From: Actinokineospora sp. NBRC 105648
GTDB taxonomy: Bacteria; Actinomycetota; Actinomycetes; Mycobacteriales; Pseudonocardiaceae
NCBI RefSeq assembly: GCF_030269645.1
Contig: NZ_BSTR01000002.1
Span: 124,001-188,000, forward strand
Direction of reading: 5' to 3'
DNA: 64,000 nt
A model generated the notes under the pieces. That model was not told where the DNA came from. It searched no databases and saw only the letters and a list, made by a program, of their open reading frames with translations. Position 1 is the first letter of the stretch, and each line of letters starts with the position of its first letter. Positions 1 to 64,000 of the stretch are shown one piece after another. Position numbers and translations under genes: made by a program.

Positions 1-1241
1 GTGCCGTCGGCCAGGGTCTTGGTGCCTGCCGCCAGCTTGTCGGTCCCCTCCACCGCTGTCCGCTCGCCGTCGCGCAACTGGGCGGCGCCGTCGCGCAGCT
101 GCACGGCACCGGCCGCCAGTTGGCGCGAGCCGTCGGCGGCCTTGGCGATGCCGTCGGTGAGCGCGGGCGTGGCCGCGGCCAGCGTGCTCGCGCCGTCGGC
201 GACCTTGTCGGCACCGTCGGCGAGCGTGCGCAGCTGGGTGGAAGCGTTCTGCACCTTGGTGTTGGCCTGGTCGACGGGGGCCCGCAGGGCGCGCAGGTCG
301 GCCATGATCTGGGTGATCCGTTCCTCCGGGACGCCAGTTTGGCGCAGCTTGGCCAAGATCTCCGCGTCGATGTCGCCGAGCTTGGCGACCACGTCCTGCG
401 CGGCCCCCGCGACCACCTCGCCGGTCTTGGCCACCTGCTCGTTCCCGTCGGCCACCTGCCGGGCGCCGTCGGCGAGCTGGGCGGTCTGCGCCGGAAGGGA
501 CTTCGTCTTGTCCTTCAACGTGCCCAGGCCGGTCGCCAGCTCGTTGGCGCCGGAGACGGCGGTCGAGGTCCCGTCGGCGAGCCGGGTGGCACCGTCGAGC
601 AGCTTGCGCTGACCGTCGGCCAGCTGCGCGGCTCCCGAGTTCGCCTGGCCCGCGCCGTCGGCGAGTTTCGTCGCGCCGTCGGCGGCCTCGCGCGTGCGCT
701 CGTAGACGGTGCCGAAACCGACCAGGAACTTCTCCGCCGCGTCCGTGCCGACCTCGGCCGCCACCGACTTGCGCACCTCGCTGACCACCCGGTCGGCGAT
801 CGTGCCCACGAGGTAGTTGTTGGCGTCGTTGGTGGTCACCGTGATCATCCCCTGGCGCGGTGCGAACTCCGCCGAGGACGCCAGCGCCTGCGAGAAGTCC
901 GCGGGCAGTGTCATCGAGAAGGTGTACTGGCCGGTGCGCACACCCGCCTCCGCGGCCGCGGCGTCGACCTCGTGCCAGTCGAACGCGCCCGAGCCGCGCA
1001 GGTTGTCGGCGACCTTGTGGCCCGCGTCGAGCCGGCTGCCGTCGGCCAGGGTGGTGCCGGTGTCGGCCACGACGAGCGCGGCCGGGATCTTGTCCAGCCG
1101 GTCGTAGGGGTCGGCGTTGGCGTAGAGGTAGAGCGAGCCGTAGAGCAGCGGCACCAGCACCAGGGCCAGCACGGCGAGCTTGGGCAGGGTGCCGGAGCTG
1201 ATCCGGCGGAACTCGTTGCGGGCCAGGCGCAGGACGCTCAC
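1..1241 (-). CDS. YhgE/Pip-domain membrane protein, N-terminal 413 codons (runs off the window)
   Basis: The protein starts with GTG at 1241 (VSVLRLARNEFRRISSG), has a membrane segment at about residues 20-40, and then an extracytoplasmic region rich in heptad-like LADGA/VADGA repeats. This is the signature of YhgE/Pip proteins, which are related to ABC-2 type permeases and to phage-infection protein. The C-terminal membrane bundle lies beyond position 1. The start overlaps the stop of the upstream ATPase gene by GTGA, so the two are translationally coupled and probably work together in export or envelope maintenance. The substrate cannot be read from sequence. Confidence 0.85.
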   Translation of the reverse strand, partial: MSVLRLARNEFRRISSGTLPKLAVLALVLVPLLYGSLYLYANADPYDRLDKIPAALVVADTGTTLADGSRLDAGHKVADNLRGSGAFDWHEVDAAAAEAGVRTGQYTFSMTLPADFSQALASSAEFAPRQGMITVTTNDANNYLVGTIADRVVSEVRKSVAAEVGTDAAEKFLVGFGTVYERTREAADGATKLADGAGQANSGAAQLADGQRKLLDGATRLADGTSTAVSGANELATGLGTLKDKTKSLPAQTAQLADGARQVADGNEQVAKTGEVVAGAAQDVVAKLGDIDAEILAKLRQTGVPEERITQIMADLRALRAPVDQANTKVQNASTQLRTLADGADKVADGASTLAAATPALTDGIAKAADGSRQLAAGAVQLRDGAAQLRDGERTAVEGTDKLAAGTKTLADG

Positions 1242-1864
1242 GACAGGGACTCCAGGGGTGCGGGCTGGTCCGACTCGCCGAGCCGGGCCGGGGTCAGGGG
1301 GAGCCGCAGCGCGGTGGCGGTGCCGCACAGGACGACGACCGCGTGGCCGTCGCGCGCCTGGGCCAGGGCGGTGTCCCACCAGTCGGCCGGGTCGCCGGTG
1401 TGCCGGTCGGGGGTGTCCAGGACGAGCAGCTCGGTGCCGGGCCGGGTGGCCGCCAGCCCCACCAGCAGCGCCACCCGCTGGGCGGGGGCGACGGCCTCGA
1501 ACCGGGTGTCCGGGACCAGCCCGTGCCGGTCGAGCACCGCCTTGACCGCCGACCGCCCGGCGGGCGCGCCCGCGAGGGCCAGCTCCTCGGCGACCACGTC
1601 GGCCACCCGCAGGCTCGGCTCGGGCTCGGTGACCGCGGGCGCGTCGACCAGCACGGCGTGCGCGCGCAGGTCGGCGGCGGGCGGGCTGACGGCCCCCGCC
1701 GACGGGGTGATGCGGCCGGTGATCGCCAGCCCGAAAGCGGTGTGGCCGTCGTTGGGCTCGCCCGCGACGATCGCGAGCTCACCCGGGCGCACCCGCAGCG
1801 ACGTCGCCGCCAGCAGGGGACCGTGGGCCCCGGTCACCGCGACCCGGTCCGCGTGGACGTCCAT
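1238..1864 (-). CDS. Degenerate ABC-type ATP-binding protein, partner of the YhgE/Pip protein
   Basis: 208 aa from an ATG at 1864 preceded by AAAGGAGG at ideal spacing; a longer in-frame reading to 2050 would cross the operator and is rejected. The fold order is that of an ABC ATPase: strand PGELAIVAG, P-loop position GEPNDGHT (residues 35-42), a signature-like APAQR, and Walker-B-like ELLVLDTPD. The invariant Lys of Walker A is His and the Walker B catalytic Glu is absent, so ATP hydrolysis is doubtful. It is the first gene of a two-gene unit with the YhgE/Pip gene. Role is inferred from context only. Confidence 0.75.
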   Translation of the reverse strand: MDVHADRVAVTGAHGPLLAATSLRVRPGELAIVAGEPNDGHTAFGLAITGRITPSAGAVSPPAADLRAHAVLVDAPAVTEPEPSLRVADVVAEELALAGAPAGRSAVKAVLDRHGLVPDTRFEAVAPAQRVALLVGLAATRPGTELLVLDTPDRHTGDPADWWDTALAQARDGHAVVVLCGTATALRLPLTPARLGESDQPAPLESLS

Positions 1865-1873
1865 GCCGCCTCC

Positions 1874-1897
1874 TTTGAACTGACTGGTCAGTTCAAA
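1874..1897. promoter_or_regulatory. Perfect inverted repeat, TetR-type operator
   Basis: Arms TTTGAACTGAC and GTCAGTTCAAA flank a TG centre: 11-bp perfect arms. It overlaps the Shine-Dalgarno of the ATPase gene and sits 10 nt before its start, where a repressor would block transcription start. No TetR gene is adjacent on the right; it may lie left of the window. Confidence 0.7.
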
Positions 1898-2043
1898 TAG
1901 TGCGCTCGATCGGCGGGGACCGCAAGCGGACCCGGAGTGATCCGCGTGACCCGATCGGGTGAAGACCGGACGGAAGCGGACCAACGGGTGGAAGCCGGTG
2001 GAAACCGGGGGAACCGGACCTCGGAGGGGGTCATCTGAGCCGC

Positions 2044-2334
2044 ATGCCAAGACAGCTGAAGCTCCTCATCGGCGGCGTCGTGTGCGCTGTCCTGCCCTAC
2101 TTCCTCTTCATCGGCGCGAGCCAGACGGTCACCGTCAACGGCAGGGTGACCGTCGACCAGCAGTTGAACGTCCTCGGTGTCATCGCGGGCCTGGGGGCCA
2201 TCGCCATCGCCTGGTCCATGGCGATGAAGTGGGAGACCGAGGCGGACAAGGCGCCGAAGTGGCGGATCGCCGCGGTGGTCATCGGACTCGCGGGCGCTGT
2301 CCAGGTGGTCTACAGCCTCGGTCTGCTCGGCTGA
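2044..2334 (+). CDS. Small three-pass membrane protein, unknown function
   Basis: 96 aa from ATG 2044. Three hydrophobic segments are visible at about residues 6-26, 41-61 and 74-94, with a short outward loop after the first and a charged KWETEADKAPKWR loop between the second and third. No motif or family recognised. It is divergent from the ATPase/YhgE unit and convergent with the acetyltransferase gene, and a GGAGGGGG lies about 14 nt upstream. Confidence 0.65.
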   Translation: MPRQLKLLIGGVVCAVLPYFLFIGASQTVTVNGRVTVDQQLNVLGVIAGLGAIAIAWSMAMKWETEADKAPKWRIAAVVIGLAGAVQVVYSLGLLG

Positions 2335-2353
2335 CGCCGAGCGCCCGGCCGCC

Positions 2354-3274
2354 TCAGCGCAGGGCGCCAGCCGGGCGGACTTCCCACACTGTCCACAGTG
2401 GCCGGTAGCCCTGGCGGGCCCAGAACACGGGGGAGAGCGGGTTCGGCGGGTTGTAGTAGAGGAACGCGCCCGCCGTGCCCGGCACCAGCAGTTCCCGGTG
2501 CGCCTGGGCCATCAGCGCCCGACCCACCCCTGAACCACGCGCCTCGGGCAGCACCGACAGGCAGTTCACATACGCCCAGCGCCCGTGCGGCACCCGTGTC
2601 TCGGCCCAGGAACCCGGTGTCGAGGTGGTGTGCCAGCCCTCCACGTGCCCCACCGGCACCCCGTCCCGCTCGGCCACCCACATCGGGTCGGCCTGGGCCA
2701 GGTGCGCGCGGAGCGTCTCGCGTTTGATCCGTTCCGCCCCCGGGCGGGGGACCGCGCCACCCACCTGGGAGGAGTAGCGCACCTCGGCCATCGCCGAGTC
2801 CACCAGGACATCGAGGTCCCCGGCCACCGCGCGGCGCACCCGGACCCCGGTTTCCGGCGCGGTCTGCTCGGCCAGGCCCGTCCGAACGGCCAGCACCGCC
2901 AGCGGCACGAAACCGTGCGCCAGCAACGCCCCGGTCGACTCCGCGTCCCGGCTCGGCCAGTTGACCACGCACGCGGAGTCGAGGCCGGGGGACATCCGGG
3001 CGAGCACCGACGGCCACCGCCGCAGCAGCGCCGCCATCCCGGACCCGCCCGCGGCGCCCAGCAGCGGGTGCAGCTCCCAGACCTCGCTCGCCGACCAGAG
3101 CGTCTGCGGGGTGCCGGGGGTGAGCACGGTCCGGCACAGCACCCCCGCCACCCGCCTGCCGTCGGGCAGCGCCGCGGTCAGCGTGTCGCCGGGGGGTGGT
3201 TCGACCGCCGCGGGCAGCAGCGGGTCCAGCCCGGCGAACCGGGCCGACTGCGCGTGCAGCAGCGGAGCGGTCAT
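2354..3274 (-). CDS. GNAT-family N-acetyltransferase
   Basis: 306 aa. The C-terminal half carries a GNAT fold: NCLSVLPEARGSGVGRALM contains the acetyl-CoA pyrophosphate loop RGSGVG, followed by a typical FWARQGYRPL strand. The N-terminal half looks like a second, degenerate acyltransferase domain. The ATG at 3274 overlaps the methyltransferase stop (ATGA), so the two are coupled. Any longer reading frame upstream is only the shadow of the methyltransferase. Substrate unknown. Confidence 0.8.
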   Translation of the reverse strand: MTAPLLHAQSARFAGLDPLLPAAVEPPPGDTLTAALPDGRRVAGVLCRTVLTPGTPQTLWSASEVWELHPLLGAAGGSGMAALLRRWPSVLARMSPGLDSACVVNWPSRDAESTGALLAHGFVPLAVLAVRTGLAEQTAPETGVRVRRAVAGDLDVLVDSAMAEVRYSSQVGGAVPRPGAERIKRETLRAHLAQADPMWVAERDGVPVGHVEGWHTTSTPGSWAETRVPHGRWAYVNCLSVLPEARGSGVGRALMAQAHRELLVPGTAGAFLYYNPPNPLSPVFWARQGYRPLWTVWEVRPAGALR

Positions 3275-4095
3275 CGGCGACAGCGGAAGATCGCGGTCCC
3301 GGGGAACAGCTCGCCGCGCAGCGGGCTCCACTGGCCCCACTGCTGGGTGTGCCCCTCGGGCCACTCCGGCTCCAGCAGGTCGAACAGCTCGAACCCGGCC
3401 GCGTTCAGGGCGCGCACGTAGTCGCCCATGGTCCGGTGGTGCTCGACGTAGGTGGGCGTGCCCGCGGCGTCGACCTCCACGTACGGGGTCCGGTCGAAGT
3501 AGGAGCCGGTCACCCGCAGCCCGTCCGGGCCGGGGTCGTCGGGGAAGATCCAGCGCATCGGGTGGGTCACCGCGAAGGTCCAGGTGCCGCCCGGGCGCAG
3601 CACCCGGGCCACCTCGGTGAAGACCGCGCCGACGTCGGCCACGAACGGCACCGCGCCGAAGGCCGAGCAGGCGAGGTCGAACGACCCGGTCGCGAACGGC
3701 AGCCGCTCGGCGTTGGCCCGCACCAGCGGCACGTGCGTGCCGGTGGCCAGGTTCGCCGCCGCGGCGTAGCGCAGCATCCCCGAGGACAGGTCCAGCCCGA
3801 CCACGCGGGCCCCCTGGTCGGCGAGCCAGCGCGCGCACGGCGCCGACCCGCAGCCCACCTCCAGGATGGTGCGCCCGGCGACGTCGCCGAGCAGCCCCGC
3901 GTCCGACTCGCGCAGCGACTCCGGGCACCACACGAAGTCGCTGACGCCGAGGAAGTCGCCGTGCTCGCGGTGGTAGTCGTCGGCGTCGGCGTCCCACCAG
4001 GCGATGTTGGCCGCCACCGACTCCCGCGACCCGACCGCGCGGCGGGCGACGCCGGTGGTCCCCAGACTGAGCTCGGCGCTGGTGTTGCTCGACAC
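3271..4095 (-). CDS. Class I SAM-dependent methyltransferase
   Basis: 274 aa. Motif I ILEVGCGSAPCARWL at about residues 77-91, acidic loop VVGLDLS, and motif LRPGGTWTFAVTHP are clear. The tail has an aromatic-rich EGHTQQWGQWSPL segment typical of small-molecule methyltransferases of this actinobacterial group. First gene of a two-gene unit with the acetyltransferase and divergent from rpsA. Substrate not deducible. Confidence 0.85.
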   Translation of the reverse strand: MSSNTSAELSLGTTGVARRAVGSRESVAANIAWWDADADDYHREHGDFLGVSDFVWCPESLRESDAGLLGDVAGRTILEVGCGSAPCARWLADQGARVVGLDLSSGMLRYAAAANLATGTHVPLVRANAERLPFATGSFDLACSAFGAVPFVADVGAVFTEVARVLRPGGTWTFAVTHPMRWIFPDDPGPDGLRVTGSYFDRTPYVEVDAAGTPTYVEHHRTMGDYVRALNAAGFELFDLLEPEWPEGHTQQWGQWSPLRGELFPGTAIFRCRR

Positions 4096-4151
4096 CGGGC
4101 CATCCTCTCAGCCCCGGCGGCGGGCGCGGGTGCGGGAGGGTACCCCCGGGT

Positions 4152-4181
4152 TTGCCCGGTTCTCGCGGGGCCGCGTAGGAT
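4152..4181 (+). promoter_or_regulatory. Putative promoter of rpsA
   Basis: TTGCCC at 4152-4157 and TAGGAT at 4176-4181 with an 18-bp spacer fit a housekeeping sigma promoter. This leaves an untranslated leader of about 175 nt before rpsA, which could hold autoregulation by S1, though no motif was recognised. Confidence 0.5.
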
Positions 4182-4362
4182 ACATCCGCGCAGTGGTATC
4201 GCGCTGCCTGGGTTTCTGAACTCCGGGAATCACCACAGGCGGTGCGGCGTTGGCGGTCTTGGTTCCTGTTGATCCGGGTGTCCGCCGGCGACATCGGTCC
4301 CGCCGCGCCCGATCACTGAACTGAACCCAGCGACCCCAATCCGTACCGGAGCCACCTACCTA

Positions 4363-5877
4363 ATGTCCACCGACACCACCATTGTCCCGGCTGCGTCCAA
4401 GCCGAAGCAGCAGGTCGCCATCAACGACATCGGGACGGAGGAGGAGTTCCTCGCCGCCATCGACGCGACGATCAAGTACTTCAACGACGGCGACATCGTT
4501 GAGGGCACGATCGTCAAGGTCGACCGGGACGAGGTCCTGCTCGACATCGGCTACAAGACCGAGGGCGTCATCCCCTCGCGCGAGTTGTCGATCAAGCACG
4601 ATGTCGATCCCGCCGACGTGGTCAAGGTCGGCGACGAGATCGAGGCCCTCGTCCTGCAGAAGGAGGACAAGGAGGGTCGCCTGATCCTGTCCAAGAAGCG
4701 CGCGCAGTACGAGCGCGCCTGGGGCACGATCGAGGCGCTCAAGGAGTCGGACGAGCCGGTCAAGGGCACGGTCATCGAGGTCGTCAAGGGTGGTCTCATC
4801 CTGGACATCGGTCTGCGCGGCTTCCTGCCCGCGTCGCTGGTCGAGATGCGCCGCGTGCGCGACCTGCAGCCGTACGTGGGCCGCGAGCTCGAGGCGAAGA
4901 TCATAGAGCTGGACAAGAACCGCAACAACGTGGTCCTGTCCCGCCGCGCGTGGCTGGAGCAGACCCAGTCCGAGGTGCGCAGCGAGTTCCTCAACCAGCT
5001 CCAGAAGGGGCAGGTCCGCAAGGGCGTCGTGTCCTCGATCGTCAACTTCGGTGCCTTCGTGGACCTCGGTGGCGTCGACGGCCTGGTGCACGTCTCGGAG
5101 CTGTCCTGGAAGCACATCGACCACCCCTCCGAGGTGGTCGAGGTCGGCCAGGAGGTCACCGTCGAGGTCCTCGACGTCGACATGGAGCGCGAGCGCGTGT
5201 CGCTCTCGCTCAAGGCGACCCAGGAAGACCCGTGGCGCCAGTTCGCCCGCACCCACGCGATCGGCCAGATCGTGCCGGGCAAGGTCACCAAGCTGGTCCC
5301 GTTCGGTGCGTTCGTCCGGGTCGACGAGGGCATCGAGGGCCTGGTCCACATCTCCGAGCTGGCCGAGCGCCACGTGGAGATCCCGGAGCAGGTCGTGCAG
5401 GTCGGCAACGACGTCATGGTCAAGGTCATCGACATCGACCTGGAGCGCAGGCGGATCTCGCTCTCGCTCAAGCAGGCGAACGAGGGCTTCACGACCGAGA
5501 CCGAGTTCGACCCGACGCAGTACGGCATGGCCGCCGAGTACGACCCCGAGGGCAACTACATCTACCCCGAGGGCTTCGACCCGGACACCCAGGAGTGGCA
5601 GGAAGGCTTCGAGAAGCAGCGCGAGGAGTGGGAGCGCCAGTACGCCGAGGCGCACACCCGCTATGAGCAGCACATGAAGCAGATCGTCAAGGCAGCGGAG
5701 GCCGACGCGGCCGCCGAGGCCGAGGGCGTCATCGCCGCGGCCACCGGTGGCAGCACCAGCACCGGCGACCAGAGCTACTCCTCGGCGGGCTCGGACAAGC
5801 CCGCCCAGAGTGGCGGCACCCTCGCCAGCGACGAGCAGCTCGCCGCCCTCCGCGAGAAGCTGTCCGGCGGCGTCTGA
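4363..5877 (+). CDS. rpsA: 30S ribosomal protein S1
   Basis: 504 aa with four S1 OB-fold repeats at roughly residues 35-105, 120-190, 205-278 and 292-364; repeated VGQEVTVEVLDVD, FGAFVDLGGVDGLVHVSE and FGAFVRVDEGIEGLVHISE blocks are visible. The C-terminal 140 residues are acidic and disordered, as in other actinobacterial S1 proteins. It binds mRNA on the 30S subunit. ATG at 4363. It is monocistronic with its own promoter and a strong terminator. Confidence 0.97.
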   Translation: MSTDTTIVPAASKPKQQVAINDIGTEEEFLAAIDATIKYFNDGDIVEGTIVKVDRDEVLLDIGYKTEGVIPSRELSIKHDVDPADVVKVGDEIEALVLQKEDKEGRLILSKKRAQYERAWGTIEALKESDEPVKGTVIEVVKGGLILDIGLRGFLPASLVEMRRVRDLQPYVGRELEAKIIELDKNRNNVVLSRRAWLEQTQSEVRSEFLNQLQKGQVRKGVVSSIVNFGAFVDLGGVDGLVHVSELSWKHIDHPSEVVEVGQEVTVEVLDVDMERERVSLSLKATQEDPWRQFARTHAIGQIVPGKVTKLVPFGAFVRVDEGIEGLVHISELAERHVEIPEQVVQVGNDVMVKVIDIDLERRRISLSLKQANEGFTTETEFDPTQYGMAAEYDPEGNYIYPEGFDPDTQEWQEGFEKQREEWERQYAEAHTRYEQHMKQIVKAAEADAAAEAEGVIAAATGGSTSTGDQSYSSAGSDKPAQSGGTLASDEQLAALREKLSGGV

Positions 5878-5934
5878 CCGCCAGGCAGTAGCCACACCGC
5901 ACTAGCGACAGCGCGGTAGCCAGACCGAGGACCC

Positions 5935-5966
5935 GAGGGCCCCGCACCACCAGGTGCGGGGCCCTC
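5935..5966 (+). terminator. Rho-independent terminator of rpsA
   Basis: Perfect 13-bp stem GAGGGCCCCGCAC / GTGCGGGGCCCTC around a 6-nt loop, followed by GTCCTGTTTCC. Confidence 0.85.
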
Positions 5967-6099
5967 GTCCTGTTTCCGGGATAGCCCCGCCACCTACGAG
6001 AGCCGAGTTGCGCCACCTTGAGCGGCACGTCTCCAGACAGCGCCACGAAGCTGTCGTGCGAGCTACACCAACTCAAGCCGCATTGCCCGAGTCGCGTCT

Positions 6100-6299
6100 C
6101 CTATGTCGCACGCCCGCGACTGCGTTCCCCGGAGCTGTACCCCTCGAATCACCCCAGGTGCGCCGCATCCTCAAGCCACGCCTAGTGGACCTGCATCCTC
6201 AAGCCGCACCCAGCGCAGCCGTACCCCTCAACCCACGCCCACCAGAGCTGCATCCTGAGCTGCGCCCACCCGGGTTGTCCGTCTCAGGGGGTGTCGCTT
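6100..6299 (+). repeat. Degenerate C-rich tandem repeats upstream of hairpin element A
   Basis: The non-coding stretch between the rpsA terminator and element A contains loosely repeated units of about 25-27 bp with cores such as CTGCATCCTCAAGCC and CGTACCCCTCAACCC followed by CRCCCA. Divergence between units is high, so this is called by eye only. No open frame with coding character was seen from 5967 to 6300. Confidence 0.35.
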
Positions 6300-6472
6300 C
6301 CGCTGGTACGCGACGCGCGTGACGCGTGTGCTGGATTGGGTGGAGTGTCTTTGTGTGGGGTGGGGGACCCTGCAAACTCTCGGTGGGCGTGGGGATCTGT
6401 TCACCCCGCCCTTTGTTCCCCACGCAGGGTCCCTAGGGGCCCCGCGCAAAGACACTCCACCCAATCCAGCAC
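6300..6472 (+). repeat. Long-hairpin element, copy A
   Basis: A 5' flank CCGCTGGTACGCGAC (6300 on) is shared with copies B and C. The hairpin proper, 6328-6472 (145 nt), has a 33-bp outer stem starting GTGCTGGATTGGG and ending CCCAATCCAGCAC, an inner stem GGGACCCTGC / GCAGGGTCCC, and a G-rich apical part with AAACT and GTGGGCGTGGGGAT. The only mismatches in the outer stem are T opposite G, which are U-G pairs if the plus strand is RNA. It lies between rpsA and coaE. Confidence 0.75.
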
Positions 6473-6883
6473 TCACCACTCACTCGCGTACCCACGACGA
6501 GCGACCCCAGAGCAGCACCCCAAGCGAAACAAGATCAAGCAGGGCGAACCCGAACCACCCAAGCCCGCTCCACCGCCGCCACCCCAGCCCGCCGCCGCAA
6601 CCCCGCCAGCGTGTGCCGCGCCGGCACCAGCAACGCCGACCACCACGTCCGCGTCCGACCCTCGAGCGCCGCGGCGACCGCGTCGTGCGTGCGGCAGTGC
6701 ACCAGACCCGGCGTGCCCAGCCGGTGCCGTCCCGGGTGGCTGTTGTCGAGCATGGCGTTCCTCCGTCTGGGTGACCGACTCCGGCGCCACCGTAGCCACT
6801 CGACGTGCGAGAACTCCGGACCCGAGCGGCGTGTCACCCACGCCGGAGGTAACTGTTCGATCGCGGCTGCAAGAATGCCGATC

Positions 6884-8062
6884 ATGCTGCGCGTCGGCCT
6901 CACAGGCGGGATCGGGTCCGGGAAGTCCACTGTGGCCAGTCGGTTGGCCACCCTCGGCGCGGTGGTCGTCGACGCCGACCGGGTCGCCCGGGAGGTGGTC
7001 GAACCGGGCACCGACGGCCTGGCCGAGCTGGTCGGGGCGTTCGGTCCGGAGATCATCACCGACGGTGCCCTCGACCGCGCGCGGCTGGCCGCGATCGCCT
7101 TCGCCGACGAGCCGTCGCGGCAGCGGCTCAACGCGATCACCCACCCGCGCATCCGCGACCGCACCGCCGAGCTGATCGCCCAGGCGCCCGCCGACGCGGT
7201 CCTCGTGCACGACGTCCCGCTGCTGGTCGAGGGCGGTATGGGCGCGCTCTACCACCTGGTCGTCGTGGTCGACGCGCCGGTGGAGCGCCGGGTCGAGCGG
7301 CTGCTCGGCCGCGGTGTCGCCGAGGCCGACGCCCGCGCCCGGATCGCCGCGCAGGCCACCGACGAGGCCCGCCGCGCCGCCGCCGACGTCTGGCTCGACA
7401 ACAGCGGCGAGCGCGCGGCCGTCGAGGCCCAGGTCGACGCCCTCTGGGCTGATCGGCTCGAGCCGTTCCGCGACAGCATCCGCCGCCGCGCGCACATCCC
7501 GCGCGGCGCGCCGGTGATCGTCGACTACGACCCCACCTGGCCCGCCCAGGCCGCGCGGGTGTTGGCCAGGCTGCGCCTCGCGGTCGGTGACCGCGCCGTC
7601 CGGGTCGACCACATCGGCTCCACCTCGGTGCCCGGCCTGGCCGCGAAGGACGTGCTCGACTTCCAGATCACCGTCGACGCGCTCGACGACCGGCTCGACG
7701 AGCCGCTGGCCGCGGCGGGTTTCCCGCGCGACCCCGCGTTCAACCTCGACTCACCGCACCCGCCCGGCGGCCCCGAGACGCCCAAGCGCACCCACGTCTC
7801 CGCCGATCCCGTGCGCTGGGCGAACGTGCACGTCCGGGTCGAGGGCTCGCCGTTCGCCCGCTACAGCCTGCTGTTCCCGGCCTGGCTGCGCGCCGACGAC
7901 GTGGCCCGGGCGGAGTACGAGGCGGTCAAGCGCGGGTTGGCGGGACACTTCGACAACGCGCCGGAGTACGCGGTGGCCAAGGAGGGATGGTTCGACCGGG
8001 CGATCCCGCGCGCGGAGGGCTGGGCGCGCGCGTCCGGCTGGACCCCCTCGACAATGGGCTAG
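6884..8062 (+). CDS. coaE: Dephospho-CoA kinase fused to a GrpB (UPF0157) domain
   Basis: 392 aa. Residues 1-200 are CoaE: P-loop GLTGGIGSGKST near the N-terminus, then VVDADRVAREV and THPRIR; it phosphorylates dephospho-CoA to CoA. Residues from about 205 form a GrpB/UPF0157 nucleotidyltransferase-like domain (VDHIGSTSVPGLAAKDVLDFQI). This fusion is usual in mycobacteria and relatives. ATG 6884 gives the typical MLRVGLTGG start; an in-frame ATG at 6875 is possible. The stop shares a CTAG with the convergent DUF402 gene. Confidence 0.93.
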   Translation: MLRVGLTGGIGSGKSTVASRLATLGAVVVDADRVAREVVEPGTDGLAELVGAFGPEIITDGALDRARLAAIAFADEPSRQRLNAITHPRIRDRTAELIAQAPADAVLVHDVPLLVEGGMGALYHLVVVVDAPVERRVERLLGRGVAEADARARIAAQATDEARRAAADVWLDNSGERAAVEAQVDALWADRLEPFRDSIRRRAHIPRGAPVIVDYDPTWPAQAARVLARLRLAVGDRAVRVDHIGSTSVPGLAAKDVLDFQITVDALDDRLDEPLAAAGFPRDPAFNLDSPHPPGGPETPKRTHVSADPVRWANVHVRVEGSPFARYSLLFPAWLRADDVARAEYEAVKRGLAGHFDNAPEYAVAKEGWFDRAIPRAEGWARASGWTPSTMG

Positions 8063-8577
8063 TACGGCGGCCAGACCTCGAAGACGTGCTTGTAGGCCAG
8101 CCACGAGGACAGGTCGTGCCGGAAGCGGCTGAGCTCCTCGAGCGTCTGGTGCACCGTGCACAGCGCGAGGTCAGCGTCACCCACCCGCAGCACCCGGCCC
8201 GCGACCGCGGCGGCGAACTCCTCCGAGCGCACGATGCGCGCGGTGGTGCCGCCCGGCGCGGCGAGGCCGAGCAGCAGGTCGGTGGTCCGCCACACCCGGC
8301 CGTCGCGCAGCACGCGCACGGCGGTGAGCACGCTCGGGCCGCCCTTGGCGTGCCGGGAGCGCGGTTTCTGCTGGGTCAGCCGCAGGTTCAGGTGCGGCAG
8401 CAGCCAGGTCACCTCGGCGTCGTAGAACGGGTCCTCCGGTGTCGGGCACTCCATCCGGAGACCCCACCGCTCGACCTGGCAGGTTCGAAGGGTCCGCGTC
8501 ATGCCGGACGAGTAGCTGCGTACCGCGGTGACCGTGTCGACGATGTCGACCAGCTGCGGGGTGATGGCCGTGCCCAC
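8059..8577 (-). CDS. DUF402-like protein, copy 1
   Basis: 172 aa, ATG at 8577. The segment GRVWRTTDLLLGLAAPGG aligns with PVWRTVDLYLDVLVRTG in the protein encoded just upstream, and both continue with a short helix-rich tail (FAAAVAGRVLRVGDADLALCTVHQTLEEL). This fits the DUF402 beta-barrel, found in FomD-type nucleotidyl-ester hydrolases. The typical phosphate-binding residues are hard to place, so activity is uncertain. It converges on coaE with overlapping TAG stops in CTAG. Confidence 0.6.
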   Translation of the reverse strand: MGTAITPQLVDIVDTVTAVRSYSSGMTRTLRTCQVERWGLRMECPTPEDPFYDAEVTWLLPHLNLRLTQQKPRSRHAKGGPSVLTAVRVLRDGRVWRTTDLLLGLAAPGGTTARIVRSEEFAAAVAGRVLRVGDADLALCTVHQTLEELSRFRHDLSSWLAYKHVFEVWPPY

Positions 8578-8720
8578 GTCGCCAGAGGGTAGTCGCGGAC
8601 ATGCGGTCCGTGATCATCGGGGTCAATTCGTTATGTCACGAGTCATGTACGCTCAGGTATCTTTCGAGCTAATTCCTGGTGTGGACGCTGACGGAGAGTT
8701 GACCTACGTCACACCAGCGA

Positions 8721-9284
8721 CTAGGGGGTCTCCCACGGCGCGGCGATACCGTGAACCGCCAGCCAGGAGTCCACGTCGTACCCGGCGCGGGAGACGCCCT
8801 CGACCACCGCGTACGCCCGTTCCATCGCGCGCTGGGCGGTCGAGAGGTCCACCAGCCCCGCCCGCAGCGCCGCGAGCAGCTCGTCGGAGTCCTCCACCCG
8901 CAGGTCGCGGCCGGTGCGCACGAGCACGTCGAGGTAGAGGTCGACGGTGCGCCACACCGGGCCGTCGGTCGCGTCCACCACGTCGATGTAGAAGTCGTGG
9001 CCGAGGTCCACGCCGCGCCGGGGCCGCCACCGCGACACCCGCAGGCCCGCCGCGGGCAGCAGCAGCGACTCGAAGTGCGCGATCCGGCGGTGCCCGACGA
9101 CCGGGCGGGACATGTACAGGCCGTACTCGGTCTCCCGGTACTCCTGCACCCTCCGGGTGAACCCCTTCGGGTCGGTGTTCGTCATCGCCGCGAGGTCGAA
9201 CAGCTCGACCTTCGGCGGGTGGACCTCGTGCTGCACGTCGTCGCGGCGTGCGGGCGGGACCGGGACCGGGAAGTTCGTGCGCAT
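8721..9284 (-). CDS. DUF402 domain-containing protein, copy 2
   Basis: 187 aa, ATG at 9284. HFESLLLPAAGLRVSRWRPRRG followed by DFYIDVVDATDGPVWRTVDLYLDVLV is the DUF402 core, with the metal-ligand-like acidic residues of the D-Y-I-D-V and D-L-Y-L-D motifs. Family members hydrolyse nucleoside di/triphosphates or nucleotidyl esters. It lies 143 nt upstream of its paralogue in the same direction and diverges from the DUF5685 gene. Confidence 0.75.
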   Translation of the reverse strand: MRTNFPVPVPPARRDDVQHEVHPPKVELFDLAAMTNTDPKGFTRRVQEYRETEYGLYMSRPVVGHRRIAHFESLLLPAAGLRVSRWRPRRGVDLGHDFYIDVVDATDGPVWRTVDLYLDVLVRTGRDLRVEDSDELLAALRAGLVDLSTAQRAMERAYAVVEGVSRAGYDVDSWLAVHGIAAPWETP

Positions 9285-9411
9285 GCCCCATCCTGCCTAG
9301 CCGCCCCCGTCCAGGCCCAGTCTTTTCGGCGGGTTTCTCACCGCTGAACGGGTGAACCCGGTTAAGCTCCGCGCCGGTCGGGTCGTGGGAGTTCGCGGAG
9401 GTCAGCGGATC

Positions 9412-10590
9412 GTGTTCGGAATCATTCGGCCTTGCCGCCACCGGTTGTCACCGGTGCTGCGCACCTCGTGGATGGCGCACCTGTGCGGGCTGTGCCTGGC
9501 CCTGCGCGACGACCACGGGCAGCTCGCGCGCACGGTCACCAACTACGACGGACTGGTGATCTCCGCCCTCGTCGAGGCGCAGTCACCCACCGTCGGCGGG
9601 CGGCGCGTCGCGGGCCCGTGCCCGCTGCGCGGGATGCGCCCCGCACCGGTCGCCGAGGGTGCGGGCGCCCGGCTCGCCGCCGCGGTGTCGCTGGTGCTCG
9701 CCTCGGCGAAGGTCCGCGACCACGTCGACGACGGCGACGGCCCGTTCCGCCGCAGGCCGGTGGCGGGCGTCGCGCGCCGGGTGGCGACCAGGTGGGCCAA
9801 GCAGGGCGCGGTCACGGGGGAGCGGATCGGCTTCTCCACCGCGGTCCTGCTGGACGCGGTCGGCAGGCAGGGGGAGTTGGAGTCGAGCCTGCTCACCGGC
9901 TCGTCGGTGCTGCTGGCCACCGAGCCGACCGAGACCGCCACGGCGGCCGCGTTCGCGCACACGGCGGTCCTCGCGGGGCGCTCGGGCAACATCGCCCCGC
10001 TGACCGAGGCGGGCAGGCTGTTCGGCCGGGTCGCGCACCTGCTCGACGCGGTGGAGGACATCGACGACGACGCCGAGGCGGGTGCCTGGAACCCGCTGGC
10101 GGCCACCGGTACGACGCTCGCCGAGGCGCGCAGGCTGTGCGACGACGCGGTGCTGGGCGTCAAGCTCGCCCTGCGCGAGGCCGAGTTCGACGACCAGAAG
10201 CTGGTGCACGCGCTGCTGGTGCACGAGCTCTCGACCGCGGTCACCCGCACCTTCGGCCACCTCGACGCGCACCGCCAGCAGCCCGGCCCGCCGCCGCCCG
10301 GGTGGCAGCCGCCGGTCAACCCCGGCCCGCACGGACCTCACGAACCGCACGGTCCACACGGGCCGAAGGGGCCGGACGGGCCGCAGTGGGGCAAGCGCCG
10401 CGGCACCCTCGCGGGCTGCGGTGTGGCGCTGGCGCTGTGCTGCTCCTGCCAGTACTGCTGCGCCGACCCGTACCACGACCCGTGGACCGGCGAGCCCAAG
10501 CAGGGCTGGTGCCAGAACTGCGACTGCTGCGACGGGTGCGACTGCTGCTCGAGCTGCGACTGCTGCGATTGCTGCGACTGCAGCTGCTGA
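9412..10590 (+). CDS. DUF5685-family protein with a metallothionein-like cysteine tail
   Basis: 392 aa. GTG at 9412 has GGAGGT nine bases upstream and gives the family-typical start FGIIRPCRHRL; a frame open from 9352 lacks such a site. Residues 1-290 are alpha-helical with Cys motifs (HLCGLCLALRDDHGQ) typical of DUF5685. A Gly-Pro-His spacer (repeats of GPHGPH, about 302-330) leads to about 50 terminal residues in which Cys is roughly every second residue, in CC, CDCC and CxxC pairs. The tail suggests metal or Fe-S cluster binding. Function unknown. Confidence 0.8.
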   Translation: MFGIIRPCRHRLSPVLRTSWMAHLCGLCLALRDDHGQLARTVTNYDGLVISALVEAQSPTVGGRRVAGPCPLRGMRPAPVAEGAGARLAAAVSLVLASAKVRDHVDDGDGPFRRRPVAGVARRVATRWAKQGAVTGERIGFSTAVLLDAVGRQGELESSLLTGSSVLLATEPTETATAAAFAHTAVLAGRSGNIAPLTEAGRLFGRVAHLLDAVEDIDDDAEAGAWNPLAATGTTLAEARRLCDDAVLGVKLALREAEFDDQKLVHALLVHELSTAVTRTFGHLDAHRQQPGPPPPGWQPPVNPGPHGPHEPHGPHGPKGPDGPQWGKRRGTLAGCGVALALCCSCQYCCADPYHDPWTGEPKQGWCQNCDCCDGCDCCSSCDCCDCCDCSC

Positions 10591-10642
10591 GGTCGGCCCC
10601 CGCCCACCGGGGATTGTCGGTGGGCGGGCGTAGCCTCGACTC

Positions 10643-12802
10643 GTGGCTTTCCCGACCGAGCACCCAGTCCTGGCGCACTCCGAGCACCGACCCGTCAGCG
10701 CCATCCCGCGCGCGACGGGCAAGTTCCGCATGGTCGCCGACTACCAGCCCGCGGGCGACCAGCCGGTCGCGATCGACGAGCTGGAGCGGCGCATCCGGGG
10801 CGGCGAGGAGGACGTGGTGCTGCTCGGCGCCACGGGCACCGGCAAGTCGGCCACCACGGCCTGGCTGATCGAGCGGGTGCAGCGGCCCACGTTGGTGATG
10901 GCGCCGAACAAGACGCTCGCGGCGCAGCTGGCCAACGAGCTGCGCGAGTTCTTCCCGGACAACGCGGTGGAGTACTTCGTCAGCTACTACGACTACTACC
11001 AGCCCGAGGCCTACATCCCGCAGACCGACACCTACATCGAGAAGGACTCGTCGATCAACGACGACGTCGAGCGGCTGCGGCACTCGGCGACGATGAGCCT
11101 GCTCTCCCGCCGCGACGTGATCGTGGTGGCGTCGGTGTCCTGCATCTACGGCCTGGGCACCCCGCAGTCCTACCTGGACCGCTCGGTCGGGCTCAAGGTC
11201 GGCGACCAGCTGGACCGGGACATGTTCCTGCGCGCGCTGGTCGACGTGCAGTACGCGCGCAACGACATCGCCTTCGCCCGCGGCACCTTCCGGGTGCGCG
11301 GCGACACCGTGGAGATCATCCCGGCGTACGAGGAGCTGGCCATCCGGGTCGAGTTCTTCGGCGACGAGATCGACAAGCTGTACTACCTGCACCCGCTCAC
11401 CGGTGACATCGTCCGCGAGTGCGCGGAGCTGCGGATCTTCCCGGCCACGCACTACGTCGCGGGTCCGGAGCGGATGGAGCGGGCGATCAAGGGCATCGAG
11501 GAGGAGCTGGAGGAGCGGCTGGCGACGCTGGAGCGCCAGGGCAAGCTCCTCGAGGCCCAGCGGCTGCGCATGCGCACCAGCTACGACGTCGAGATGATGC
11601 GCCAGGTCGGCTTCTGCTCGGGTATCGAGAACTACTCCCGCCACATCGACGGCCGCGGCGCGGGCACGGCACCGGCCACGCTGATCGACTACTTCCCGGA
11701 CGACTTCCTGCTGGTGATCGACGAGTCGCACGTGACGGTGCCGCAGATCGGCGGCATGTACGAGGGCGACATGTCCCGCAAGCGCAACCTGGTCGAACAC
11801 GGCTTCCGGCTGCCCAGCGCGGTCGACAACCGCCCGCTGACCTGGGAGGAGTTCACCCAGCGGATCGGCCAGACGGTGTACCTGTCGGCCACCCCGGGCC
11901 CGTACGAGATGGGCCAGGCGGGCGGCGAGTTCGTCGAGCAGGTCATCCGCCCCACCGGCCTGGTCGACCCGGAGGTCGTGATCAAGCCGACCGAGGGCCA
12001 GATCGACGACCTGGTCCACGAGATCCGCGTCCGCGCGGAACGCGACGAGCGCGTCCTGGTCACCACGCTGACCAAGAAGATGTCCGAGGACCTGACCGAC
12101 TACCTGTTGGAACTGGGTATCCGCGTCCGCTACCTGCACTCCGAAGTGGACACCCTCCGCCGCGTCGAACTCCTGCGGCAACTCCGCCAGGGCGACTACG
12201 ACGTCCTCATCGGCATCAACCTGCTGCGCGAGGGCCTGGACTTGCCCGAGGTCTCCCTGGTCGCCATCCTCGACGCAGACAAGGAGGGCTTCCTCCGCAG
12301 TGGAACGTCCCTGATCCAGACCATCGGCCGAGCCGCCCGAAACGTCTCCGGCCAGGTCCACATGTACGCCGACAAGATCACCGACTCGATGCGCCACGCG
12401 ATCGACGAGACCGACCGCAGGCGCGTCAAACAGGTCGCCTACAACACCGAGCGCGGCCTCGACCCCCAGCCGCTCCGCAAGAAGATCGCCGACATCCTCG
12501 ACCGCGTCCTCACCGAGGCAGAGGACGACGACACGGTCCCCGTGGGCGGCTCCGGCCGCAACACGTCCCGGGGCAAACGCGCCACCGGCGAAGCAGGCAA
12601 GGCCCGCAGCGCGGGCATCGTCGGCGAACGCGACGTCAAGACCATGCCCCGCGCCGCCCTGGCAGACCTGGTCCAGCAACTCACCGACCAGATGATGAAC
12701 GCCGCACGCGACCTCCAGTTCGAACTCGCCGCCCGCCTCCGCGACGAGATCCACGACCTCAAACGCGAACTCCGAGGAATGGACGCCGCAGGCATCAAGT
12801 AA
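10643..12802 (+). CDS. uvrB: UvrABC system protein B
   Basis: 719 aa from GTG 10643 ([18 protein letters not shown], usual actinobacterial start). Walker [12 protein letters not shown], beta-hairpin [12 protein letters not shown] that inserts behind the lesion, helicase motifs VIDESHVT and TIGRAARN, and a C-terminal UVR domain ([17 protein letters not shown]) for UvrC contact are all present. It verifies damage in nucleotide excision repair. Codon choice changes near 12100: CTC, GAA and AAA become common in the last 700 bp, while the first 1450 bp use CTG, GAG and AAG like neighbouring genes. Confidence 0.97.
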
Positions 12803-12812
12803 CGGCACGAAG

Positions 12813-12852
12813 ACAGGTCGGTCGCCCGAAGAAGGAGGGGCGACCGACCTGT
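12813..12852 (+). terminator. Terminator of uvrB
   Basis: Perfect 15-bp stem ACAGGTCGGTCGCCC / GGGCGACCGACCTGT around a 10-nt loop, 11 nt after the stop codon. Confidence 0.8.
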
Positions 12853-13051
12853 CTCAGTTGCAGGCTTGCATCAATAGCGCACTCGGATGTCCCAATGAGA
12901 GCCGACTGCCTCTAGAGATTGCTGCCACCTGCCAGCAGACCGCAGCAGGACCCCAAGCGCGCTGGTGCAGCCGCCCCGCCATGGATCCGCGCATCACAAT
13001 CACCACCTGCGACCCACCACTTGCGACCTGAAGGCCGCCCCACCCGCTCAG

Positions 13052-13200
13052 CCGCAGCGGAAGGCTGCCCTGGCACCCACCACCCGCCGCAGCGGAAAGG
13101 CGCCCTCGCCATCCACCCGCCCGCAGCGGATAGGCCGACCCCGCTGGCACCCAAGCGAATCCCGCCCCCCAGCTAACCGCAGCGGTGAGGCCGACCCCGC
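13052..13200 (+). repeat. Four degenerate repeats with core CCGCAGCGG
   Basis: CCGCAGCGG followed by two variable bases and AGGC starts at 13052, 13087, 13121 and 13177. The last two are nearly identical over about 36 bp and run on into CCGCTGGNACNCAAG; the final copy leads directly into the conserved 5' flank of hairpin element B. No coding frame is apparent from 12853 to 13200. Confidence 0.55.
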
Positions 13201-13362
13201 TGGTACGCAAGTCCCGTTACGGATGCTCGATCTAGTGGACTCGCTTCGTGTGGGGGGAGAGTGCCGCTAAACTTGCCGTGGGTGGGGATGCCCTTACCTG
13301 CCCTTTTCTCTCCACCGCGGTGCTCTAGGGGCCCCGCGCGAAGCGAGTTCACTAGATCGAGC
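13197..13362 (+). repeat. Long-hairpin element, copy B
   Basis: Shared flank CCGCTGGTACGC at 13197, hairpin 13225-13362 (138 nt). Outer stem about 31 bp from GCTCGATCTAGTGGACTCGC to its complement, with three G-T oppositions that become G-U pairs in plus-strand RNA. Inner stem GAGTGCCGC / GCGGTGCTC (two wobbles). The 44-nt block from TGGGGGGAGAGTGCC to GGGGATGCCCTT is identical in copy C, although the outer arms differ. Confidence 0.78.
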
Positions 13363-13374
13363 CCCTATCTTTTC

Positions 13375-13453
13375 CTCGGGCAGCCCAAGCGATGAGCCGC
13401 CGAAGACGGTCGACCGTAGGTCGGTGTGCGGCACACCCCACGAGCTGCCCGAG
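13375..13453. other. 79-nt structured spacer between elements B and C
   Basis: An outer 10-bp inverted repeat CTCGGGCAGC / GCTGCCCGAG encloses two further hairpins: the 12-bp palindrome ACGGTCGACCGT at 13406-13417 and GGTGT/ACACC with loop GCGGC just after. The fold would be a three-way or four-way junction. It has no anticodon arm, T-loop consensus or CCA, so it is not a tRNA. Strand and transcription are unknown. Confidence 0.45.
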
Positions 13454-13463
13454 TAAGAGCGGG

Positions 13464-13632
13464 GCTCGATTGGCTGGACTACCTTCGCGTGGGGCCCCTA
13501 GAGCACCGCGGTGGGGAAAAAGCGTGGGGTGAAGGGCATCCCCACCCACGGCAAGTTTAGCGGCACTCTCCCCCCACACGAAGGCAGTCCACCCAATCGA
13601 GCACAAACGTAACGGGTGTTGCGTACCAGCGG
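13464..13632 (-). repeat. Long-hairpin element, copy C (inverted relative to B)
   Basis: Read on the minus strand: flank CCGCTGGTACGCAAC from 13632, hairpin from 13602 down to 13464 (139 nt). Outer stem starts GCTCGATTGGGTGGACTGCC; against its partner it has one G-G mismatch and two G-U-type oppositions. Inner stem and apical block match copy B. The arms resemble copy A (GGATTGGGTGGA) in part and copy B in part. Confidence 0.78.
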
Positions 13633-13787
13633 GCTCGGCATTTAGAGATAGAGAAAGAGAAGGGCGTGGGGCGAGAGTGGGGCGGGGGAGGTGATCTGGG
13701 TGAGTGGGTCGGATCTGGGAGAGCGGGCTGGGTGGTGGGCCGGGGTGGTGCGGGTCGGTTGGTGGTGTGGGTGGGCTGGTGTTGTGG
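13633..13787. other. Non-coding G/T-rich stretch after azoreductase gene
   Basis: A purine run (TTTAGAGATAGAGAAAGAGA) is followed by G-rich, GGTGGTGTGG-type sequence. No gene, terminator hairpin or repeat of note was seen here. Confidence 0.4.
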
Positions 13788-14438
13788 TTAGACCGATGCG
13801 GTCTGGCGGGTAGCGAAGGCCTTGCCGGTGGTGGCCGCGAGTTCGTGTGCGGCGGCCTGGGACTGCTTGGCCAGGGGGACCAGTTCCGCCATGGCCGGGG
13901 TGACCTCCGCCAGCGTCAGTTCAGCCGCGACGGTCGTCAGCTCGGCACCCAGGACGTCCTGGAAGATGCGGACCAGCCACGGGGTCGCGTGGTCCCAACC
14001 ATCGCGGGGGGTGCCGGGGCCGTAACCGCCGCCACGGGCGATGACGAGGGCGACGGTCTTGCCGGTCAGCGGGCGCTGGCCGGGGGCGAAGCGGGGGTCG
14101 GTCAGCAGCAGGTCGATCCAGGACTTGAGGTGCTGTGAGACGCCGAAGTTGTAGAGCGAGGTGCCGATCACGATCGACTCGGCGGCCACCAGTTCGTCGG
14201 CCAGTTCGGTGGCCAGGTCCTTGGCCTGTTGCTGGGCGGGGGTGCGGGCGTCGCCGGCGTAGTTGCCCGCGATGCTGTCGGTCCAGGCGTCGGTGGGGAC
14301 CGGGGTGGTCGCCAGGTCCCGTCGGGCGATCTCGCCGGTGGGGTGGGCCGCCTGCCAGTTCGCGGTCACCGTGTCGGCGACGGCGCGGCTGACGGAGCCC
14401 TCCTGGCGGATGCTGCTGTCGACGCGGAACAAGCTCAT
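13788..14438 (-). CDS. azoR: FMN-dependent NADH:quinone reductase / azoreductase
   Basis: 216 aa. SLFRVDSSIRQEGSVSRAVADT is the flavodoxin-like phosphate loop, SIVIGTSLYNFGVSQHLKSW and VIARGGGYGPGTPRDGWDH are AzoR-type FMN and substrate loops. The enzyme reduces quinones and azo compounds with NADH in the cytoplasm. ATG 14438 has GGGAGAG upstream. It is divergent from a MarR regulator across an 82-bp region with an inverted repeat, the usual arrangement for quinone/electrophile-sensing control. Confidence 0.9.
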   Translation of the reverse strand: MSLFRVDSSIRQEGSVSRAVADTVTANWQAAHPTGEIARRDLATTPVPTDAWTDSIAGNYAGDARTPAQQQAKDLATELADELVAAESIVIGTSLYNFGVSQHLKSWIDLLLTDPRFAPGQRPLTGKTVALVIARGGGYGPGTPRDGWDHATPWLVRIFQDVLGAELTTVAAELTLAEVTPAMAELVPLAKQSQAAAHELAATTGKAFATRQTASV

Positions 14439-14471
14439 CGGTCTCTCCCGGATGTTCGGTTGGTCAGATGT

Positions 14472-14484
14472 TCTGTAACACAGA
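14472..14484. promoter_or_regulatory. Inverted repeat between azoR and marR, likely MarR operator
   Basis: TCTGT-AAC-ACAGA, perfect 5-bp arms, located 33 bp from the azoR start and 36 bp from the marR start. Position and symmetry suit a MarR-family operator controlling both genes. Confidence 0.45.
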
Positions 14485-14520
14485 CTATCTTGCCTGCAGA
14501 CCGTGCTGGTTGTCCATGCC

Positions 14521-15024
14521 ATGACGTACGATGCGACGGTGCGCACACCCAGCGTGGAGTCGGATCTGGGCTGGGCGCTGGGTGCGGTCTTCCGCGACTA
14601 CCTGCGCGCGGCCGACTCCGTGCTGGCCGACATCCCCGGTGGTCCGCGCGGCTACCAGGTGCTGACCTCGGCCATCGGCAACGACCGGTGCAGCCAGCTC
14701 GTGCTGGCCCAGCGGCTCGGGGTGGACAAGACCGTCATGACCTACCTGATCGACGACCTGGAGCGGGCCGGGCTGGTCGAGCGCCACCCGGATCCGGCCG
14801 ACCGGCGGGCGCGGCTGCTCGTGGCCACCGACGCGGGCCGGGAGCGGCTGGTCGAGACCGGTGCGGCGCTGCGCAGCGCCGAGGAGCACATCCTCGCGCC
14901 GCTCGCCGAGGACGAACGCCACGTGTTGCGCGAGCTGCTCCGCAAGCTGGCCACCCGCGAGGCCGCCGACTGCGTGTCCGCCTGCGACGCCGCCGCCGAG
15001 GTCATCGAGCGCGGCGCCTGCTGA
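14521..15024 (+). CDS. MarR-family transcriptional regulator
   Basis: 167 aa from ATG 14521. A winged helix-turn-helix is visible at about residues 55-110 (CSQLVLAQRLGVDKTVMTYLIDDLERAGLVERHPDPADRRARLL), with the DRR wing motif typical of MarR. Several Cys residues near the C-terminus (DCVSACD) could sense oxidants. Divergent from azoR, so probably its repressor. An in-frame start at 14503 is possible but has no ribosome site. Confidence 0.88.
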   Translation: MTYDATVRTPSVESDLGWALGAVFRDYLRAADSVLADIPGGPRGYQVLTSAIGNDRCSQLVLAQRLGVDKTVMTYLIDDLERAGLVERHPDPADRRARLLVATDAGRERLVETGAALRSAEEHILAPLAEDERHVLRELLRKLATREAADCVSACDAAAEVIERGAC

Positions 15025-15104
15025 CGCTCGACCGCCCTGCCGCTGGTCCCGACGTTGCCTGCGAAGAAGTGATTCTGGGACCGCTCGCCACAGACCCGTG
15101 GGAG

Positions 15105-16673
15105 TCAGTCGCGGGAGTAGCGCTGGGGTTTGGCTTCCTGGCTCAGGTCAGTGGGCGTGACGATCAGCGGCACCGCGCCCAGCAATGACCGCACCGCCGA
15201 GGTGACCGCGCCGGGTGTGGGGGCGCCGACGTGGTGGATCTCGATCGACACCGCGTTGTCGGCGCCCTGGTGCAGCCGGTAGGCGACGATGCCCAGCGGG
15301 GACAGGACGTGGGTCAGCTCGATGGAGTTGACCGCCCTGCCGTCAGCAACGGTGAACACGACCGGCTCGCGGCCCTGGAAGTGGGTCAGCGTCCGACCCT
15401 CCAAGGCGGCGAAGTCGCCGGTGCGGTAGCGCAGCAGTGGCAGCAGGGGGTTCTCCCCGCAGGTCACGGTGATCTCGCCGACGTCACCAGGGGCGACCGG
15501 TTGTCCTGCTGGATCGAGTATCTCGACGTGCACCCGTCGTGGGAGCAGCCGGTGTGGACCGTCGGTGCGCCAGGCGAGCAGGCCCGCCTCGGTGATGCCG
15601 TAGAGGTCGATCACCGGACAGCCGAATCGCGCGGCCAAGCGCTCGCGGGTCGTCGGGTCGAGGGCCATGGCGCCGGACAGCACGGCCTTGGGACGGGTGG
15701 TGAGGTCCAACTCGGCCAGCGCGGCGAGCGAGATCGGGTTGCCGGTGTACAGCTCGGGCGCGCAGTCGTCGAGGAACCCGACGGTGTCGCCGGGGGAGCG
15801 CCAGCCCGAGGGGTGCAGGTTGACCTTGAGCACCCCGGCACCGTCCCAGTAGGACGACACCGAGGCGAACTGGTAGGCGACCGGCTGCTGGTAGACGTTG
15901 ACCAGCGAGACCCGCGACGGCCCGCCTGCCACGGTGACGCCGAGCTGCCCGAGCACGTGCTCGATGAGCGGGAGGTCGAGCGCGCAGAACTCCGGGCTCA
16001 TCGGCACGGTCGCCGCCCGCCCGCGCGACCCGGAGGTGCGGTAGACGATCAGGTCGGACAGGTCTGCGTCGTCGGGGACCTGCTGCTCGGCGCGGACCAG
16101 CAGGTCGTGCCGGGTGAGGACGGGGACCTCGCTGAGCGAGCTGGGCACGGGCAGCCGCCGATACCGGGGGACGGTGGCGTAGACCCGCTCGACCAGGGGC
16201 ATGATCCAGTCGGTGGCCGGGGTGGCCGGGGTGGCCGGGGTGGCCGGGGTGGCCGGGGTGGCCGGGGTGGCCGGGGTGGCCGGGGTGGCCGGGGTGGCGC
16301 CGATCGGATTGGCGTCCACTGTGGACTTCGCGTAGTCGCGCAGCCGGTTCACCGCTTGCGCGGTGAGGCGGTCGCCGCAGGTGTGGTTGTACAGCGGGGC
16401 CTTCGGGTGGGTCCTGAGGCGGGCGAGGTTCGCCTCCGCTTCCGGGGTCTGTGCGGGCCAGCGCTCCTGGTCGGTCAGCGCGGTGGCGGCCATCGGGACG
16501 TAGGCGGCCACCGGGTAGTCGGGCATATCGAGATAGTCGGGTGTAGCGGGATAGTCGGGTGCGGCGGGCTGGTCGGGGGCAGCGGTGCGGTCGGGTGCCG
16601 CGCCGGTGGCGGTAGTCGCGTGCGGCGTGGGGCTTCCGCCGCCGGGCTGCTCTGGAGTGCTGTGGTCGGTCAT
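15105..16673 (-). CDS. PaaK-like adenylate-forming enzyme with an N-terminal low-complexity extension
   Basis: 522 aa, ATG 16673, two bases after the upstream stop. The ANL motifs are clear: YRTSGSRGRAATVPMS (phosphate loop), LYGITEAG (A5) and LLPLLRYRTGDFA (A8-like), closest in style to phenylacetate-CoA ligase/CapK. Such enzymes adenylate a carboxylate and pass it to CoA or another acceptor. The first 60 residues are Pro/Asp/Tyr-rich, and residues near 127-153 are a (TPA)n run from nine 9-bp repeats. It ends the MoxR/VWA operon, so it may modify a partner in that module. Substrate unknown. Confidence 0.8.
   Translation of the reverse strand: MTDHSTPEQPGGGSPTPHATTATGAAPDRTAAPDQPAAPDYPATPDYLDMPDYPVAAYVPMAATALTDQERWPAQTPEAEANLARLRTHPKAPLYNHTCGDRLTAQAVNRLRDYAKSTVDANPIGATPATPATPATPATPATPATPATPATPATDWIMPLVERVYATVPRYRRLPVPSSLSEVPVLTRHDLLVRAEQQVPDDADLSDLIVYRTSGSRGRAATVPMSPEFCALDLPLIEHVLGQLGVTVAGGPSRVSLVNVYQQPVAYQFASVSSYWDGAGVLKVNLHPSGWRSPGDTVGFLDDCAPELYTGNPISLAALAELDLTTRPKAVLSGAMALDPTTRERLAARFGCPVIDLYGITEAGLLAWRTDGPHRLLPRRVHVEILDPAGQPVAPGDVGEITVTCGENPLLPLLRYRTGDFAALEGRTLTHFQGREPVVFTVADGRAVNSIELTHVLSPLGIVAYRLHQGADNAVSIEIHHVGAPTPGAVTSAVRSLLGAVPLIVTPTDLSQEAKPQRYSRD
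16215..16295 (-). repeat. Nine tandem copies of a 9-bp unit inside the PaaK-like gene
   Basis: GGCCGGGGT (plus strand) repeats nine times without variation, encoding Thr-Pro-Ala repeats on the minus strand. The unit is a multiple of three, so copy-number change by slippage would lengthen or shorten the linker and not break the frame. Confidence 0.95.
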
Positions 16674-16675
16674 GG

Positions 16676-17194
16676 TCAGACCTGGCTGTAGCGGGCGGCG
16701 GCCTCTTCGGCCCGCCGGTCGGCCATGGCCTGCCGCACCGCCTCGGCGCGCTGTTCGGCGGCGCGCGACTCGGCGAGGACGCGGTGCCTGCGCACACTGT
16801 CCACAGTCGACAGTCTGTCCTCGGCCTGGGCCGGGGTCTCGCCCGCCGGCGTGGTCCGCCAAGCCCGCAGGAGCAGGCGGGCCAGTTCCTCCCGGCGGTC
16901 GGGGTCGGTGGTGAACCTGGCGGCGTCCACCAGGTCGGCCAGGGTGCCCAGCTCCGTGCACAGGGCGTGCAGCGCCTCGGCGCGGTCCGGTGCCGGGTCT
17001 TGGCCGTGGGCGAGCCAGCAGGTGACCAGGATCAGCCTCGAGAGGTTGGCGTCGCGTTCGGGCCAGTGGGCCAAGGGCGGGCCGCCCAGCGCGACCAGGG
17101 TGTCGGACACGACGGCGGCGACCGAGACGTCGTCGGCCAAGAAGTCGGGCGGGGTGTCCGCCAACCGACGGGTGAGGGCGGGTACCGAGGTCAT
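16676..17194 (-). CDS. Unknown 172-aa helical protein of the MoxR/VWA operon
   Basis: Starts ATG 17194, overlapping the VWA stop by ATGA; ends two bases before the PaaK-like gene. The sequence is mostly helical, with a basic/acidic coiled-coil-like tail (RRHRVLAESRAAEQRAEAVRQAMADRRAEEAAARY). No family recognised. Tight packing implies it works with its neighbours, perhaps as an adaptor. Confidence 0.7.
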   Translation of the reverse strand: MTSVPALTRRLADTPPDFLADDVSVAAVVSDTLVALGGPPLAHWPERDANLSRLILVTCWLAHGQDPAPDRAEALHALCTELGTLADLVDAARFTTDPDRREELARLLLRAWRTTPAGETPAQAEDRLSTVDSVRRHRVLAESRAAEQRAEAVRQAMADRRAEEAAARYSQV

Positions 17195-18882
17195 CGGCCA
17201 CTCCTGTCGTAGGCACGCTTGCTGAACGCGGCGGCGAAGTCGACCAGCTGCGGCCAGTCGGTGACCCGGTGCAGGTCCCACCCCGGGGTGAGCCCGGCGA
17301 TCCGGGACTGCTCGGCGTCCGACCACAGGTTGAGCAGCAGGGTGCCGCCCGCGCCCGCGGCGGCCAGGGCGCGCGCGGCGATGTCGGCGCCCGGCCTGCC
17401 TTCCTCGTCGACGGCTTCGATCATGGTGTCCACGCCGTTGTCGGAGATCACGACGATGTGCGTCGGGCGGGTGCGCTCGGCGTAGGTGTCGCGCAGCACG
17501 TGCAGCGGAAAAGCCGTGCCGCCGCCGAAGAAACCGGTCAGCACGCGCAGGACGGCCTGCTCGTCGCGGACGAAACCGTCGGTGCGCAGCACCTGGGTGG
17601 TGCCGCTCCACAGCGTCGCCTGCACCCGGGCGCCGACCCGCAGCGCCGAGAGCGCCAGCACCGCGCCCGCGAGCGTCAGGTACGACACCTGCACCCGGGG
17701 GTCGGGCATCGAACCGGACGAGTCGACGTACAGGTCGAGGTCGACCGGCTCCGGCGCGCTCTCCGCGCCGTCCATGGTGCCCTCGAGGCGTTGCACCGTG
17801 GTGACCCCGGGCAGCACGACCGGCGACCGCAGCGCCGTCGCCAGCCAGTCGACCCGCTCCAGCGGCTCGCCGACGTCCCAGAGCCCGAGCCCCTCGGGCA
17901 GCGGCTCCGCCACCACCGGCCGCCGCCGAACCGGGAACCTGACCAGGTGCGGGGTCGCGCGTTCGCGGTAGTACCGGGCGGCGATGTCCTCTTCGGACAC
18001 CTCCACGCCCAGCGCGCGCAGGATCTGCCCGTACTCGAACGGTTCCCGGTACTGCCCTTCCGACACCACCGGCTCGCCCTCCTCGGGCGGGGCGATCGCG
18101 TCGGCGAAGTCGTTGACCCTCGGGTCCAGCGCCGGGTGCCGGATGTCCCCGTCGTCGGCGGCGGACAGGCCGGGCACCTGGCTGTCCGGGGCGACCGCGC
18201 TGTGGCAGGTGCGGCGTAGCAGCCGGGTGGCCTCGCCGTCGTCCACCTCGGCCAGGTAGCGGTAGCACAGCGCCGCGAAGCCGCCCGCGCCCGCGAGCCA
18301 GTCGGCGGCGTAGACCCGGACCAGCCGGGCGCCGAGCTGGGCGTCGCCGTCGGTGTCCTGGTCGACCGGCGGGGTCAGCGTGCCGCTGGGCAGCGCCCAG
18401 AGGATCTCGTAGAGCCGTAGGTAGAACGTCCACAGTGGATTCGACGGCCCGGTCGCGAGTCGCCGGTAGACACCGGCCATGTCCAGGCCGCGGCTGCGCT
18501 GCAGCCGGTCGTTGATCAGCAGGTCGGCGTAGAGGTTGCCCACCAGCCGGGCGTGCTGCTCCAGGTTCGGCAGCGCGCGGCGGGTGCGGGCGAGCAGCCG
18601 CGCGTTGTCCGACAGGTCGGCCGGGCACAGCACGTGGTGGCCGATCTCGTGGGCCATCACCTCCACCGCCAGCTCGCCCAGCCCCAGGTCCGCCGCGGCC
18701 TCCAGGTCGAGCACGACCGTGCGGTCGGTGAGCCGGAACATGGCGAAGCTGCCGATCAGGCCCGCCTTCCTGGCCTCCTCGGTGGTGCACATCAGCGGCT
18801 CGTGCACGTTCGTGAAGCGGCCCCACGCCCGCAGCGCCTCGGGCCAGCGCTGCCGCCACCGGGCGGCCAAGTCGGCGGTCAT
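17191..18882 (-). CDS. HExxH metallopeptidase-like domain fused to a VWA domain
   Basis: 563 aa, ATG 18882. An N-terminal domain has AVEVMAHEIGHHVLCP with HEIGHH at residues 78-83, a zincin-type zinc site. The C-terminal domain is a von Willebrand A fold with MIDAS DLYVDSSGSM at about 384-392 and VVISDNG later. The order resembles COG3864/DUF2201 proteins (predicted metallopeptidase plus VWA-like domain), which go with MoxR ATPases. The VWA part probably docks to the AAA ATPase encoded upstream by metal-dependent contact. Peptidase activity is inferred from the motif only. Confidence 0.82.
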   Translation of the reverse strand: MTADLAARWRQRWPEALRAWGRFTNVHEPLMCTTEEARKAGLIGSFAMFRLTDRTVVLDLEAAADLGLGELAVEVMAHEIGHHVLCPADLSDNARLLARTRRALPNLEQHARLVGNLYADLLINDRLQRSRGLDMAGVYRRLATGPSNPLWTFYLRLYEILWALPSGTLTPPVDQDTDGDAQLGARLVRVYAADWLAGAGGFAALCYRYLAEVDDGEATRLLRRTCHSAVAPDSQVPGLSAADDGDIRHPALDPRVNDFADAIAPPEEGEPVVSEGQYREPFEYGQILRALGVEVSEEDIAARYYRERATPHLVRFPVRRRPVVAEPLPEGLGLWDVGEPLERVDWLATALRSPVVLPGVTTVQRLEGTMDGAESAPEPVDLDLYVDSSGSMPDPRVQVSYLTLAGAVLALSALRVGARVQATLWSGTTQVLRTDGFVRDEQAVLRVLTGFFGGGTAFPLHVLRDTYAERTRPTHIVVISDNGVDTMIEAVDEEGRPGADIAARALAAAGAGGTLLLNLWSDAEQSRIAGLTPGWDLHRVTDWPQLVDFAAAFSKRAYDRSGR

Positions 18883-19823
18883 CCCGTTGTCCTGGCCACG
18901 AACACGATGCTGTGCGAGAAGGTGGTCGTGGCGGCGAGCGTCGCACCGACCGCGGCCACGCTCGTCGCGGTGGCCAGTTCCGGGACGTCCAAGGCGTCGC
19001 GGCCGTCGACGACCCGGCCACCCGGGCGCAGGGTCAGGTCGCCGGTGGCGGGGCCGGTCGGTGCCTCGGCGACGCGGCGCAGGGCGTGGCCGAAGCGGTC
19101 GGTGGTGATCTCCCAGGTCTGCTCGTCGACGGTGGCGTACCACCGCCCCTCGGCGGCGTGGATCAGCGGTGGGCGCCGGAAGGCGCCGCCGAACCCGGTG
19201 AAGGCGCCCACCCGGCGGACCACCTGGAGCCGGGGTCGACCCGCGGCCGCCGGGCTCGCCCACGGATCGGCCGCCAGTGCCGACAAGTCCACAGTGGACG
19301 TCGTGCCCAGGGCGATACCCAACAGGTCCGGGCGCAGCGCCGCGGCCCGGGCCAAGGCGGACGGCCGCAGCCGGGCCAGCCCGTGCCGCCAAGCGGCGAC
19401 ACCGCCCGCCGCCAGCAGGGTGTCCGGGTCGCGCGCCGGTATCCGCGCGGCCAGCTCCACCACCGTGGCCGACCAGGCCACCGGGTCGCCGGTGGGGGAG
19501 TCCGCGAGGTGGCGCAGGGCGTTCAACACCGCGGCCGGGACCCGGCGCGGCGCGACCCCCGCGAACGGCGCGAGCTCCCGCAGCAGGGCGAAACCCGCCT
19601 CGGCGCGGTCGAGCTCGCCGACCTGCAGGGACAGCTCGACCAGGACGTCGGTCAGCGGCACCGGGTCGGCCTCGACCCCGGCGGCGTCGACCACCGGGCC
19701 CACCCGGTCGCGCAGGTGCGCCAGGAAGGCGGCCGGGTCGCGGCGGCGGGCCTGGCGGTAGCGGGCGTTGTACCGGTCGCGCCCGGCGGCGAGCGCCCGC
19801 TGGAACGGGGTCAGGGTCGCCAC
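18879..19823 (-). CDS. Unknown 314-aa protein of the MoxR/VWA operon
   Basis: A GTG at 19823 (VATLTPFQRALAAGRDRYN) overlaps the ATPase gene by 13 bp, and the stop overlaps the VWA start (ATGA). The N-terminal two thirds is helical and Arg/Ala/Leu-rich; the last 120 residues look beta-rich (FRRPPLIHAAEGRWYATVDEQTWEI, then GDLTLRPGGRVVDG). No catalytic motif or known family was recognised. Its fixed position between ATPase and VWA genes suggests a subunit or substrate of the complex. The start is tentative. Confidence 0.65.
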   Translation of the reverse strand: MATLTPFQRALAAGRDRYNARYRQARRRDPAAFLAHLRDRVGPVVDAAGVEADPVPLTDVLVELSLQVGELDRAEAGFALLRELAPFAGVAPRRVPAAVLNALRHLADSPTGDPVAWSATVVELAARIPARDPDTLLAAGGVAAWRHGLARLRPSALARAAALRPDLLGIALGTTSTVDLSALAADPWASPAAAGRPRLQVVRRVGAFTGFGGAFRRPPLIHAAEGRWYATVDEQTWEITTDRFGHALRRVAEAPTGPATGDLTLRPGGRVVDGRDALDVPELATATSVAAVGATLAATTTFSHSIVFVARTTG

Positions 19824-21406
19824 CGCAGCCAGGCCCGGTAGTTCACGTACCGCTGGTGCAGGTACTTCAGCGCCAGCGCGTCGTCGTAGACGTGCCCGTA
19901 GAGCTTGCGGTCGCGCGCCCACTCGGCCAGCAGGCCCTCGATCCGGGCCAGCCGCGCGGTGACCTCGGCCTCGCCCAGGCCGTCGAGCCCGTGGTCGAAC
20001 TCGGCCAGCAGCGCGCCGACCGGGTCGTCGACGTCGAGGTCGAGCCGGTCGTACTCGGCGCACGCGCGGTCGAACAGCTGCCGGATCCAGCTCACCCGGT
20101 CGGTCCGGTAGGGACGGTGGCCCGGCTCGTCGAACGCGGGCGAGTCGTCGTCGGGCACCAGCTTGTCGTGCAGCACGAACGGCAGCACCGCGCGCAGGTC
20201 GTCGAGCCCGACCTCCTCGCGGTCGCGGAAGTAGGCCAGCGCCTTAGCGTAGGAGATCACCGACTGCAGCGCGCGCACCGAGAGCCCGTTGAGCGACTGC
20301 GCGCCGAGGTCGGCGATCCGGTCCCGGCCGGTCTCGGTGGCCGCGAGCAGGTGCGGGTCGACCCCGGCGAGCTTGGCGGTGTCCTTGGTGCGGTACTCGA
20401 ACTGCTCGCCCGCGCTCTCCAGCAGCTCGAACTGCGCGGCGAAGAACTCCAGCCGCCGCCGGACCCCGACCGGCAGCGGCACCCGCAGGATCTCCGCGGA
20501 CACCCGCTCGTGCTCGGCCGCGCTGAACACGATCTCCGGCGGCACCAGCTCCTCGGGCCGCAGCCGCTGCTCGATCCGGGTGACCAGCTCGCCGAGGAAG
20601 CGGCTGTTGAACTGCAGCGCGTGCACCACCACGTCGATCCGGTCGCGCAGCGCCTCGATCACCTGGTAGGTGCCGCCCCCGCCGTCGTCGTTGGCGGTGA
20701 GGTACCAGGCCGAGTCGGTGGCCTCGTAGATCTGGTCGAACACCTCGGCGTAGCCGTCGGACATCAGGGTCAGCAGCGCGGACTGGGTGCGGGTGGGGAT
20801 CCGGTTGTACTCGTCGACGATCTTGACCCGCATGGACAGCCAGCTGCGCCAGGCGATGTCGATGTCGCCGATCCGCTCGGCCTTGATCAGGTCGGCGGGC
20901 AGCGGGGTGCCCAGCAGGTCGGCGATGGTCAGCTGCGGGTGGCCGTGCTGCATCGCGCGGCGCACCTCGCGCAGCGGGTAGCCCGCCAGCACCCCCATCA
21001 GGATCGCGCTCGCCGTCTTGCCCCGGCCCGGGCCGCCGACGAGCAGGCACCGCCTGCGCACCGCGAAGGTCAGCAGCGGGATGAGCACGAAGCTGGAGTA
21101 GCTCTGCCCGCTCGGCAGCGTCAGCCGGGCCTTGCTGTCGCCCAGGGTGACCGAGGGGCTGGGCCCCTCGGCGAACTCCACGTCGTAGTGCGGGCTGATG
21201 ATCGCGTGGTTGACGATCCAGAAGTACGCCTGGCGCAGCTTCTCGTCCAGCGGCAGCGCCCGCGCGCCCGCGCCGTCGGTGCCCAGCGGGCCCGCGTACA
21301 GCGCGGCCACGTCGAACTCCTCGGCCTCCGCCGCCGGGTGCGCGCCCCCGGGCAGCGTGGGCGCCTGGGACACGTGCTGGTACGGCCCGGTTCCTTCCAC
21401 CAGCAC
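19811..21406 (-). CDS. MoxR-type AAA+ ATPase
   Basis: About 531 aa from a tentative GTG at 21406; longer in-frame starts exist up to 21625 but would run under the lectin promoter. Walker A LLVGGPGRGKTAS, Walker B VKIVDEYNRIP, a sensor-1-like YLTANDD and an extended C-terminal helical part are visible. MoxR ATPases act with VWA proteins as chaperones that remodel or activate client complexes; here the VWA protein is two genes downstream. First gene of a five-gene overlapping operon. Confidence 0.85.
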   Translation of the reverse strand: MLVEGTGPYQHVSQAPTLPGGAHPAAEAEEFDVAALYAGPLGTDGAGARALPLDEKLRQAYFWIVNHAIISPHYDVEFAEGPSPSVTLGDSKARLTLPSGQSYSSFVLIPLLTFAVRRRCLLVGGPGRGKTASAILMGVLAGYPLREVRRAMQHGHPQLTIADLLGTPLPADLIKAERIGDIDIAWRSWLSMRVKIVDEYNRIPTRTQSALLTLMSDGYAEVFDQIYEATDSAWYLTANDDGGGGTYQVIEALRDRIDVVVHALQFNSRFLGELVTRIEQRLRPEELVPPEIVFSAAEHERVSAEILRVPLPVGVRRRLEFFAAQFELLESAGEQFEYRTKDTAKLAGVDPHLLAATETGRDRIADLGAQSLNGLSVRALQSVISYAKALAYFRDREEVGLDDLRAVLPFVLHDKLVPDDDSPAFDEPGHRPYRTDRVSWIRQLFDRACAEYDRLDLDVDDPVGALLAEFDHGLDGLGEAEVTARLARIEGLLAEWARDRKLYGHVYDDALALKYLHQRYVNYRAWLRWRP

Positions 21407-21611
21407 ATCATGCCAACCCGCGCCAGGCCCGGTGCGGCGATCCGCCACATCGGACTCCGGCCCGACGGCGTGCTCACCGATTCCCCTGTTCGGGGGCGGG
21501 CGCCAGCCGTCCGAGGGATCGGCACCGCGCGCCGGGTCGGCCAGGCTGTGGTCCGGGCGGATCCGGGTGGATCTGTCCCATTCGGACAATCGAGATGACG
21601 GGGAGTTCCTG

Positions 21612-22136
21612 ATGAGGTTGCGCACGGCGTTGTTCAGTTCGATGGTGGGCGTGGGGATCCTGACGGCGGCGGCGCTGCCCGCGGGCGCGAGCGCGCTGGA
21701 CCTGCCCGAGGACGGTGCGGTCTACACGATCCGGGCGCAGCACAGCGGGAAGTGCCTGGACGTCCAGGCCGACGGGCTCGGCGACTCGGTCCCGGTGATC
21801 GAGTGGACCTGCCACGGCGGTTCCAACCAACAGTGGCGGGTGCAGGAGGACGCCGACAAGTTCATGATCCAGGAGGTGCACAGCGGCCGGTGCCTGGACG
21901 TCGAGGGCGCCTCCCTGGACGACGGCGCGCCGCTGATCCAGTGGTCATGCCACACCAGCGGTGGGAACGAGGTCTGGTACCTGGTGTACGCCGGTGCGGG
22001 CAGCTTCGAACTGCAGGCCGCGCACAGCGGCAAGTGCGCCGACGTGCAGGGCGGGTCGTCGGCCGACGGTTCCCGGGTGATCCAGTACACCTGCGCGGGC
22101 ACGGACAACCAGCGCTGGAAGTTCGTCCGGGCGTAG
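21612..22136 (+). CDS. Secreted ricin-B-type (CBM13) lectin
   Basis: 174 aa. Signal peptide MRLRTALFSSMVGVGILTAA with predicted cleavage after AGASA. Three trefoil repeats each carry the HSGKCLDVQ-type start and a QW or NEVW/NQRW end, so the protein is a single beta-trefoil with no catalytic domain. Such stand-alone modules bind sugars on polymers or surfaces. ATG 21612 has GGGGAG upstream. Divergent from the MoxR operon. Confidence 0.92.
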   Translation: MRLRTALFSSMVGVGILTAAALPAGASALDLPEDGAVYTIRAQHSGKCLDVQADGLGDSVPVIEWTCHGGSNQQWRVQEDADKFMIQEVHSGRCLDVEGASLDDGAPLIQWSCHTSGGNEVWYLVYAGAGSFELQAAHSGKCADVQGGSSADGSRVIQYTCAGTDNQRWKFVRA

Positions 22137-22307
22137 CGGCGGTCCCGGGGGGTGCGGCTGCCCCGGCGGTGGCCGCACCACCCGCGAGCAAGTCCGCTGG
22201 TAGCGGGCCAGCCGGGATCGGGCCAGTGTGGATCGGGCCAGTGCGGATCAGGACTGTGTGGATCAGGGCAGTGCGGATCGGGGTGCCGAGGACCAGGGCA
22301 GCCGGGA

Positions 22308-23537
22308 TCAGGCAGGCGCCAGGGGGGTGTCCCCGCGGACCAGCGAGCGGACGCTGGGCGCCAGCGCGGCGCCCGCCACCGCGAGCACCACGAGTCCGGC
22401 CAGCATCGACAGCGTCGCCGCCGTGCCGAAGTAGCCCGCCAGCGGGCCGACCGCGATCTCGCCGAGCGGGATCGCCACGAACGAGCCCACCGCGTCGTAG
22501 GAGTACACCCGGGCCAGCCGGTCCGGCGGCACGTTCTCCTGCAGCGAGACGTCCCAGGCGATGGTGAACTGCTCCACCGCGAGACCGCCCAGGAAGTTGG
22601 CCACCAGCAACGGGACCAGCTGCGGCGCGTGCGCCAAGGCCAGCAGCGGCACCGCCTCCACCGCCACCAACGCGGTGCCGAACAGCAGCGCCCGCCGCGG
22701 TTGCCACCGGCTGGCCAGGACCCCGCCGACCAGCGCGCCGAGGGTTTGCGCGCCAAGCACGAACCCCCACGCCAGCCTGCCGATCGTGGTGTCGGCGATG
22801 GCCGGGCCGAGCACCTGCAGGCCGCCCACCACAGCGGCGTTGACCAGCATGAACGCCACCACGATCGACCAGACCCAGGTGCGCGAGGTGAACTCCGCCC
22901 AGCCCGCCCGCAGGTCGGCCAGCGGGCGGGTCGGCTCGGCCGCGGCGATCTCCGGCGCCCGGACCCGGGAGTAGAAGAACGCCGCGACGGTGAACACCAC
23001 CGCGGTGCCCGCCATTGCCCAGCCCGGCCCGGCCAGCGCGGCGACCATGCCGCCCAGCGACGCCCCGGTGATCAGAGCAGTGTTGATGCCGATCCGGACC
23101 ACCGCGTTGGCCTGCCGGATCAGGCCCGGCGGCACGGTCTGCGGGGTGAGCGCCGAGGCGGCGGGCAACGACGCGGCCGAGACCGCGCCGTTGACCACGC
23201 TGAGCACCACGAGCAACGGCACCGAGGCGAACCCGAGGAGCACCGACAGCGCCGTCACCGCCTGGGAGGCGGCGGCGGCGAGGCTGGCGCCCTGCAGGAT
23301 CACGCCGCGGGGGAGCCGGTCGGCCAGGACGCCGCCCATGAGCAGCAGGAGCACGTTGGCGATGGACCGCGCGCCGACCACCAGGCCGAGCGCCACCACC
23401 GACCCGGTGAGGTCGAGGACGGCGAACGCGAGCGCGACGGGCGCGACGGCGTTGCCGATGTAGGTGGTCACCCGCCCGATGGCCAGCCTGCGGAACATCG
23501 GCTCCCGCAACGGGGCGGACATCCCGGCCGAGCTCAC
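22308..23537 (-). CDS. MFS transporter
   Basis: About 409 aa with roughly 12 membrane segments; motif A-like GGVLADRLPRG in the first half and TIAWDVSLQENVPPDRLARVYSYD in the second mark the DHA3/enterobactin-exporter-like MFS group. A GTG at 23537 overlaps the regulator stop (GTGA); ATG 23522 (MSAPLREPMFRR) is the alternative. It forms a two-gene unit with the ArsR-type regulator, suggesting regulated export of an unknown compound. Confidence 0.85.
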   Translation of the reverse strand: MSSAGMSAPLREPMFRRLAIGRVTTYIGNAVAPVALAFAVLDLTGSVVALGLVVGARSIANVLLLLMGGVLADRLPRGVILQGASLAAAASQAVTALSVLLGFASVPLLVVLSVVNGAVSAASLPAASALTPQTVPPGLIRQANAVVRIGINTALITGASLGGMVAALAGPGWAMAGTAVVFTVAAFFYSRVRAPEIAAAEPTRPLADLRAGWAEFTSRTWVWSIVVAFMLVNAAVVGGLQVLGPAIADTTIGRLAWGFVLGAQTLGALVGGVLASRWQPRRALLFGTALVAVEAVPLLALAHAPQLVPLLVANFLGGLAVEQFTIAWDVSLQENVPPDRLARVYSYDAVGSFVAIPLGEIAVGPLAGYFGTAATLSMLAGLVVLAVAGAALAPSVRSLVRGDTPLAPA

Positions 23538-24055
23538 CGGCAGTCCATCTCGAACATCGAGATCGTCGTGCTGACCCGGACCGTCCCGGGCGTGCGCGGC
23601 GGCTGGGCCGCGTCGTGCAGCTTCAGGCTCAGGTCGCGCACGTGCTCGACCAGGTCCTGCCAGACCGCCGGGTCGACCCACAGCTCGGCGTCGGTGATCG
23701 TCTCGCTGGTGCCCCGCTTGCGCTGCGCGGTCCGCGTGCCCAGGCCCGCGGCCAGCGCCTTGGCCAGCATGGTGTCCTCGTCCGGCCCGCGCGGGGCGGC
23801 CACCGCGGGCGGGTCGTGCCGGTACCGCTTGGCGATCCCACCGCGGATCGCTACCTCCTCGACGATCTCCACCAGCCCCGCGTCGGCGAGCTTGCGCAGG
23901 TGGTAGGAGATATTGGGTTGGCTGTCACCGAGTTCCCTGGCAGCCTCGGCGGCACTCATGGCGCGACCGGTCACCAGGGACAGGATGCGCATTCGGAGTG
24001 GGTGCGCGAGCGCGCGCATCCCGTGCAAGGTCGAGCGTGTATCCCCCATGTTCAT
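23534..24055 (-). CDS. ArsR-type winged-helix transcriptional regulator
   Basis: 173 aa. Residues 10-75 form a winged helix: HGMRALAHPLRMRILSLV, then ELGDSQPNISYHLRKLADAGLVE with the ArsR recognition helix. No CxC metal site is present in helix 3, so the ligand is probably not a metal. The C-terminal half resembles regulators that sit next to DHA3-type exporters. It overlaps the MFS gene and probably controls it. ATG 24055 or 24049. Confidence 0.85.
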   Translation of the reverse strand: MNMGDTRSTLHGMRALAHPLRMRILSLVTGRAMSAAEAARELGDSQPNISYHLRKLADAGLVEIVEEVAIRGGIAKRYRHDPPAVAAPRGPDEDTMLAKALAAGLGTRTAQRKRGTSETITDAELWVDPAVWQDLVEHVRDLSLKLHDAAQPPRTPGTVRVSTTISMFEMDCR

Positions 24056-24230
24056 ACCGCGAGTGTCTGAATGGGGACCGACCGTGTCAAATGACTATGG
24101 TGCGGTCGGATCCGACCGCCGTCCGGCCGGGACCCGCGTCGCTGGAGATCGACTCCCGGCACCGCGCCCGCGAGCACGCGGGGGTGGCCGAACGGATGGA
24201 TCGGGTCGCGCCGGGCCCGGCGCGGGCGGG

Positions 24231-24392
24231 TCACTCCGAGCGGTGCCTGCGCCGTCCGCCGCCCGGGGTGGGCGCCTTGGCCTTGGCCGGGTCCTCGTCC
24301 TCGGTCTTCGACTCCTCGGCCGCGGCGCCCTCGGTCATCTCGCGCAGCAACTCGTCGAAGATCGGCGTGGACATCACGCTCTGGTTCGCCAT
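24231..24392 (-). CDS. Small conserved-looking protein, 53 aa
   Basis: MANQSVMSTPIFDELLREMTE begins from ATG 24392 with a GAGGGAG ribosome site. The rest is an acidic stretch (EESKTEDEDPAKAK) and a basic tail ending RRRHRSE. No domain recognised. The good ribosome site and codon pattern support it as a real short gene. Function unknown. Confidence 0.6.
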   Translation of the reverse strand: MANQSVMSTPIFDELLREMTEGAAAEESKTEDEDPAKAKAPTPGGGRRRHRSE

Positions 24393-24559
24393 CCGGACTC
24401 CCTCGCTACCTGGCTCGACGTGGAACCTACCCCGGCGGCCGGTGCGGCCAGGCCCGCGCGCGGCCACACGATCGGGCGAACTGGTGGCGCACCAGTGGCG
24501 CCAGGCGTAGAACCCACCGGGGGCTGACAGTGAAGTTACCGATGGGTAATACTGGGGGC

Positions 24560-25384
24560 ATGACCGCGAACCTGGTGTCCCTGAGCGTCGACGTGGCCGA
24601 CCGCGTGGCGGAGGTGACCCTGCTCGGCCCGGGCAAGGGCAACGCCATGGGCCCGGACTTCTGGCGCGAGCTGCCGATCGTGTTCCGCGAGCTCGACGCC
24701 GACCCCGAGATCCGCGCGGTCGTGCTCACCGGCAGCGGCGCGAACTTCTCCTACGGCCTCGACCTGCCCGCGATGATGCCGTCCTGGGGCGAGCTGCTCG
24801 GCCCCGACTCGCTGGCCGCGCCGCGCAGCCGGTTCCTCGACGTGGTGCGGACGCTGCAGGGTGCGGTCGGGGCGGTCGCGGCGTGCCGCAAGCCGGTGGT
24901 CGCGGCGGTCAGCGGGTGGTGCGTCGGCGGGGGAGTGGACCTGATCGCAGCCGCCGACATCCGGGTCGCCAGCGCCGAGGCCAAGTTCAGCGTGCGCGAG
25001 GTGAAGGTCGCGATCGTGGCCGACCTGGGCAGCCTGCAGCGGCTCGCCGGGATCATCGGCGAGGGCCACCTGCGCGAGCTCGCCTATACCGGCAAGGACA
25101 TCGACGCCGAACGCGCCCAGCGGATCGGCCTGGTCAACGACGTCCACCCGGACCAGGCCGCCGCGCTGGCCGCGGCCAGGGAGCTGGCCGCCGACATCGC
25201 GGCGAACCCGCCGCTGGTCGTGCAGGGCACCAAGGACGTGCTCAACCACGACCGCGAGCGCACCGTGGCCGACGGCCTGCGCTACGTCGCCGCGTGGAAC
25301 GCGGCGTTCCTGCCCAGCAAGGACCTCGGCGAGGCCGTGCAGGCGTTCCTGGAACGGCGACCGCCGGAGTTCCGCGGCGAGTAG
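24560..25384 (+). CDS. Crotonase, delta(3,5)-delta(2,4)-dienoyl-CoA isomerase type
   Basis: 274 aa, ATG 24560. Crotonase oxyanion hole GANFSYGLDLPAM and GWCVGGGVDLIAAADIRV are present. FSVREVKVAIVADLGSLQRL matches the dienoyl-CoA isomerase pattern, with the catalytic acidic pair E (in VREV) and D (in VADLG) in place of the hydratase glutamates. It would process odd-position double bonds in fatty acid beta-oxidation. The acyl-CoA synthetase gene follows 68 bp downstream. Confidence 0.88.
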   Translation: MTANLVSLSVDVADRVAEVTLLGPGKGNAMGPDFWRELPIVFRELDADPEIRAVVLTGSGANFSYGLDLPAMMPSWGELLGPDSLAAPRSRFLDVVRTLQGAVGAVAACRKPVVAAVSGWCVGGGVDLIAAADIRVASAEAKFSVREVKVAIVADLGSLQRLAGIIGEGHLRELAYTGKDIDAERAQRIGLVNDVHPDQAAALAAARELAADIAANPPLVVQGTKDVLNHDRERTVADGLRYVAAWNAAFLPSKDLGEAVQAFLERRPPEFRGE

Positions 25385-25452
25385 GCATCTGGCGGGCGCG
25401 GCGCCGTTGGGGCAGGCTCGTGCGGGTCTGCCCCACCGCCGAGGAGGAACCA

Positions 25453-27159
25453 TTGTCGGAGGCCACCGCCGAGTTCCGCGCCGCCCGCGACCTGCTGATC
25501 GCGCACGGCGACGACTACCAGCGCGCCCGGGCCGAGTTCCGGTGGCCGCGGCCGTCGAGCTTCAACTGGGCGCTGGACTGGTTCGACGTGGTGGCCGCCG
25601 GCGAGCCGACGGCGAGCAGGCCCGCGCTGTGGATCGTCGAGGAGGACGGGTCCGAGCGGAAGTGGACCTTCGCCGAGCTGTCCCGCCGGTCCGACCAGGT
25701 GGCGAACTGGCTGCGCGGGCTGGGGGTCGGCCGCGGCGACCGGTTGATCCTGATGCTGGGCAACCAGGGTGAGCTGTGGGAGGTGATCCTGGCCGCGGTG
25801 AAGCTGGGCGCGGTGCTCATCCCGGCGTCGACCCTGCTGGCCGCGGGGGACCTGCGCGACCGGGTGGACCGCGGGCTGGCCAAGCACGTGGTCGCGCGGT
25901 CGGTGGACGCGGCCAAGTTCGACGACGTGCCCGGGCGCTACACCCGGATCGCGGTCGGCCCGGCGGTCGAGGGTTGGGAGTCCTATTCGGACTCATCGGC
26001 GGCGCCCGCGGGGTTCACCCCGGACGGGCCGACCGGCGCGGGTGACCCGCTGCTGCTCTACTTCACCTCGGGGACGACGGCGCGGCCCAAGCTGGTGGAG
26101 CACACGCACGTGTCCTACCCGGTGGGTCATCTGTCCACAATGTACTGGATCGGGCTGCGACCGGGCGACGTGCACCTCAACATCTCCTCGCCGGGGTGGG
26201 CGAAGCACGCCTGGAGCAACGTCTTCGCGCCGTGGAACGCCGAGGCGACGGTGTTCCTGTACAACTACACGCGGTTCGACCCGATCGCGCTGATGTCGCA
26301 GATGGACCGCTGCGGGGTGACCAGCTTCTGCGCGCCGCCCACGGTGTGGCGGATGCTCATCCAGGCCGACCTGACCCAGCTGCGCACCCCGCCGACGAAG
26401 GTGGTGGGCGCCGGGGAACCGCTGAACCCGGAGGTCATCGAGCAGGTCTCGCGCGCCTGGGGCGTGACGATCCGGGACGGCTTCGGGCAGACCGAGACCA
26501 GCGTGCAGGTGGCCAACACGCCCGGCCAGCCGGTGAAGCCGGGTTCGATGGGCAGGCCGCTGCCCGGTTTCACCATCGCCCTGGTCGACCCGGCCACCGG
26601 TGAGCGGGCCGACGAGGGCGAGATCTGCGTCGACCTGTCCGACCACCCGGTCGGCCTGATGACCGGCTACGCCGACGACGCCACCCGCACCGCCGAAGCG
26701 ATGCGCGAGGGCCACTACCACACCGGCGACGTCGGCTCCCGCGACACCGACGGCTACATCACCTACATCGGCCGCGCCGACGACGTGTTCAAGGCCTCGG
26801 ACTACCGCATCTCCCCGTTCGAGCTGGAGAGCGTGCTCATCGAGCACCCGGCCGTCGCCGAGGCCGCCGTCGTCCCGTCCCCGGACCCGATCCGGCTGGC
26901 GGTCCCCAAGGCCTACGTCGTGCTGGCCGCGGGCCACGAGCCCACGGCCGACACGGCGCGGGCGATCCTGGCGTTCGCCCGGGAGCACTTGGCGCCGTAC
27001 AAGCGAATCCGCCGCCTGGAGTTCGCCGAACTACCGAAGACGATCTCCGGCAAGATCCGTCGGGTGGAGCTGCGGGGACGGGAGAACGACCTGCACTCGG
27101 GCACGGGCCCGGTCAGCGGGGAGTACTCGGAGGAGGACTTCCCAGACCTGCGGGGTTGA
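25453..27159 (+). CDS. Acyl-CoA synthetase (AMP-forming)
   Basis: 568 aa. A TTG at 25453 has a near-perfect GAGGAGG five bases upstream; a GTG at 25420 is the weaker alternative. ANL motifs: YFTSGTTARPKLVEHTH (P-loop), DGFGQTETS (A5), YHTGDVGSRDTDGYITYIGRADD (A7/A8) and LPKTISGKIRR with the A10 lysine. The sequence style is that of medium-chain/acetyl-CoA-synthetase-like enzymes. With the upstream isomerase it suggests fatty acid activation and degradation. Confidence 0.92.
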   Translation: MSEATAEFRAARDLLIAHGDDYQRARAEFRWPRPSSFNWALDWFDVVAAGEPTASRPALWIVEEDGSERKWTFAELSRRSDQVANWLRGLGVGRGDRLILMLGNQGELWEVILAAVKLGAVLIPASTLLAAGDLRDRVDRGLAKHVVARSVDAAKFDDVPGRYTRIAVGPAVEGWESYSDSSAAPAGFTPDGPTGAGDPLLLYFTSGTTARPKLVEHTHVSYPVGHLSTMYWIGLRPGDVHLNISSPGWAKHAWSNVFAPWNAEATVFLYNYTRFDPIALMSQMDRCGVTSFCAPPTVWRMLIQADLTQLRTPPTKVVGAGEPLNPEVIEQVSRAWGVTIRDGFGQTETSVQVANTPGQPVKPGSMGRPLPGFTIALVDPATGERADEGEICVDLSDHPVGLMTGYADDATRTAEAMREGHYHTGDVGSRDTDGYITYIGRADDVFKASDYRISPFELESVLIEHPAVAEAAVVPSPDPIRLAVPKAYVVLAAGHEPTADTARAILAFAREHLAPYKRIRRLEFAELPKTISGKIRRVELRGRENDLHSGTGPVSGEYSEEDFPDLRG

Positions 27160-27162
27160 CGG

Positions 27163-27744
27163 TCACCACTGCCACTGCACGCCGTAGGCCAAGCCCACTT
27201 GCGGGTACGCGAACCTGACCTCGACCTCCCCGACCCCGTCGAGCCCCAAGGCGGCACCGACGGGCTCGTACTCGTCCACGGCGTCGAGCGGGATCCCCTC
27301 GATGCGCCAGACGCCTCGGGGTGCGGGGTCCGGGGGGAACCGGGCGCGCAAGGTGAAGTCCTCGTAGCGGCGGAGCGGGTTGAGCACGTGGTAACGCTGC
27401 ATCAGCGCGCGTGGGTGCGCACTCAACTCGACGCAGAACTCGTGCGACTCGCCAATGGCCAGCGGCCGCGGCAGCCCGACGGTGATCAGGCTGTGGCTCT
27501 TGCTGACGCGGGTCAGGTCGGTCAGCCGACCGCCGTACTGCACGTCCGCGCGCAGCGGGTGCGCGCTGGGCCCGCCGGAGGTCGTGCTGGTCGTGATGAC
27601 CTCGTCGAGCCGGTCGACGGTAGCCGTGATGAGCCTGCGCTCGATCGTCACCGGCGGGTCGAGGTCCAAGCGCGCGGCGAGCTTGTCGACGCGCTGGTCG
27701 AGGAACTCGCCGTCGGCGGCCGCCGGTCCGACCCGCGCGTGCAT
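27163..27744 (-). CDS. Unknown 193-aa protein
   Basis: ATG 27744. Beta-rich sequence with KSHSLITVGLPRPLAIGESHEFCVEL and EDFTLRARFPPD, reminiscent of a C-terminal ligand or jelly-roll-like domain found behind some helix-turn-helix proteins, but I do not recognise a family. It starts three bases after the stop of a 23-codon gene remnant, so it was probably the second gene of a lost pair. Convergent with the acyl-CoA synthetase gene, with three bases between stops. Confidence 0.7.
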   Translation of the reverse strand: MHARVGPAAADGEFLDQRVDKLAARLDLDPPVTIERRLITATVDRLDEVITTSTTSGGPSAHPLRADVQYGGRLTDLTRVSKSHSLITVGLPRPLAIGESHEFCVELSAHPRALMQRYHVLNPLRRYEDFTLRARFPPDPAPRGVWRIEGIPLDAVDEYEPVGAALGLDGVGEVEVRFAYPQVGLAYGVQWQW

Positions 27745-27747
27745 GTC

Positions 27748-27819
27748 CTACACGCGTAGTCCAAGCCCGCGCTCCTTGAGCTCGGCGAGCAGCGCCGCAT
27801 TGGGGTCCGGGTCCTGTTG
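27748..27819 (-). pseudogene. 3' remnant of a lost gene (23 codons)
   Basis: Minus-strand codons QQDPDPNAALLAELKERG continue to GLGLRV and TAG at 27748-27750, immediately before the start of the 193-aa gene. An in-frame stop precedes it and no start exists, so it is the tail of a gene whose front is gone. The deletion edge is near 27820, next to the stop of the FAD oxidase gene. Confidence 0.5.
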
Positions 27820-27825
27820 TCAGGT

Positions 27826-29178
27826 CTACCGCCCGGACAGCACCGCCGGGTTGAGTAGGCCCGCTGGATCCCAGGCGTGCTTGATCGCTGCGAAAAGCTC
27901 CCGTTCCGTGGCCGTGCGGGTGAGGTGCAGCCAGGCCGACTTGGCCACTCCGACGCCGTGTTCGGCGGAGATTGTGCCGCCGTGGGCTGCAGCGATCGTG
28001 AGGATCGACTCGGTCAGGGATTCCTCGGCGTTGCCCGCGTGCAGGATGTTGACGTGGAAGTTGCCCTCGGCGAGATGGCCGAACAGCACCAGCGTGGCCG
28101 GCGGTGCCAGCTGTGCCACGACCGCGCGCACCTCCGCCTCGAAAGCAGCGGCAAGCGCGGGAGGGACGCCCACATCCAGTTTCAGCGGTGTGCCAACGGC
28201 GTTGATGGCCTCCGCGTGCGCCTCGCGGTATGTCCACAATGTACGGCGGGTGGCGGGGTCCAGCGCCAGTGCGGTGTCCCGGACCCCGGTGAGGCCCGCT
28301 ACCGCCGCGGCCAGGTCGTCGGTGGGGTCGGTCGTGGCCGAGCACTCCACCAGCAGGTACACCGGGTGCGACTCGCTGAACAGTGGCGCCAGGTCGCGGT
28401 GGGCGCGGACCAGTCGAAGGCCCTCGTCGTAGTACACCTCGGCTGAGGTGAGGGAGGGCAAGGGGCGCAAGGCGGTCACCGCGCGGATAGCGTCCTCTGT
28501 AGACTCGAAAGCCAGGGTCGCGGTGGCGTGCTCGGTGAACCGGGGTACGAGGCGCAGTCGGGCGGCGGTGATCACCGCCAGGGTTCCCTCGCTGCCGACC
28601 AGTGCGCCCGACAGGTCGTAGCCCGTGCTGTCCTTGTCCAAACCGGACAGTCGACCCACCACCCGCCCGTCCGCCAGGACCGCCTCCACGTCCGCCACCT
28701 GGTCACGCATTTGCCCCCACCGCAGCACCCGCAGGCCGCCCGCGTTGGTGGCCACCAGCCCGCCGACGGTGGCCGAGTCCCGGGAGGCGATGTCGATCGC
28801 GAAGTCAAGCCCCGCAAGGGAAGCGTGCCGCGCCAGCGTCGACAGCGTCACCCCGGCGCCCGCGCTGACCTGGCCGCTCGCGCGGTCCACCGGGCCCAGC
28901 GCGTCCAACCGCGCCAGGCTCAGCACGACCTCGCCGTGGTGCGGGACGCCACCGCCCACCAGACCGGTGTTCCCGCCCTGCGGCACCACTGGCGCGCCCG
29001 CGGCGGAACACGCGCGCAGCACACCGGCCACCTCGTCGCGGTCGGCCGGGCGCACCACCAGCCGCGCGCGGCCGTGGTAGCGGCCGGTCCAGTCGGTCGA
29101 GTAGCCCGCCACCACGGCAGGGTCGGTCAGCACGTGCGCCCGCCCCACCACCGCCGCGAGCTCGCCCGCCAGTTCCAC
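27826..29178 (-). CDS. FAD-linked oxidase, glycolate oxidase GlcD / D-2-hydroxyacid dehydrogenase type
   Basis: 450 aa from GTG 29178 with GGGGAGG upstream. PCMH-type FAD domain: VVPQGGNTGLVGGGVP, IASRDSATVGGLVATNAGG and GYDLSGALVGSEGTLAVIT. The C-terminal cap has GHLAEGNFHVNI and the closing SAEHGVG motif, which hold the substrate metal and flavin in D-lactate/2-hydroxyglutarate dehydrogenases. It oxidises a D-2-hydroxyacid to a keto acid; the exact substrate is open. Confidence 0.9.
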   Translation of the reverse strand: MELAGELAAVVGRAHVLTDPAVVAGYSTDWTGRYHGRARLVVRPADRDEVAGVLRACSAAGAPVVPQGGNTGLVGGGVPHHGEVVLSLARLDALGPVDRASGQVSAGAGVTLSTLARHASLAGLDFAIDIASRDSATVGGLVATNAGGLRVLRWGQMRDQVADVEAVLADGRVVGRLSGLDKDSTGYDLSGALVGSEGTLAVITAARLRLVPRFTEHATATLAFESTEDAIRAVTALRPLPSLTSAEVYYDEGLRLVRAHRDLAPLFSESHPVYLLVECSATTDPTDDLAAAVAGLTGVRDTALALDPATRRTLWTYREAHAEAINAVGTPLKLDVGVPPALAAAFEAEVRAVVAQLAPPATLVLFGHLAEGNFHVNILHAGNAEESLTESILTIAAAHGGTISAEHGVGVAKSAWLHLTRTATERELFAAIKHAWDPAGLLNPAVLSGR

Positions 29179-29263
29179 CGCGCCTCCCCGAAAGCCGCTC
29201 CCGATGATTGGGATCGTCCCTGATGGGCACCCAACCCCGGTAACCGAGTGGAGGGAATGGGAC

Positions 29264-29812
29264 ATGGCAACGCTGTCCGACCGCACGATCGCCTTCCTGG
29301 TCGCCCCGGAGGGGATCGAGCAGGTCGAGTTGACCGAACCGTGGAAGGCGGTGGAGCAGGCCGGGGGCACCCCGGTGCTGGTCTCCACCGACCCAGGCAC
29401 CGTGCAGGCCTACAACCACCTGGACAAGGCCGACACCTTCCCGGTGGACAAGACCGTGGACCAGGCGTCGGTCGCCGACTACGACGGCTTGGTCCTCCCC
29501 GGTGGCGTGGCCAACCCGGATTTCCTGCGTACGAACCCGGACGCGGTGGCGTTCGCCAAGTCGTTCTTCGACGCGGGCAAGCCGGTCGCCGCGATCTGCC
29601 ACGCGCCGTGGACGCTGATCGAGGCCGACGTCGTGCGCGGCCGCCAAGTCACCTCCTGGCCGAGCCTGCGCACCGACCTGGGCAACGCCGGGGCCGACTG
29701 GGTCGACCGCGAGGTGGTCGTGGACAACACCGGCTCGCCGCTGGTCACCAGCCGGAACCCGGACGACCTGCCCGCCTTCTGCGCGACGCTGGTCGAGACC
29801 TTCGCGAAGTGA
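29264..29812 (+). CDS. DJ-1/PfpI-family type 1 glutamine amidotransferase-like protein
   Basis: 182 aa, ATG 29264 preceded by GGAGGG. Nucleophile elbow AAICHAPW holds the conserved Cys and the following His, and GLVLPGGVANPDFLR supplies the second loop. This is the YhbO/PfpI-like subgroup associated with stress protection and glyoxalase- or deglycase-type claims. Single gene, divergent from the oxidase. Confidence 0.92.
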   Translation: MATLSDRTIAFLVAPEGIEQVELTEPWKAVEQAGGTPVLVSTDPGTVQAYNHLDKADTFPVDKTVDQASVADYDGLVLPGGVANPDFLRTNPDAVAFAKSFFDAGKPVAAICHAPWTLIEADVVRGRQVTSWPSLRTDLGNAGADWVDREVVVDNTGSPLVTSRNPDDLPAFCATLVETFAK

Positions 29813-29901
29813 GGTGGATCGGTCCAGAGACCGGTTCAGAGCCCGGGGGAGCTAACACGCCGAACGACCCGACCGACGTCCAGGTCGGAGGTAGGACCCT
29901 G

Positions 29902-30108
29902 ATGAGCACCGAGACAATCCCCACCGACGCCGAGCGCGACCTGCCCACGGCCCCGTGCAGCGTGGTCTGGAGCCACGGCCACGCGTTCGTGCTGGAGTAC
30001 GCGGGCGGCGCTGGCCGCTGGGTCGGCTTCGACGCCTTCGGCAGGCCCAAGGCGATGAGTCCGGCCGCGCTGCGCCGCCAGGGCTGGTCGCACCACCGCG
30101 ACGACTGA
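29902..30108 (+). CDS. Small unknown protein, 68 aa
   Basis: ATG 29902, with GGAGGTAGGA upstream. One aromatic-rich segment (CSVVWSHGHAFVLEYAGGAG) followed by RWVGFDAFGRPKAMSPAALRRQGW, which looks like a compact single domain. No family recognised. It may be in the transcript of the DJ-1 gene, 89 bp upstream. Confidence 0.6.
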   Translation: MSTETIPTDAERDLPTAPCSVVWSHGHAFVLEYAGGAGRWVGFDAFGRPKAMSPAALRRQGWSHHRDD

Positions 30109-30214
30109 CCGACCGCCCGCCGGGCGACCGTCAGACCGATCGCGCGCCCATCGAGCCGCGGGCCAGCCGAGCCGCCGCGTGGTCGGGTGGGTCGCCTGGC
30201 CTACCCTTCCACGC

Positions 30215-30823
30215 ATGTCCGAGGCCCCGCTCCAGGATCGCGTGTGGACGATCCCGAACGTGCTCAGCATGCTGCGCCTGGCGGGCGTGCCGCTGTTCCT
30301 CTACCTGTTGCTGGGCCCCGAGTACGACGGCTGGGCGCTGGTGGTGCTGCTGTTCAGCGGGCTGAGCGACTGGCTGGACGGCAAGATCGCCCGCTGGCTG
30401 GACCAGACCAGCAGGCTCGGCGCGCTGCTCGACCCGGCCGCCGACCGGCTCTACACCCTGGTCACCATCGTCGCCTTCGTGCTGCGCGACATCGTCCCGT
30501 GGTGGGTCGCCGCGCTGCTGGTCGCCCGGGACGCCGTGGTCGCGGTGTGCATCCTCGTGCTGCGCCGCAACGGGTTCGCCCCGCCGGAGGTCACCTACGT
30601 CGGCAAGGCCGCGACGTTCAACCTGATGTACGCCTTCCCGCTGCTCCTGCTGGCACAGGGCGGCTCGACGGCGGCGACCCTGGCCCGCCCGGTCGCCTAC
30701 GCCTTCGCGATTTGGGGCGGCCTGCTGTTCCTCTGGTCCGGGGTGCTCTACGTGGTGCAGACGCGTGCGGCGCTCACGTCCACCGCCACTAGGCTCTCCG
30801 GCACCGTGTCCGACCAGTCCTGA
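30215..30823 (+). CDS. CDP-alcohol phosphatidyltransferase, PgsA2-like
   Basis: 202 aa, ATG 30215. The family motif D-G-x2-A-R-x8-G-x3-D-x3-D is seen in LSDWLDGKIARWLDQTSR continuing to LGALLDPAADR, with about five membrane segments. It transfers a phosphatidyl group from CDP-diacylglycerol to an alcohol in phospholipid synthesis. Its place shortly before gcvH/garA matches pgsA2 (Rv1822) in M. tuberculosis, but the intervening DUF881 genes are missing here. Acceptor alcohol not proven. Confidence 0.85.
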   Translation: MSEAPLQDRVWTIPNVLSMLRLAGVPLFLYLLLGPEYDGWALVVLLFSGLSDWLDGKIARWLDQTSRLGALLDPAADRLYTLVTIVAFVLRDIVPWWVAALLVARDAVVAVCILVLRRNGFAPPEVTYVGKAATFNLMYAFPLLLLAQGGSTAATLARPVAYAFAIWGGLLFLWSGVLYVVQTRAALTSTATRLSGTVSDQS

Positions 30824-30834
30824 AGGGCGATGGC

Positions 30835-31215
30835 GTGATTCCCGAAGAGCTCCGCTACACCGACGAACACGAATGGGTGGCCTCGAAGACCGAGGACCTG
30901 GTGCGGGTCGGCATCACCGACTACGCCCAGCAGCAGCTCGGCGACGTCGTCCACGTGCAGCTGCCCGAGGTGGGCGACCGCGTGGAGGCGGGCACGGGCG
31001 TCGGCGAGGTCGAGTCCACCAAGAGCGTGTCCGACCTGTTCGCCCCGCTCTCCGGCGAGGTCGTGGCGGTCAACGACGCCCTGCTGGAGCAGACCGAGCT
31101 GCTCAACTCCGACCCCTACGGCGAGGGCTGGCTCTTCGAGATCCGGCTCGACGACCCGGACGCGCTCGAGGCCCTGCTCGACGCCGACGCCTACCAGGCG
31201 CTCACCGCCGGGTGA
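30835..31215 (+). CDS. gcvH: Glycine cleavage system H protein
   Basis: 126 aa from GTG 30835, 11 bp after the phosphatidyltransferase. The lipoyl lysine lies in VESTKSVSDLF, and GDVVHVQLPEVGD is the H-protein hybrid fold. It shuttles the aminomethyl group from GcvP to GcvT on the lipoyl arm. gcvP is 3.8 kb downstream with its own riboswitch; gcvT and gcvL are not in this window. Confidence 0.96.
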   Translation: MIPEELRYTDEHEWVASKTEDLVRVGITDYAQQQLGDVVHVQLPEVGDRVEAGTGVGEVESTKSVSDLFAPLSGEVVAVNDALLEQTELLNSDPYGEGWLFEIRLDDPDALEALLDADAYQALTAG

Positions 31216-31347
31216 GCGGCGTGCGACGATCTTGACCCGCCCCGGCGCGGCCCAGGCCGCGCTCGGGGGGACCAATAGCCCGGCGCCTGATCGCGCACGG
31301 TACGTTGGCAACCGTTCAGTGAATTGACCAGCAGGAGGAGAGCTCAG

Positions 31348-31803
31348 GTGAGCACGAACGACGGGCCCGGCGTCCCGCCGGAGCAGTCTCCGGAACGGAC
31401 CTCGGTCTTCCGGGCCGACTTCCTCACCGAGGCCGAGGGGCGCGAGGCCGCACCGGCCCCCGAACCCGCGGTCGCCGGCGTTGACGCCCTTCCGGCCGGA
31501 TCGGCCCTGCTGGTGGTCAAGCGAGGCCCCAACGCGGGCTCCCGCTTCCTGCTGGACCGGGACACGACCAGTGCCGGGCGGCACCCCGACAGCGACATCT
31601 TCCTCGACGACGTCACCGTCTCCCGGCGGCACGCGGAGTTCCGCCGCGAGGGCGGGGAGTTCGTGGTGATCGACGTGGGCAGCCTCAACGGCACCTACGT
31701 CAACCGCGAGCCGGTCGACCAGGCCGTGCTGGCCGGGGGTGACGAGGTGCAGATCGGCAAGTTCCGCCTGGTGTTCCTCACCGGCCCCGGCGCGGGGGCC
31801 TAG
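31348..31803 (+). CDS. garA: FHA-domain regulator of 2-oxoglutarate metabolism
   Basis: 151 aa from GTG 31348 with AGGAGGAG upstream. The FHA domain (about residues 55-145) has SAGRHPDSDIFLDDVTVSRRHAEF and VGSLNGTYVNREPV. The N-terminal phospho-switch reads ERTSVFRADF. In mycobacteria the same site is ETTS and its two threonines are targets of PknG and PknB; here the first is Arg. GarA inhibits 2-oxoglutarate dehydrogenase and glutamate dehydrogenase and activates glutamate synthase when unphosphorylated. Confidence 0.95.
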   Translation: MSTNDGPGVPPEQSPERTSVFRADFLTEAEGREAAPAPEPAVAGVDALPAGSALLVVKRGPNAGSRFLLDRDTTSAGRHPDSDIFLDDVTVSRRHAEFRREGGEFVVIDVGSLNGTYVNREPVDQAVLAGGDEVQIGKFRLVFLTGPGAGA

Positions 31804-31811
31804 GGGCAGGG

Positions 31812-32531
31812 GTGACGGCTGCCGGTCGGCCCGGGCGGGCCGGGCTGAGCATCGGCGCGGTGCTCACGCACCTGCGTCCGGAGTTCCCGGACGTGACCAT
31901 CTCCAAGATCCGCTTCCTGGAGGCGGAGGGGCTGGTCACCCCGGACCGCACACCGTCGGGCTACCGGCGGTTCACCGAGGCCGATGTGGCGCGCCTGCGC
32001 TTCGTGCTGGCGGCGCAGCGCGACCACTACCTGCCGCTCAAGGTGATCAAGGAAGAGCTGGACCGGACCGGTGGCCCGCCACCGGTCCTCGGCGCGGTGG
32101 CCAGGCCGGTCCGCGACCTGGTGGCCGTGCCCGCCGCGGCGGAGGACCCGCCGCCACCGCCGGTCCGGCTGAGTCGGGCCGGTCTGCTCGAGGACACCGG
32201 GATGAGCGCCGAGGCGCTGCTCGACCTGGAGCAGTACGGCCTGGTGCGGGCCGAGGACGACGGGTGGTTCGAACCCCCGACCGTCTCGGTGGCCAGGATC
32301 GCGGCGGCCCTGGCCGAGTACGGCATCGAACCCCGGCACCTGCGCGCCTTCCGCGCCGCGGCCGACCGCGAGGTGGCCCTGCTCGAGCAGGTGGTCGCGC
32401 CGATGTACCGGCAACGCGACCCCGCGGGCCGCAGCCGCGCCGACGAGATCGCCGATGACCTGGCGGGACTCGCCGCCGCACTGCACTCGTTGCTCGTGAA
32501 AGCCGGTCTGCGCCGGGTCACCGGGAAATAG
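31812..32531 (+). CDS. ftsR: MerR-family regulator FtsR
   Basis: 239 aa, GTG 31812, 8 bp after garA. The MerR winged helix is VTISKIRFLEAEGLVTPDRT followed by SGYRRFTEADVARLRFVL. The order matches Rv1828/FtsR next to garA; FtsR homologues control cell-division genes such as ftsZ. A Pro-rich linker at about 100-117 joins a helical C-terminal domain. Confidence 0.9.
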   Translation: MTAAGRPGRAGLSIGAVLTHLRPEFPDVTISKIRFLEAEGLVTPDRTPSGYRRFTEADVARLRFVLAAQRDHYLPLKVIKEELDRTGGPPPVLGAVARPVRDLVAVPAAAEDPPPPPVRLSRAGLLEDTGMSAEALLDLEQYGLVRAEDDGWFEPPTVSVARIAAALAEYGIEPRHLRAFRAAADREVALLEQVVAPMYRQRDPAGRSRADEIADDLAGLAAALHSLLVKAGLRRVTGK

Positions 32532-32682
32532 TCCCGGTCCCGACGCGTTGCTCTTTGTGATCTGATCACCGTGGAATAGTCCGGCGTGGGGACCAGATGG
32601 CGGGTAGCGTCGATGTAGGCGATGAGCGATCCTCGACACGACGGGACGCCGATGCCCCAGCGAGCGGAGGGAGGCGAGCCCG

Positions 32683-33156
32683 ATGAGCGAGATGCGCGTC
32701 GTGGGTGTGCGGGTGGAGTTGCCCGCCAACCAGCCGATCTTGTTGCTGCGCGAGACCGAGGGTGAGCGGTATCTGCCGATCTGGATCGGATCGGTGGAGG
32801 CCACCGCGATCGCCCTGGAGCAGCAGGGCGTGCGGCCCGCCCGGCCGCTGACCCACGACCTGCTCAAGGACGTGATCGGCGCGTTGGGCCGCGAGCTGGA
32901 ACAGGTGCGGATCACCGACCTGCGCGAGGGCACCTTCTTCGCCGAGCTGGTGTTCGACGGCGACGTGCGCGTCTCCGCCCGCCCCAGCGACTCGGTGGCG
33001 CTGGCGCTGCGGATCGGGGTGCCGATCCACGCCGAGGACTCCGTCCTGCAGGAGGCCGGGTTGATCATCCCGGACGAGCAGGAGGACGAGGTCGAGAAGT
33101 TCCGGGAGTTCCTGGACTCGATCTCCCCCGAGGACTTCCGCGGCGCCGACACCTGA
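32683..33156 (+). CDS. DUF151 bifunctional nuclease-family protein
   Basis: 157 aa, ATG 32683 with GGAGGGAGG upstream. The start MRVVGVRVELPANQPILLLRE and YLPIWIGSVEATAIALEQQG, then ARPSDSVALALR, are the full DUF151 signature. Matches Rv1829 in order. Plant homologues show RNase and DNase activity; the bacterial role is unclear. Confidence 0.92.
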   Translation: MSEMRVVGVRVELPANQPILLLRETEGERYLPIWIGSVEATAIALEQQGVRPARPLTHDLLKDVIGALGRELEQVRITDLREGTFFAELVFDGDVRVSARPSDSVALALRIGVPIHAEDSVLQEAGLIIPDEQEDEVEKFREFLDSISPEDFRGADT

Positions 33157-33207
33157 GCGCGGGACCGGACCCGGTGAGGTCTCGGCCCGGCGACCCGCGC
33201 GTCGCGT

Positions 33208-33236
33208 TGACCTGCCCGCGCCCCCGTCTTACCGTC
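33208..33236 (+). promoter_or_regulatory. Promoter of the second merR gene
   Basis: TTGACC (33208-33213), 17-bp spacer, TACCGT (33231-33236). This separates the second MerR gene from the garA-ftsR transcript. Confidence 0.5.
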
Positions 33237-33383
33237 AAGGACGAGCGAATCGCGCCGTTGTCGTCCCGGGTGCCGCGTCCCGCGTAACGACCGCGGGCGC
33301 GACCAGCTCGGCCGACGGTTCCCCAAGGCGGAACGGGCGGTCTCGTTCGCCGGCCAGCAGTGGCCGGACGAGGGGAGGCAGGC

Positions 33384-33944
33384 GTGTTCGAGGAAGGTCC
33401 CGTCGGGGCTGACGCCGGAGAACAGGGCGAACTGTTCCCGGATGCCTCACTGCCGGACGAGCTCGTCGGCTACCGGGGTCCTGCCGCGTGTCAGATCGCG
33501 GGTATCACCTACCGGCAGCTGGACTACTGGGCGCGCACCAGCCTGGTGGTCCCGACCGTGCGCAGCGCGCAGGGCTCGGGCTCGCAACGGTTGTACTCGT
33601 TCAAGGACGTGCTCGTCCTCAAGGTCGTCAAGCGCCTGCTCGACACCGGGGTGTCGTTGCAGAACATCCGCGTCGCGGTTGACCACCTGCGCCGCCGGGG
33701 CGTGCGCGACCTTGCCCGGATCACGCTGTTCAGCGACGGCACCACGGTCTACGAGTGCACTTCGCCCGAGGAGGTCGTCGACCTGCTGCAAGGCGGCCAG
33801 GGCGTGTTCGGCATCGCCGTCAGCGGCGCCATCCGCGAGATCAGCGGCACCATCCACGAGTTCCCGGCCGAGCGCGCCGACGGCGTGGAGCTGCCGGTCG
33901 AGGACGACCTGACCCAACGCCGCAAGGCCCGCAACGCCGGCTAG
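33384..33944 (+). CDS. MerR-family regulator (Rv1830-like)
   Basis: 186 aa from GTG 33384 with GGGGAGG upstream. Helix-turn-helix at about residues 32-75 (CQIAGITYRQLDYWARTSLVVPT; GSQRLYSFKDVLVLKVVK). The C-terminus IHEFPAERADGVE is typical of the Rv1830 group. Synteny with M. tuberculosis Rv1826-Rv1832 is kept. Target genes unknown. Confidence 0.9.
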   Translation: MFEEGPVGADAGEQGELFPDASLPDELVGYRGPAACQIAGITYRQLDYWARTSLVVPTVRSAQGSGSQRLYSFKDVLVLKVVKRLLDTGVSLQNIRVAVDHLRRRGVRDLARITLFSDGTTVYECTSPEEVVDLLQGGQGVFGIAVSGAIREISGTIHEFPAERADGVELPVEDDLTQRRKARNAG

Positions 33945-33957
33945 CGGACCTATCCGG

Positions 33958-34716
33958 CTAGAGCGTGTACGGCGTGGTGCCGGTCAGCCTGGTGAAGCCC
34001 ACCCGCTCAAGGATGGGGCGGCTGGTCGGCGCCGCGTCCACCTGCAGGTAGCGGATGCCCCGGGCCTGGGCACGCCGGGCCCGCTGGCTCACCAGGGCGC
34101 GGTAGGCGCCCCGACCGCGCCACGCCGGTACGGTGCCGCCGCCCCACAGGCCCGCGAACTCGGTCCCCGGGTAGTAGTCGGTGCGGGCCGCGCTCACCGG
34201 CTCGTCGCCCGCCATGACCACCACCACGTCCATCCCGCCCGCCGCGAGGCCCGCGCGCATCCGCTTGCCCAGCCAGGCGAAGTCCGCGTCGAAGGCCAGC
34301 TCGTGCACGCGCACCGCCAGCTCGACGCCGTCGTCGTCCTCGACGTCCACCACCCGCGTCCCGGCCGGGGCGGGGAAGTCCGGCACGGCCGCGGCCTCGG
34401 CGATCATCACCGACTCCGGCTCGTCCGGGCGCAGTCCCGCCGCCCGCAGCCGCTCGGGCAGGTCGGCGGGCCGGTCGTGCTCGTAGTGCTTCCACTCGCC
34501 GTGCCCCTCGACGGTGCGCAGCCACGCCACCGCGCCCGCGACCACCTCGTCGGCGGTGTCGGTGTCCAGGTCGGACCAGACCACACCGGACCACCCGTCC
34601 GGGCCGGAGCCCAGGTGCCGGGTCAGCCGGGGTGCCCGGTCCAGGGTGGCGGTCGAGGGCGGGAGGTCCCGTCGGAGCTGCTGGTCGAACGCGGCGAGCA
34701 CGGCTGCGGTGTCCAT
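33958..34716 (-). CDS. GNAT-family N-acetyltransferase
   Basis: 252 aa, ATG 34716. Acetyl-CoA loop VPAWRGRGAYRALVSQRARRA and the strand IRYLQVDAAPTSRPILERVGF identify GNAT. The N-terminal 110 residues form a less conserved half. It lies between the garA locus and gcvP on the opposite strand; a longer reading across the riboswitch is rejected. Substrate unknown. Confidence 0.85.
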   Translation of the reverse strand: MDTAAVLAAFDQQLRRDLPPSTATLDRAPRLTRHLGSGPDGWSGVVWSDLDTDTADEVVAGAVAWLRTVEGHGEWKHYEHDRPADLPERLRAAGLRPDEPESVMIAEAAAVPDFPAPAGTRVVDVEDDDGVELAVRVHELAFDADFAWLGKRMRAGLAAGGMDVVVVMAGDEPVSAARTDYYPGTEFAGLWGGGTVPAWRGRGAYRALVSQRARRAQARGIRYLQVDAAPTSRPILERVGFTRLTGTTPYTL

Positions 34717-34773
34717 CCCACGAGTCGACCGTGAAGTCGGCCGCGCCCGCAACCGGTTTCCCGCCGATGGGGT

Positions 34774-34779
34774 TAGACT
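34774..34779 (+). promoter_or_regulatory. Likely -10 box for the riboswitch-gcvP transcript
   Basis: TAGACT, about 20 nt before the first aptamer. No convincing -35 was seen. Confidence 0.35.
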
Positions 34780-34797
34780 CACCGGGCGTCGCTGAAC

Positions 34798-35006
34798 CCG
34801 CGCGGGAGAGTCGACCGGTCCCCGGACCGGAGCCGACGCCGAAGGAGCAAATCCTCCCCGGAACCTCTCAGGCAAACGGACCGCGTGGGCGAGACGCCTC
34901 TGGAAAGTGGGTTTCCCGGCCGTGCCGGGCGACCCCGCCGAAGGTGAAAGTCCGGGACCCCGGATGAAGCTCTCAGGCGCCCCCCGGGGCACGGACAGAG
35001 GGGGAG
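34798..35006 (+). ncRNA. Tandem glycine riboswitch
   Basis: Two glycine-aptamer cores are visible. Aptamer 1: GCGGGAGAG, CCGAAGGAGCAAATCC, CCTCTCAGGCAAACGGACCGC, ending ACGCCTCTGG. Aptamer 2: CCGAAGGTGAAAGTCCGGG, AGCTCTCAGGCGCC, ending GGACAGAGGGGG. A GC-rich hairpin (GGCCGGCGGGC / GCCCGCCAGTGGCC) follows just before the gcvP ribosome site, as expected for an expression platform. Glycine binding would switch on gcvP. Confidence 0.93.
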
Positions 35007-35060
35007 GGCCGGCGGGCACGCCCGCCAGTGGCCCCACCCGACTGCCCGAGGAGCTCGTCC

Positions 35061-37934
<2,874 letters not shown>

Positions 37935-37944
37935 CCGAGGTGCT

Positions 37945-37985
37945 CGAGCGCGGCTCGCCCGGGTGCACCGGGCGGGCCGCGCTCG
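37945..37985 (+). terminator. Terminator of gcvP
   Basis: 18-bp stem starting CGAGCGCGGCTCGCCCGG with one G-U pair and a 5-nt loop GTGCA, 10 nt after the stop. No T-run. Confidence 0.7.
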
Positions 37986-38062
37986 CGTCAGGGGGAAGAA
38001 AGGCGCAGCTCCCGGGGTTGGCACCGGTGGAAGACCCCGATCCCACCGGAGGAACACGCGCA

Positions 38063-38890
38063 ATGCCGAACGTCCCCGACGTCACGCTCAACGACGGCAG
38101 CACCATCCCCCAGCTCGGCTTCGGGGTGTGGCAGGTGCCCGACGACGAGGTCGTCGACGCCGTCACCACCGCCATCGACGCCGGCTACCGCAGCATCGAC
38201 ACCGCGGCCATCTACGGCAACGAGACCGGCACCGGCCTGGCCATCGCCCGCTCCGGCGTGCCGCGCGCGGAGCTCTACGTCACCACCAAGCTGTGGAACA
38301 CCGAGCAGGGCCACGACTCGACCCTGCGCGCGTTCGACGCGAGCCTGGCCAAGCTCGGCCTGGACTACGTCGACCTGTACCTGATCCACTGGGCCGCGCC
38401 CGCCCGGGACGCCTTCGTCGACACCTGGCGCGCCTTCGAGAAGATCAAGGCAGACGGTCGGGCCCGCTCGATCGGCGTGTCCAACTTCCACGTGCCGCAC
38501 CTGGACCGGCTGCTGGCCGAGACCGACGTGGTGCCCGCGGTCAACCAGATCGAGCTGCACCCCAACCTGCCGCAGGGCGAGCTGCGCGCCTTCCACGCCG
38601 CGCACGGCATCGCCACCGAGGCGTGGAGCCCGCTGGCCTCGGGTCAGCTGCTGGCCGACCCGGTGCTGGCGACCCTGGCGGCCAAGCACGGCAAGTCCCC
38701 GGCGCAGGTCCTGCTGCGCTGGCACGTGCAGCTGGGCAACGTGGTCATCCCGAAGTCGGTGACCCCGGAGCGCATCCGGGCCAACATCGACGTGTTCGAC
38801 TTCGAGCTCGACGCCGCCGACCTGGAGACCCTCGCGGGCCTGGAGAACGGCAAGCGCGTCGGCCCGGACCCGGACAGGTTCAACGGCTAG
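38063..38890 (+). CDS. Aldo/keto reductase
   Basis: 275 aa, ATG 38063 with GGAGGAAC upstream. Catalytic tetrad: D in YRSIDTA, Y in AAIYGNE, K in VTTKLWN and H in YLIHWAAP. NADPH-binding VIPKSVTPERIRAN at the C-terminus. It resembles the AKR5 group (2,5-diketo-gluconate reductase type) and reduces small aldehydes or ketones. Monocistronic. Confidence 0.94.
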   Translation: MPNVPDVTLNDGSTIPQLGFGVWQVPDDEVVDAVTTAIDAGYRSIDTAAIYGNETGTGLAIARSGVPRAELYVTTKLWNTEQGHDSTLRAFDASLAKLGLDYVDLYLIHWAAPARDAFVDTWRAFEKIKADGRARSIGVSNFHVPHLDRLLAETDVVPAVNQIELHPNLPQGELRAFHAAHGIATEAWSPLASGQLLADPVLATLAAKHGKSPAQVLLRWHVQLGNVVIPKSVTPERIRANIDVFDFELDAADLETLAGLENGKRVGPDPDRFNG

Positions 38891-38896
38891 CCGACC

Positions 38897-38924
38897 GCCG
38901 CGGGCCGACCCCTCGGCCCGCGGC
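38897..38924 (+). terminator. Terminator of the aldo/keto reductase gene
   Basis: Perfect 12-bp stem GCCGCGGGCCGA / TCGGCCCGCGGC with a CCCC loop. Confidence 0.65.
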
Positions 38925-39134
38925 GTGCCCTGGCCTAGCCGCAGTTGGTGCGCCACTTTGGTGTTCGTCGAGTTCCCGACGGCCCGCCCCTTCGACGCAC
39001 ACGTCGGGCGCCGTTCGGCGCACCGGGCCCGCGCACTCCCCGTACTGGCCCGGGTCCTGCACCCACGTATCGCTCCGCCCGAGGGGGCTGCCGCACGGCC
39101 GAGCGATCGCCATCGGCGACACGCTGCCAACCAG

Positions 39135-39278
39135 CGGGTCAAGATCAGCGTCGAGGTCACCGCGCCGGACGCGCCGACCACCTGCGTGGTCGAGTGGAAG
39201 ATGGTCGACGCCGCCGGGCGGCTGCTGTTCCCGACGTCGCGACCGGTCTACTTCCTGGTCCACGTCCAGGTGCCGTAG
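39135..39278 (+). pseudogene. C-terminal fragment of an NBR1-Ig-like domain
   Basis: RVKISVEVTAPDAPTTCVVEW, then KMVDAAGRLLFPTSRPVYFLVHVQV and TAG, is the end of an NBR1-type Ig-like domain as found at the C-terminus of some actinobacterial helix-turn-helix proteins. No start or N-terminal part is in place; upstream sequence (38925-39134) is out of character for coding. Truncated relic. Confidence 0.6.
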
Positions 39279-39279
39279 C

Positions 39280-39741
39280 TCACGAGCGCACCGGCCGCCC
39301 CGCCGCCAGCAGCGCCTCCTGCATCCCGGCCAGCGCGAGGCGGTCGGCGCGCTCGTTCTCCGGGTGTCCGCTGTGGCCCTTGACCCAGTGCCACTCGACG
39401 TCGTGCCGGGACGCCGCCTCGTCGAGGCGCTGCCACAGGTCGACGTTCTTCACCGGCTGCTTGGCCGAGGTGAGCCAGCCGTTGGCCCGCCACTTGGCGA
39501 CCCACTGGGTGATCCCGTTGCGCACGTAGGTGCTGTCGGTGTACATCCGCACGGTCGAGGTCCGGGTCAGCGTCTCCAGCGCCTGGATGGGCGCCATCAG
39601 CTCCATGCGGTTGTTGGTGGTCTCCTCGACCTCGCCGCCGCGGAGTTCGCGTTCGTGGGTCCCGTACCGCAGCAGCGCGCCCCAGCCGCCCGGTCCGGGG
39701 TTGGGCACGCACGCGCCGTCGGTGTAGATCTCGACGATCAC
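39280..39741 (-). CDS. rnhA: Ribonuclease HI
   Basis: 153 aa from GTG 39741. The four catalytic acids are seen: D in [17 protein letters not shown] in [14 protein letters not shown] in [10 protein letters not shown], and D in [15 protein letters not shown]. The basic handle [17 protein letters not shown] is present. It cuts RNA in RNA-DNA hybrids. The gene begins within the end of the SecDF-like lipoprotein region (stop at 39746, 4 bp before). Confidence 0.95.
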
Positions 39742-39745
39742 CCGG

Positions 39746-40252
39746 TCACTTCCCGGAGATGTCGGCGGCGAGCTGCTTGGCGGACTTCTCGGTGAAGTTG
39801 CCCGAGATCTGCACCTCGCCGCCGGGGATCGGGCTCGCGATCTGCGGTGCGGAGACGAGCTTGCCGTCGACGACGATCGCCAGCCGCTCACCCACGTGCT
39901 CGGCGGTCCACGACCCGAACTTCGCGGCGGCGTCGGCGGAGAGCTTGATGGTCACCACCCAGCCGGTGCCGTTCTCGGTCGACTCGGCCTTGACGTCCTC
40001 CAGCCGGGAGATGTCGGCGATGGACGGCCCGACGGTGTAGAGCGACCCGTCGTCGCCCGCGAACTCGTCCGGCCCGGTCGGCTCGGTGCCCTGCGCGACG
40101 GCGGTGACCGGGCGCAGGTCCACCGGGACCCGCGTCTGCACGGGTCCGCTGCCGGGCTCCGCCGCGGCCTTGCCCGGCACGGTGTCAGAACCGCAGGCGG
40201 CCAAGGCGAACAGCAGCAACGCGGTCAACAGCCGGGCCAACGGGGTTCGCAT
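39746..40252 (-). CDS. Lipoprotein with a SecDF P1 head-like domain
   Basis: 168 aa, ATG 40252 (GTG 40258 possible). Lipobox [10 protein letters not shown] sets the lipidated Cys at about residue 20. The C-terminal part [42 protein letters not shown] followed by [18 protein letters not shown] matches the P1 head subdomain of SecD/SecF, but there is no membrane channel. It lies between rnhA and the VWA gene. Role unknown; possibly a periplasmic protein handler. Confidence 0.8.
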
Positions 40253-40295
40253 GGCCACCGATCTTAGAGCGGTTCACGCACACCGCCCGCGCGGC

Positions 40296-42050
40296 CTACC
40301 GGGCGGTCACCGCCTGGCCCAACGCGGCGACCACGCCGCGCGCGTCGGTCAAGACCGCCAGGGTCCCGCCGCTGGAGTTCGCCAGGTCCCGCAGGTCCGC
40401 CCGGTTGGCGTCGCGCCCGATGGCGATCACGTCCACCCGGATCGGCTTCGCCTTGTCGCCCAGGCCCCGGATCGAGTTCTTCAGCTGCCCCAACGACATG
40501 GCCCCGTCGGCGCCGCCGTCGGTGATCACCACCAGCTGGTTGCGCCGGTTGGGCACGTACCCCTGGACCGCCGACCGGTACCCGGCGGCCACCGACTCGG
40601 AGAAGTCGGTCGCCCCGGCTGGCTTGAGGGCGGCGACCGCCGCGTGCAGCTGGACCCGTCGGTTGGCCACCGGCCCGGTCGGCACCGCGACCGCGTACGG
40701 CTTCCCCTTGTCCAGCCCGTGCGAGAACGGCCACAGCCCGACTGACCCGGAGACCGTGTAGTCGGTGTAGTCGTCGAGGGCCGCCTTGACCCAGTCGAGC
40801 CTGCTGCGGCCGTCGCCGCCGTCGGCGCCCATCGTCCGGGACACGTCGACCATGATCGTCACGATGCCGCCGCCCTCGGCGGCGTTGTCCCAGGTCGAGG
40901 CGATCTTCTGGGCGGTGTTGCGGTCGGCCGGGACGAAGCCGGGCGCGATCTCGCCCCAGGTCATGCCCAGGGAGTTCGGCGGCTTTTCGGCGCGTTCGGT
41001 GCCGCGCAGGCCCGCGCGGCCGAACTCGCGCTGCTGCGCGGGTTCCTGCAGGTACCGGCGGAACTGGTCGGCGGCCGCGTCGCGCGCGCCGTCGGCCTGC
41101 CCGCCCCCGAGGGTGACGTAGGGGAAGTCCGCCACCGCGCCCGGACCGGCCGCCACCACCTCGAACAGCGGCCGCCGCGCCGCGGGCCTGCCGTCGGCGG
41201 CGAGGTTGCGGCGGTGCAGGTCCACCTCCAGGGCCGGGACCGCGCTGTACGGGGCGGTGATCATGTCGGCGGTCTCGCCCAGCTTGGCCAGCGCCGACCG
41301 GGTGCTGTCCGGCACGTCCGCGGGCTGGGCCGCCACCAGCGCGCTCAGCGCGGCCGCGACCGGCGGCCTGGCCAGGGACTGCTGGGAGATCGGGCTCTGC
41401 TTGGCGACCCCGGTGAGCGCGGTCTGCACGGCCAGCGCGCTCGCCGTGCTGGCCGCGGGGGAGGGGATGGCGACGGTGAGCCGCCCCCAGGTCGGCTGCC
41501 CGAACCGGGTCCAGCCGGTGGTGTCGCCGGTCAGCTCCGGCAGCGCCCCCCACCGGAACCCGACCGGCCCGCCGAACAGCCGCGCGGCGGGTTCCGGCGC
41601 GGCGAGCACCACCGGGCTGGTGGCGATCGACTCCGGTGCCGAGGCGAGCAGCGCGTCGTCAGTCGCGGAGAGCCGGTCGGTCCACAGGGTGGACTCGGCC
41701 AACCAGGCGTCGGGCCGGTCGCCCAGCTCGCGGGTCGGCCACTGGCCCGCCAGCCCGGCCAGCGCGGCGGGCGACTCCACCGAGCTGACGTCGACCTGCA
41801 CGCAGTGCTCGGCCACCACGGTCCGGTTGGTGTTCCACCGGTTGGCCGCCTCGCGCACCGGCTGCTCGACCGACGGGGTCACGGCGACCTTGAGGTTCGT
41901 CTCGCCCTGGGCGCACTCGGCCCGCCCCGGCCGCTCGCCCATCCGGTCGCGCAACCACGACCAGCCGGACCAGCCCAGCACGAGGAGCGCCACCAGTCCG
42001 AGCGCGACCAGTGACCAGCGCACCCGGCGTCGACTGCTGTGTCGAGGCAT
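40296..42050 (-). CDS. Membrane-anchored substrate-binding-like protein with C-terminal VWA domain
   Basis: 584 aa, ATG 42050 with AAGGAA upstream. One N-terminal membrane anchor (WSLVALGLVALLVLGWSGWSWL), then a periplasmic binding protein type II-like region to about residue 370, then a VWA domain with MIDAS-like IVTIMVDVSRTMG and VVITDGGADG. The second Ser of DxSxS is Thr-Met here, so metal binding is uncertain. Such proteins are common in actinobacteria; ligand unknown. 43 bp upstream of the SecDF-like lipoprotein gene. Confidence 0.85.
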   Translation of the reverse strand: MPRHSSRRRVRWSLVALGLVALLVLGWSGWSWLRDRMGERPGRAECAQGETNLKVAVTPSVEQPVREAANRWNTNRTVVAEHCVQVDVSSVESPAALAGLAGQWPTRELGDRPDAWLAESTLWTDRLSATDDALLASAPESIATSPVVLAAPEPAARLFGGPVGFRWGALPELTGDTTGWTRFGQPTWGRLTVAIPSPAASTASALAVQTALTGVAKQSPISQQSLARPPVAAALSALVAAQPADVPDSTRSALAKLGETADMITAPYSAVPALEVDLHRRNLAADGRPAARRPLFEVVAAGPGAVADFPYVTLGGGQADGARDAAADQFRRYLQEPAQQREFGRAGLRGTERAEKPPNSLGMTWGEIAPGFVPADRNTAQKIASTWDNAAEGGGIVTIMVDVSRTMGADGGDGRSRLDWVKAALDDYTDYTVSGSVGLWPFSHGLDKGKPYAVAVPTGPVANRRVQLHAAVAALKPAGATDFSESVAAGYRSAVQGYVPNRRNQLVVITDGGADGAMSLGQLKNSIRGLGDKAKPIRVDVIAIGRDANRADLRDLANSSGGTLAVLTDARGVVAALGQAVTAR

Positions 42051-42349
42051 CACGTTCCTTCCCGCGATCTCGACAGTGCCGGGTCAAGATCGCATGGCGA
42101 AACGCAGCCTATTCCCGCGGGCGATAGCGTCAAGGACTTTCAGCGCGCGCACGGCGATCGCCGCGCGGTCCCGCCGGGTGGGTCCGGCGGCAGTGCGCCT
42201 ACCTGCGGAAACCCGCTGTCCCGCAAGACAAAGTGGCAAGTGTCAATGGGCACGGCCTTTACACGGTTATCACCGGTGCAACAGAAAAGTGGTTCTTGCA
42301 CCGAAACGGGCCGCAGTCCTTGCCCGCACGGCATTCCGACGCGACCGGC
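42051..42349. other. Intergenic region upstream of the VWA lipoprotein-like gene
   Basis: About 300 bp with no coding signal. On the minus strand TTGACA occurs at 42246-42241 as a possible -35 box, without a clear -10. No long repeat found. Confidence 0.3.
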
Positions 42350-43255
42350 TCAGGCCAGCAATCCCTCGCACAGCGTGATCAGCGTGGCGCGCAACGGTTC
42401 GGCGCGCCGGACGAACTCGGACTGGGCGCGGACGTACTCCGCGCGGCCGCGCTCGGTCTCCACCCGCACCGGCTCGTAGCCGAGCGCGGCGAGGTCGTAC
42501 GGGCTGGCGCGCATGTCCATCTCGCGCACGTCCACCGCCAGCTCGAAGCAGTCCGCGACCACCTCGGAGGGCACGAACGGGTCGAGCTTGTAGGACCACT
42601 TGAACAGGTCCATGGTCGCGTGCAGGCAGCCCGGCTGCTCCAGCTCGACCTGCCCCTCCCGACTGGGCCGCAGCGTGTTCAGCGGCCGCGCGGGCTCGGT
42701 GAAGAACCGGTAGGCGTCGAAGTGGCTGCACTTGATCGTCGAGGACTCGACCACCCGGTCGGTGCCCGCCGGGCCGAGCCGCAGCGGCCAGCTCCCGTGC
42801 CGGACCTCCCGGGCCCGGTAGACCATGGCCCACTCGTGCAGCCCGAAGCACCCGAGCCGCGGCGGCCGGGAAGCCGTGGCGGACAACAGGTCCCGGACGA
42901 ACTCGACTGTCGAGCGCCGCCCGTCCGGCAGCGCCCCGAGCGCGACGCCGCGCGGTGTCGAGCGGTAGGCGGGCCAGCGCAGGTACTCCTCGCCGCCCAC
43001 CAGCGCGACGCCCGCGCCGGGGTGCCAGCGCTCCAGGTGGGCCGGGCGGTGCGAGTAGTAGGTGAACAGGAAGTCCAGCACGGGGTGCTTCTCGCCGCGC
43101 GAGCGGCGCTCCTGGTGCGGAACGGTCCACCGGCGGACCCGCTGGACGTGCGCGTCCCGCCGGGCGCGCCACTCCGATTCGGTGAGGGTGATCATCGGCC
43201 TCAGGGTGGTCACCGGCGCGGCGTCGACCGGCGCCCCGGTCAGCGGCTCAGGCAT
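42350..43255 (-). CDS. Predicted 3-methyladenine DNA glycosylase family protein
   Basis: 301 aa, ATG 43255, overlapping the CBS gene stop by 8 bp. WRARRDAHVQRVRRWTVPHQ, then RGEKHPVLDFLFTYYSHRP, is a well-conserved actinobacterial family usually labelled 3-methyladenine DNA glycosylase. I see no HhH-GPD motif, so the label rests on family naming and not on visible catalytic residues. Cys/His-containing TIKCSHFDAYRFFT and QPGCLHATMDLFKW could bind metal. Confidence 0.75.
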   Translation of the reverse strand: MPEPLTGAPVDAAPVTTLRPMITLTESEWRARRDAHVQRVRRWTVPHQERRSRGEKHPVLDFLFTYYSHRPAHLERWHPGAGVALVGGEEYLRWPAYRSTPRGVALGALPDGRRSTVEFVRDLLSATASRPPRLGCFGLHEWAMVYRAREVRHGSWPLRLGPAGTDRVVESSTIKCSHFDAYRFFTEPARPLNTLRPSREGQVELEQPGCLHATMDLFKWSYKLDPFVPSEVVADCFELAVDVREMDMRASPYDLAALGYEPVRVETERGRAEYVRAQSEFVRRAEPLRATLITLCEGLLA

Positions 43256-44290
43256 CGCCGATGTGCGTCCCGTCGCGCACCGTGCCCACGTACTCCTCCA
43301 CCAGGTCCTCCAGGGCGACCACGCCCAACACCTCGCGGTCGGCCGAGACCGCCTTGGCCAGGTGGCTCTGCGCGCGCCGCAGCGCGGCCAGGGCCTCGTC
43401 CAACCGCGAGTCCGCGGGCAGCTCCGGCAGACCGCGCACCCGCGACCACGGCACCCGGGCCGAGGGATCGGCGTCCACCTGGTCCAGGATGTCCTTGACG
43501 TGCACGTACCCGTTCAGCGAGCCGTCCGGCATGCGGACCGGGAAGCGCGAGAAGCCCGTCTCGGCGACCGCCGCCTCCACCGCGCCCACCGTCGGCGGGT
43601 GGGGCACCGTCTTCAGCTCCGCGAGCGGCACCAACACCTCCGCGACCGTGCGCTCCGCCGAGGACAGCGTATTGGTCAACCGCCGGTGCTCGGAGTCGTC
43701 GAGCAGGCCCTCCCGGCGCGACTCGGCGATCATGTTCGCCAGCTCGTCGGGGGTGTAGGCCGTCTCCAGCTCGTCCTTCGGGACCACGTGGAAGATCCGC
43801 AGCACCGCCGTGGACACCGCGGTGAACATCGCCAGCAGCGGCCGCACCAGCTTGCAGAACGCCAGGTGCACCGGGACCAGCGCCATCGCCGCCCGCTCCG
43901 GGCCCGCGATGGCCAGGTTCTTCGGCACCATCTCGCCGAGCACCGTATGCAGGGTGACCACGATGCCCAACGCGATCGCGAAGCCCGCGCCGTGCACCAC
44001 CGCCTCCGGCAGCCCCACCGCGCCGAACGGGCCCTCCAGCAGGTTCGCGATCGCGGGCTCGGCCAGCGCGCCCAGCCCCAGCGAGCACACCGTCACGCCC
44101 AGCTGCGCGCCCGCGATGAGCAGCGGCAGCTGCCTGCCCGCCTCGACCGCCACCGCGGCCCGGCGCTGCCCCTCGCGGGCGAGGGTCTCCAGCCGGTCGC
44201 GGCGGGCGGTGATGATCGCGAACTCGGCGCCGACGAAGAACGCGTTGCCCAGCAGCAGCACCAGGGTCAGGGCCAACGCCCAGAAGTCGC

Positions 44291-44294
<4 letters not shown>
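43248..44294 (-). CDS. CBS-domain CNNM/hemolysin-C-like membrane protein, second of pair
   Basis: 348 aa from GTG 44294, overlapping the upstream stop by GTGA. A DUF21/CNNM transmembrane domain (residues 1-180; FFVGAEFAIITARRDRLE, LGEMVPKNLAIAGP) is followed by two CBS motifs (VAETGFSRFPVRMPDGSLNGYVHVKDIL; LGVVALEDLVEEYVG). The C-terminal CorC-HlyC domain is absent. Relatives are linked to Mg2+ or Co2+ transport. Confidence 0.9.
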
Positions 44295-45622
<1,328 letters not shown>

Positions 45623-45900
45623 CGAGCACCCCGCTCGGTCACCGGGTCGATATGGTCGCCGGGACTCTCTCCCGGCCCGCTACTGCGGCCCGGGGACTGC
45701 GCATTGCGCACGGAAGCGGTACTCCTCGGCTACTGGCGGACGTCCTCGATGAACCGGCCCATTCTAGAGCCATTCACCCCTGGTCCGTCCGCCCAACTCG
45801 GCGGTTCGGTGCCGGATCACTCCCGTGCACCCGGTCGAGGGGCAGGTCCGGCACCTGGACCGGGCCCGTTCGACGCTCCCGGGTCAGCACCAGGGCGGGT

Positions 45901-46471
45901 CTAGGCGGGGCGCCAGTTCGGGTCCCGGCCCAGCAGGGCGACCAGCCGGTCCTCAGCGGGGGCGTCGTCCGGGCACCGGCACCGGGCGGGCGAACATCGA
46001 GGTGCCCTGCCACTGGGCGACCTGGTCGGTGAACTCGTCGAGCAGCGCGGTCGAGAGCTCCTCGCCGACCAGCGCCTCGCCGCCGGTGGCGGTGGCCAGG
46101 TCCCAGCCGTGCACGGCCAGGTCCATGACCATCTGCCAGCGGTACTCGGCGGCGGGCACCGTGCCGAAGCTCAGGTGCACCGGCCGGTCGTCGGGCACCT
46201 CGGCCCAGGCCGCCCGGGCCGTCTCGGCCGCGGCGACCCAGGCCGCCACCGGGTCGCTGCCCACCAGGTCGCCGTCGTAGCGGTCGCCGACCTGCTCGAC
46301 GGTCTCGCCGCCGACCAGGTGCGGGACCCACAGCTGCTCGGAGACCAGGTGGTTGACCAGGTCGCGGGTGGTCCAGTCGCCGCACGGGGTGGCGGCCGCC
46401 CAGTCGCTCACCCGGTGCGCGGCCCGGTCGAAGACGTCGCGGGACCGGTCGTGCGCGTCGCGGAGATCCAT
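45901..46471 (-). pseudogene. Mycothiol-dependent maleylpyruvate isomerase-like (TIGR03086) gene with a C-terminal frameshift
   Basis: ATG 46471; the uninterrupted frame ends at TGA 45953 (172 aa) after FARPVPVPGRRPR. Family members normally end PDDAP...DRLLALLGRDP. Removing one G in the CCCGGAC at about 45967-45973 restores DDAPAEDRLVALLGRDPNW and a TAG at 45901. The N-terminal part (DWTTRDLVNHLVSEQLW; MDLAVHGWDLATATG) is a DinB-like four-helix domain with the metal-binding His residues. Either a real recent frameshift or a sequencing indel; the protein may still fold. Confidence 0.7.
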
Positions 46472-46475
46472 TCGC

Positions 46476-47639
46476 TCAGTCCAGCAAACCCGGGTCGCGC
46501 TCGCCACCGCGCGCGGCCAGCAGGCCCAACGCCGCCGCGGCCAGTTGGGCCAGCGCCACTGCGGTGATCGCGGCGGTCGGGCCCGCCGCCGGGACCAGCC
46601 AGCCACCCGCGGCGGCGCCCAAGGCGTACCCGCCGACCTTCAGGCTGGCTCCGGTCGTCGACACCTGGGCCAGCAGCCGAGGCGGGGTGTGCCGCTGCCG
46701 GACGCCCATGATCGCGGGCAGGGCCAGGCCCTCGGCGACGCCCGCCAAGCCCACCAGGGCGAGCATCCAGGCGAACCCGCCCGCGAGCGGCCAGGTGAGC
46801 ATCACCAGCCCGTACGCCGCCGTGCACGCGAACACCACCCGCTCCGGCCGCGCCCCGAGCAGCCTGCCCAACGCCACCACGGCCACCAGGCACCCGACCT
46901 CCAGCGCCGTCCACAGGTAACCCGCCGCGGCCGCGCCCGAGCCGGTCTCCGCCGTCCACAGCGGCAACGCTGTCGCCAGCACCCCAGCGGATCCCATCCC
47001 CAGCACGGTTGTCAGGGTCGCGCCGCGCAGCGGTGGGGTGCGGACGAGGTGCGACAGTCCGGCGTGGACCGTCCGCAACACCGGCCCGCGCGCACCGCCC
47101 GCGACAGTCGGCAACGCGACCGTGCACAGCGCGCCGGACAGGGCCAGGGCGGCGATCGTGAGCACCGCGACGGCTGGTCCCGCCGTCGCCGCGAGTGTCC
47201 CGGCGAGCGCCGGACCGGCGATCGACCCGAGGTTGAAGGTGGCCGCGTCCAACGAGTTCGCCCTGGTCAGGCGATCGGCGGGGACCAGGTGCGGCACCAT
47301 GCTGGAGTAGCCGCCGCTGGTGAGCGGCAGCGCCAAGCCGGTGAGCGCGGCCAACGCGAACGCCACCGCCGGTGTCCGCCCGACCGACCAGACCAGACCC
47401 ACGCAGGTGGCCGCGAGCAGCACGCCGCCACCGGCCAGCACCGCTCGTCGGAACCGGGTGCGGTCGAGCCAGGCACCCAGTAGCGGACCGGACACAATGG
47501 ACGGCAGCGTGTACGCGGTGACCATCGCGCCCGCCTGCGCCGGGCTCGCGGTCCGGTCCAGGACCAGCAGCACGACGGCCACGCCGACCATGTCGTCCGC
47601 GGTCCGGGCCAGCGCCGCGGCGGCGATGTAGGCGCGCAC
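46476..47639 (-). CDS. MFS exporter
   Basis: 387 aa from GTG 47639, about 12 membrane segments. Motif-A region GPLLGAWLDRTRFRRA and a DHA-type N-terminal half. It follows the TetR regulator by 10 bp and precedes the isomerase-like gene by 4 bp, so all three may share a transcript. Probably drug or metabolite efflux. Confidence 0.87.
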   Translation of the reverse strand: MRAYIAAAALARTADDMVGVAVVLLVLDRTASPAQAGAMVTAYTLPSIVSGPLLGAWLDRTRFRRAVLAGGGVLLAATCVGLVWSVGRTPAVAFALAALTGLALPLTSGGYSSMVPHLVPADRLTRANSLDAATFNLGSIAGPALAGTLAATAGPAVAVLTIAALALSGALCTVALPTVAGGARGPVLRTVHAGLSHLVRTPPLRGATLTTVLGMGSAGVLATALPLWTAETGSGAAAAGYLWTALEVGCLVAVVALGRLLGARPERVVFACTAAYGLVMLTWPLAGGFAWMLALVGLAGVAEGLALPAIMGVRQRHTPPRLLAQVSTTGASLKVGGYALGAAAGGWLVPAAGPTAAITAVALAQLAAAALGLLAARGGERDPGLLD

Positions 47640-47649
47640 GGGGGATCGC

Positions 47650-48249
47650 CTAAGGCGAACGGCGGTGCCGTCGGACGGTTTCCTCGACCAGGTCGAGCAC
47701 CGGGTCCATGTCGTCGGCGGGTAGACCCATCGCCAGGTGCGACACCAGGCCCTCGAGCACCAGCTCCAGGAACGCGGTGAGCACGTGCACGTCCACGTCG
47801 TCGCGCAGGTTCCCGGCCTCGCGCTGGCGGGTGAGCCGCTCGCGGGTGGCCACGGTGAGCTGCTCGGAGCGCTCGGCCCAGCGGGCCCGGAACTCCGGGT
47901 CGGTGCGCAGCCTGCGGGAGACCTCGAGCCGGGTGCCCAGCCAGTCGGCCGGGTTGAGCGCCTCGCCGTCGGCCGCCGGGCGGGTGGAGAGCAGCTCGCG
48001 CATCACCTGCACCAGGCCCTGCTGGGCCACCACCTCGGTCATCCGGAGCACGTCGTCCTCGGCCAGGGCGAGGAAAAGCGACTCCTTGTCGCGGAAGTGG
48101 TGGAAGATGGCACCGCGGGAGAGTCCGGTAGCCTCTTCCAGCCTGCGCACCGTGGCGCCCTCGTAGCCGTGACGCGCGAAACAGGAGCGGGCGCCGTCGA
48201 GGATCTGGCGCCTGCGCGCGTCGAGATGGTCCTGGCTCACCCTGGGCAC
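47650..48249 (-). CDS. acnR: TetR-family regulator, AcnR-like
   Basis: 199 aa from GTG 48249. The N-terminus PRVSQDHLDARRRQILDGAR continues into the TetR helix-turn-helix (TVRRLEEATGLSRGAIFHHFRDKESLF) and is close to mycobacterial and corynebacterial AcnR as I remember them. AcnR represses acn; the acn promoter in this window has a near-consensus AcnR site. Unlike in mycobacteria, this gene is 9 kb from acn and sits before an MFS gene, so a private efflux repressor is the alternative. Confidence 0.8.
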   Translation of the reverse strand: MPRVSQDHLDARRRQILDGARSCFARHGYEGATVRRLEEATGLSRGAIFHHFRDKESLFLALAEDDVLRMTEVVAQQGLVQVMRELLSTRPAADGEALNPADWLGTRLEVSRRLRTDPEFRARWAERSEQLTVATRERLTRQREAGNLRDDVDVHVLTAFLELVLEGLVSHLAMGLPADDMDPVLDLVEETVRRHRRSP

Positions 48250-48281
48250 TCGTCGATGGTGTCAGCCTGCCCCGCAGGAAG

Positions 48282-48301
48282 CAATCCGTACGTACGTATT
48301 G
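48282..48301. promoter_or_regulatory. 20-bp near-perfect palindrome upstream of the TetR gene
   Basis: CAATCCGTACGTACGTATTG, one unpaired position per arm, core CGTACGTACG. It is 33 bp before the TetR start, a fitting autoregulatory operator. Confidence 0.5.
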
Positions 48302-48523
48302 GGTATCACGCCCACATCCCGGGTACCCGGTCGGCGGGACCGAAGTCTCGTGCGACTGTCGGTGGCCGCGTGTAGCGTCGATTCGGGTATCGACCGGCGC
48401 GTGTTCCGGAACCTGTGTGCGCTCAGGGTCCTGGTGCCGCGAGACCTCGCCAGACCCTGGAGAGACCAGGAACGCCCAGAAGGCCCAGAAGACCGTTGAC
48501 GGTGCGGAAAGGAGCTGGATCCG

Positions 48524-49759
48524 GTGTCCGCCCTGTGTGAACCCGTGGAGCCTGACGGCAGGCGGCTGCGGGCCAGAGTGGAGGTCGAGGCCTACGTCGC
48601 CTCGGTCTGCTTCAAGCACGGACCGCCACGACTGCTCGGTGTGGAACTGGAATGGATCGTGCACCACCGCGACGACCCCCGGCGGCGGCTCGAGCCCGAA
48701 CTGCTCGCGGCGGCCCTCGGTTCGCACGCCCCGCGGACCCTGCGGCCGGACAGCCCCGAGCAGCCCCTCCCGGCCGGGTCCCCGCTCACCGTCGAGCCCG
48801 GCGGCCAGGTCGAGATCTCCTCGCTGCCCGCCCCCGCGTTCGACACCGTGTTCACCGCGGTCGACACCGACCACCGCTACCTGTCGGACCTGCTGGCCCG
48901 GGCCGGTCTCGAGCTCAGCCGCCGCGGTCTGGACGCCCACCGGACGCCCCGACTGGTGGTCGACAGCCCGCGCTACACGGCGATGGAACGGGCCTTCACC
49001 CCCATCGGTCCCCACGGCATCACCATGATGTGCGCCAGCGCGGGCCTGCAGGTCTGCCTGGACGTGGGGGAGCGCGGCGACGTCGCCGCGCGCTTCGCCG
49101 CGGTCAGCTCGCTCGGCCCGGTCCTGGTGGCGCTGTTCGCCAACTCGCCCGACTTCGCCGGTTCGGCGACCGGGTGGGCCGCGGCCCGCCTGCGCTCGGT
49201 GCTCGCCGTGGACCCGGCGCGGTCCAGGCCGGTCCCGGTCACCGACGACCCGGCCGCCGCCTGGGTGCGCTATGTGCTGGAGGCGCCGGTGATCTGCGTG
49301 CGCAGGCCCGGCGCCAACTGGGACGCCCCGGCCGGGGTCACCTTCGCCGACTGGGTCGGCGGGGCACTGCCCGAGCCGCCCACTGTGGACGACCTCCACT
49401 ACCACATGTCCACGCTGTTCCCGCCGGTCCGCCCGCACGGCTACCTCGAGGTCCGCTACCTCGACGCCCAGGACGGCACCGGCTGGGCCGTGCCCGCCGC
49501 CCTGCTGGTGGCGCTGATGGCCGACCAGCGCACCGTCGACGCGGTCGTCGACGCCTGCGCCCCGGTGGCCGACCGGTGGCTGGCGGCGGCCCGGGCGGGC
49601 CTGGCCGACGAGCCCACCGCGCTCGCCGCCCGGCGGGTGCTCGACCTGGGGATCCCGGCGGTGGCCCGGCTGGGCCTGCCGCCGGAGCTCGACGCCGTCG
49701 TCGCCGAACGCCTGGCGCGGCTGCGGGACGACACCACGACGTACGGGAGGCTGTCGTGA
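48524..49759 (+). CDS. egtA: Glutamate-cysteine ligase EgtA (ergothioneine synthesis)
   Basis: 411 aa from GTG 48524 with AAAGGAG upstream. GCS2-type ligase: LLGVELEWIVHH, PGGQVEISSLPAPAF and MMCASAGLQVCLDVG. It makes gamma-glutamylcysteine, the sulfur donor for EgtB. Its stop overlaps egtB (GTGA), and egtBCD follow directly. Confidence 0.95.
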   Translation: MSALCEPVEPDGRRLRARVEVEAYVASVCFKHGPPRLLGVELEWIVHHRDDPRRRLEPELLAAALGSHAPRTLRPDSPEQPLPAGSPLTVEPGGQVEISSLPAPAFDTVFTAVDTDHRYLSDLLARAGLELSRRGLDAHRTPRLVVDSPRYTAMERAFTPIGPHGITMMCASAGLQVCLDVGERGDVAARFAAVSSLGPVLVALFANSPDFAGSATGWAAARLRSVLAVDPARSRPVPVTDDPAAAWVRYVLEAPVICVRRPGANWDAPAGVTFADWVGGALPEPPTVDDLHYHMSTLFPPVRPHGYLEVRYLDAQDGTGWAVPAALLVALMADQRTVDAVVDACAPVADRWLAAARAGLADEPTALAARRVLDLGIPAVARLGLPPELDAVVAERLARLRDDTTTYGRLS

Positions 49760-51090
49760 CCAGTACCGAGGACCGCCTCCTGGGGCCGGACCAAGTCCGG
49801 GCCCGGGTGGCCGAGCAGCTGACCCGCTCCCGCGCGCGCAGCGAGGCGCTCACCGGGGCCGTCGACGAGGACGACCTGGTGCGCCAGCACTCCAAGCTGA
49901 TGTCGCCGCTGGTCTGGGACCTGGCCCACATCGGCAACCAGGAGGAGCTCTGGCTGGTGCGCGACGTGGGCGGGCGCGAGCCGGTGCGCAGCGACATCGA
50001 CGAGCTCTACGACGCGTTCCAGCACCCCCGGGCCGATCGGCCCGCGCTGCCGCTGCTGCCGCCCGCCGAGGCCCGCGGCTACGTGCGGGAGGTGCGCGAC
50101 AAGGTCTTCGACGTGCTCGAGCGCGTCCCGCTGGAGGGGCGGCGGCTGGTCGACCAGGGCTTCGCCTTCGGCATGATCGTCCAGCACGAGCAGCAGCACG
50201 ACGAGACCATGCTGGCCACCCACCAGCTCCGGGTCGGCGCCCCGGTGCTGCACGCGCCCGACCCGGCCCCGGCCACCGCCCCGGCGGCGCGGGAGGTGCT
50301 GGTGCCCGCGGGCGAGTTCACCATGGGCACCACGACCGAGCCGTGGGCGCTGGACAACGAGCGGCCCGCGTTCCGCACGCACGTCGAGGCCTACTACATC
50401 GACACCGTGCCGGTGAGCAACGGCGACTACCTGGCGTTCATCGACGCGGGCGGCTACGACGACCCGCGCTGGTGGAGCGAGCCGGGCTGGGCCTACCGGC
50501 AGCACGCGAAGCTGACCGCACCGCGGTTCTGGTCGCGCGATGGCGACGGCTGGGCGCGCACCCGGTTCGGCGTCGTGGAGCCGGTCCCGCACGACGAGCC
50601 GGTCGTGCACGTGTGCTTCCACGAGGCCGCCGCGTACGCGAAGTGGGCGGGCAAGCGGCTGCCCACCGAGCCCGAGTGGGAGAAGGCCGCCCGGCACGAC
50701 CCGGCCACCGGCCGCTCGCGGCGCTTCCCCTGGGGCGACGAGGACCCCGGCCCCGAGCACGCCAACCTCGGCCAGCGCCACCTGCGCCCGGCCCCGGTCG
50801 GCTCCTACCCCAGGGGCGAGTCGCCGCTGGGGGTGCGCCAGCTGATGGGCGACGTCTGGGAGTGGCTCGACTCGGACCTCCAGCCGTACCCGGGGTTCGC
50901 GGCGTTCCCGTACCGGGAGTACTCCGAGGTGTTCTTCGGCGGCGACTACAAGATGCTGCGCGGTGGCTCCTTCGGCACCGACGCCTCGGCCGTGCGCGGC
51001 ACCTTCCGCAACTGGGACCACCCGATCCGGCGGCAGATCTTCGCCGGGTTCCGCTGCGCCCGGGACGTCCCAGCGGCCGAGGCCCGCTGA
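49756..51090 (+). CDS. egtB: Sulfoxide synthase EgtB
   Basis: 444 aa from GTG 49756. N-terminal DinB-type iron site: VWDLAHIGNQEELW and QHEQQHDETM supply the three histidines. C-terminal FGE-sulfatase domain: VPAGEFTMGTT, RLPTEPEWEKAAR and KMLRGGSFGTD. It joins hercynine and gamma-glutamylcysteine with O2 to form the sulfoxide in ergothioneine synthesis. Confidence 0.97.
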   Translation: MTSTEDRLLGPDQVRARVAEQLTRSRARSEALTGAVDEDDLVRQHSKLMSPLVWDLAHIGNQEELWLVRDVGGREPVRSDIDELYDAFQHPRADRPALPLLPPAEARGYVREVRDKVFDVLERVPLEGRRLVDQGFAFGMIVQHEQQHDETMLATHQLRVGAPVLHAPDPAPATAPAAREVLVPAGEFTMGTTTEPWALDNERPAFRTHVEAYYIDTVPVSNGDYLAFIDAGGYDDPRWWSEPGWAYRQHAKLTAPRFWSRDGDGWARTRFGVVEPVPHDEPVVHVCFHEAAAYAKWAGKRLPTEPEWEKAARHDPATGRSRRFPWGDEDPGPEHANLGQRHLRPAPVGSYPRGESPLGVRQLMGDVWEWLDSDLQPYPGFAAFPYREYSEVFFGGDYKMLRGGSFGTDASAVRGTFRNWDHPIRRQIFAGFRCARDVPAAEAR

Positions 51091-51094
51091 GGGC

Positions 51095-51892
51095 ATGTGC
51101 CGTCATCTGGGCTACCTGGGCCCCGCCGTGCCCTTGGCCGGTCTGCTCGCCGACCGGCCGACCGGCCTGCTGCGCCAGACCTGGGCCCCCGCCGACATGC
51201 GCGGCGGGGGCACGGTCAACGCCGACGGGTTCGGCGTCGGCTGGTACACCGACGACACCTCGCCGCCGGTGCGCTACCGGCGGGCCGTGCCGATGTGGAC
51301 CGACGCCTCGTTCGCCGCGGTGGCCGCGGCCACCAGCAGCCACGCGGTGCTCGCCGCCGCCCGCTCGGCGACGGTGGGCATGCCGGTCACCGAGACCGCG
51401 TGCGCCCCGTTCACCGAGGGGCGCTGGCTGTTCAGCCACAACGGCGTCGTCACCGGTTGGCCCGGCAGCGTCGCCGGGCTCGCCGCGGCGCTGCCCACCG
51501 TCGACCTGATCACCCTGGACGCGCCCACCGACAGCGCGCTGCTGTGGGCGCTGGTGCGCCACCGGCTGCGCGCGGGCGCCTCCGCCGAGGAGGCGCTGGA
51601 GGCCGTGGCCGTCGAGGTGGGCGCGGTGGCGCCTGACTCCCGGCTCAACCTGATGCTCACCGATGGCGTCACCCTCGCCGCCACGACCTGGTGGCACTCG
51701 CTGTCGGTGCTGCGCGGACCGGACTCCGTCGTGCTGGCCTCCGAGCCGTGGGACGACGATCCACAGTGGACTCCCGTGGGCGACCGCGCGCTGGTCGTCG
51801 CCGAACTGCACCCCACCCCGGACGTGCGCGTGCGCCCGCTCGGACCCCGAACCGCCGAAAAGGACCCAGCAGATGACCGACTCCCGGCCTGA
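51095..51892 (+). CDS. egtC: Gamma-glutamyl hydrolase EgtC
   Basis: 265 aa, ATG 51095. Class II glutamine amidotransferase fold with the Ntn nucleophile Cys2 (MCRHLGYLGP), NADGFGVGWY and RWLFSHNGVV. It removes the glutamyl group from the EgtB product. It overlaps egtD by 20 bp. Confidence 0.96.
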   Translation: MCRHLGYLGPAVPLAGLLADRPTGLLRQTWAPADMRGGGTVNADGFGVGWYTDDTSPPVRYRRAVPMWTDASFAAVAAATSSHAVLAAARSATVGMPVTETACAPFTEGRWLFSHNGVVTGWPGSVAGLAAALPTVDLITLDAPTDSALLWALVRHRLRAGASAEEALEAVAVEVGAVAPDSRLNLMLTDGVTLAATTWWHSLSVLRGPDSVVLASEPWDDDPQWTPVGDRALVVAELHPTPDVRVRPLGPRTAEKDPADDRLPA

Positions 51893-52853
51893 TCCCGTGG
51901 AAGTGCACCTGCCCGACGACCACGCCGCCCGCGCGCTGGCCAAGGACGCCCGCGAGGGCCTGGGCGCCACCCCGAAGACGTTGCCGCCCAAGTGGTTCTA
52001 CGACGCGCGCGGCAGCGAGCTGTTCGAGCAGATCACCCGGCTGCCCGAGTACTACCCGACCCGGGCCGAGCGGGCCATCCTCGCCGCCCGCGCGGACGAG
52101 ATCGCCGCGGTGACCGGCGCGCACACGCTGGTGGAGCTGGGTTCCGGTTCGTCGGAGAAGACCCGGCTGCTGCTCGACGCGCTGCGCGGCGCCGGGACCC
52201 TGGCGCACATCGTCGCCCTCGACGTGTCTGAGACCGCGCTGCGCGAGGCCGCCGCCGCGCTCACCGCCGAGTACCCCGGCGTGCAGGTCAGCGGCGTGGT
52301 CGGCGACTTCACCGAGCACCTGGGCCTGCTGCCCGGCGAGCCGCCGCGGCTGGTGGCCTTCCTCGGCGGCACCGTCGGCAACTTCCTGCCCGCCGAGCGC
52401 GCCGAGTTCCTGGCCGCGATCCGCGAGGTGCTCCAGCCGGGGGAGTGGCTGCTGCTGGGCACCGACCTGGTCAAGGACCCCGAGACCCTGGTCCGCGCCT
52501 ACGACGACGCGGCCGGGGTGACCGCCGAGTTCAACCGGAACGTGCTGCACGTGCTCAACCGGGAGCTCGGCGCGGACTTCGACCCGGCCGACTTCGACCA
52601 CGTCGCGCGCTGGGACCCGGACCACGAATGGATCGAAATGCGGCTGCGGGCCCGGCGCGCGCTCACCGCCACCATTCCGGCGCTCGGTATCGATGTGTCA
52701 TTCGCCGAGGGCGAGGAAATACGCACCGAGGTCTCCACCAAGTTCCGCCGCGAGCGCGTCGCCACCGAGTTGGCGGCGGCGGGCTTCGGCCTGGAAGGCT
52801 GGTGGACGGACGAAGAGGGCCGTTTCGCCCTATCCCTTTCCCGAGCGGAATAG
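51873..52853 (+). CDS. egtD: L-histidine N(alpha)-methyltransferase EgtD
   Basis: 326 aa, ATG 51873. DUF2260/EgtD methyltransferase: LPPKWFYDARGSELFEQIT, VELGSGSSEKTRLLL, FLGGTVGNF and LLLGTDLVKDPE. It trimethylates histidine to hercynine, the first step. Last gene of the operon; egtE is not next to it, as is common where a distant PLP lyase supplies the last step. Confidence 0.97.
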   Translation: MTDSRPDPVEVHLPDDHAARALAKDAREGLGATPKTLPPKWFYDARGSELFEQITRLPEYYPTRAERAILAARADEIAAVTGAHTLVELGSGSSEKTRLLLDALRGAGTLAHIVALDVSETALREAAAALTAEYPGVQVSGVVGDFTEHLGLLPGEPPRLVAFLGGTVGNFLPAERAEFLAAIREVLQPGEWLLLGTDLVKDPETLVRAYDDAAGVTAEFNRNVLHVLNRELGADFDPADFDHVARWDPDHEWIEMRLRARRALTATIPALGIDVSFAEGEEIRTEVSTKFRRERVATELAAAGFGLEGWWTDEEGRFALSLSRAE

Positions 52854-52861
52854 TACGCTGT

Positions 52862-52894
52862 GAATGGGTGTCCACGACTGGTGGACACCCATTC
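52862..52894 (+). terminator. Terminator of egtABCD
   Basis: Perfect 14-bp stem GAATGGGTGTCCAC / GTGGACACCCATTC with a 5-nt loop, 8 nt after the egtD stop. Confidence 0.8.
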
Positions 52895-53016
52895 GGCGCA
52901 CGAGGAGCGGCCCCGGCTGAACGTCGGCGCCGATTGCTGCGTATCGCTTATTTCCCCCGGTGTTCGGACATGTGAGTCTGCCATTGTCGCTCACTTCGTC
53001 TCGCCAGGGAGAATAC

Positions 53017-54633
53017 GTGGCCCTCCATTCCGCGCGCAGCGCGCTGCGCACCGTCGTGCTCACCGCCGCCGTGCTCGCCTCGGTCGCCAGTACCGCTGCG
53101 GCCCTCCCCGCCGCGGCCGCGCCCGCCGCCCCGGCGCCCGCCCCGGCCGCCGCGCCCGTGGTCTGGCACGAGTGCCCACCCGCGGAACTGGCCACCATCC
53201 CCGCGGGCGACCGGGCAAGGTTCAGCTGCGCCGACTACGCCGTGCCGCTCGACCACGCTCGGCCCCGGCTCGGCACGATCAACCTCGCGCTGCTGCGCCG
53301 GGCCGCGGGTACCCCGTCGGCCAAGATCGGCTCGTTGTTCCTGAACAACGGCGGTCCGGGCGCCAGCGCCTTCGACTTCGCCAAGAACGCCGCCGCCCGC
53401 TTCGAACAGCCGGTGCTCGACCGCTTCGACCTCATCGGGTTCGACCCGCGCGGGGTCGCCCGCAGCACCCCGCTGCGCTGCTTCGCCACCCAGGAGGACT
53501 ACGACGCGGTCTTCGGCAAGGCCGCGGCGATCCCGCTGACCGGGCAGCAGGAGCGCGACACCATCGCGGCCAACCGCGAGTACGGCCGCTTCTGCGCCCG
53601 GTTCGCTGGTCCCCTGCTGAGCCAGGCGAGCACCGAGGCGGTCGCCCGCGACCTCGACCTGCTGCGCGAGGCCGTCGGCGACGAGCGGCTGACCTTCGTC
53701 GGCTTCTCCTACGGCACCCTGCTCGGCGCCACCTACGCCAACCTGTTCCCGCAGCGCTCGCGGGCGATCATCCTCGACGGCAACGTCGACCCGAGGCTGC
53801 GCCTGGCCGACGGCCTGGAGTACGACCACCAGCGCACCCAGGGCATCGAGATCGCGCTGGCGGGGTTCCTCGCCGAGTGCGACCGCGTGGGGCCCAAGTG
53901 CGCGTTCAGCGGCGGCGCCAAGGCGAAGTTCGTCGAGGTCCGCGAGTACCTGAAGGCACACGGCCCGCTGACGCTGCCCAACGGCAGTCAGGTCGGCTAC
54001 GAGCAGTGGATCGGCACCACGGCGAGCAGGCTCTACTCCCCGTCCCGCTTCGTCGACTACGCCAAGGCGCTCCAGGAGGCCTACGCCGTCCTGCACCCGA
54101 CCGCGCGCACCGCGGGCCTGGACCGTGCCACGACCGACGCACTCTTCGCGTCCCCGACCGAGGGCAGGCGCGACAGCCACCCCGACACCCCGTACACCGC
54201 GGACGACTCGTACGCGGCCGTCAACTGCTCGGACAAGCCGTTCCACACCCCCGCGCGCGACGTGCCCAAGGTCGCCGACCGCTGGGAGGCCGAGCTGCCG
54301 AACTTCGGCCGCTACGGCGTCTGGGGCGACACGGCCATCTGCGCCGACTGGCCGGTCGAGCACCCGGACCGCTACACCGGGCCGTGGAACCGGGCCACGC
54401 CCAACCCGCTGCTGGTGCTCGGCAACTACTACGACCCGGCGACCCGCTACCTGTTCGCCCAGCGGATGAGCGCGCAGCTGGCCGACGCCCGCCTGGTCAG
54501 CGTGGACGCCTTCGGCCACTGCATCCTGGGCAACAGCAAGTGCGTCGGCCTGATCGCCGCCGACTACCTGATCAACCTCAGGGCCCCGGCCCCCGGCCAG
54601 GTCTGCCTGCCCGACCGCCGCCCGTTCGACTGA
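53017..54633 (+). CDS. Secreted alpha/beta hydrolase, tripeptidyl aminopeptidase-type
   Basis: 538 aa from GTG 53017 with GGGAG upstream. Signal peptide and Ala/Pro-rich linker (to about residue 48), then LFLNNGGPGASAFDF oxyanion region, nucleophile GFSYGTLLGATYA, and a TAP-like C-terminal domain with acid in YYDPATRY and His in FGHCILGNSKC. This is the SlpD/E-Tap group (S33). It trims tripeptides or hydrolyses esters outside the cell. Confidence 0.92.
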   Translation: MALHSARSALRTVVLTAAVLASVASTAAALPAAAAPAAPAPAPAAAPVVWHECPPAELATIPAGDRARFSCADYAVPLDHARPRLGTINLALLRRAAGTPSAKIGSLFLNNGGPGASAFDFAKNAAARFEQPVLDRFDLIGFDPRGVARSTPLRCFATQEDYDAVFGKAAAIPLTGQQERDTIAANREYGRFCARFAGPLLSQASTEAVARDLDLLREAVGDERLTFVGFSYGTLLGATYANLFPQRSRAIILDGNVDPRLRLADGLEYDHQRTQGIEIALAGFLAECDRVGPKCAFSGGAKAKFVEVREYLKAHGPLTLPNGSQVGYEQWIGTTASRLYSPSRFVDYAKALQEAYAVLHPTARTAGLDRATTDALFASPTEGRRDSHPDTPYTADDSYAAVNCSDKPFHTPARDVPKVADRWEAELPNFGRYGVWGDTAICADWPVEHPDRYTGPWNRATPNPLLVLGNYYDPATRYLFAQRMSAQLADARLVSVDAFGHCILGNSKCVGLIAADYLINLRAPAPGQVCLPDRRPFD

Positions 54634-54651
54634 CCAGTCCGGAGCCGCCTG

Positions 54652-54689
54652 CCGGGTGACCCGGGTGGTTCGCCACCCGGGTCACCCGG
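54652..54689. terminator. Bidirectional terminator
   Basis: 17-bp perfect stem (CCGGGTGACCCGGGTGG and its complement) with a TTCG tetraloop between the convergent hydrolase and KAP genes; it covers the last codons of the KAP gene. Confidence 0.8.
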
Positions 54690-56691
54690 TCCCGGGCAGG
54701 CCGAGGGTCTTGCGGTACTGCCACAGCTCGTCCGAGGCGACCTGCCAATCCAGGCCCAACCGCCGCCGCGCACCGGCCAGGAACGCCACCTGCCCGGGCT
54801 CCACCGCGGCGGCGTTGTCGGTGTCGAAGACCTGCAGGGTCGTGGCGCAGAGCACCAGGAAGGCCGACGCCTGGCCGCTCACCCGCTCCAGCTCGCCGGA
54901 GGACCGCAGGACCACCTCGCGGGACGCCTCGGCCATCGCGGCCGGGTCCTGGTGCGCGGCGGCCTCTTCGAGCTCCTTGACGAACAGGAACACCGAGTCG
55001 CGCTCGGTGGCCCGGGCGGCGTCCGTGAACGCGGCGATCTTGCGGGCAAGGTCCGCGTGCACCAGCCGCCGCGCCACTTCGGCGATGTCGGGCTGGTACC
55101 GGTCCGCGCTCACGTCGAGCATCTCGATCGCGCACCGGCGCAGCTCGCGGGGGACCCCACCGGAGAGGCAGTGGCACAGGGCCACGAACTCGCGGGAGAG
55201 CCCCGGCAGGCGCCGCTCCAACCACTGCGCGGTCTCCGCGTGGGTGAACGGCTCCAGCACCAGCATCTCGGAGAACGCGCTGTCGAAGGCGTCCCGGACC
55301 GCGATGCCCCGCCGCTCGAAGCTGCTGATCGCCTCATCGGAGACCGACACCACGAACAGGCAGCCGGGCACCCCGAAGATCCCCTTGATGTCGTTGACGA
55401 ACTCGTGCGCCTTCTCCGGCTGCCCGATCTTGTCCAGCTCGTCGATCGCCACCACCAGCCGGTCGCACCGGCCTGCCGCGCGCAGCACCGCGGCGGCGCG
55501 ACCGGCGAAGCGCCGGAACTCCTCGACGATCTCGGGGTGGGTCAGCGGCTGCTCGGCCCGCTGCGCCTGCTTGGTGCGGCCGACCTCGCCACCGCCCGGG
55601 GTGCTGATCTTGCCGGACCAGCCGGTGGTGTGGGTCTGCAGGAAGCGGACGCGGTCGAGCTGGTCGACGGCGTAGGCGCGCAGCACCGGCAGGTCGCGGT
55701 CGGCGCCGGTGAGCGATGGGGGCACCGCGCGCCGCACCGCCCGCAGGAGTCCGCACCCGCCCCGCCAGAGGAACCCCAGGACCTCCAGCGCCAGCAGTCC
55801 GGCGAACACCACCGCGAAGTACGCGCCGACGGACATGGCGCGGTTGGCCTCCCAGACCTGCTTGGCCAGATCCAGTGCGGTCGCGGGCACCGAGGTCCTG
55901 GCGACCAGGGCCGTGGTCAGCACCGTGGCCGCCAGTCCGGTGAGGATGACCCCGATGTGCAAGGCCCACCACCGAGTGCGGGCCCGTCGCCGCTGGGCCC
56001 GCTCGGTGCGCACGTACGGGTCGACCACGGTGTCGGGGTGGCCGCTCGGGTCATCGATCTCGTGGATCACCTTGCGGCACAGCAGCGCGTAGAGGTGCAG
56101 GATGAAGTCGCGGGCGTCGTAGCGCGCGGGCGCGGAGGCGACCACGGTCAGCGGAGGTCGCTCGGAGACGGTCAGCTCGCCGCCCAGCAGCGCCCGCAGC
56201 AGGGTCGACTTGCCCGCGCCGCGCCTGCCCGCCAGGGCGACCGCGCCACCGGCGTCCGAACGGGACAGGATGCGCAGCAGCGTCCGCACGGCGTCGGTCT
56301 CCACCAGGCTGGTGTCGTCGCCGTCATCGGCGTACAGCTCGGCCGTCGGGGTCGCGCCGAGGGTGCCGCAGGCGAGCGGGACCCGTTGCGCCCGCGCGTA
56401 CCGGCGGATCGCGGGGAGCACCGCGGTGATGATCAGGCGCTCCTCGTGCTCGCCCAAGCCCTGGACCGGCGGTGCGCCGGCTTTCACACTGTTCCGCCGC
56501 ACCGCGTCGTGGGCGGCGCGCACCTTTGCCAGCAGCACCGCGTCGTCCGACAGCGCTTCGACCACGTCCACCGGCGACACACCGGTCTCACCCAGCACCT
56601 GGACCGCCGGTGGCCGGTGCGCTGCCCGCCGCACGAGTCCGGGCAGCAGCGCACGGGCCACGGCCCAGTCGTCGGTGGTGGGCTGGTCCAC
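54682..56691 (-). CDS. KAP-like P-loop NTPase with two membrane segments
   Basis: 669 aa from GTG 56691. Walker A LAGRRGAGKSTLLRALLG at about residues 154-171, two membrane spans at about 246-266 and 290-312, and Walker B LVVAIDELDKIG further on. Membrane segments inserted between Walker A and B are the hallmark of the KAP family. An N-terminal helical region (residues 1-115) is unassigned. Some KAP and related STAND NTPases act in phage defence; no effector gene is adjacent, so the role is open. Confidence 0.82.
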   Translation of the reverse strand: MDQPTTDDWAVARALLPGLVRRAAHRPPAVQVLGETGVSPVDVVEALSDDAVLLAKVRAAHDAVRRNSVKAGAPPVQGLGEHEERLIITAVLPAIRRYARAQRVPLACGTLGATPTAELYADDGDDTSLVETDAVRTLLRILSRSDAGGAVALAGRRGAGKSTLLRALLGGELTVSERPPLTVVASAPARYDARDFILHLYALLCRKVIHEIDDPSGHPDTVVDPYVRTERAQRRRARTRWWALHIGVILTGLAATVLTTALVARTSVPATALDLAKQVWEANRAMSVGAYFAVVFAGLLALEVLGFLWRGGCGLLRAVRRAVPPSLTGADRDLPVLRAYAVDQLDRVRFLQTHTTGWSGKISTPGGGEVGRTKQAQRAEQPLTHPEIVEEFRRFAGRAAAVLRAAGRCDRLVVAIDELDKIGQPEKAHEFVNDIKGIFGVPGCLFVVSVSDEAISSFERRGIAVRDAFDSAFSEMLVLEPFTHAETAQWLERRLPGLSREFVALCHCLSGGVPRELRRCAIEMLDVSADRYQPDIAEVARRLVHADLARKIAAFTDAARATERDSVFLFVKELEEAAAHQDPAAMAEASREVVLRSSGELERVSGQASAFLVLCATTLQVFDTDNAAAVEPGQVAFLAGARRRLGLDWQVASDELWQYRKTLGLPGTG

Positions 56692-56737
56692 GTCCGCCCC
56701 CTGCTCGCTCGGTCGGTCGGTGATCGACTCTAGCGGC

Positions 56738-57508
56738 TCAGCCGAACACGCTCTGCCCGATCAGCACGAGCGCGCTCAGCGCCGCCACCACCAGCACGCC
56801 GACCCGGACCCGGCCGCCGTGCAGGAACCGCCGCAGCGGCCCGGACACCAGGAAGCCGACCACCATGAACGGGACCAGCACCGCCGCCGCGACGAGGTGC
56901 TCGGTGTGCACCCGGCCCGCGGCCCAGAGCGTGACCACCGAGGAGACCGACGCCAGCAGGAAGTACGCGCCCAGCGTGCCCCGCACCGTCGGACCGGACT
57001 GGTGCTGGTAGAGCAGGGCGATCGGCGGCCCGCCGATCGACGACACCGTCCCGAAGGTGCCCGAGGCGATGCCCGCGACCACCAGCGCGGGCCGGGTCGG
57101 CGACGGGTGCCAGGTGACCAGCGACAGCGCGACGCACACCAGCACCGAGACGCCGATCACCACGTTGGACGCGCTCACCGCCACGGTCGCCAGCACCGCC
57201 AGGCCGAGCACGTTGCCCGGCAGGCGCCCCAGCATCGCCCACCCGACGCCGCCCCAGTCCACCGAGCCGCGCTCGCGCAGGGTGGACATGGCGGCCTGCG
57301 CGCACGCCACCACGAGCACTGGGACCGGGACCAGCGCCGGGTCGAGCAGGGCGAGCAGCGGGCCCGCGATGATGTTGAGGCCGTAGCCGATCGCGCCCTG
57401 GACCACCGAACCCACCAGGACGATCAGCCCCGCGACCACCAGCACCGTGCTCACGACGCGGAGCGGGGGCCGCCCGAGACCGGACGACCCCCGCTCCACC
57501 GACAGCAC
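56738..57508 (-). CDS. TauE/SafE-family permease
   Basis: 256 aa from GTG 57508, one base after the aconitase stop; GTG 57454 (VSTVLVVAG) is the alternative. Two four-helix halves, each with the TauE/SafE signature GAIGYGLNIIAGPLL and GTVSSIGGPPIALLY. Family members export sulfite or organic anions. Coupled to acn by position only. Confidence 0.88.
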   Translation of the reverse strand: MLSVERGSSGLGRPPLRVVSTVLVVAGLIVLVGSVVQGAIGYGLNIIAGPLLALLDPALVPVPVLVVACAQAAMSTLRERGSVDWGGVGWAMLGRLPGNVLGLAVLATVAVSASNVVIGVSVLVCVALSLVTWHPSPTRPALVVAGIASGTFGTVSSIGGPPIALLYQHQSGPTVRGTLGAYFLLASVSSVVTLWAAGRVHTEHLVAAAVLVPFMVVGFLVSGPLRRFLHGGRVRVGVLVVAALSALVLIGQSVFG

Positions 57509-57509
57509 A

Positions 57510-60332
<2,823 letters not shown>

Positions 60333-60421
60333 GTCCAACTCCAGTGGCGGCGCAAGTCAGTTACTCGACGGTGAGTCTCGCGCACCCCGCTGGGAAGCGC
60401 GTCGACGGCCTCACCCGGTTA

Positions 60422-60450
60422 ACAGTACGCTTGTCCTATATAGCTCTCAA
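60422..60450 (-). promoter_or_regulatory. Promoter of acn
   Basis: On the minus strand TTGAGA (60450-60445), 17-bp spacer, TACTGT (60427-60422), about 90 bp before the acn start. The AcnR-like site overlaps the -10 box and spacer. Confidence 0.6.
60423..60438 (-). promoter_or_regulatory. AcnR-type operator in the acn promoter
   Basis: TAGGACAAGCGTACTG on the minus strand against the consensus CAGNACnnncGTACTG: one mismatch at the first base. It would block RNA polymerase at the -10 box. Confidence 0.65.
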
Positions 60451-60576
60451 GGGGGCGCGCCGAGGAAGACCGTGTGATCCAGCACGCCTCGACCCGCGCG
60501 CCCGCCGGCCGCGCCCCTCTCGGTCCTCAGCCCCCAGCCCTCGGTCCAGGCCAGGGCGGTTTGGGGTTCGCCAACG

Positions 60577-60610
60577 CCGAACGGCCCGCCGGTGAGGGCG
60601 GGCCGTTCGG
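60577..60610 (-). terminator. Terminator after the Q/P-rich membrane protein gene
   Basis: 14-bp stem CCGAACGGCCCGCC / GGCGGGCCGTTCGG, 6-nt loop, lying between that gene and the acn promoter. Confidence 0.65.
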
Positions 60611-60642
60611 AGGTACTGCGCGTGCCACGAGATCCGCGACCC

Positions 60643-60703
60643 GTTAATTGTTGGACAATCCTACGTGTGAACAATCCGATTGTTGAACAATTGGATTGTT
60701 CAC
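60643..60703. promoter_or_regulatory. Cluster of ATTGTT/AACAAT inverted repeats
   Basis: 60667-60703 is a 37-bp near-palindrome: outer arms GTGAACAATCC and GGATTGTTCAC, inner ATTGTT-G-AACAAT, only one pair mismatched. A further AATTGTTGGACAATCC lies just before it. AT-rich symmetric sites like this are unusual here and look like a multi-site operator of GntR type. Confidence 0.5.
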
Positions 60704-60716
60704 CGATCGTCGGTCA

Positions 60717-62204
60717 CTACTTCGACATCTTCAGCAGCGCGATGATGTCGTCGGGCTGCAGGCTCTGCAGCGCGGTGATCTCCAGCTCGGTGACCGACCT
60801 GATCGGGCTCACGTACCACTTGCCGTCGACCTTGGTGGTGACCACGCCGGTGTTGGCCATCATGCCCTTGACCAGGTTGGTCAGCGCCTGCTTGGCCCCC
60901 GAGCTCATCCGCTTGCCGCCGAACTCGCTCGCCAGGTCGTCGGCGCAGAACTTCTTGGTCTCGCCCTCGGACTCGGCGGCGTAGCACTCACCGTCCTTGG
61001 TGATCTTGCCGCGCTGCCCGTCCGCCTCGACCTCGACCTCCTTGAGCAGCACCTTCGTGCCGCCCTCGACGTCCTGCGTCTCGGTCTTCAGGCTCAGGAT
61101 CTTCGCCCCGCTCGGCTTCTGCCTGCCCAGCTGGTCGACCAGCACCGGGCCCACGTCGTGCAGCACGGCCATCTCGTCCGGCGGCAGCAGCTCGATCACC
61201 CGGGACAGGTCCGCGTCCAGCGCGGCGTCGGCCAGGCCGCGCACCGCGTCGCCGGGGGAGGAGGCGCCCTTGGCGGCGATGGACTGGCGCGGCCACTCCT
61301 GCTTCGCGTCGGCCAGGGCGTAGTCGGCGATCGTGTAGAACAGGCTCGGGTACCACTCGCTGTCGACCTTCACGGTCGCGATGCGGATGGGCTTGCCCTT
61401 GTTCTCGTCCTTGATGAAGTCCGCGACGTCGATCGTCTTGGTCTCGGCCTTGCTCTCGCCCATGCCGCGCGGGAACGCCGCGTCCATGAACTCCTTGGTG
61501 AAGGGCAGCTTGCTCGCGTCCGAGCTGAGCGTGACCTTGCCGCCGACCAGCTTGGTGATGGTCAGGTGGTCGTTGACCTTCTCCGCGGCGCTCTCGTCGA
61601 AGGCGAGGTTCTCGGTCTTGAGCTCGAAGCCCTCGACCTTGTTCGCGTCGATCCCGGACTTGTAGACCTTGAGCCGCTGCAGCTCGGTCGTGGTCTGGGT
61701 GTTCAGCGTGGTCATCAGGTCGCGCTCGGCCGGGGCCAGCCCGGTGAGCAGACCGGCCACGTCACCCTGCCCGATGGCGTTGACCAGGCTGGTCGCCGCG
61801 GCGGTGGGGTTCTCCGCGCCCGCCGGGGCGGAGCCGCGGTTGAGCGCCCACACGGTGACGCCCGCGCCCGCGGCCACCGCGAGCACCGCGACGACGGAGC
61901 CGATGACCAGGCCCTTGCGCTTCTTCGAGGGCTGCTGCTCCGGCGGCACCGGGAACCCGTACGCCTGCTGCCCGCCGTAGGGCTGCTGCGGGAACTGCTG
62001 CTGCGGCTGCTCGGCGCCCCACTGCTGGGTCGGCTGGTAGCCCTGAGCGGGCTGCGGGCCGGTCTGCGGGTAACCCTGAGCGGGCTGCTGACCGGTCTGC
62101 GGGTACCCCTGCTGCGGGTAGCCCTGGCCGCTACCCGGCCCACCTTGCTGTTGGTACGGGTCGTTCGGCTGCCACTGGCCGCCGCCTCCGGGTGGATAGG
62201 TCAC
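60717..62204 (-). CDS. Membrane-anchored protein with Q/P/G-rich cytoplasmic N-terminus
   Basis: 495 aa from GTG 62204 with GGAGGGGAACC upstream, overlapping the previous stop (GTGA). Residues 1-95 are repeats of YPQTGQQPAQG type, then a basic KKRKG stop-transfer and one membrane helix (LVIGSVVAVLAVAAGAGVTVWAL), then an extracytoplasmic part with two similar halves (VDSEWYPSLFYTIADYAL; VDGKWYVSPIRSVTELEI). No enzyme motif. Similar modular proteins are often substrates of cell-wall or kinase pathways. Function unknown. Confidence 0.78.
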   Translation of the reverse strand: MTYPPGGGGQWQPNDPYQQQGGPGSGQGYPQQGYPQTGQQPAQGYPQTGPQPAQGYQPTQQWGAEQPQQQFPQQPYGGQQAYGFPVPPEQQPSKKRKGLVIGSVVAVLAVAAGAGVTVWALNRGSAPAGAENPTAAATSLVNAIGQGDVAGLLTGLAPAERDLMTTLNTQTTTELQRLKVYKSGIDANKVEGFELKTENLAFDESAAEKVNDHLTITKLVGGKVTLSSDASKLPFTKEFMDAAFPRGMGESKAETKTIDVADFIKDENKGKPIRIATVKVDSEWYPSLFYTIADYALADAKQEWPRQSIAAKGASSPGDAVRGLADAALDADLSRVIELLPPDEMAVLHDVGPVLVDQLGRQKPSGAKILSLKTETQDVEGGTKVLLKEVEVEADGQRGKITKDGECYAAESEGETKKFCADDLASEFGGKRMSSGAKQALTNLVKGMMANTGVVTTKVDGKWYVSPIRSVTELEITALQSLQPDDIIALLKMSK

Positions 62205-62677
62205 GGTTCCCCTCCTGCGATCCTGCTTGCGCTCCTGCGCCCGCTCACGACGATGCCGACCGCGCCCAGCACGGCCAGCACGGAGCCGATGAGCGTGGTC
62301 GTCGGTCCGGCCGCCGCGATGCCGAGCGGGCTGTCCCCGCCTCCGCCTTCGACGGTCGCACCACCGGAAACGGTTCCGCTGATTATCGCTGTGACCACGC
62401 TGATCGTTGCCGAAACCCGGCGAAAACCCAGCGCGTACGCCACGACGCTCAGCGTCACCAGCGGGATGACCCCGAACCACGCGTAGAGCAGCAGCTCGAG
62501 CACGTCGCCGTCGAGGAAGCCGAGCGAGGTGATCACCCCGATCACCTCGAAGCTGTCCCGCAGCACCGTCCCGGACCGCAACCACGGCAGGAACATCCCG
62601 ACGACCACGAGCACCAGGCCCACCGCCGTGCAGGCGGCGGGCAGCGCCACGCGCAGCCAGGGGTTCCTTACGGACAC
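62201..62677 (-). CDS. Four-pass membrane protein, unknown
   Basis: 158 aa from GTG 62677 (VSVRNPWLRVALP). Hydrophobic segments at about residues 12-30, 50-75, 78-98 and 125-148, with a Gly-rich loop (EGGGGDSP) before the last. No family recognised. Coupled to the next gene by a GTGA overlap, so the two products probably act together in the membrane. Divergent from the RipA-type gene. Confidence 0.7.
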   Translation of the reverse strand: MSVRNPWLRVALPAACTAVGLVLVVVGMFLPWLRSGTVLRDSFEVIGVITSLGFLDGDVLELLLYAWFGVIPLVTLSVVAYALGFRRVSATISVVTAIISGTVSGGATVEGGGGDSPLGIAAAGPTTTLIGSVLAVLGAVGIVVSGRRSASRIAGGEP

Positions 62678-62892
62678 GCCGCCAATGCTCGCAGTCCGGC
62701 ACTGAGACCGGTACACCCACCCTCGTCCGGGTGACCTTCACTGTCCTCTTTCGACACCTCGGTGCACGCTGAGTTGCACCCGGTGTTTAAGTTGTCCAAG
62801 TTTCTGCTGGTACGACTGGTCTGGAAGTGTCCCAAGTGGCACAGTCGAGGCGAACCGGACACGGGGCGGTCCGGACGAGGGAGGTGTGTGCG

Positions 62893-64000
62893 GTGAGCGC
62901 ACGTCGAGGTTTGTCGCTAGCCGTCGTGGCCACCACGCTCGCGCTCGTCTCGGTGCTGGGGGCCACCACCGTCGCCGCCGCCGTACCGCCACCACCGCCC
63001 AATCCCAGTGACGCCGACCTGTCCAAGAGCCGCGCCGCGGCCGACGAGAAGGCGGGTCAGGTCGGGAAGCTGACCAACCAGCTCGCCGAGGCCGAGTCCA
63101 AGCTGATGACCCTGCAGGCCGAGGTCGAGGCCAAGATGGAGGACGCCAACAAGGCCCTCGTGGACCTGCGCACCGCCCAGGGCGTCGCCGACCGGGCCCG
63201 GGCCGACGCCGACGCCGCCCGGCACGAGTCCGACGGCGCGGGCAAGTCCGTCGACGACGCGCGCGGCAGGCTCGACGAGTTCGCCGCGGGCAGCTTCAAG
63301 CAGGGCACCACCGTCGGCTCGGTGTCGGCCTACCTGGGCGCGAAGAGCCCGGAGGACCTGCTGGCCAGGGCGCAGCTGCTCAACGCGGTCAGCGGCAGCG
63401 AGCTCGACGCCATGGAGAGCATGGAACGGGCCCGCACGCAGAAGGCCAACGCCGACTCCCGCGCCCGCGCCGCCCTGGACGTGGCCACCAAGCGGCAGGC
63501 CGAGGCCGAGGAGGCCAAGCGCACCGCCGACGCGGCCACCACCACCGCCCAGCAGGCCCAGCGCGACCAGGTCGCCCAGTCCGAGCAGCTGGAGGCCTCG
63601 CGCGCGGACTACGAGCGCCAGCTCGAACAGGCCCAGGCCGCCGTCGGCGGCCTGGAGAACCAGCGCGAGCGCTACCAGAACTGGCTGGCGGCCAAGCAGC
63701 GCGAGGACGAGGAGAACGCCCGTCGCGCCGCCGCCGCCCAGGCCGCGGCGAACAACAACAACACCGGTGGCGGTCCGGTGGCCAGGCCGCCCGCGGGCCG
63801 TCCGGCGGCGGGCCGGGCGCAGGCGGTGATCAACCGGGCGCTCTCCCAGCTCGGCGTGCAGTACGCCTGGGGCGGCGGCAACGGCAGCGGGCCCACCCGC
63901 GGCATCCGCGACGGCGGGGTCGCCGACAGCTTCGGCGACTACCAGAAGGTCGGCTTCGACTGCTCCGGGTTGATGATCTACGCCTTCGCCGCCGCCGGGG
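62893..64000 (+). CDS. RipA-type NlpC/P60 peptidoglycan endopeptidase (5' part, runs off the window)
   Basis: 369 codons seen, GTG 62893 with GGGAGGT upstream. Signal peptide (LSLAVVATTLALVSVLGATTVAAA), a long Ala/Glu-rich coiled coil (residues 40-285), a Pro/Gly linker, and the start of an NlpC/P60 domain: LGVQYAWGGG and the catalytic Cys in VGFDCSGLMIYAF at about residue 357. Coiled coil plus NlpC/P60 matches RipA, which cuts D-Glu-mDAP cross-links at cell division. ripA follows acn in mycobacteria as well. Confidence 0.92.
   Translation, partial: MSARRGLSLAVVATTLALVSVLGATTVAAAVPPPPPNPSDADLSKSRAAADEKAGQVGKLTNQLAEAESKLMTLQAEVEAKMEDANKALVDLRTAQGVADRARADADAARHESDGAGKSVDDARGRLDEFAAGSFKQGTTVGSVSAYLGAKSPEDLLARAQLLNAVSGSELDAMESMERARTQKANADSRARAALDVATKRQAEAEEAKRTADAATTTAQQAQRDQVAQSEQLEASRADYERQLEQAQAAVGGLENQRERYQNWLAAKQREDEENARRAAAAQAAANNNNTGGGPVARPPAGRPAAGRAQAVINRALSQLGVQYAWGGGNGSGPTRGIRDGGVADSFGDYQKVGFDCSGLMIYAFAAAG

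Follow-up and report, generated by a model that had tools for sequence, protein, structure and literature searches.

Long intergenic hairpin repeats with a conserved fold and changing arms in Actinokineospora and other Pseudonocardiaceae

The genome of Actinokineospora sp. NBRC 105648 contains an amplified and dispersed family of intergenic hairpin units which, although sequence is what usually defines an intergenic repeat in bacteria, instead keeps its fold, an internal loop and a loop motif, and does so despite changes at most stem positions in Actinokineospora and at least eight other genera. Our best explanation, to which we give a probability of about one half, is that the units are non-autonomous mobile repeats with a REPIN- or YPAL-like way of life, the folded strand being recognised by a trans-acting host factor when the repeat is copied. 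The unit strand would fold into a long hairpin with the fixed internal loop and the loop motif, and this folded single strand, either as RNA or as single-stranded DNA, would be the copying intermediate that the putative factor recognises. Each species would have expanded its own version, so that the arms diverge and the fold is kept, and insertions would survive between gene ends, chiefly between convergent genes, the placement thus reflecting survival rather than targeting. Mobility with a folded-strand intermediate would account jointly for the copy number, the site differences, the species-specific arms and the strand bias.

Three units are present in the window, by which we mean the whole stretch of 64,000 nucleotides that was analysed. 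Unit A (6300..6477, plus strand) is a single hairpin unit with a 5' flank, its hairpin proper spanning 6328-6472 with the internal-loop bulge UAGGGG at 6434-6439. It lies alone between two codirectional genes of the plus strand, 4363..5877 and 6884..8062, which we take to be rpsA and coaE, and the upstream gene is followed by a terminator-like stem of 15 pairs (5934..5967, plus strand) that is distinct from unit A. Unit B (13197..13373, plus strand; hairpin proper 13225-13362, bulge UAGGGG 13326-13331) and unit C (13453..13632, minus strand; hairpin proper 13464-13602, bulge UAGGGG on the minus strand 13495-13500) face inward across a spacer of about 80 nt (13374..13452) and form a composite element of 436 bp (13197..13632). 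A weak inverted repeat (13369-13400 / 13428-13459, 75%) extends across the spacer. The composite is located between the convergent genes 10643..12802 (plus strand, presumably uvrB) and 13788..14438 (minus strand), and a degenerate tandem array of 34-35-bp repeats (13051..13144, plus strand), through which the similarity between loci tapers off, is found on the outer side of unit B.

The flank CCGCTGGTACGC is common to all three units in the alignment when unit C is taken on the minus strand, as had been noticed in a sequence-only reading of the window, which described a three-copy family with separate copies at 13197 and 13464. Both of these units exist; they are however the two inward-facing halves of the one composite 13197-13632, and the number three applies to the window only, the core being found 125 times in the genome. 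The pairing of the arms reported by the same reading is confirmed, the outer arms being 94% complementary over 33 nt in unit A (6328-6360/6440-6472) and 90% complementary over 31 nt both in unit B (13225-13255/13332-13362) and in unit C (13464-13494/13572-13602), while the inner stem of unit A, GGGACCCTGC/GCAGGGTCCC, pairs exactly. It had also been right that the imperfect positions are mostly G-T on the strand carrying the flank, which is the case for seven of the eight in the outer stems of A, B and C, the eighth being a G-G in C.

The 125 places of the 19-base core in the window's genome are divided into 59 forward and 66 reverse ones, and the reversed control pattern occurs at none. The exact core was found in none of the 15 congeners (0/15), and a related core is present in 102, 54, 37 and 12 copies in four of the six congeners searched and absent from the other two. 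On the single contig of one congener (G005), 14 consecutive cores (of 54) between 2.17 and 4.33 Mb all lie on the plus strand, the strands being mixed elsewhere. For the anatomy of the elements, 80 stretches were analysed together with the window, representing 88 of the 100 core places listed (of 125) and two further places; 12 listed places, several of them at contig ends, were left out. This sample contains 137 units, namely 53 adjacent pairs, of which 50 face inward, and 31 singles. Most of the inward pairs (37/50) are B/C composites, 13 contain other types or an unclassed unit, and B/B or C/C composites were not found among the 50, so that inverted heterotypic B/C pairs are the commonest arrangement in this genome and singles make up most of the remainder. 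No sign of conversion between paired units was seen: in 35 of the 37 B/C composites, the inner similarity of a B to its own C is 0.852, and with shuffled partners it is 0.853. At least 11 of the genome's 149 contigs (C1, C9, C18, C19, C25, C26, C30, C35, C46, C48 and C55) carry the unit flank motif no more than 450 bp from their first base, suggesting that the repeats probably break the assembly and that copies are undercounted.

Each unit is a hairpin of about 140 nt, consisting of a 30-bp outer stem that terminates in GGGG/CCCC, an asymmetric internal loop formed by GGA opposite UAGGGG, an inner stem and, after the 5' strand of the inner stem, a short motif which reads UAAACU, UAGC or UAAGCU. 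The foot of the hairpin is GCTCGAT-like in most Actinokineospora units inspected and differs elsewhere. Among 27 units of nine Actinokineospora species, picked for low redundancy, 95.3% of the cells are paired, compared with 36-47% in slid-structure controls, and 32 of 43 pairs show changes on both sides; these numbers are favoured by the relatedness of the copies and by taking the structure from the same alignment. None of 500 shuffles reached any of the five covariation measures, a result which, like the event counts given below, overstates independence, since copies within a genome share ancestry. The folding energy is lower on the unit strand in 155 of 163 units.

Covariation bears out the structural half of the sequence-only reading, which had concluded in favour of a selected RNA structure and against a simple mobile inverted repeat. 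The second half is a different matter: the family is an amplified, dispersed repeat of which each species has its own version, and the window sites are free of units in the congeners that can be read there, so that the contrast drawn between structure and mobility is unsupported. The reading was right on structure and wrong in opposing structure to mobility.

The strand bias of the wobbles, the other ground given for an RNA, holds in Actinokineospora and does not extend to the other genera. Counted without folding in 162 hairpins of nine Actinokineospora genomes, the outer stems contain 388 G.T and 9 A.C pairs, the same 33 positions also comprising 4606 Watson-Crick pairs and 341 others, chiefly G.G at the border with the internal loop. 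For this count one partial unit of the window's genome was excluded and one of 163 units was dropped because it had no main stem under the trimming rule. Reduced to distinct position/pair events there are 75 G.T, 8 A.C and 52 others, and the binomial probability of 75 against 8 is 9e-15 if shared descent is ignored. The inner stem shows 136 G.T, 7 A.C and 139 others. In other genera, 18 outer pairs in 28 hairpins gave 452 Watson-Crick pairs, 10 G.T, 8 A.C and 34 others; these stems are nearly perfect, so that the strand test offers no argument for RNA in these genera, where, the asymmetry being absent, the relevant form could be a single folded strand of DNA or the DNA palindrome itself.

The near-perfect Watson-Crick arms of the other genera, with no G.T bias (10 to 8), are what would be expected if the repeats acted as DNA, that is, if the palindromes lay between convergent genes as cruciforms or as binding sites for a protein such as gyrase, and if the pairing were maintained through quasipalindrome correction at replication rather than through selection on one strand. 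Gyrase binding has been proposed for REPs. In addition, positive supercoils are said to gather in convergent gaps, according to PMC1525189. Correction would however erase G.T and A.C alike, which is at odds with the 388 to 9 in Actinokineospora, and a mutational cause of the wobble bias is unlikely as well, since the flanks on the unit strand are G-poor and C-rich, the opposite of what C-to-T changes on that strand would leave. We therefore consider a purely DNA-level role unlikely.

The placement of the elements avoids genes and promoters. Using a gene caller with codon usage trained on the window, and counting as overlap more than 60 bases, none of the 84 elements of the window's genome and none of 48 units of five congeners (132 in total) overlaps a gene. 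Where the neighbours are known, which left out 1 composite, 2 singles and 13 congener units, they are convergent for 36/52 composites, 19/29 singles and 24/35 congener units. By comparison, only 20/178 of the remaining gene pairs in these congener loci are convergent (p = 7e-12 against the 24/35 congener units), or 9/54 if congener pairs with gaps of at least 200 bp are considered (p = 1e-6), and in the window the proportion is 8/47 with the composite's own gap counted in. Divergent neighbours were found for 1/52 composites, 0/29 singles and 0/35 congener units, as opposed to 49/178 other pairs. Among own singles and congener units in codirectional gaps, 11 run along the genes ('++') and 10 against them ('--'), so that no orientation rule relative to codirectional genes was seen.

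The flanks have a composition of their own, being rich in C and poor in G on the unit strand. Over the 120 bases upstream, C exceeds G in 98/100 composite flanks, 27/31 singles, 42/43 congener units, all 15 copies in genome G126 and 21/24 copies of eight other genera (0/1 in g16 and 1/3 in g50). Downstream, C exceeds G in 32/43 congener units and 19/24 copies of other genera. An excess of A over T upstream is uneven, with 26/31 singles, 57/100 composite flanks, 24/43 congener units, 15/15 copies in G126 and 20/24 copies in other genera. The mean flank skew of the singles in the window's genome is independent of gene direction (6, 19 and 4 singles per class).

Taken together with the convergent enrichment, the excess of C over G upstream of the hairpin suggests the main functional rival to mobility, namely termination, in which the C-rich, G-poor flank would be a Rho loading site and the hairpin a terminator or a block to 3' exonucleases, read-through between convergent genes would be prevented, and copies would be kept for working there. 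Inward pairs would then represent one unit after each convergent gene, and the strand-specific wobbles would be explained by an RNA. This explanation however fails on orientation, as units in codirectional gaps lie against the genes as often as along them (10 '--' to 11 '++'), a result that speaks neither for nor against mobility. The flank downstream is likewise C-rich, unit A comes after a separate terminator-like stem, the readable congeners manage without a unit at both window sites, and the conserved internal loop is not required by a terminator. Gene-end function as the reason for the family is thus rather unlikely.

The differences between species at these sites are what mobile repeats would leave. 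When the uvrB and coaE loci (16 each) were compared, units were present only in those of the window's own genome. The rpsA-coaE gap contains no unit in the 9 of 15 congeners in which it is wholly visible, the remaining six not being judged because rpsA lies beyond the locus or contig end, and in one congener (G009) the gene after uvrB is kept without a unit, as seen by eye. Inspection by eye also showed a lipoprotein-like ORF in the rpsA-coaE gap of several congeners, corresponding to 5878-6883 of the window, which seems to have been lost in the genome studied here, where the gap contains repeats and unit A.

The same species-specificity of both window sites, together with the dispersal of over 100 similar copies, makes it highly improbable that the units are independent sRNA genes, each with its own promoter, as the conserved loop motif and the strand bias might suggest. 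A search of 5800-6880 gave no sigma-70-like promoter, although the consensus is not suited to all actinobacterial promoters.

As regards the route of spread in our preferred reading, that of mobile repeats copied through a folded strand, the genome of the window has no match to the Y1 transposase family (PF01797), so that a RAYT route is unsupported there; two of the 16 genus genomes have such a match. No obvious target-site duplication was seen by eye in the flanks of the 84 elements and 48 units, where similarity is lost gradually, and clean empty sites were not encountered. Among the 18 copies of A. diospyrosa, roughly half of all pairs remain alignable to some 280 bp upstream of the hairpin core, as against only some 80 bp past its 3' end, with gradual fading on both sides, and in G126 8 of the 15 fetched hairpins are identical with different surroundings. 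Such gradually fading shared flanks could result from transposition or, equally well, from copies recombining with each other. A further dispersed module, about 130-150 bp long and containing CCTGTGGACAAC...GTTGTGGACAAC, was noticed by eye 3' of the hairpin at four A. diospyrosa loci (L243, L228, L260 and L234), once or more per locus. The sequence TTGTCCACA we take to be the actinomycete DnaA-box core.

Fading flanks, suggesting spread by recombination, would also suit a selfish element encoding a DUF222 protein, of which the repeats would be the ends or ORF-less remnants, cleavage and repair spreading hairpin and flanks together. DUF222 proteins are kin to 13E12/HNH proteins. Indeed, in G181, a genome from another genus, all five fetched outward unit pairs, 1.0-2.1 kb apart, flank a DUF222 coding sequence; in these five islands (L321-L325) the ORF is broken in one and doubled in one. 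Against this, Pfam gives DUF222 alone and no HNH domain in the ORF tested, the three related genes in 16 Actinokineospora genomes have no unit within the approximately 1.5 kb fetched on either side, and the island units face outward, whereas most Actinokineospora pairs face inward. As a general answer such an element is very unlikely, being unsupported in Actinokineospora; it stays a lead for G181.

Concerning the distribution of the family, blastn with the composite as query, scoring 10 candidates in each genome, found relatives in 9 of the 16 genus genomes (the own one included) and in none of the 45 from other genera. The sequence-only reading had proposed a search of Pseudonocardiaceae with a covariance model, and the model built from the 27 units, under which C, B and A score 145, 135 and 132 bits (all three being among its building sequences), matches 37 of 249 genomes of this family with 12 candidates scored per genome. 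These comprise 15 of the 16 Actinokineospora genomes, G012 being the exception, and 22 genomes of ten other genera; a deeper search of five matching genomes gave 8 to 60 matches each. As true hairpins reach 31-64 bits even when read in reverse, the scores of 44-66 bits outside the genus are alone no proof of kinship, for which reason the loop motif and the bulge were looked for as well. Both the motif and the 3' bulge are present in all 15 loci tested (15 of the 22 genomes, 8 of the 10 genera), using expressions that were chosen after the sequences had been seen and that match 7% and 3% of shuffled windows. In an alignment of 30 matches of other genera, 96.6% of the cells are paired and 40 of 43 pairs are doubly changed, values which are favourable because the alignment was fitted to the structure. 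Throughout the phylum (396 genomes at 1e-6, with 8 candidates scored per genome), the own genome and one other matched; the latter (L361, G369:C87:65238-65373) was rejected, being a perfect palindrome without loop motif or bulge. This palindrome, in another actinobacterial family, is at least 166 bases long and possibly an assembly artefact.

The family thus provides hundreds of natural compensatory mutants, and it allows tests of which strand of such a repeat is recognised, and of the factor that recognises it, in a genome with many copies in which the known mobiliser of REPs has no match. That the repeats constitute a Pseudonocardiaceae-wide mobile class, defined by fold and without a gene of its own, with a UAGGGG-type loop, a UARRCU-type motif, C-rich and G-poor flanks on the same strand and a folded single-strand, non-RAYT mode of spread, is a possible but rather doubtful generalisation. 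No account of the hairpin family was found in the open-access literature, most subscription papers lying outside this coverage, and the main text of a 2025 survey of REPs (PMC12306157), searched by term, mentions neither Actinokineospora nor Amycolatopsis.

When compared with known systems, the units resemble the structured RNA families of Rfam in covariation and, within Actinokineospora, in strand bias, and differ in that they have no match at the gathering score, in agreement with the earlier statement that no known RNA family was recognised; below that score two microRNA-precursor families and one sRNA family appear. The matches at the gathering score, a glycine riboswitch (RF00504, 34793-34893, plus strand, 59.8 bits) and the Ms_AS-4 sRNA, both lie away from the units. 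The phage and plasmid collections contained no match to the units. A REP unit is short and has a GTAG-type foot. The units, for which the Actinokineospora foot is mostly GCTCGAT-like, include no such short unit; they are hairpins of about 140 nt with an internal loop, whereas a REP is a palindrome of some 20-40 nt, their arms vary and compensate, and the own genome is without a Y1 transposase match, so that membership of REPIN/RAYT fails on both the transposase and the unit. The likeness lies in the arrangement: according to PMC3116915 and PMC1525189, REP, BIME and REPIN elements are extragenic, of high copy number, present as inverted doublets and singles and often found between convergent genes, and our units are likewise extragenic inverted doublets (50/53 adjacent pairs inward) with 31 singles. 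MITEs are also short, non-autonomous elements with inverted terminal parts and many copies; by eye the flanks of the units show no obvious target-site duplication, and their inner stem covaries too. ERIC and YPAL, listed among structured families in PMC2267715, are intergenic, multi-copy hairpins of about 130-170 bp, and the units, as multi-copy intergenic hairpins of the class of about 100-170 bp, share this way of life; they differ in their fixed asymmetric loop, their loop motif, their inverted heterotypic pairs and in arms that covary over Actinokineospora and eight other genera.
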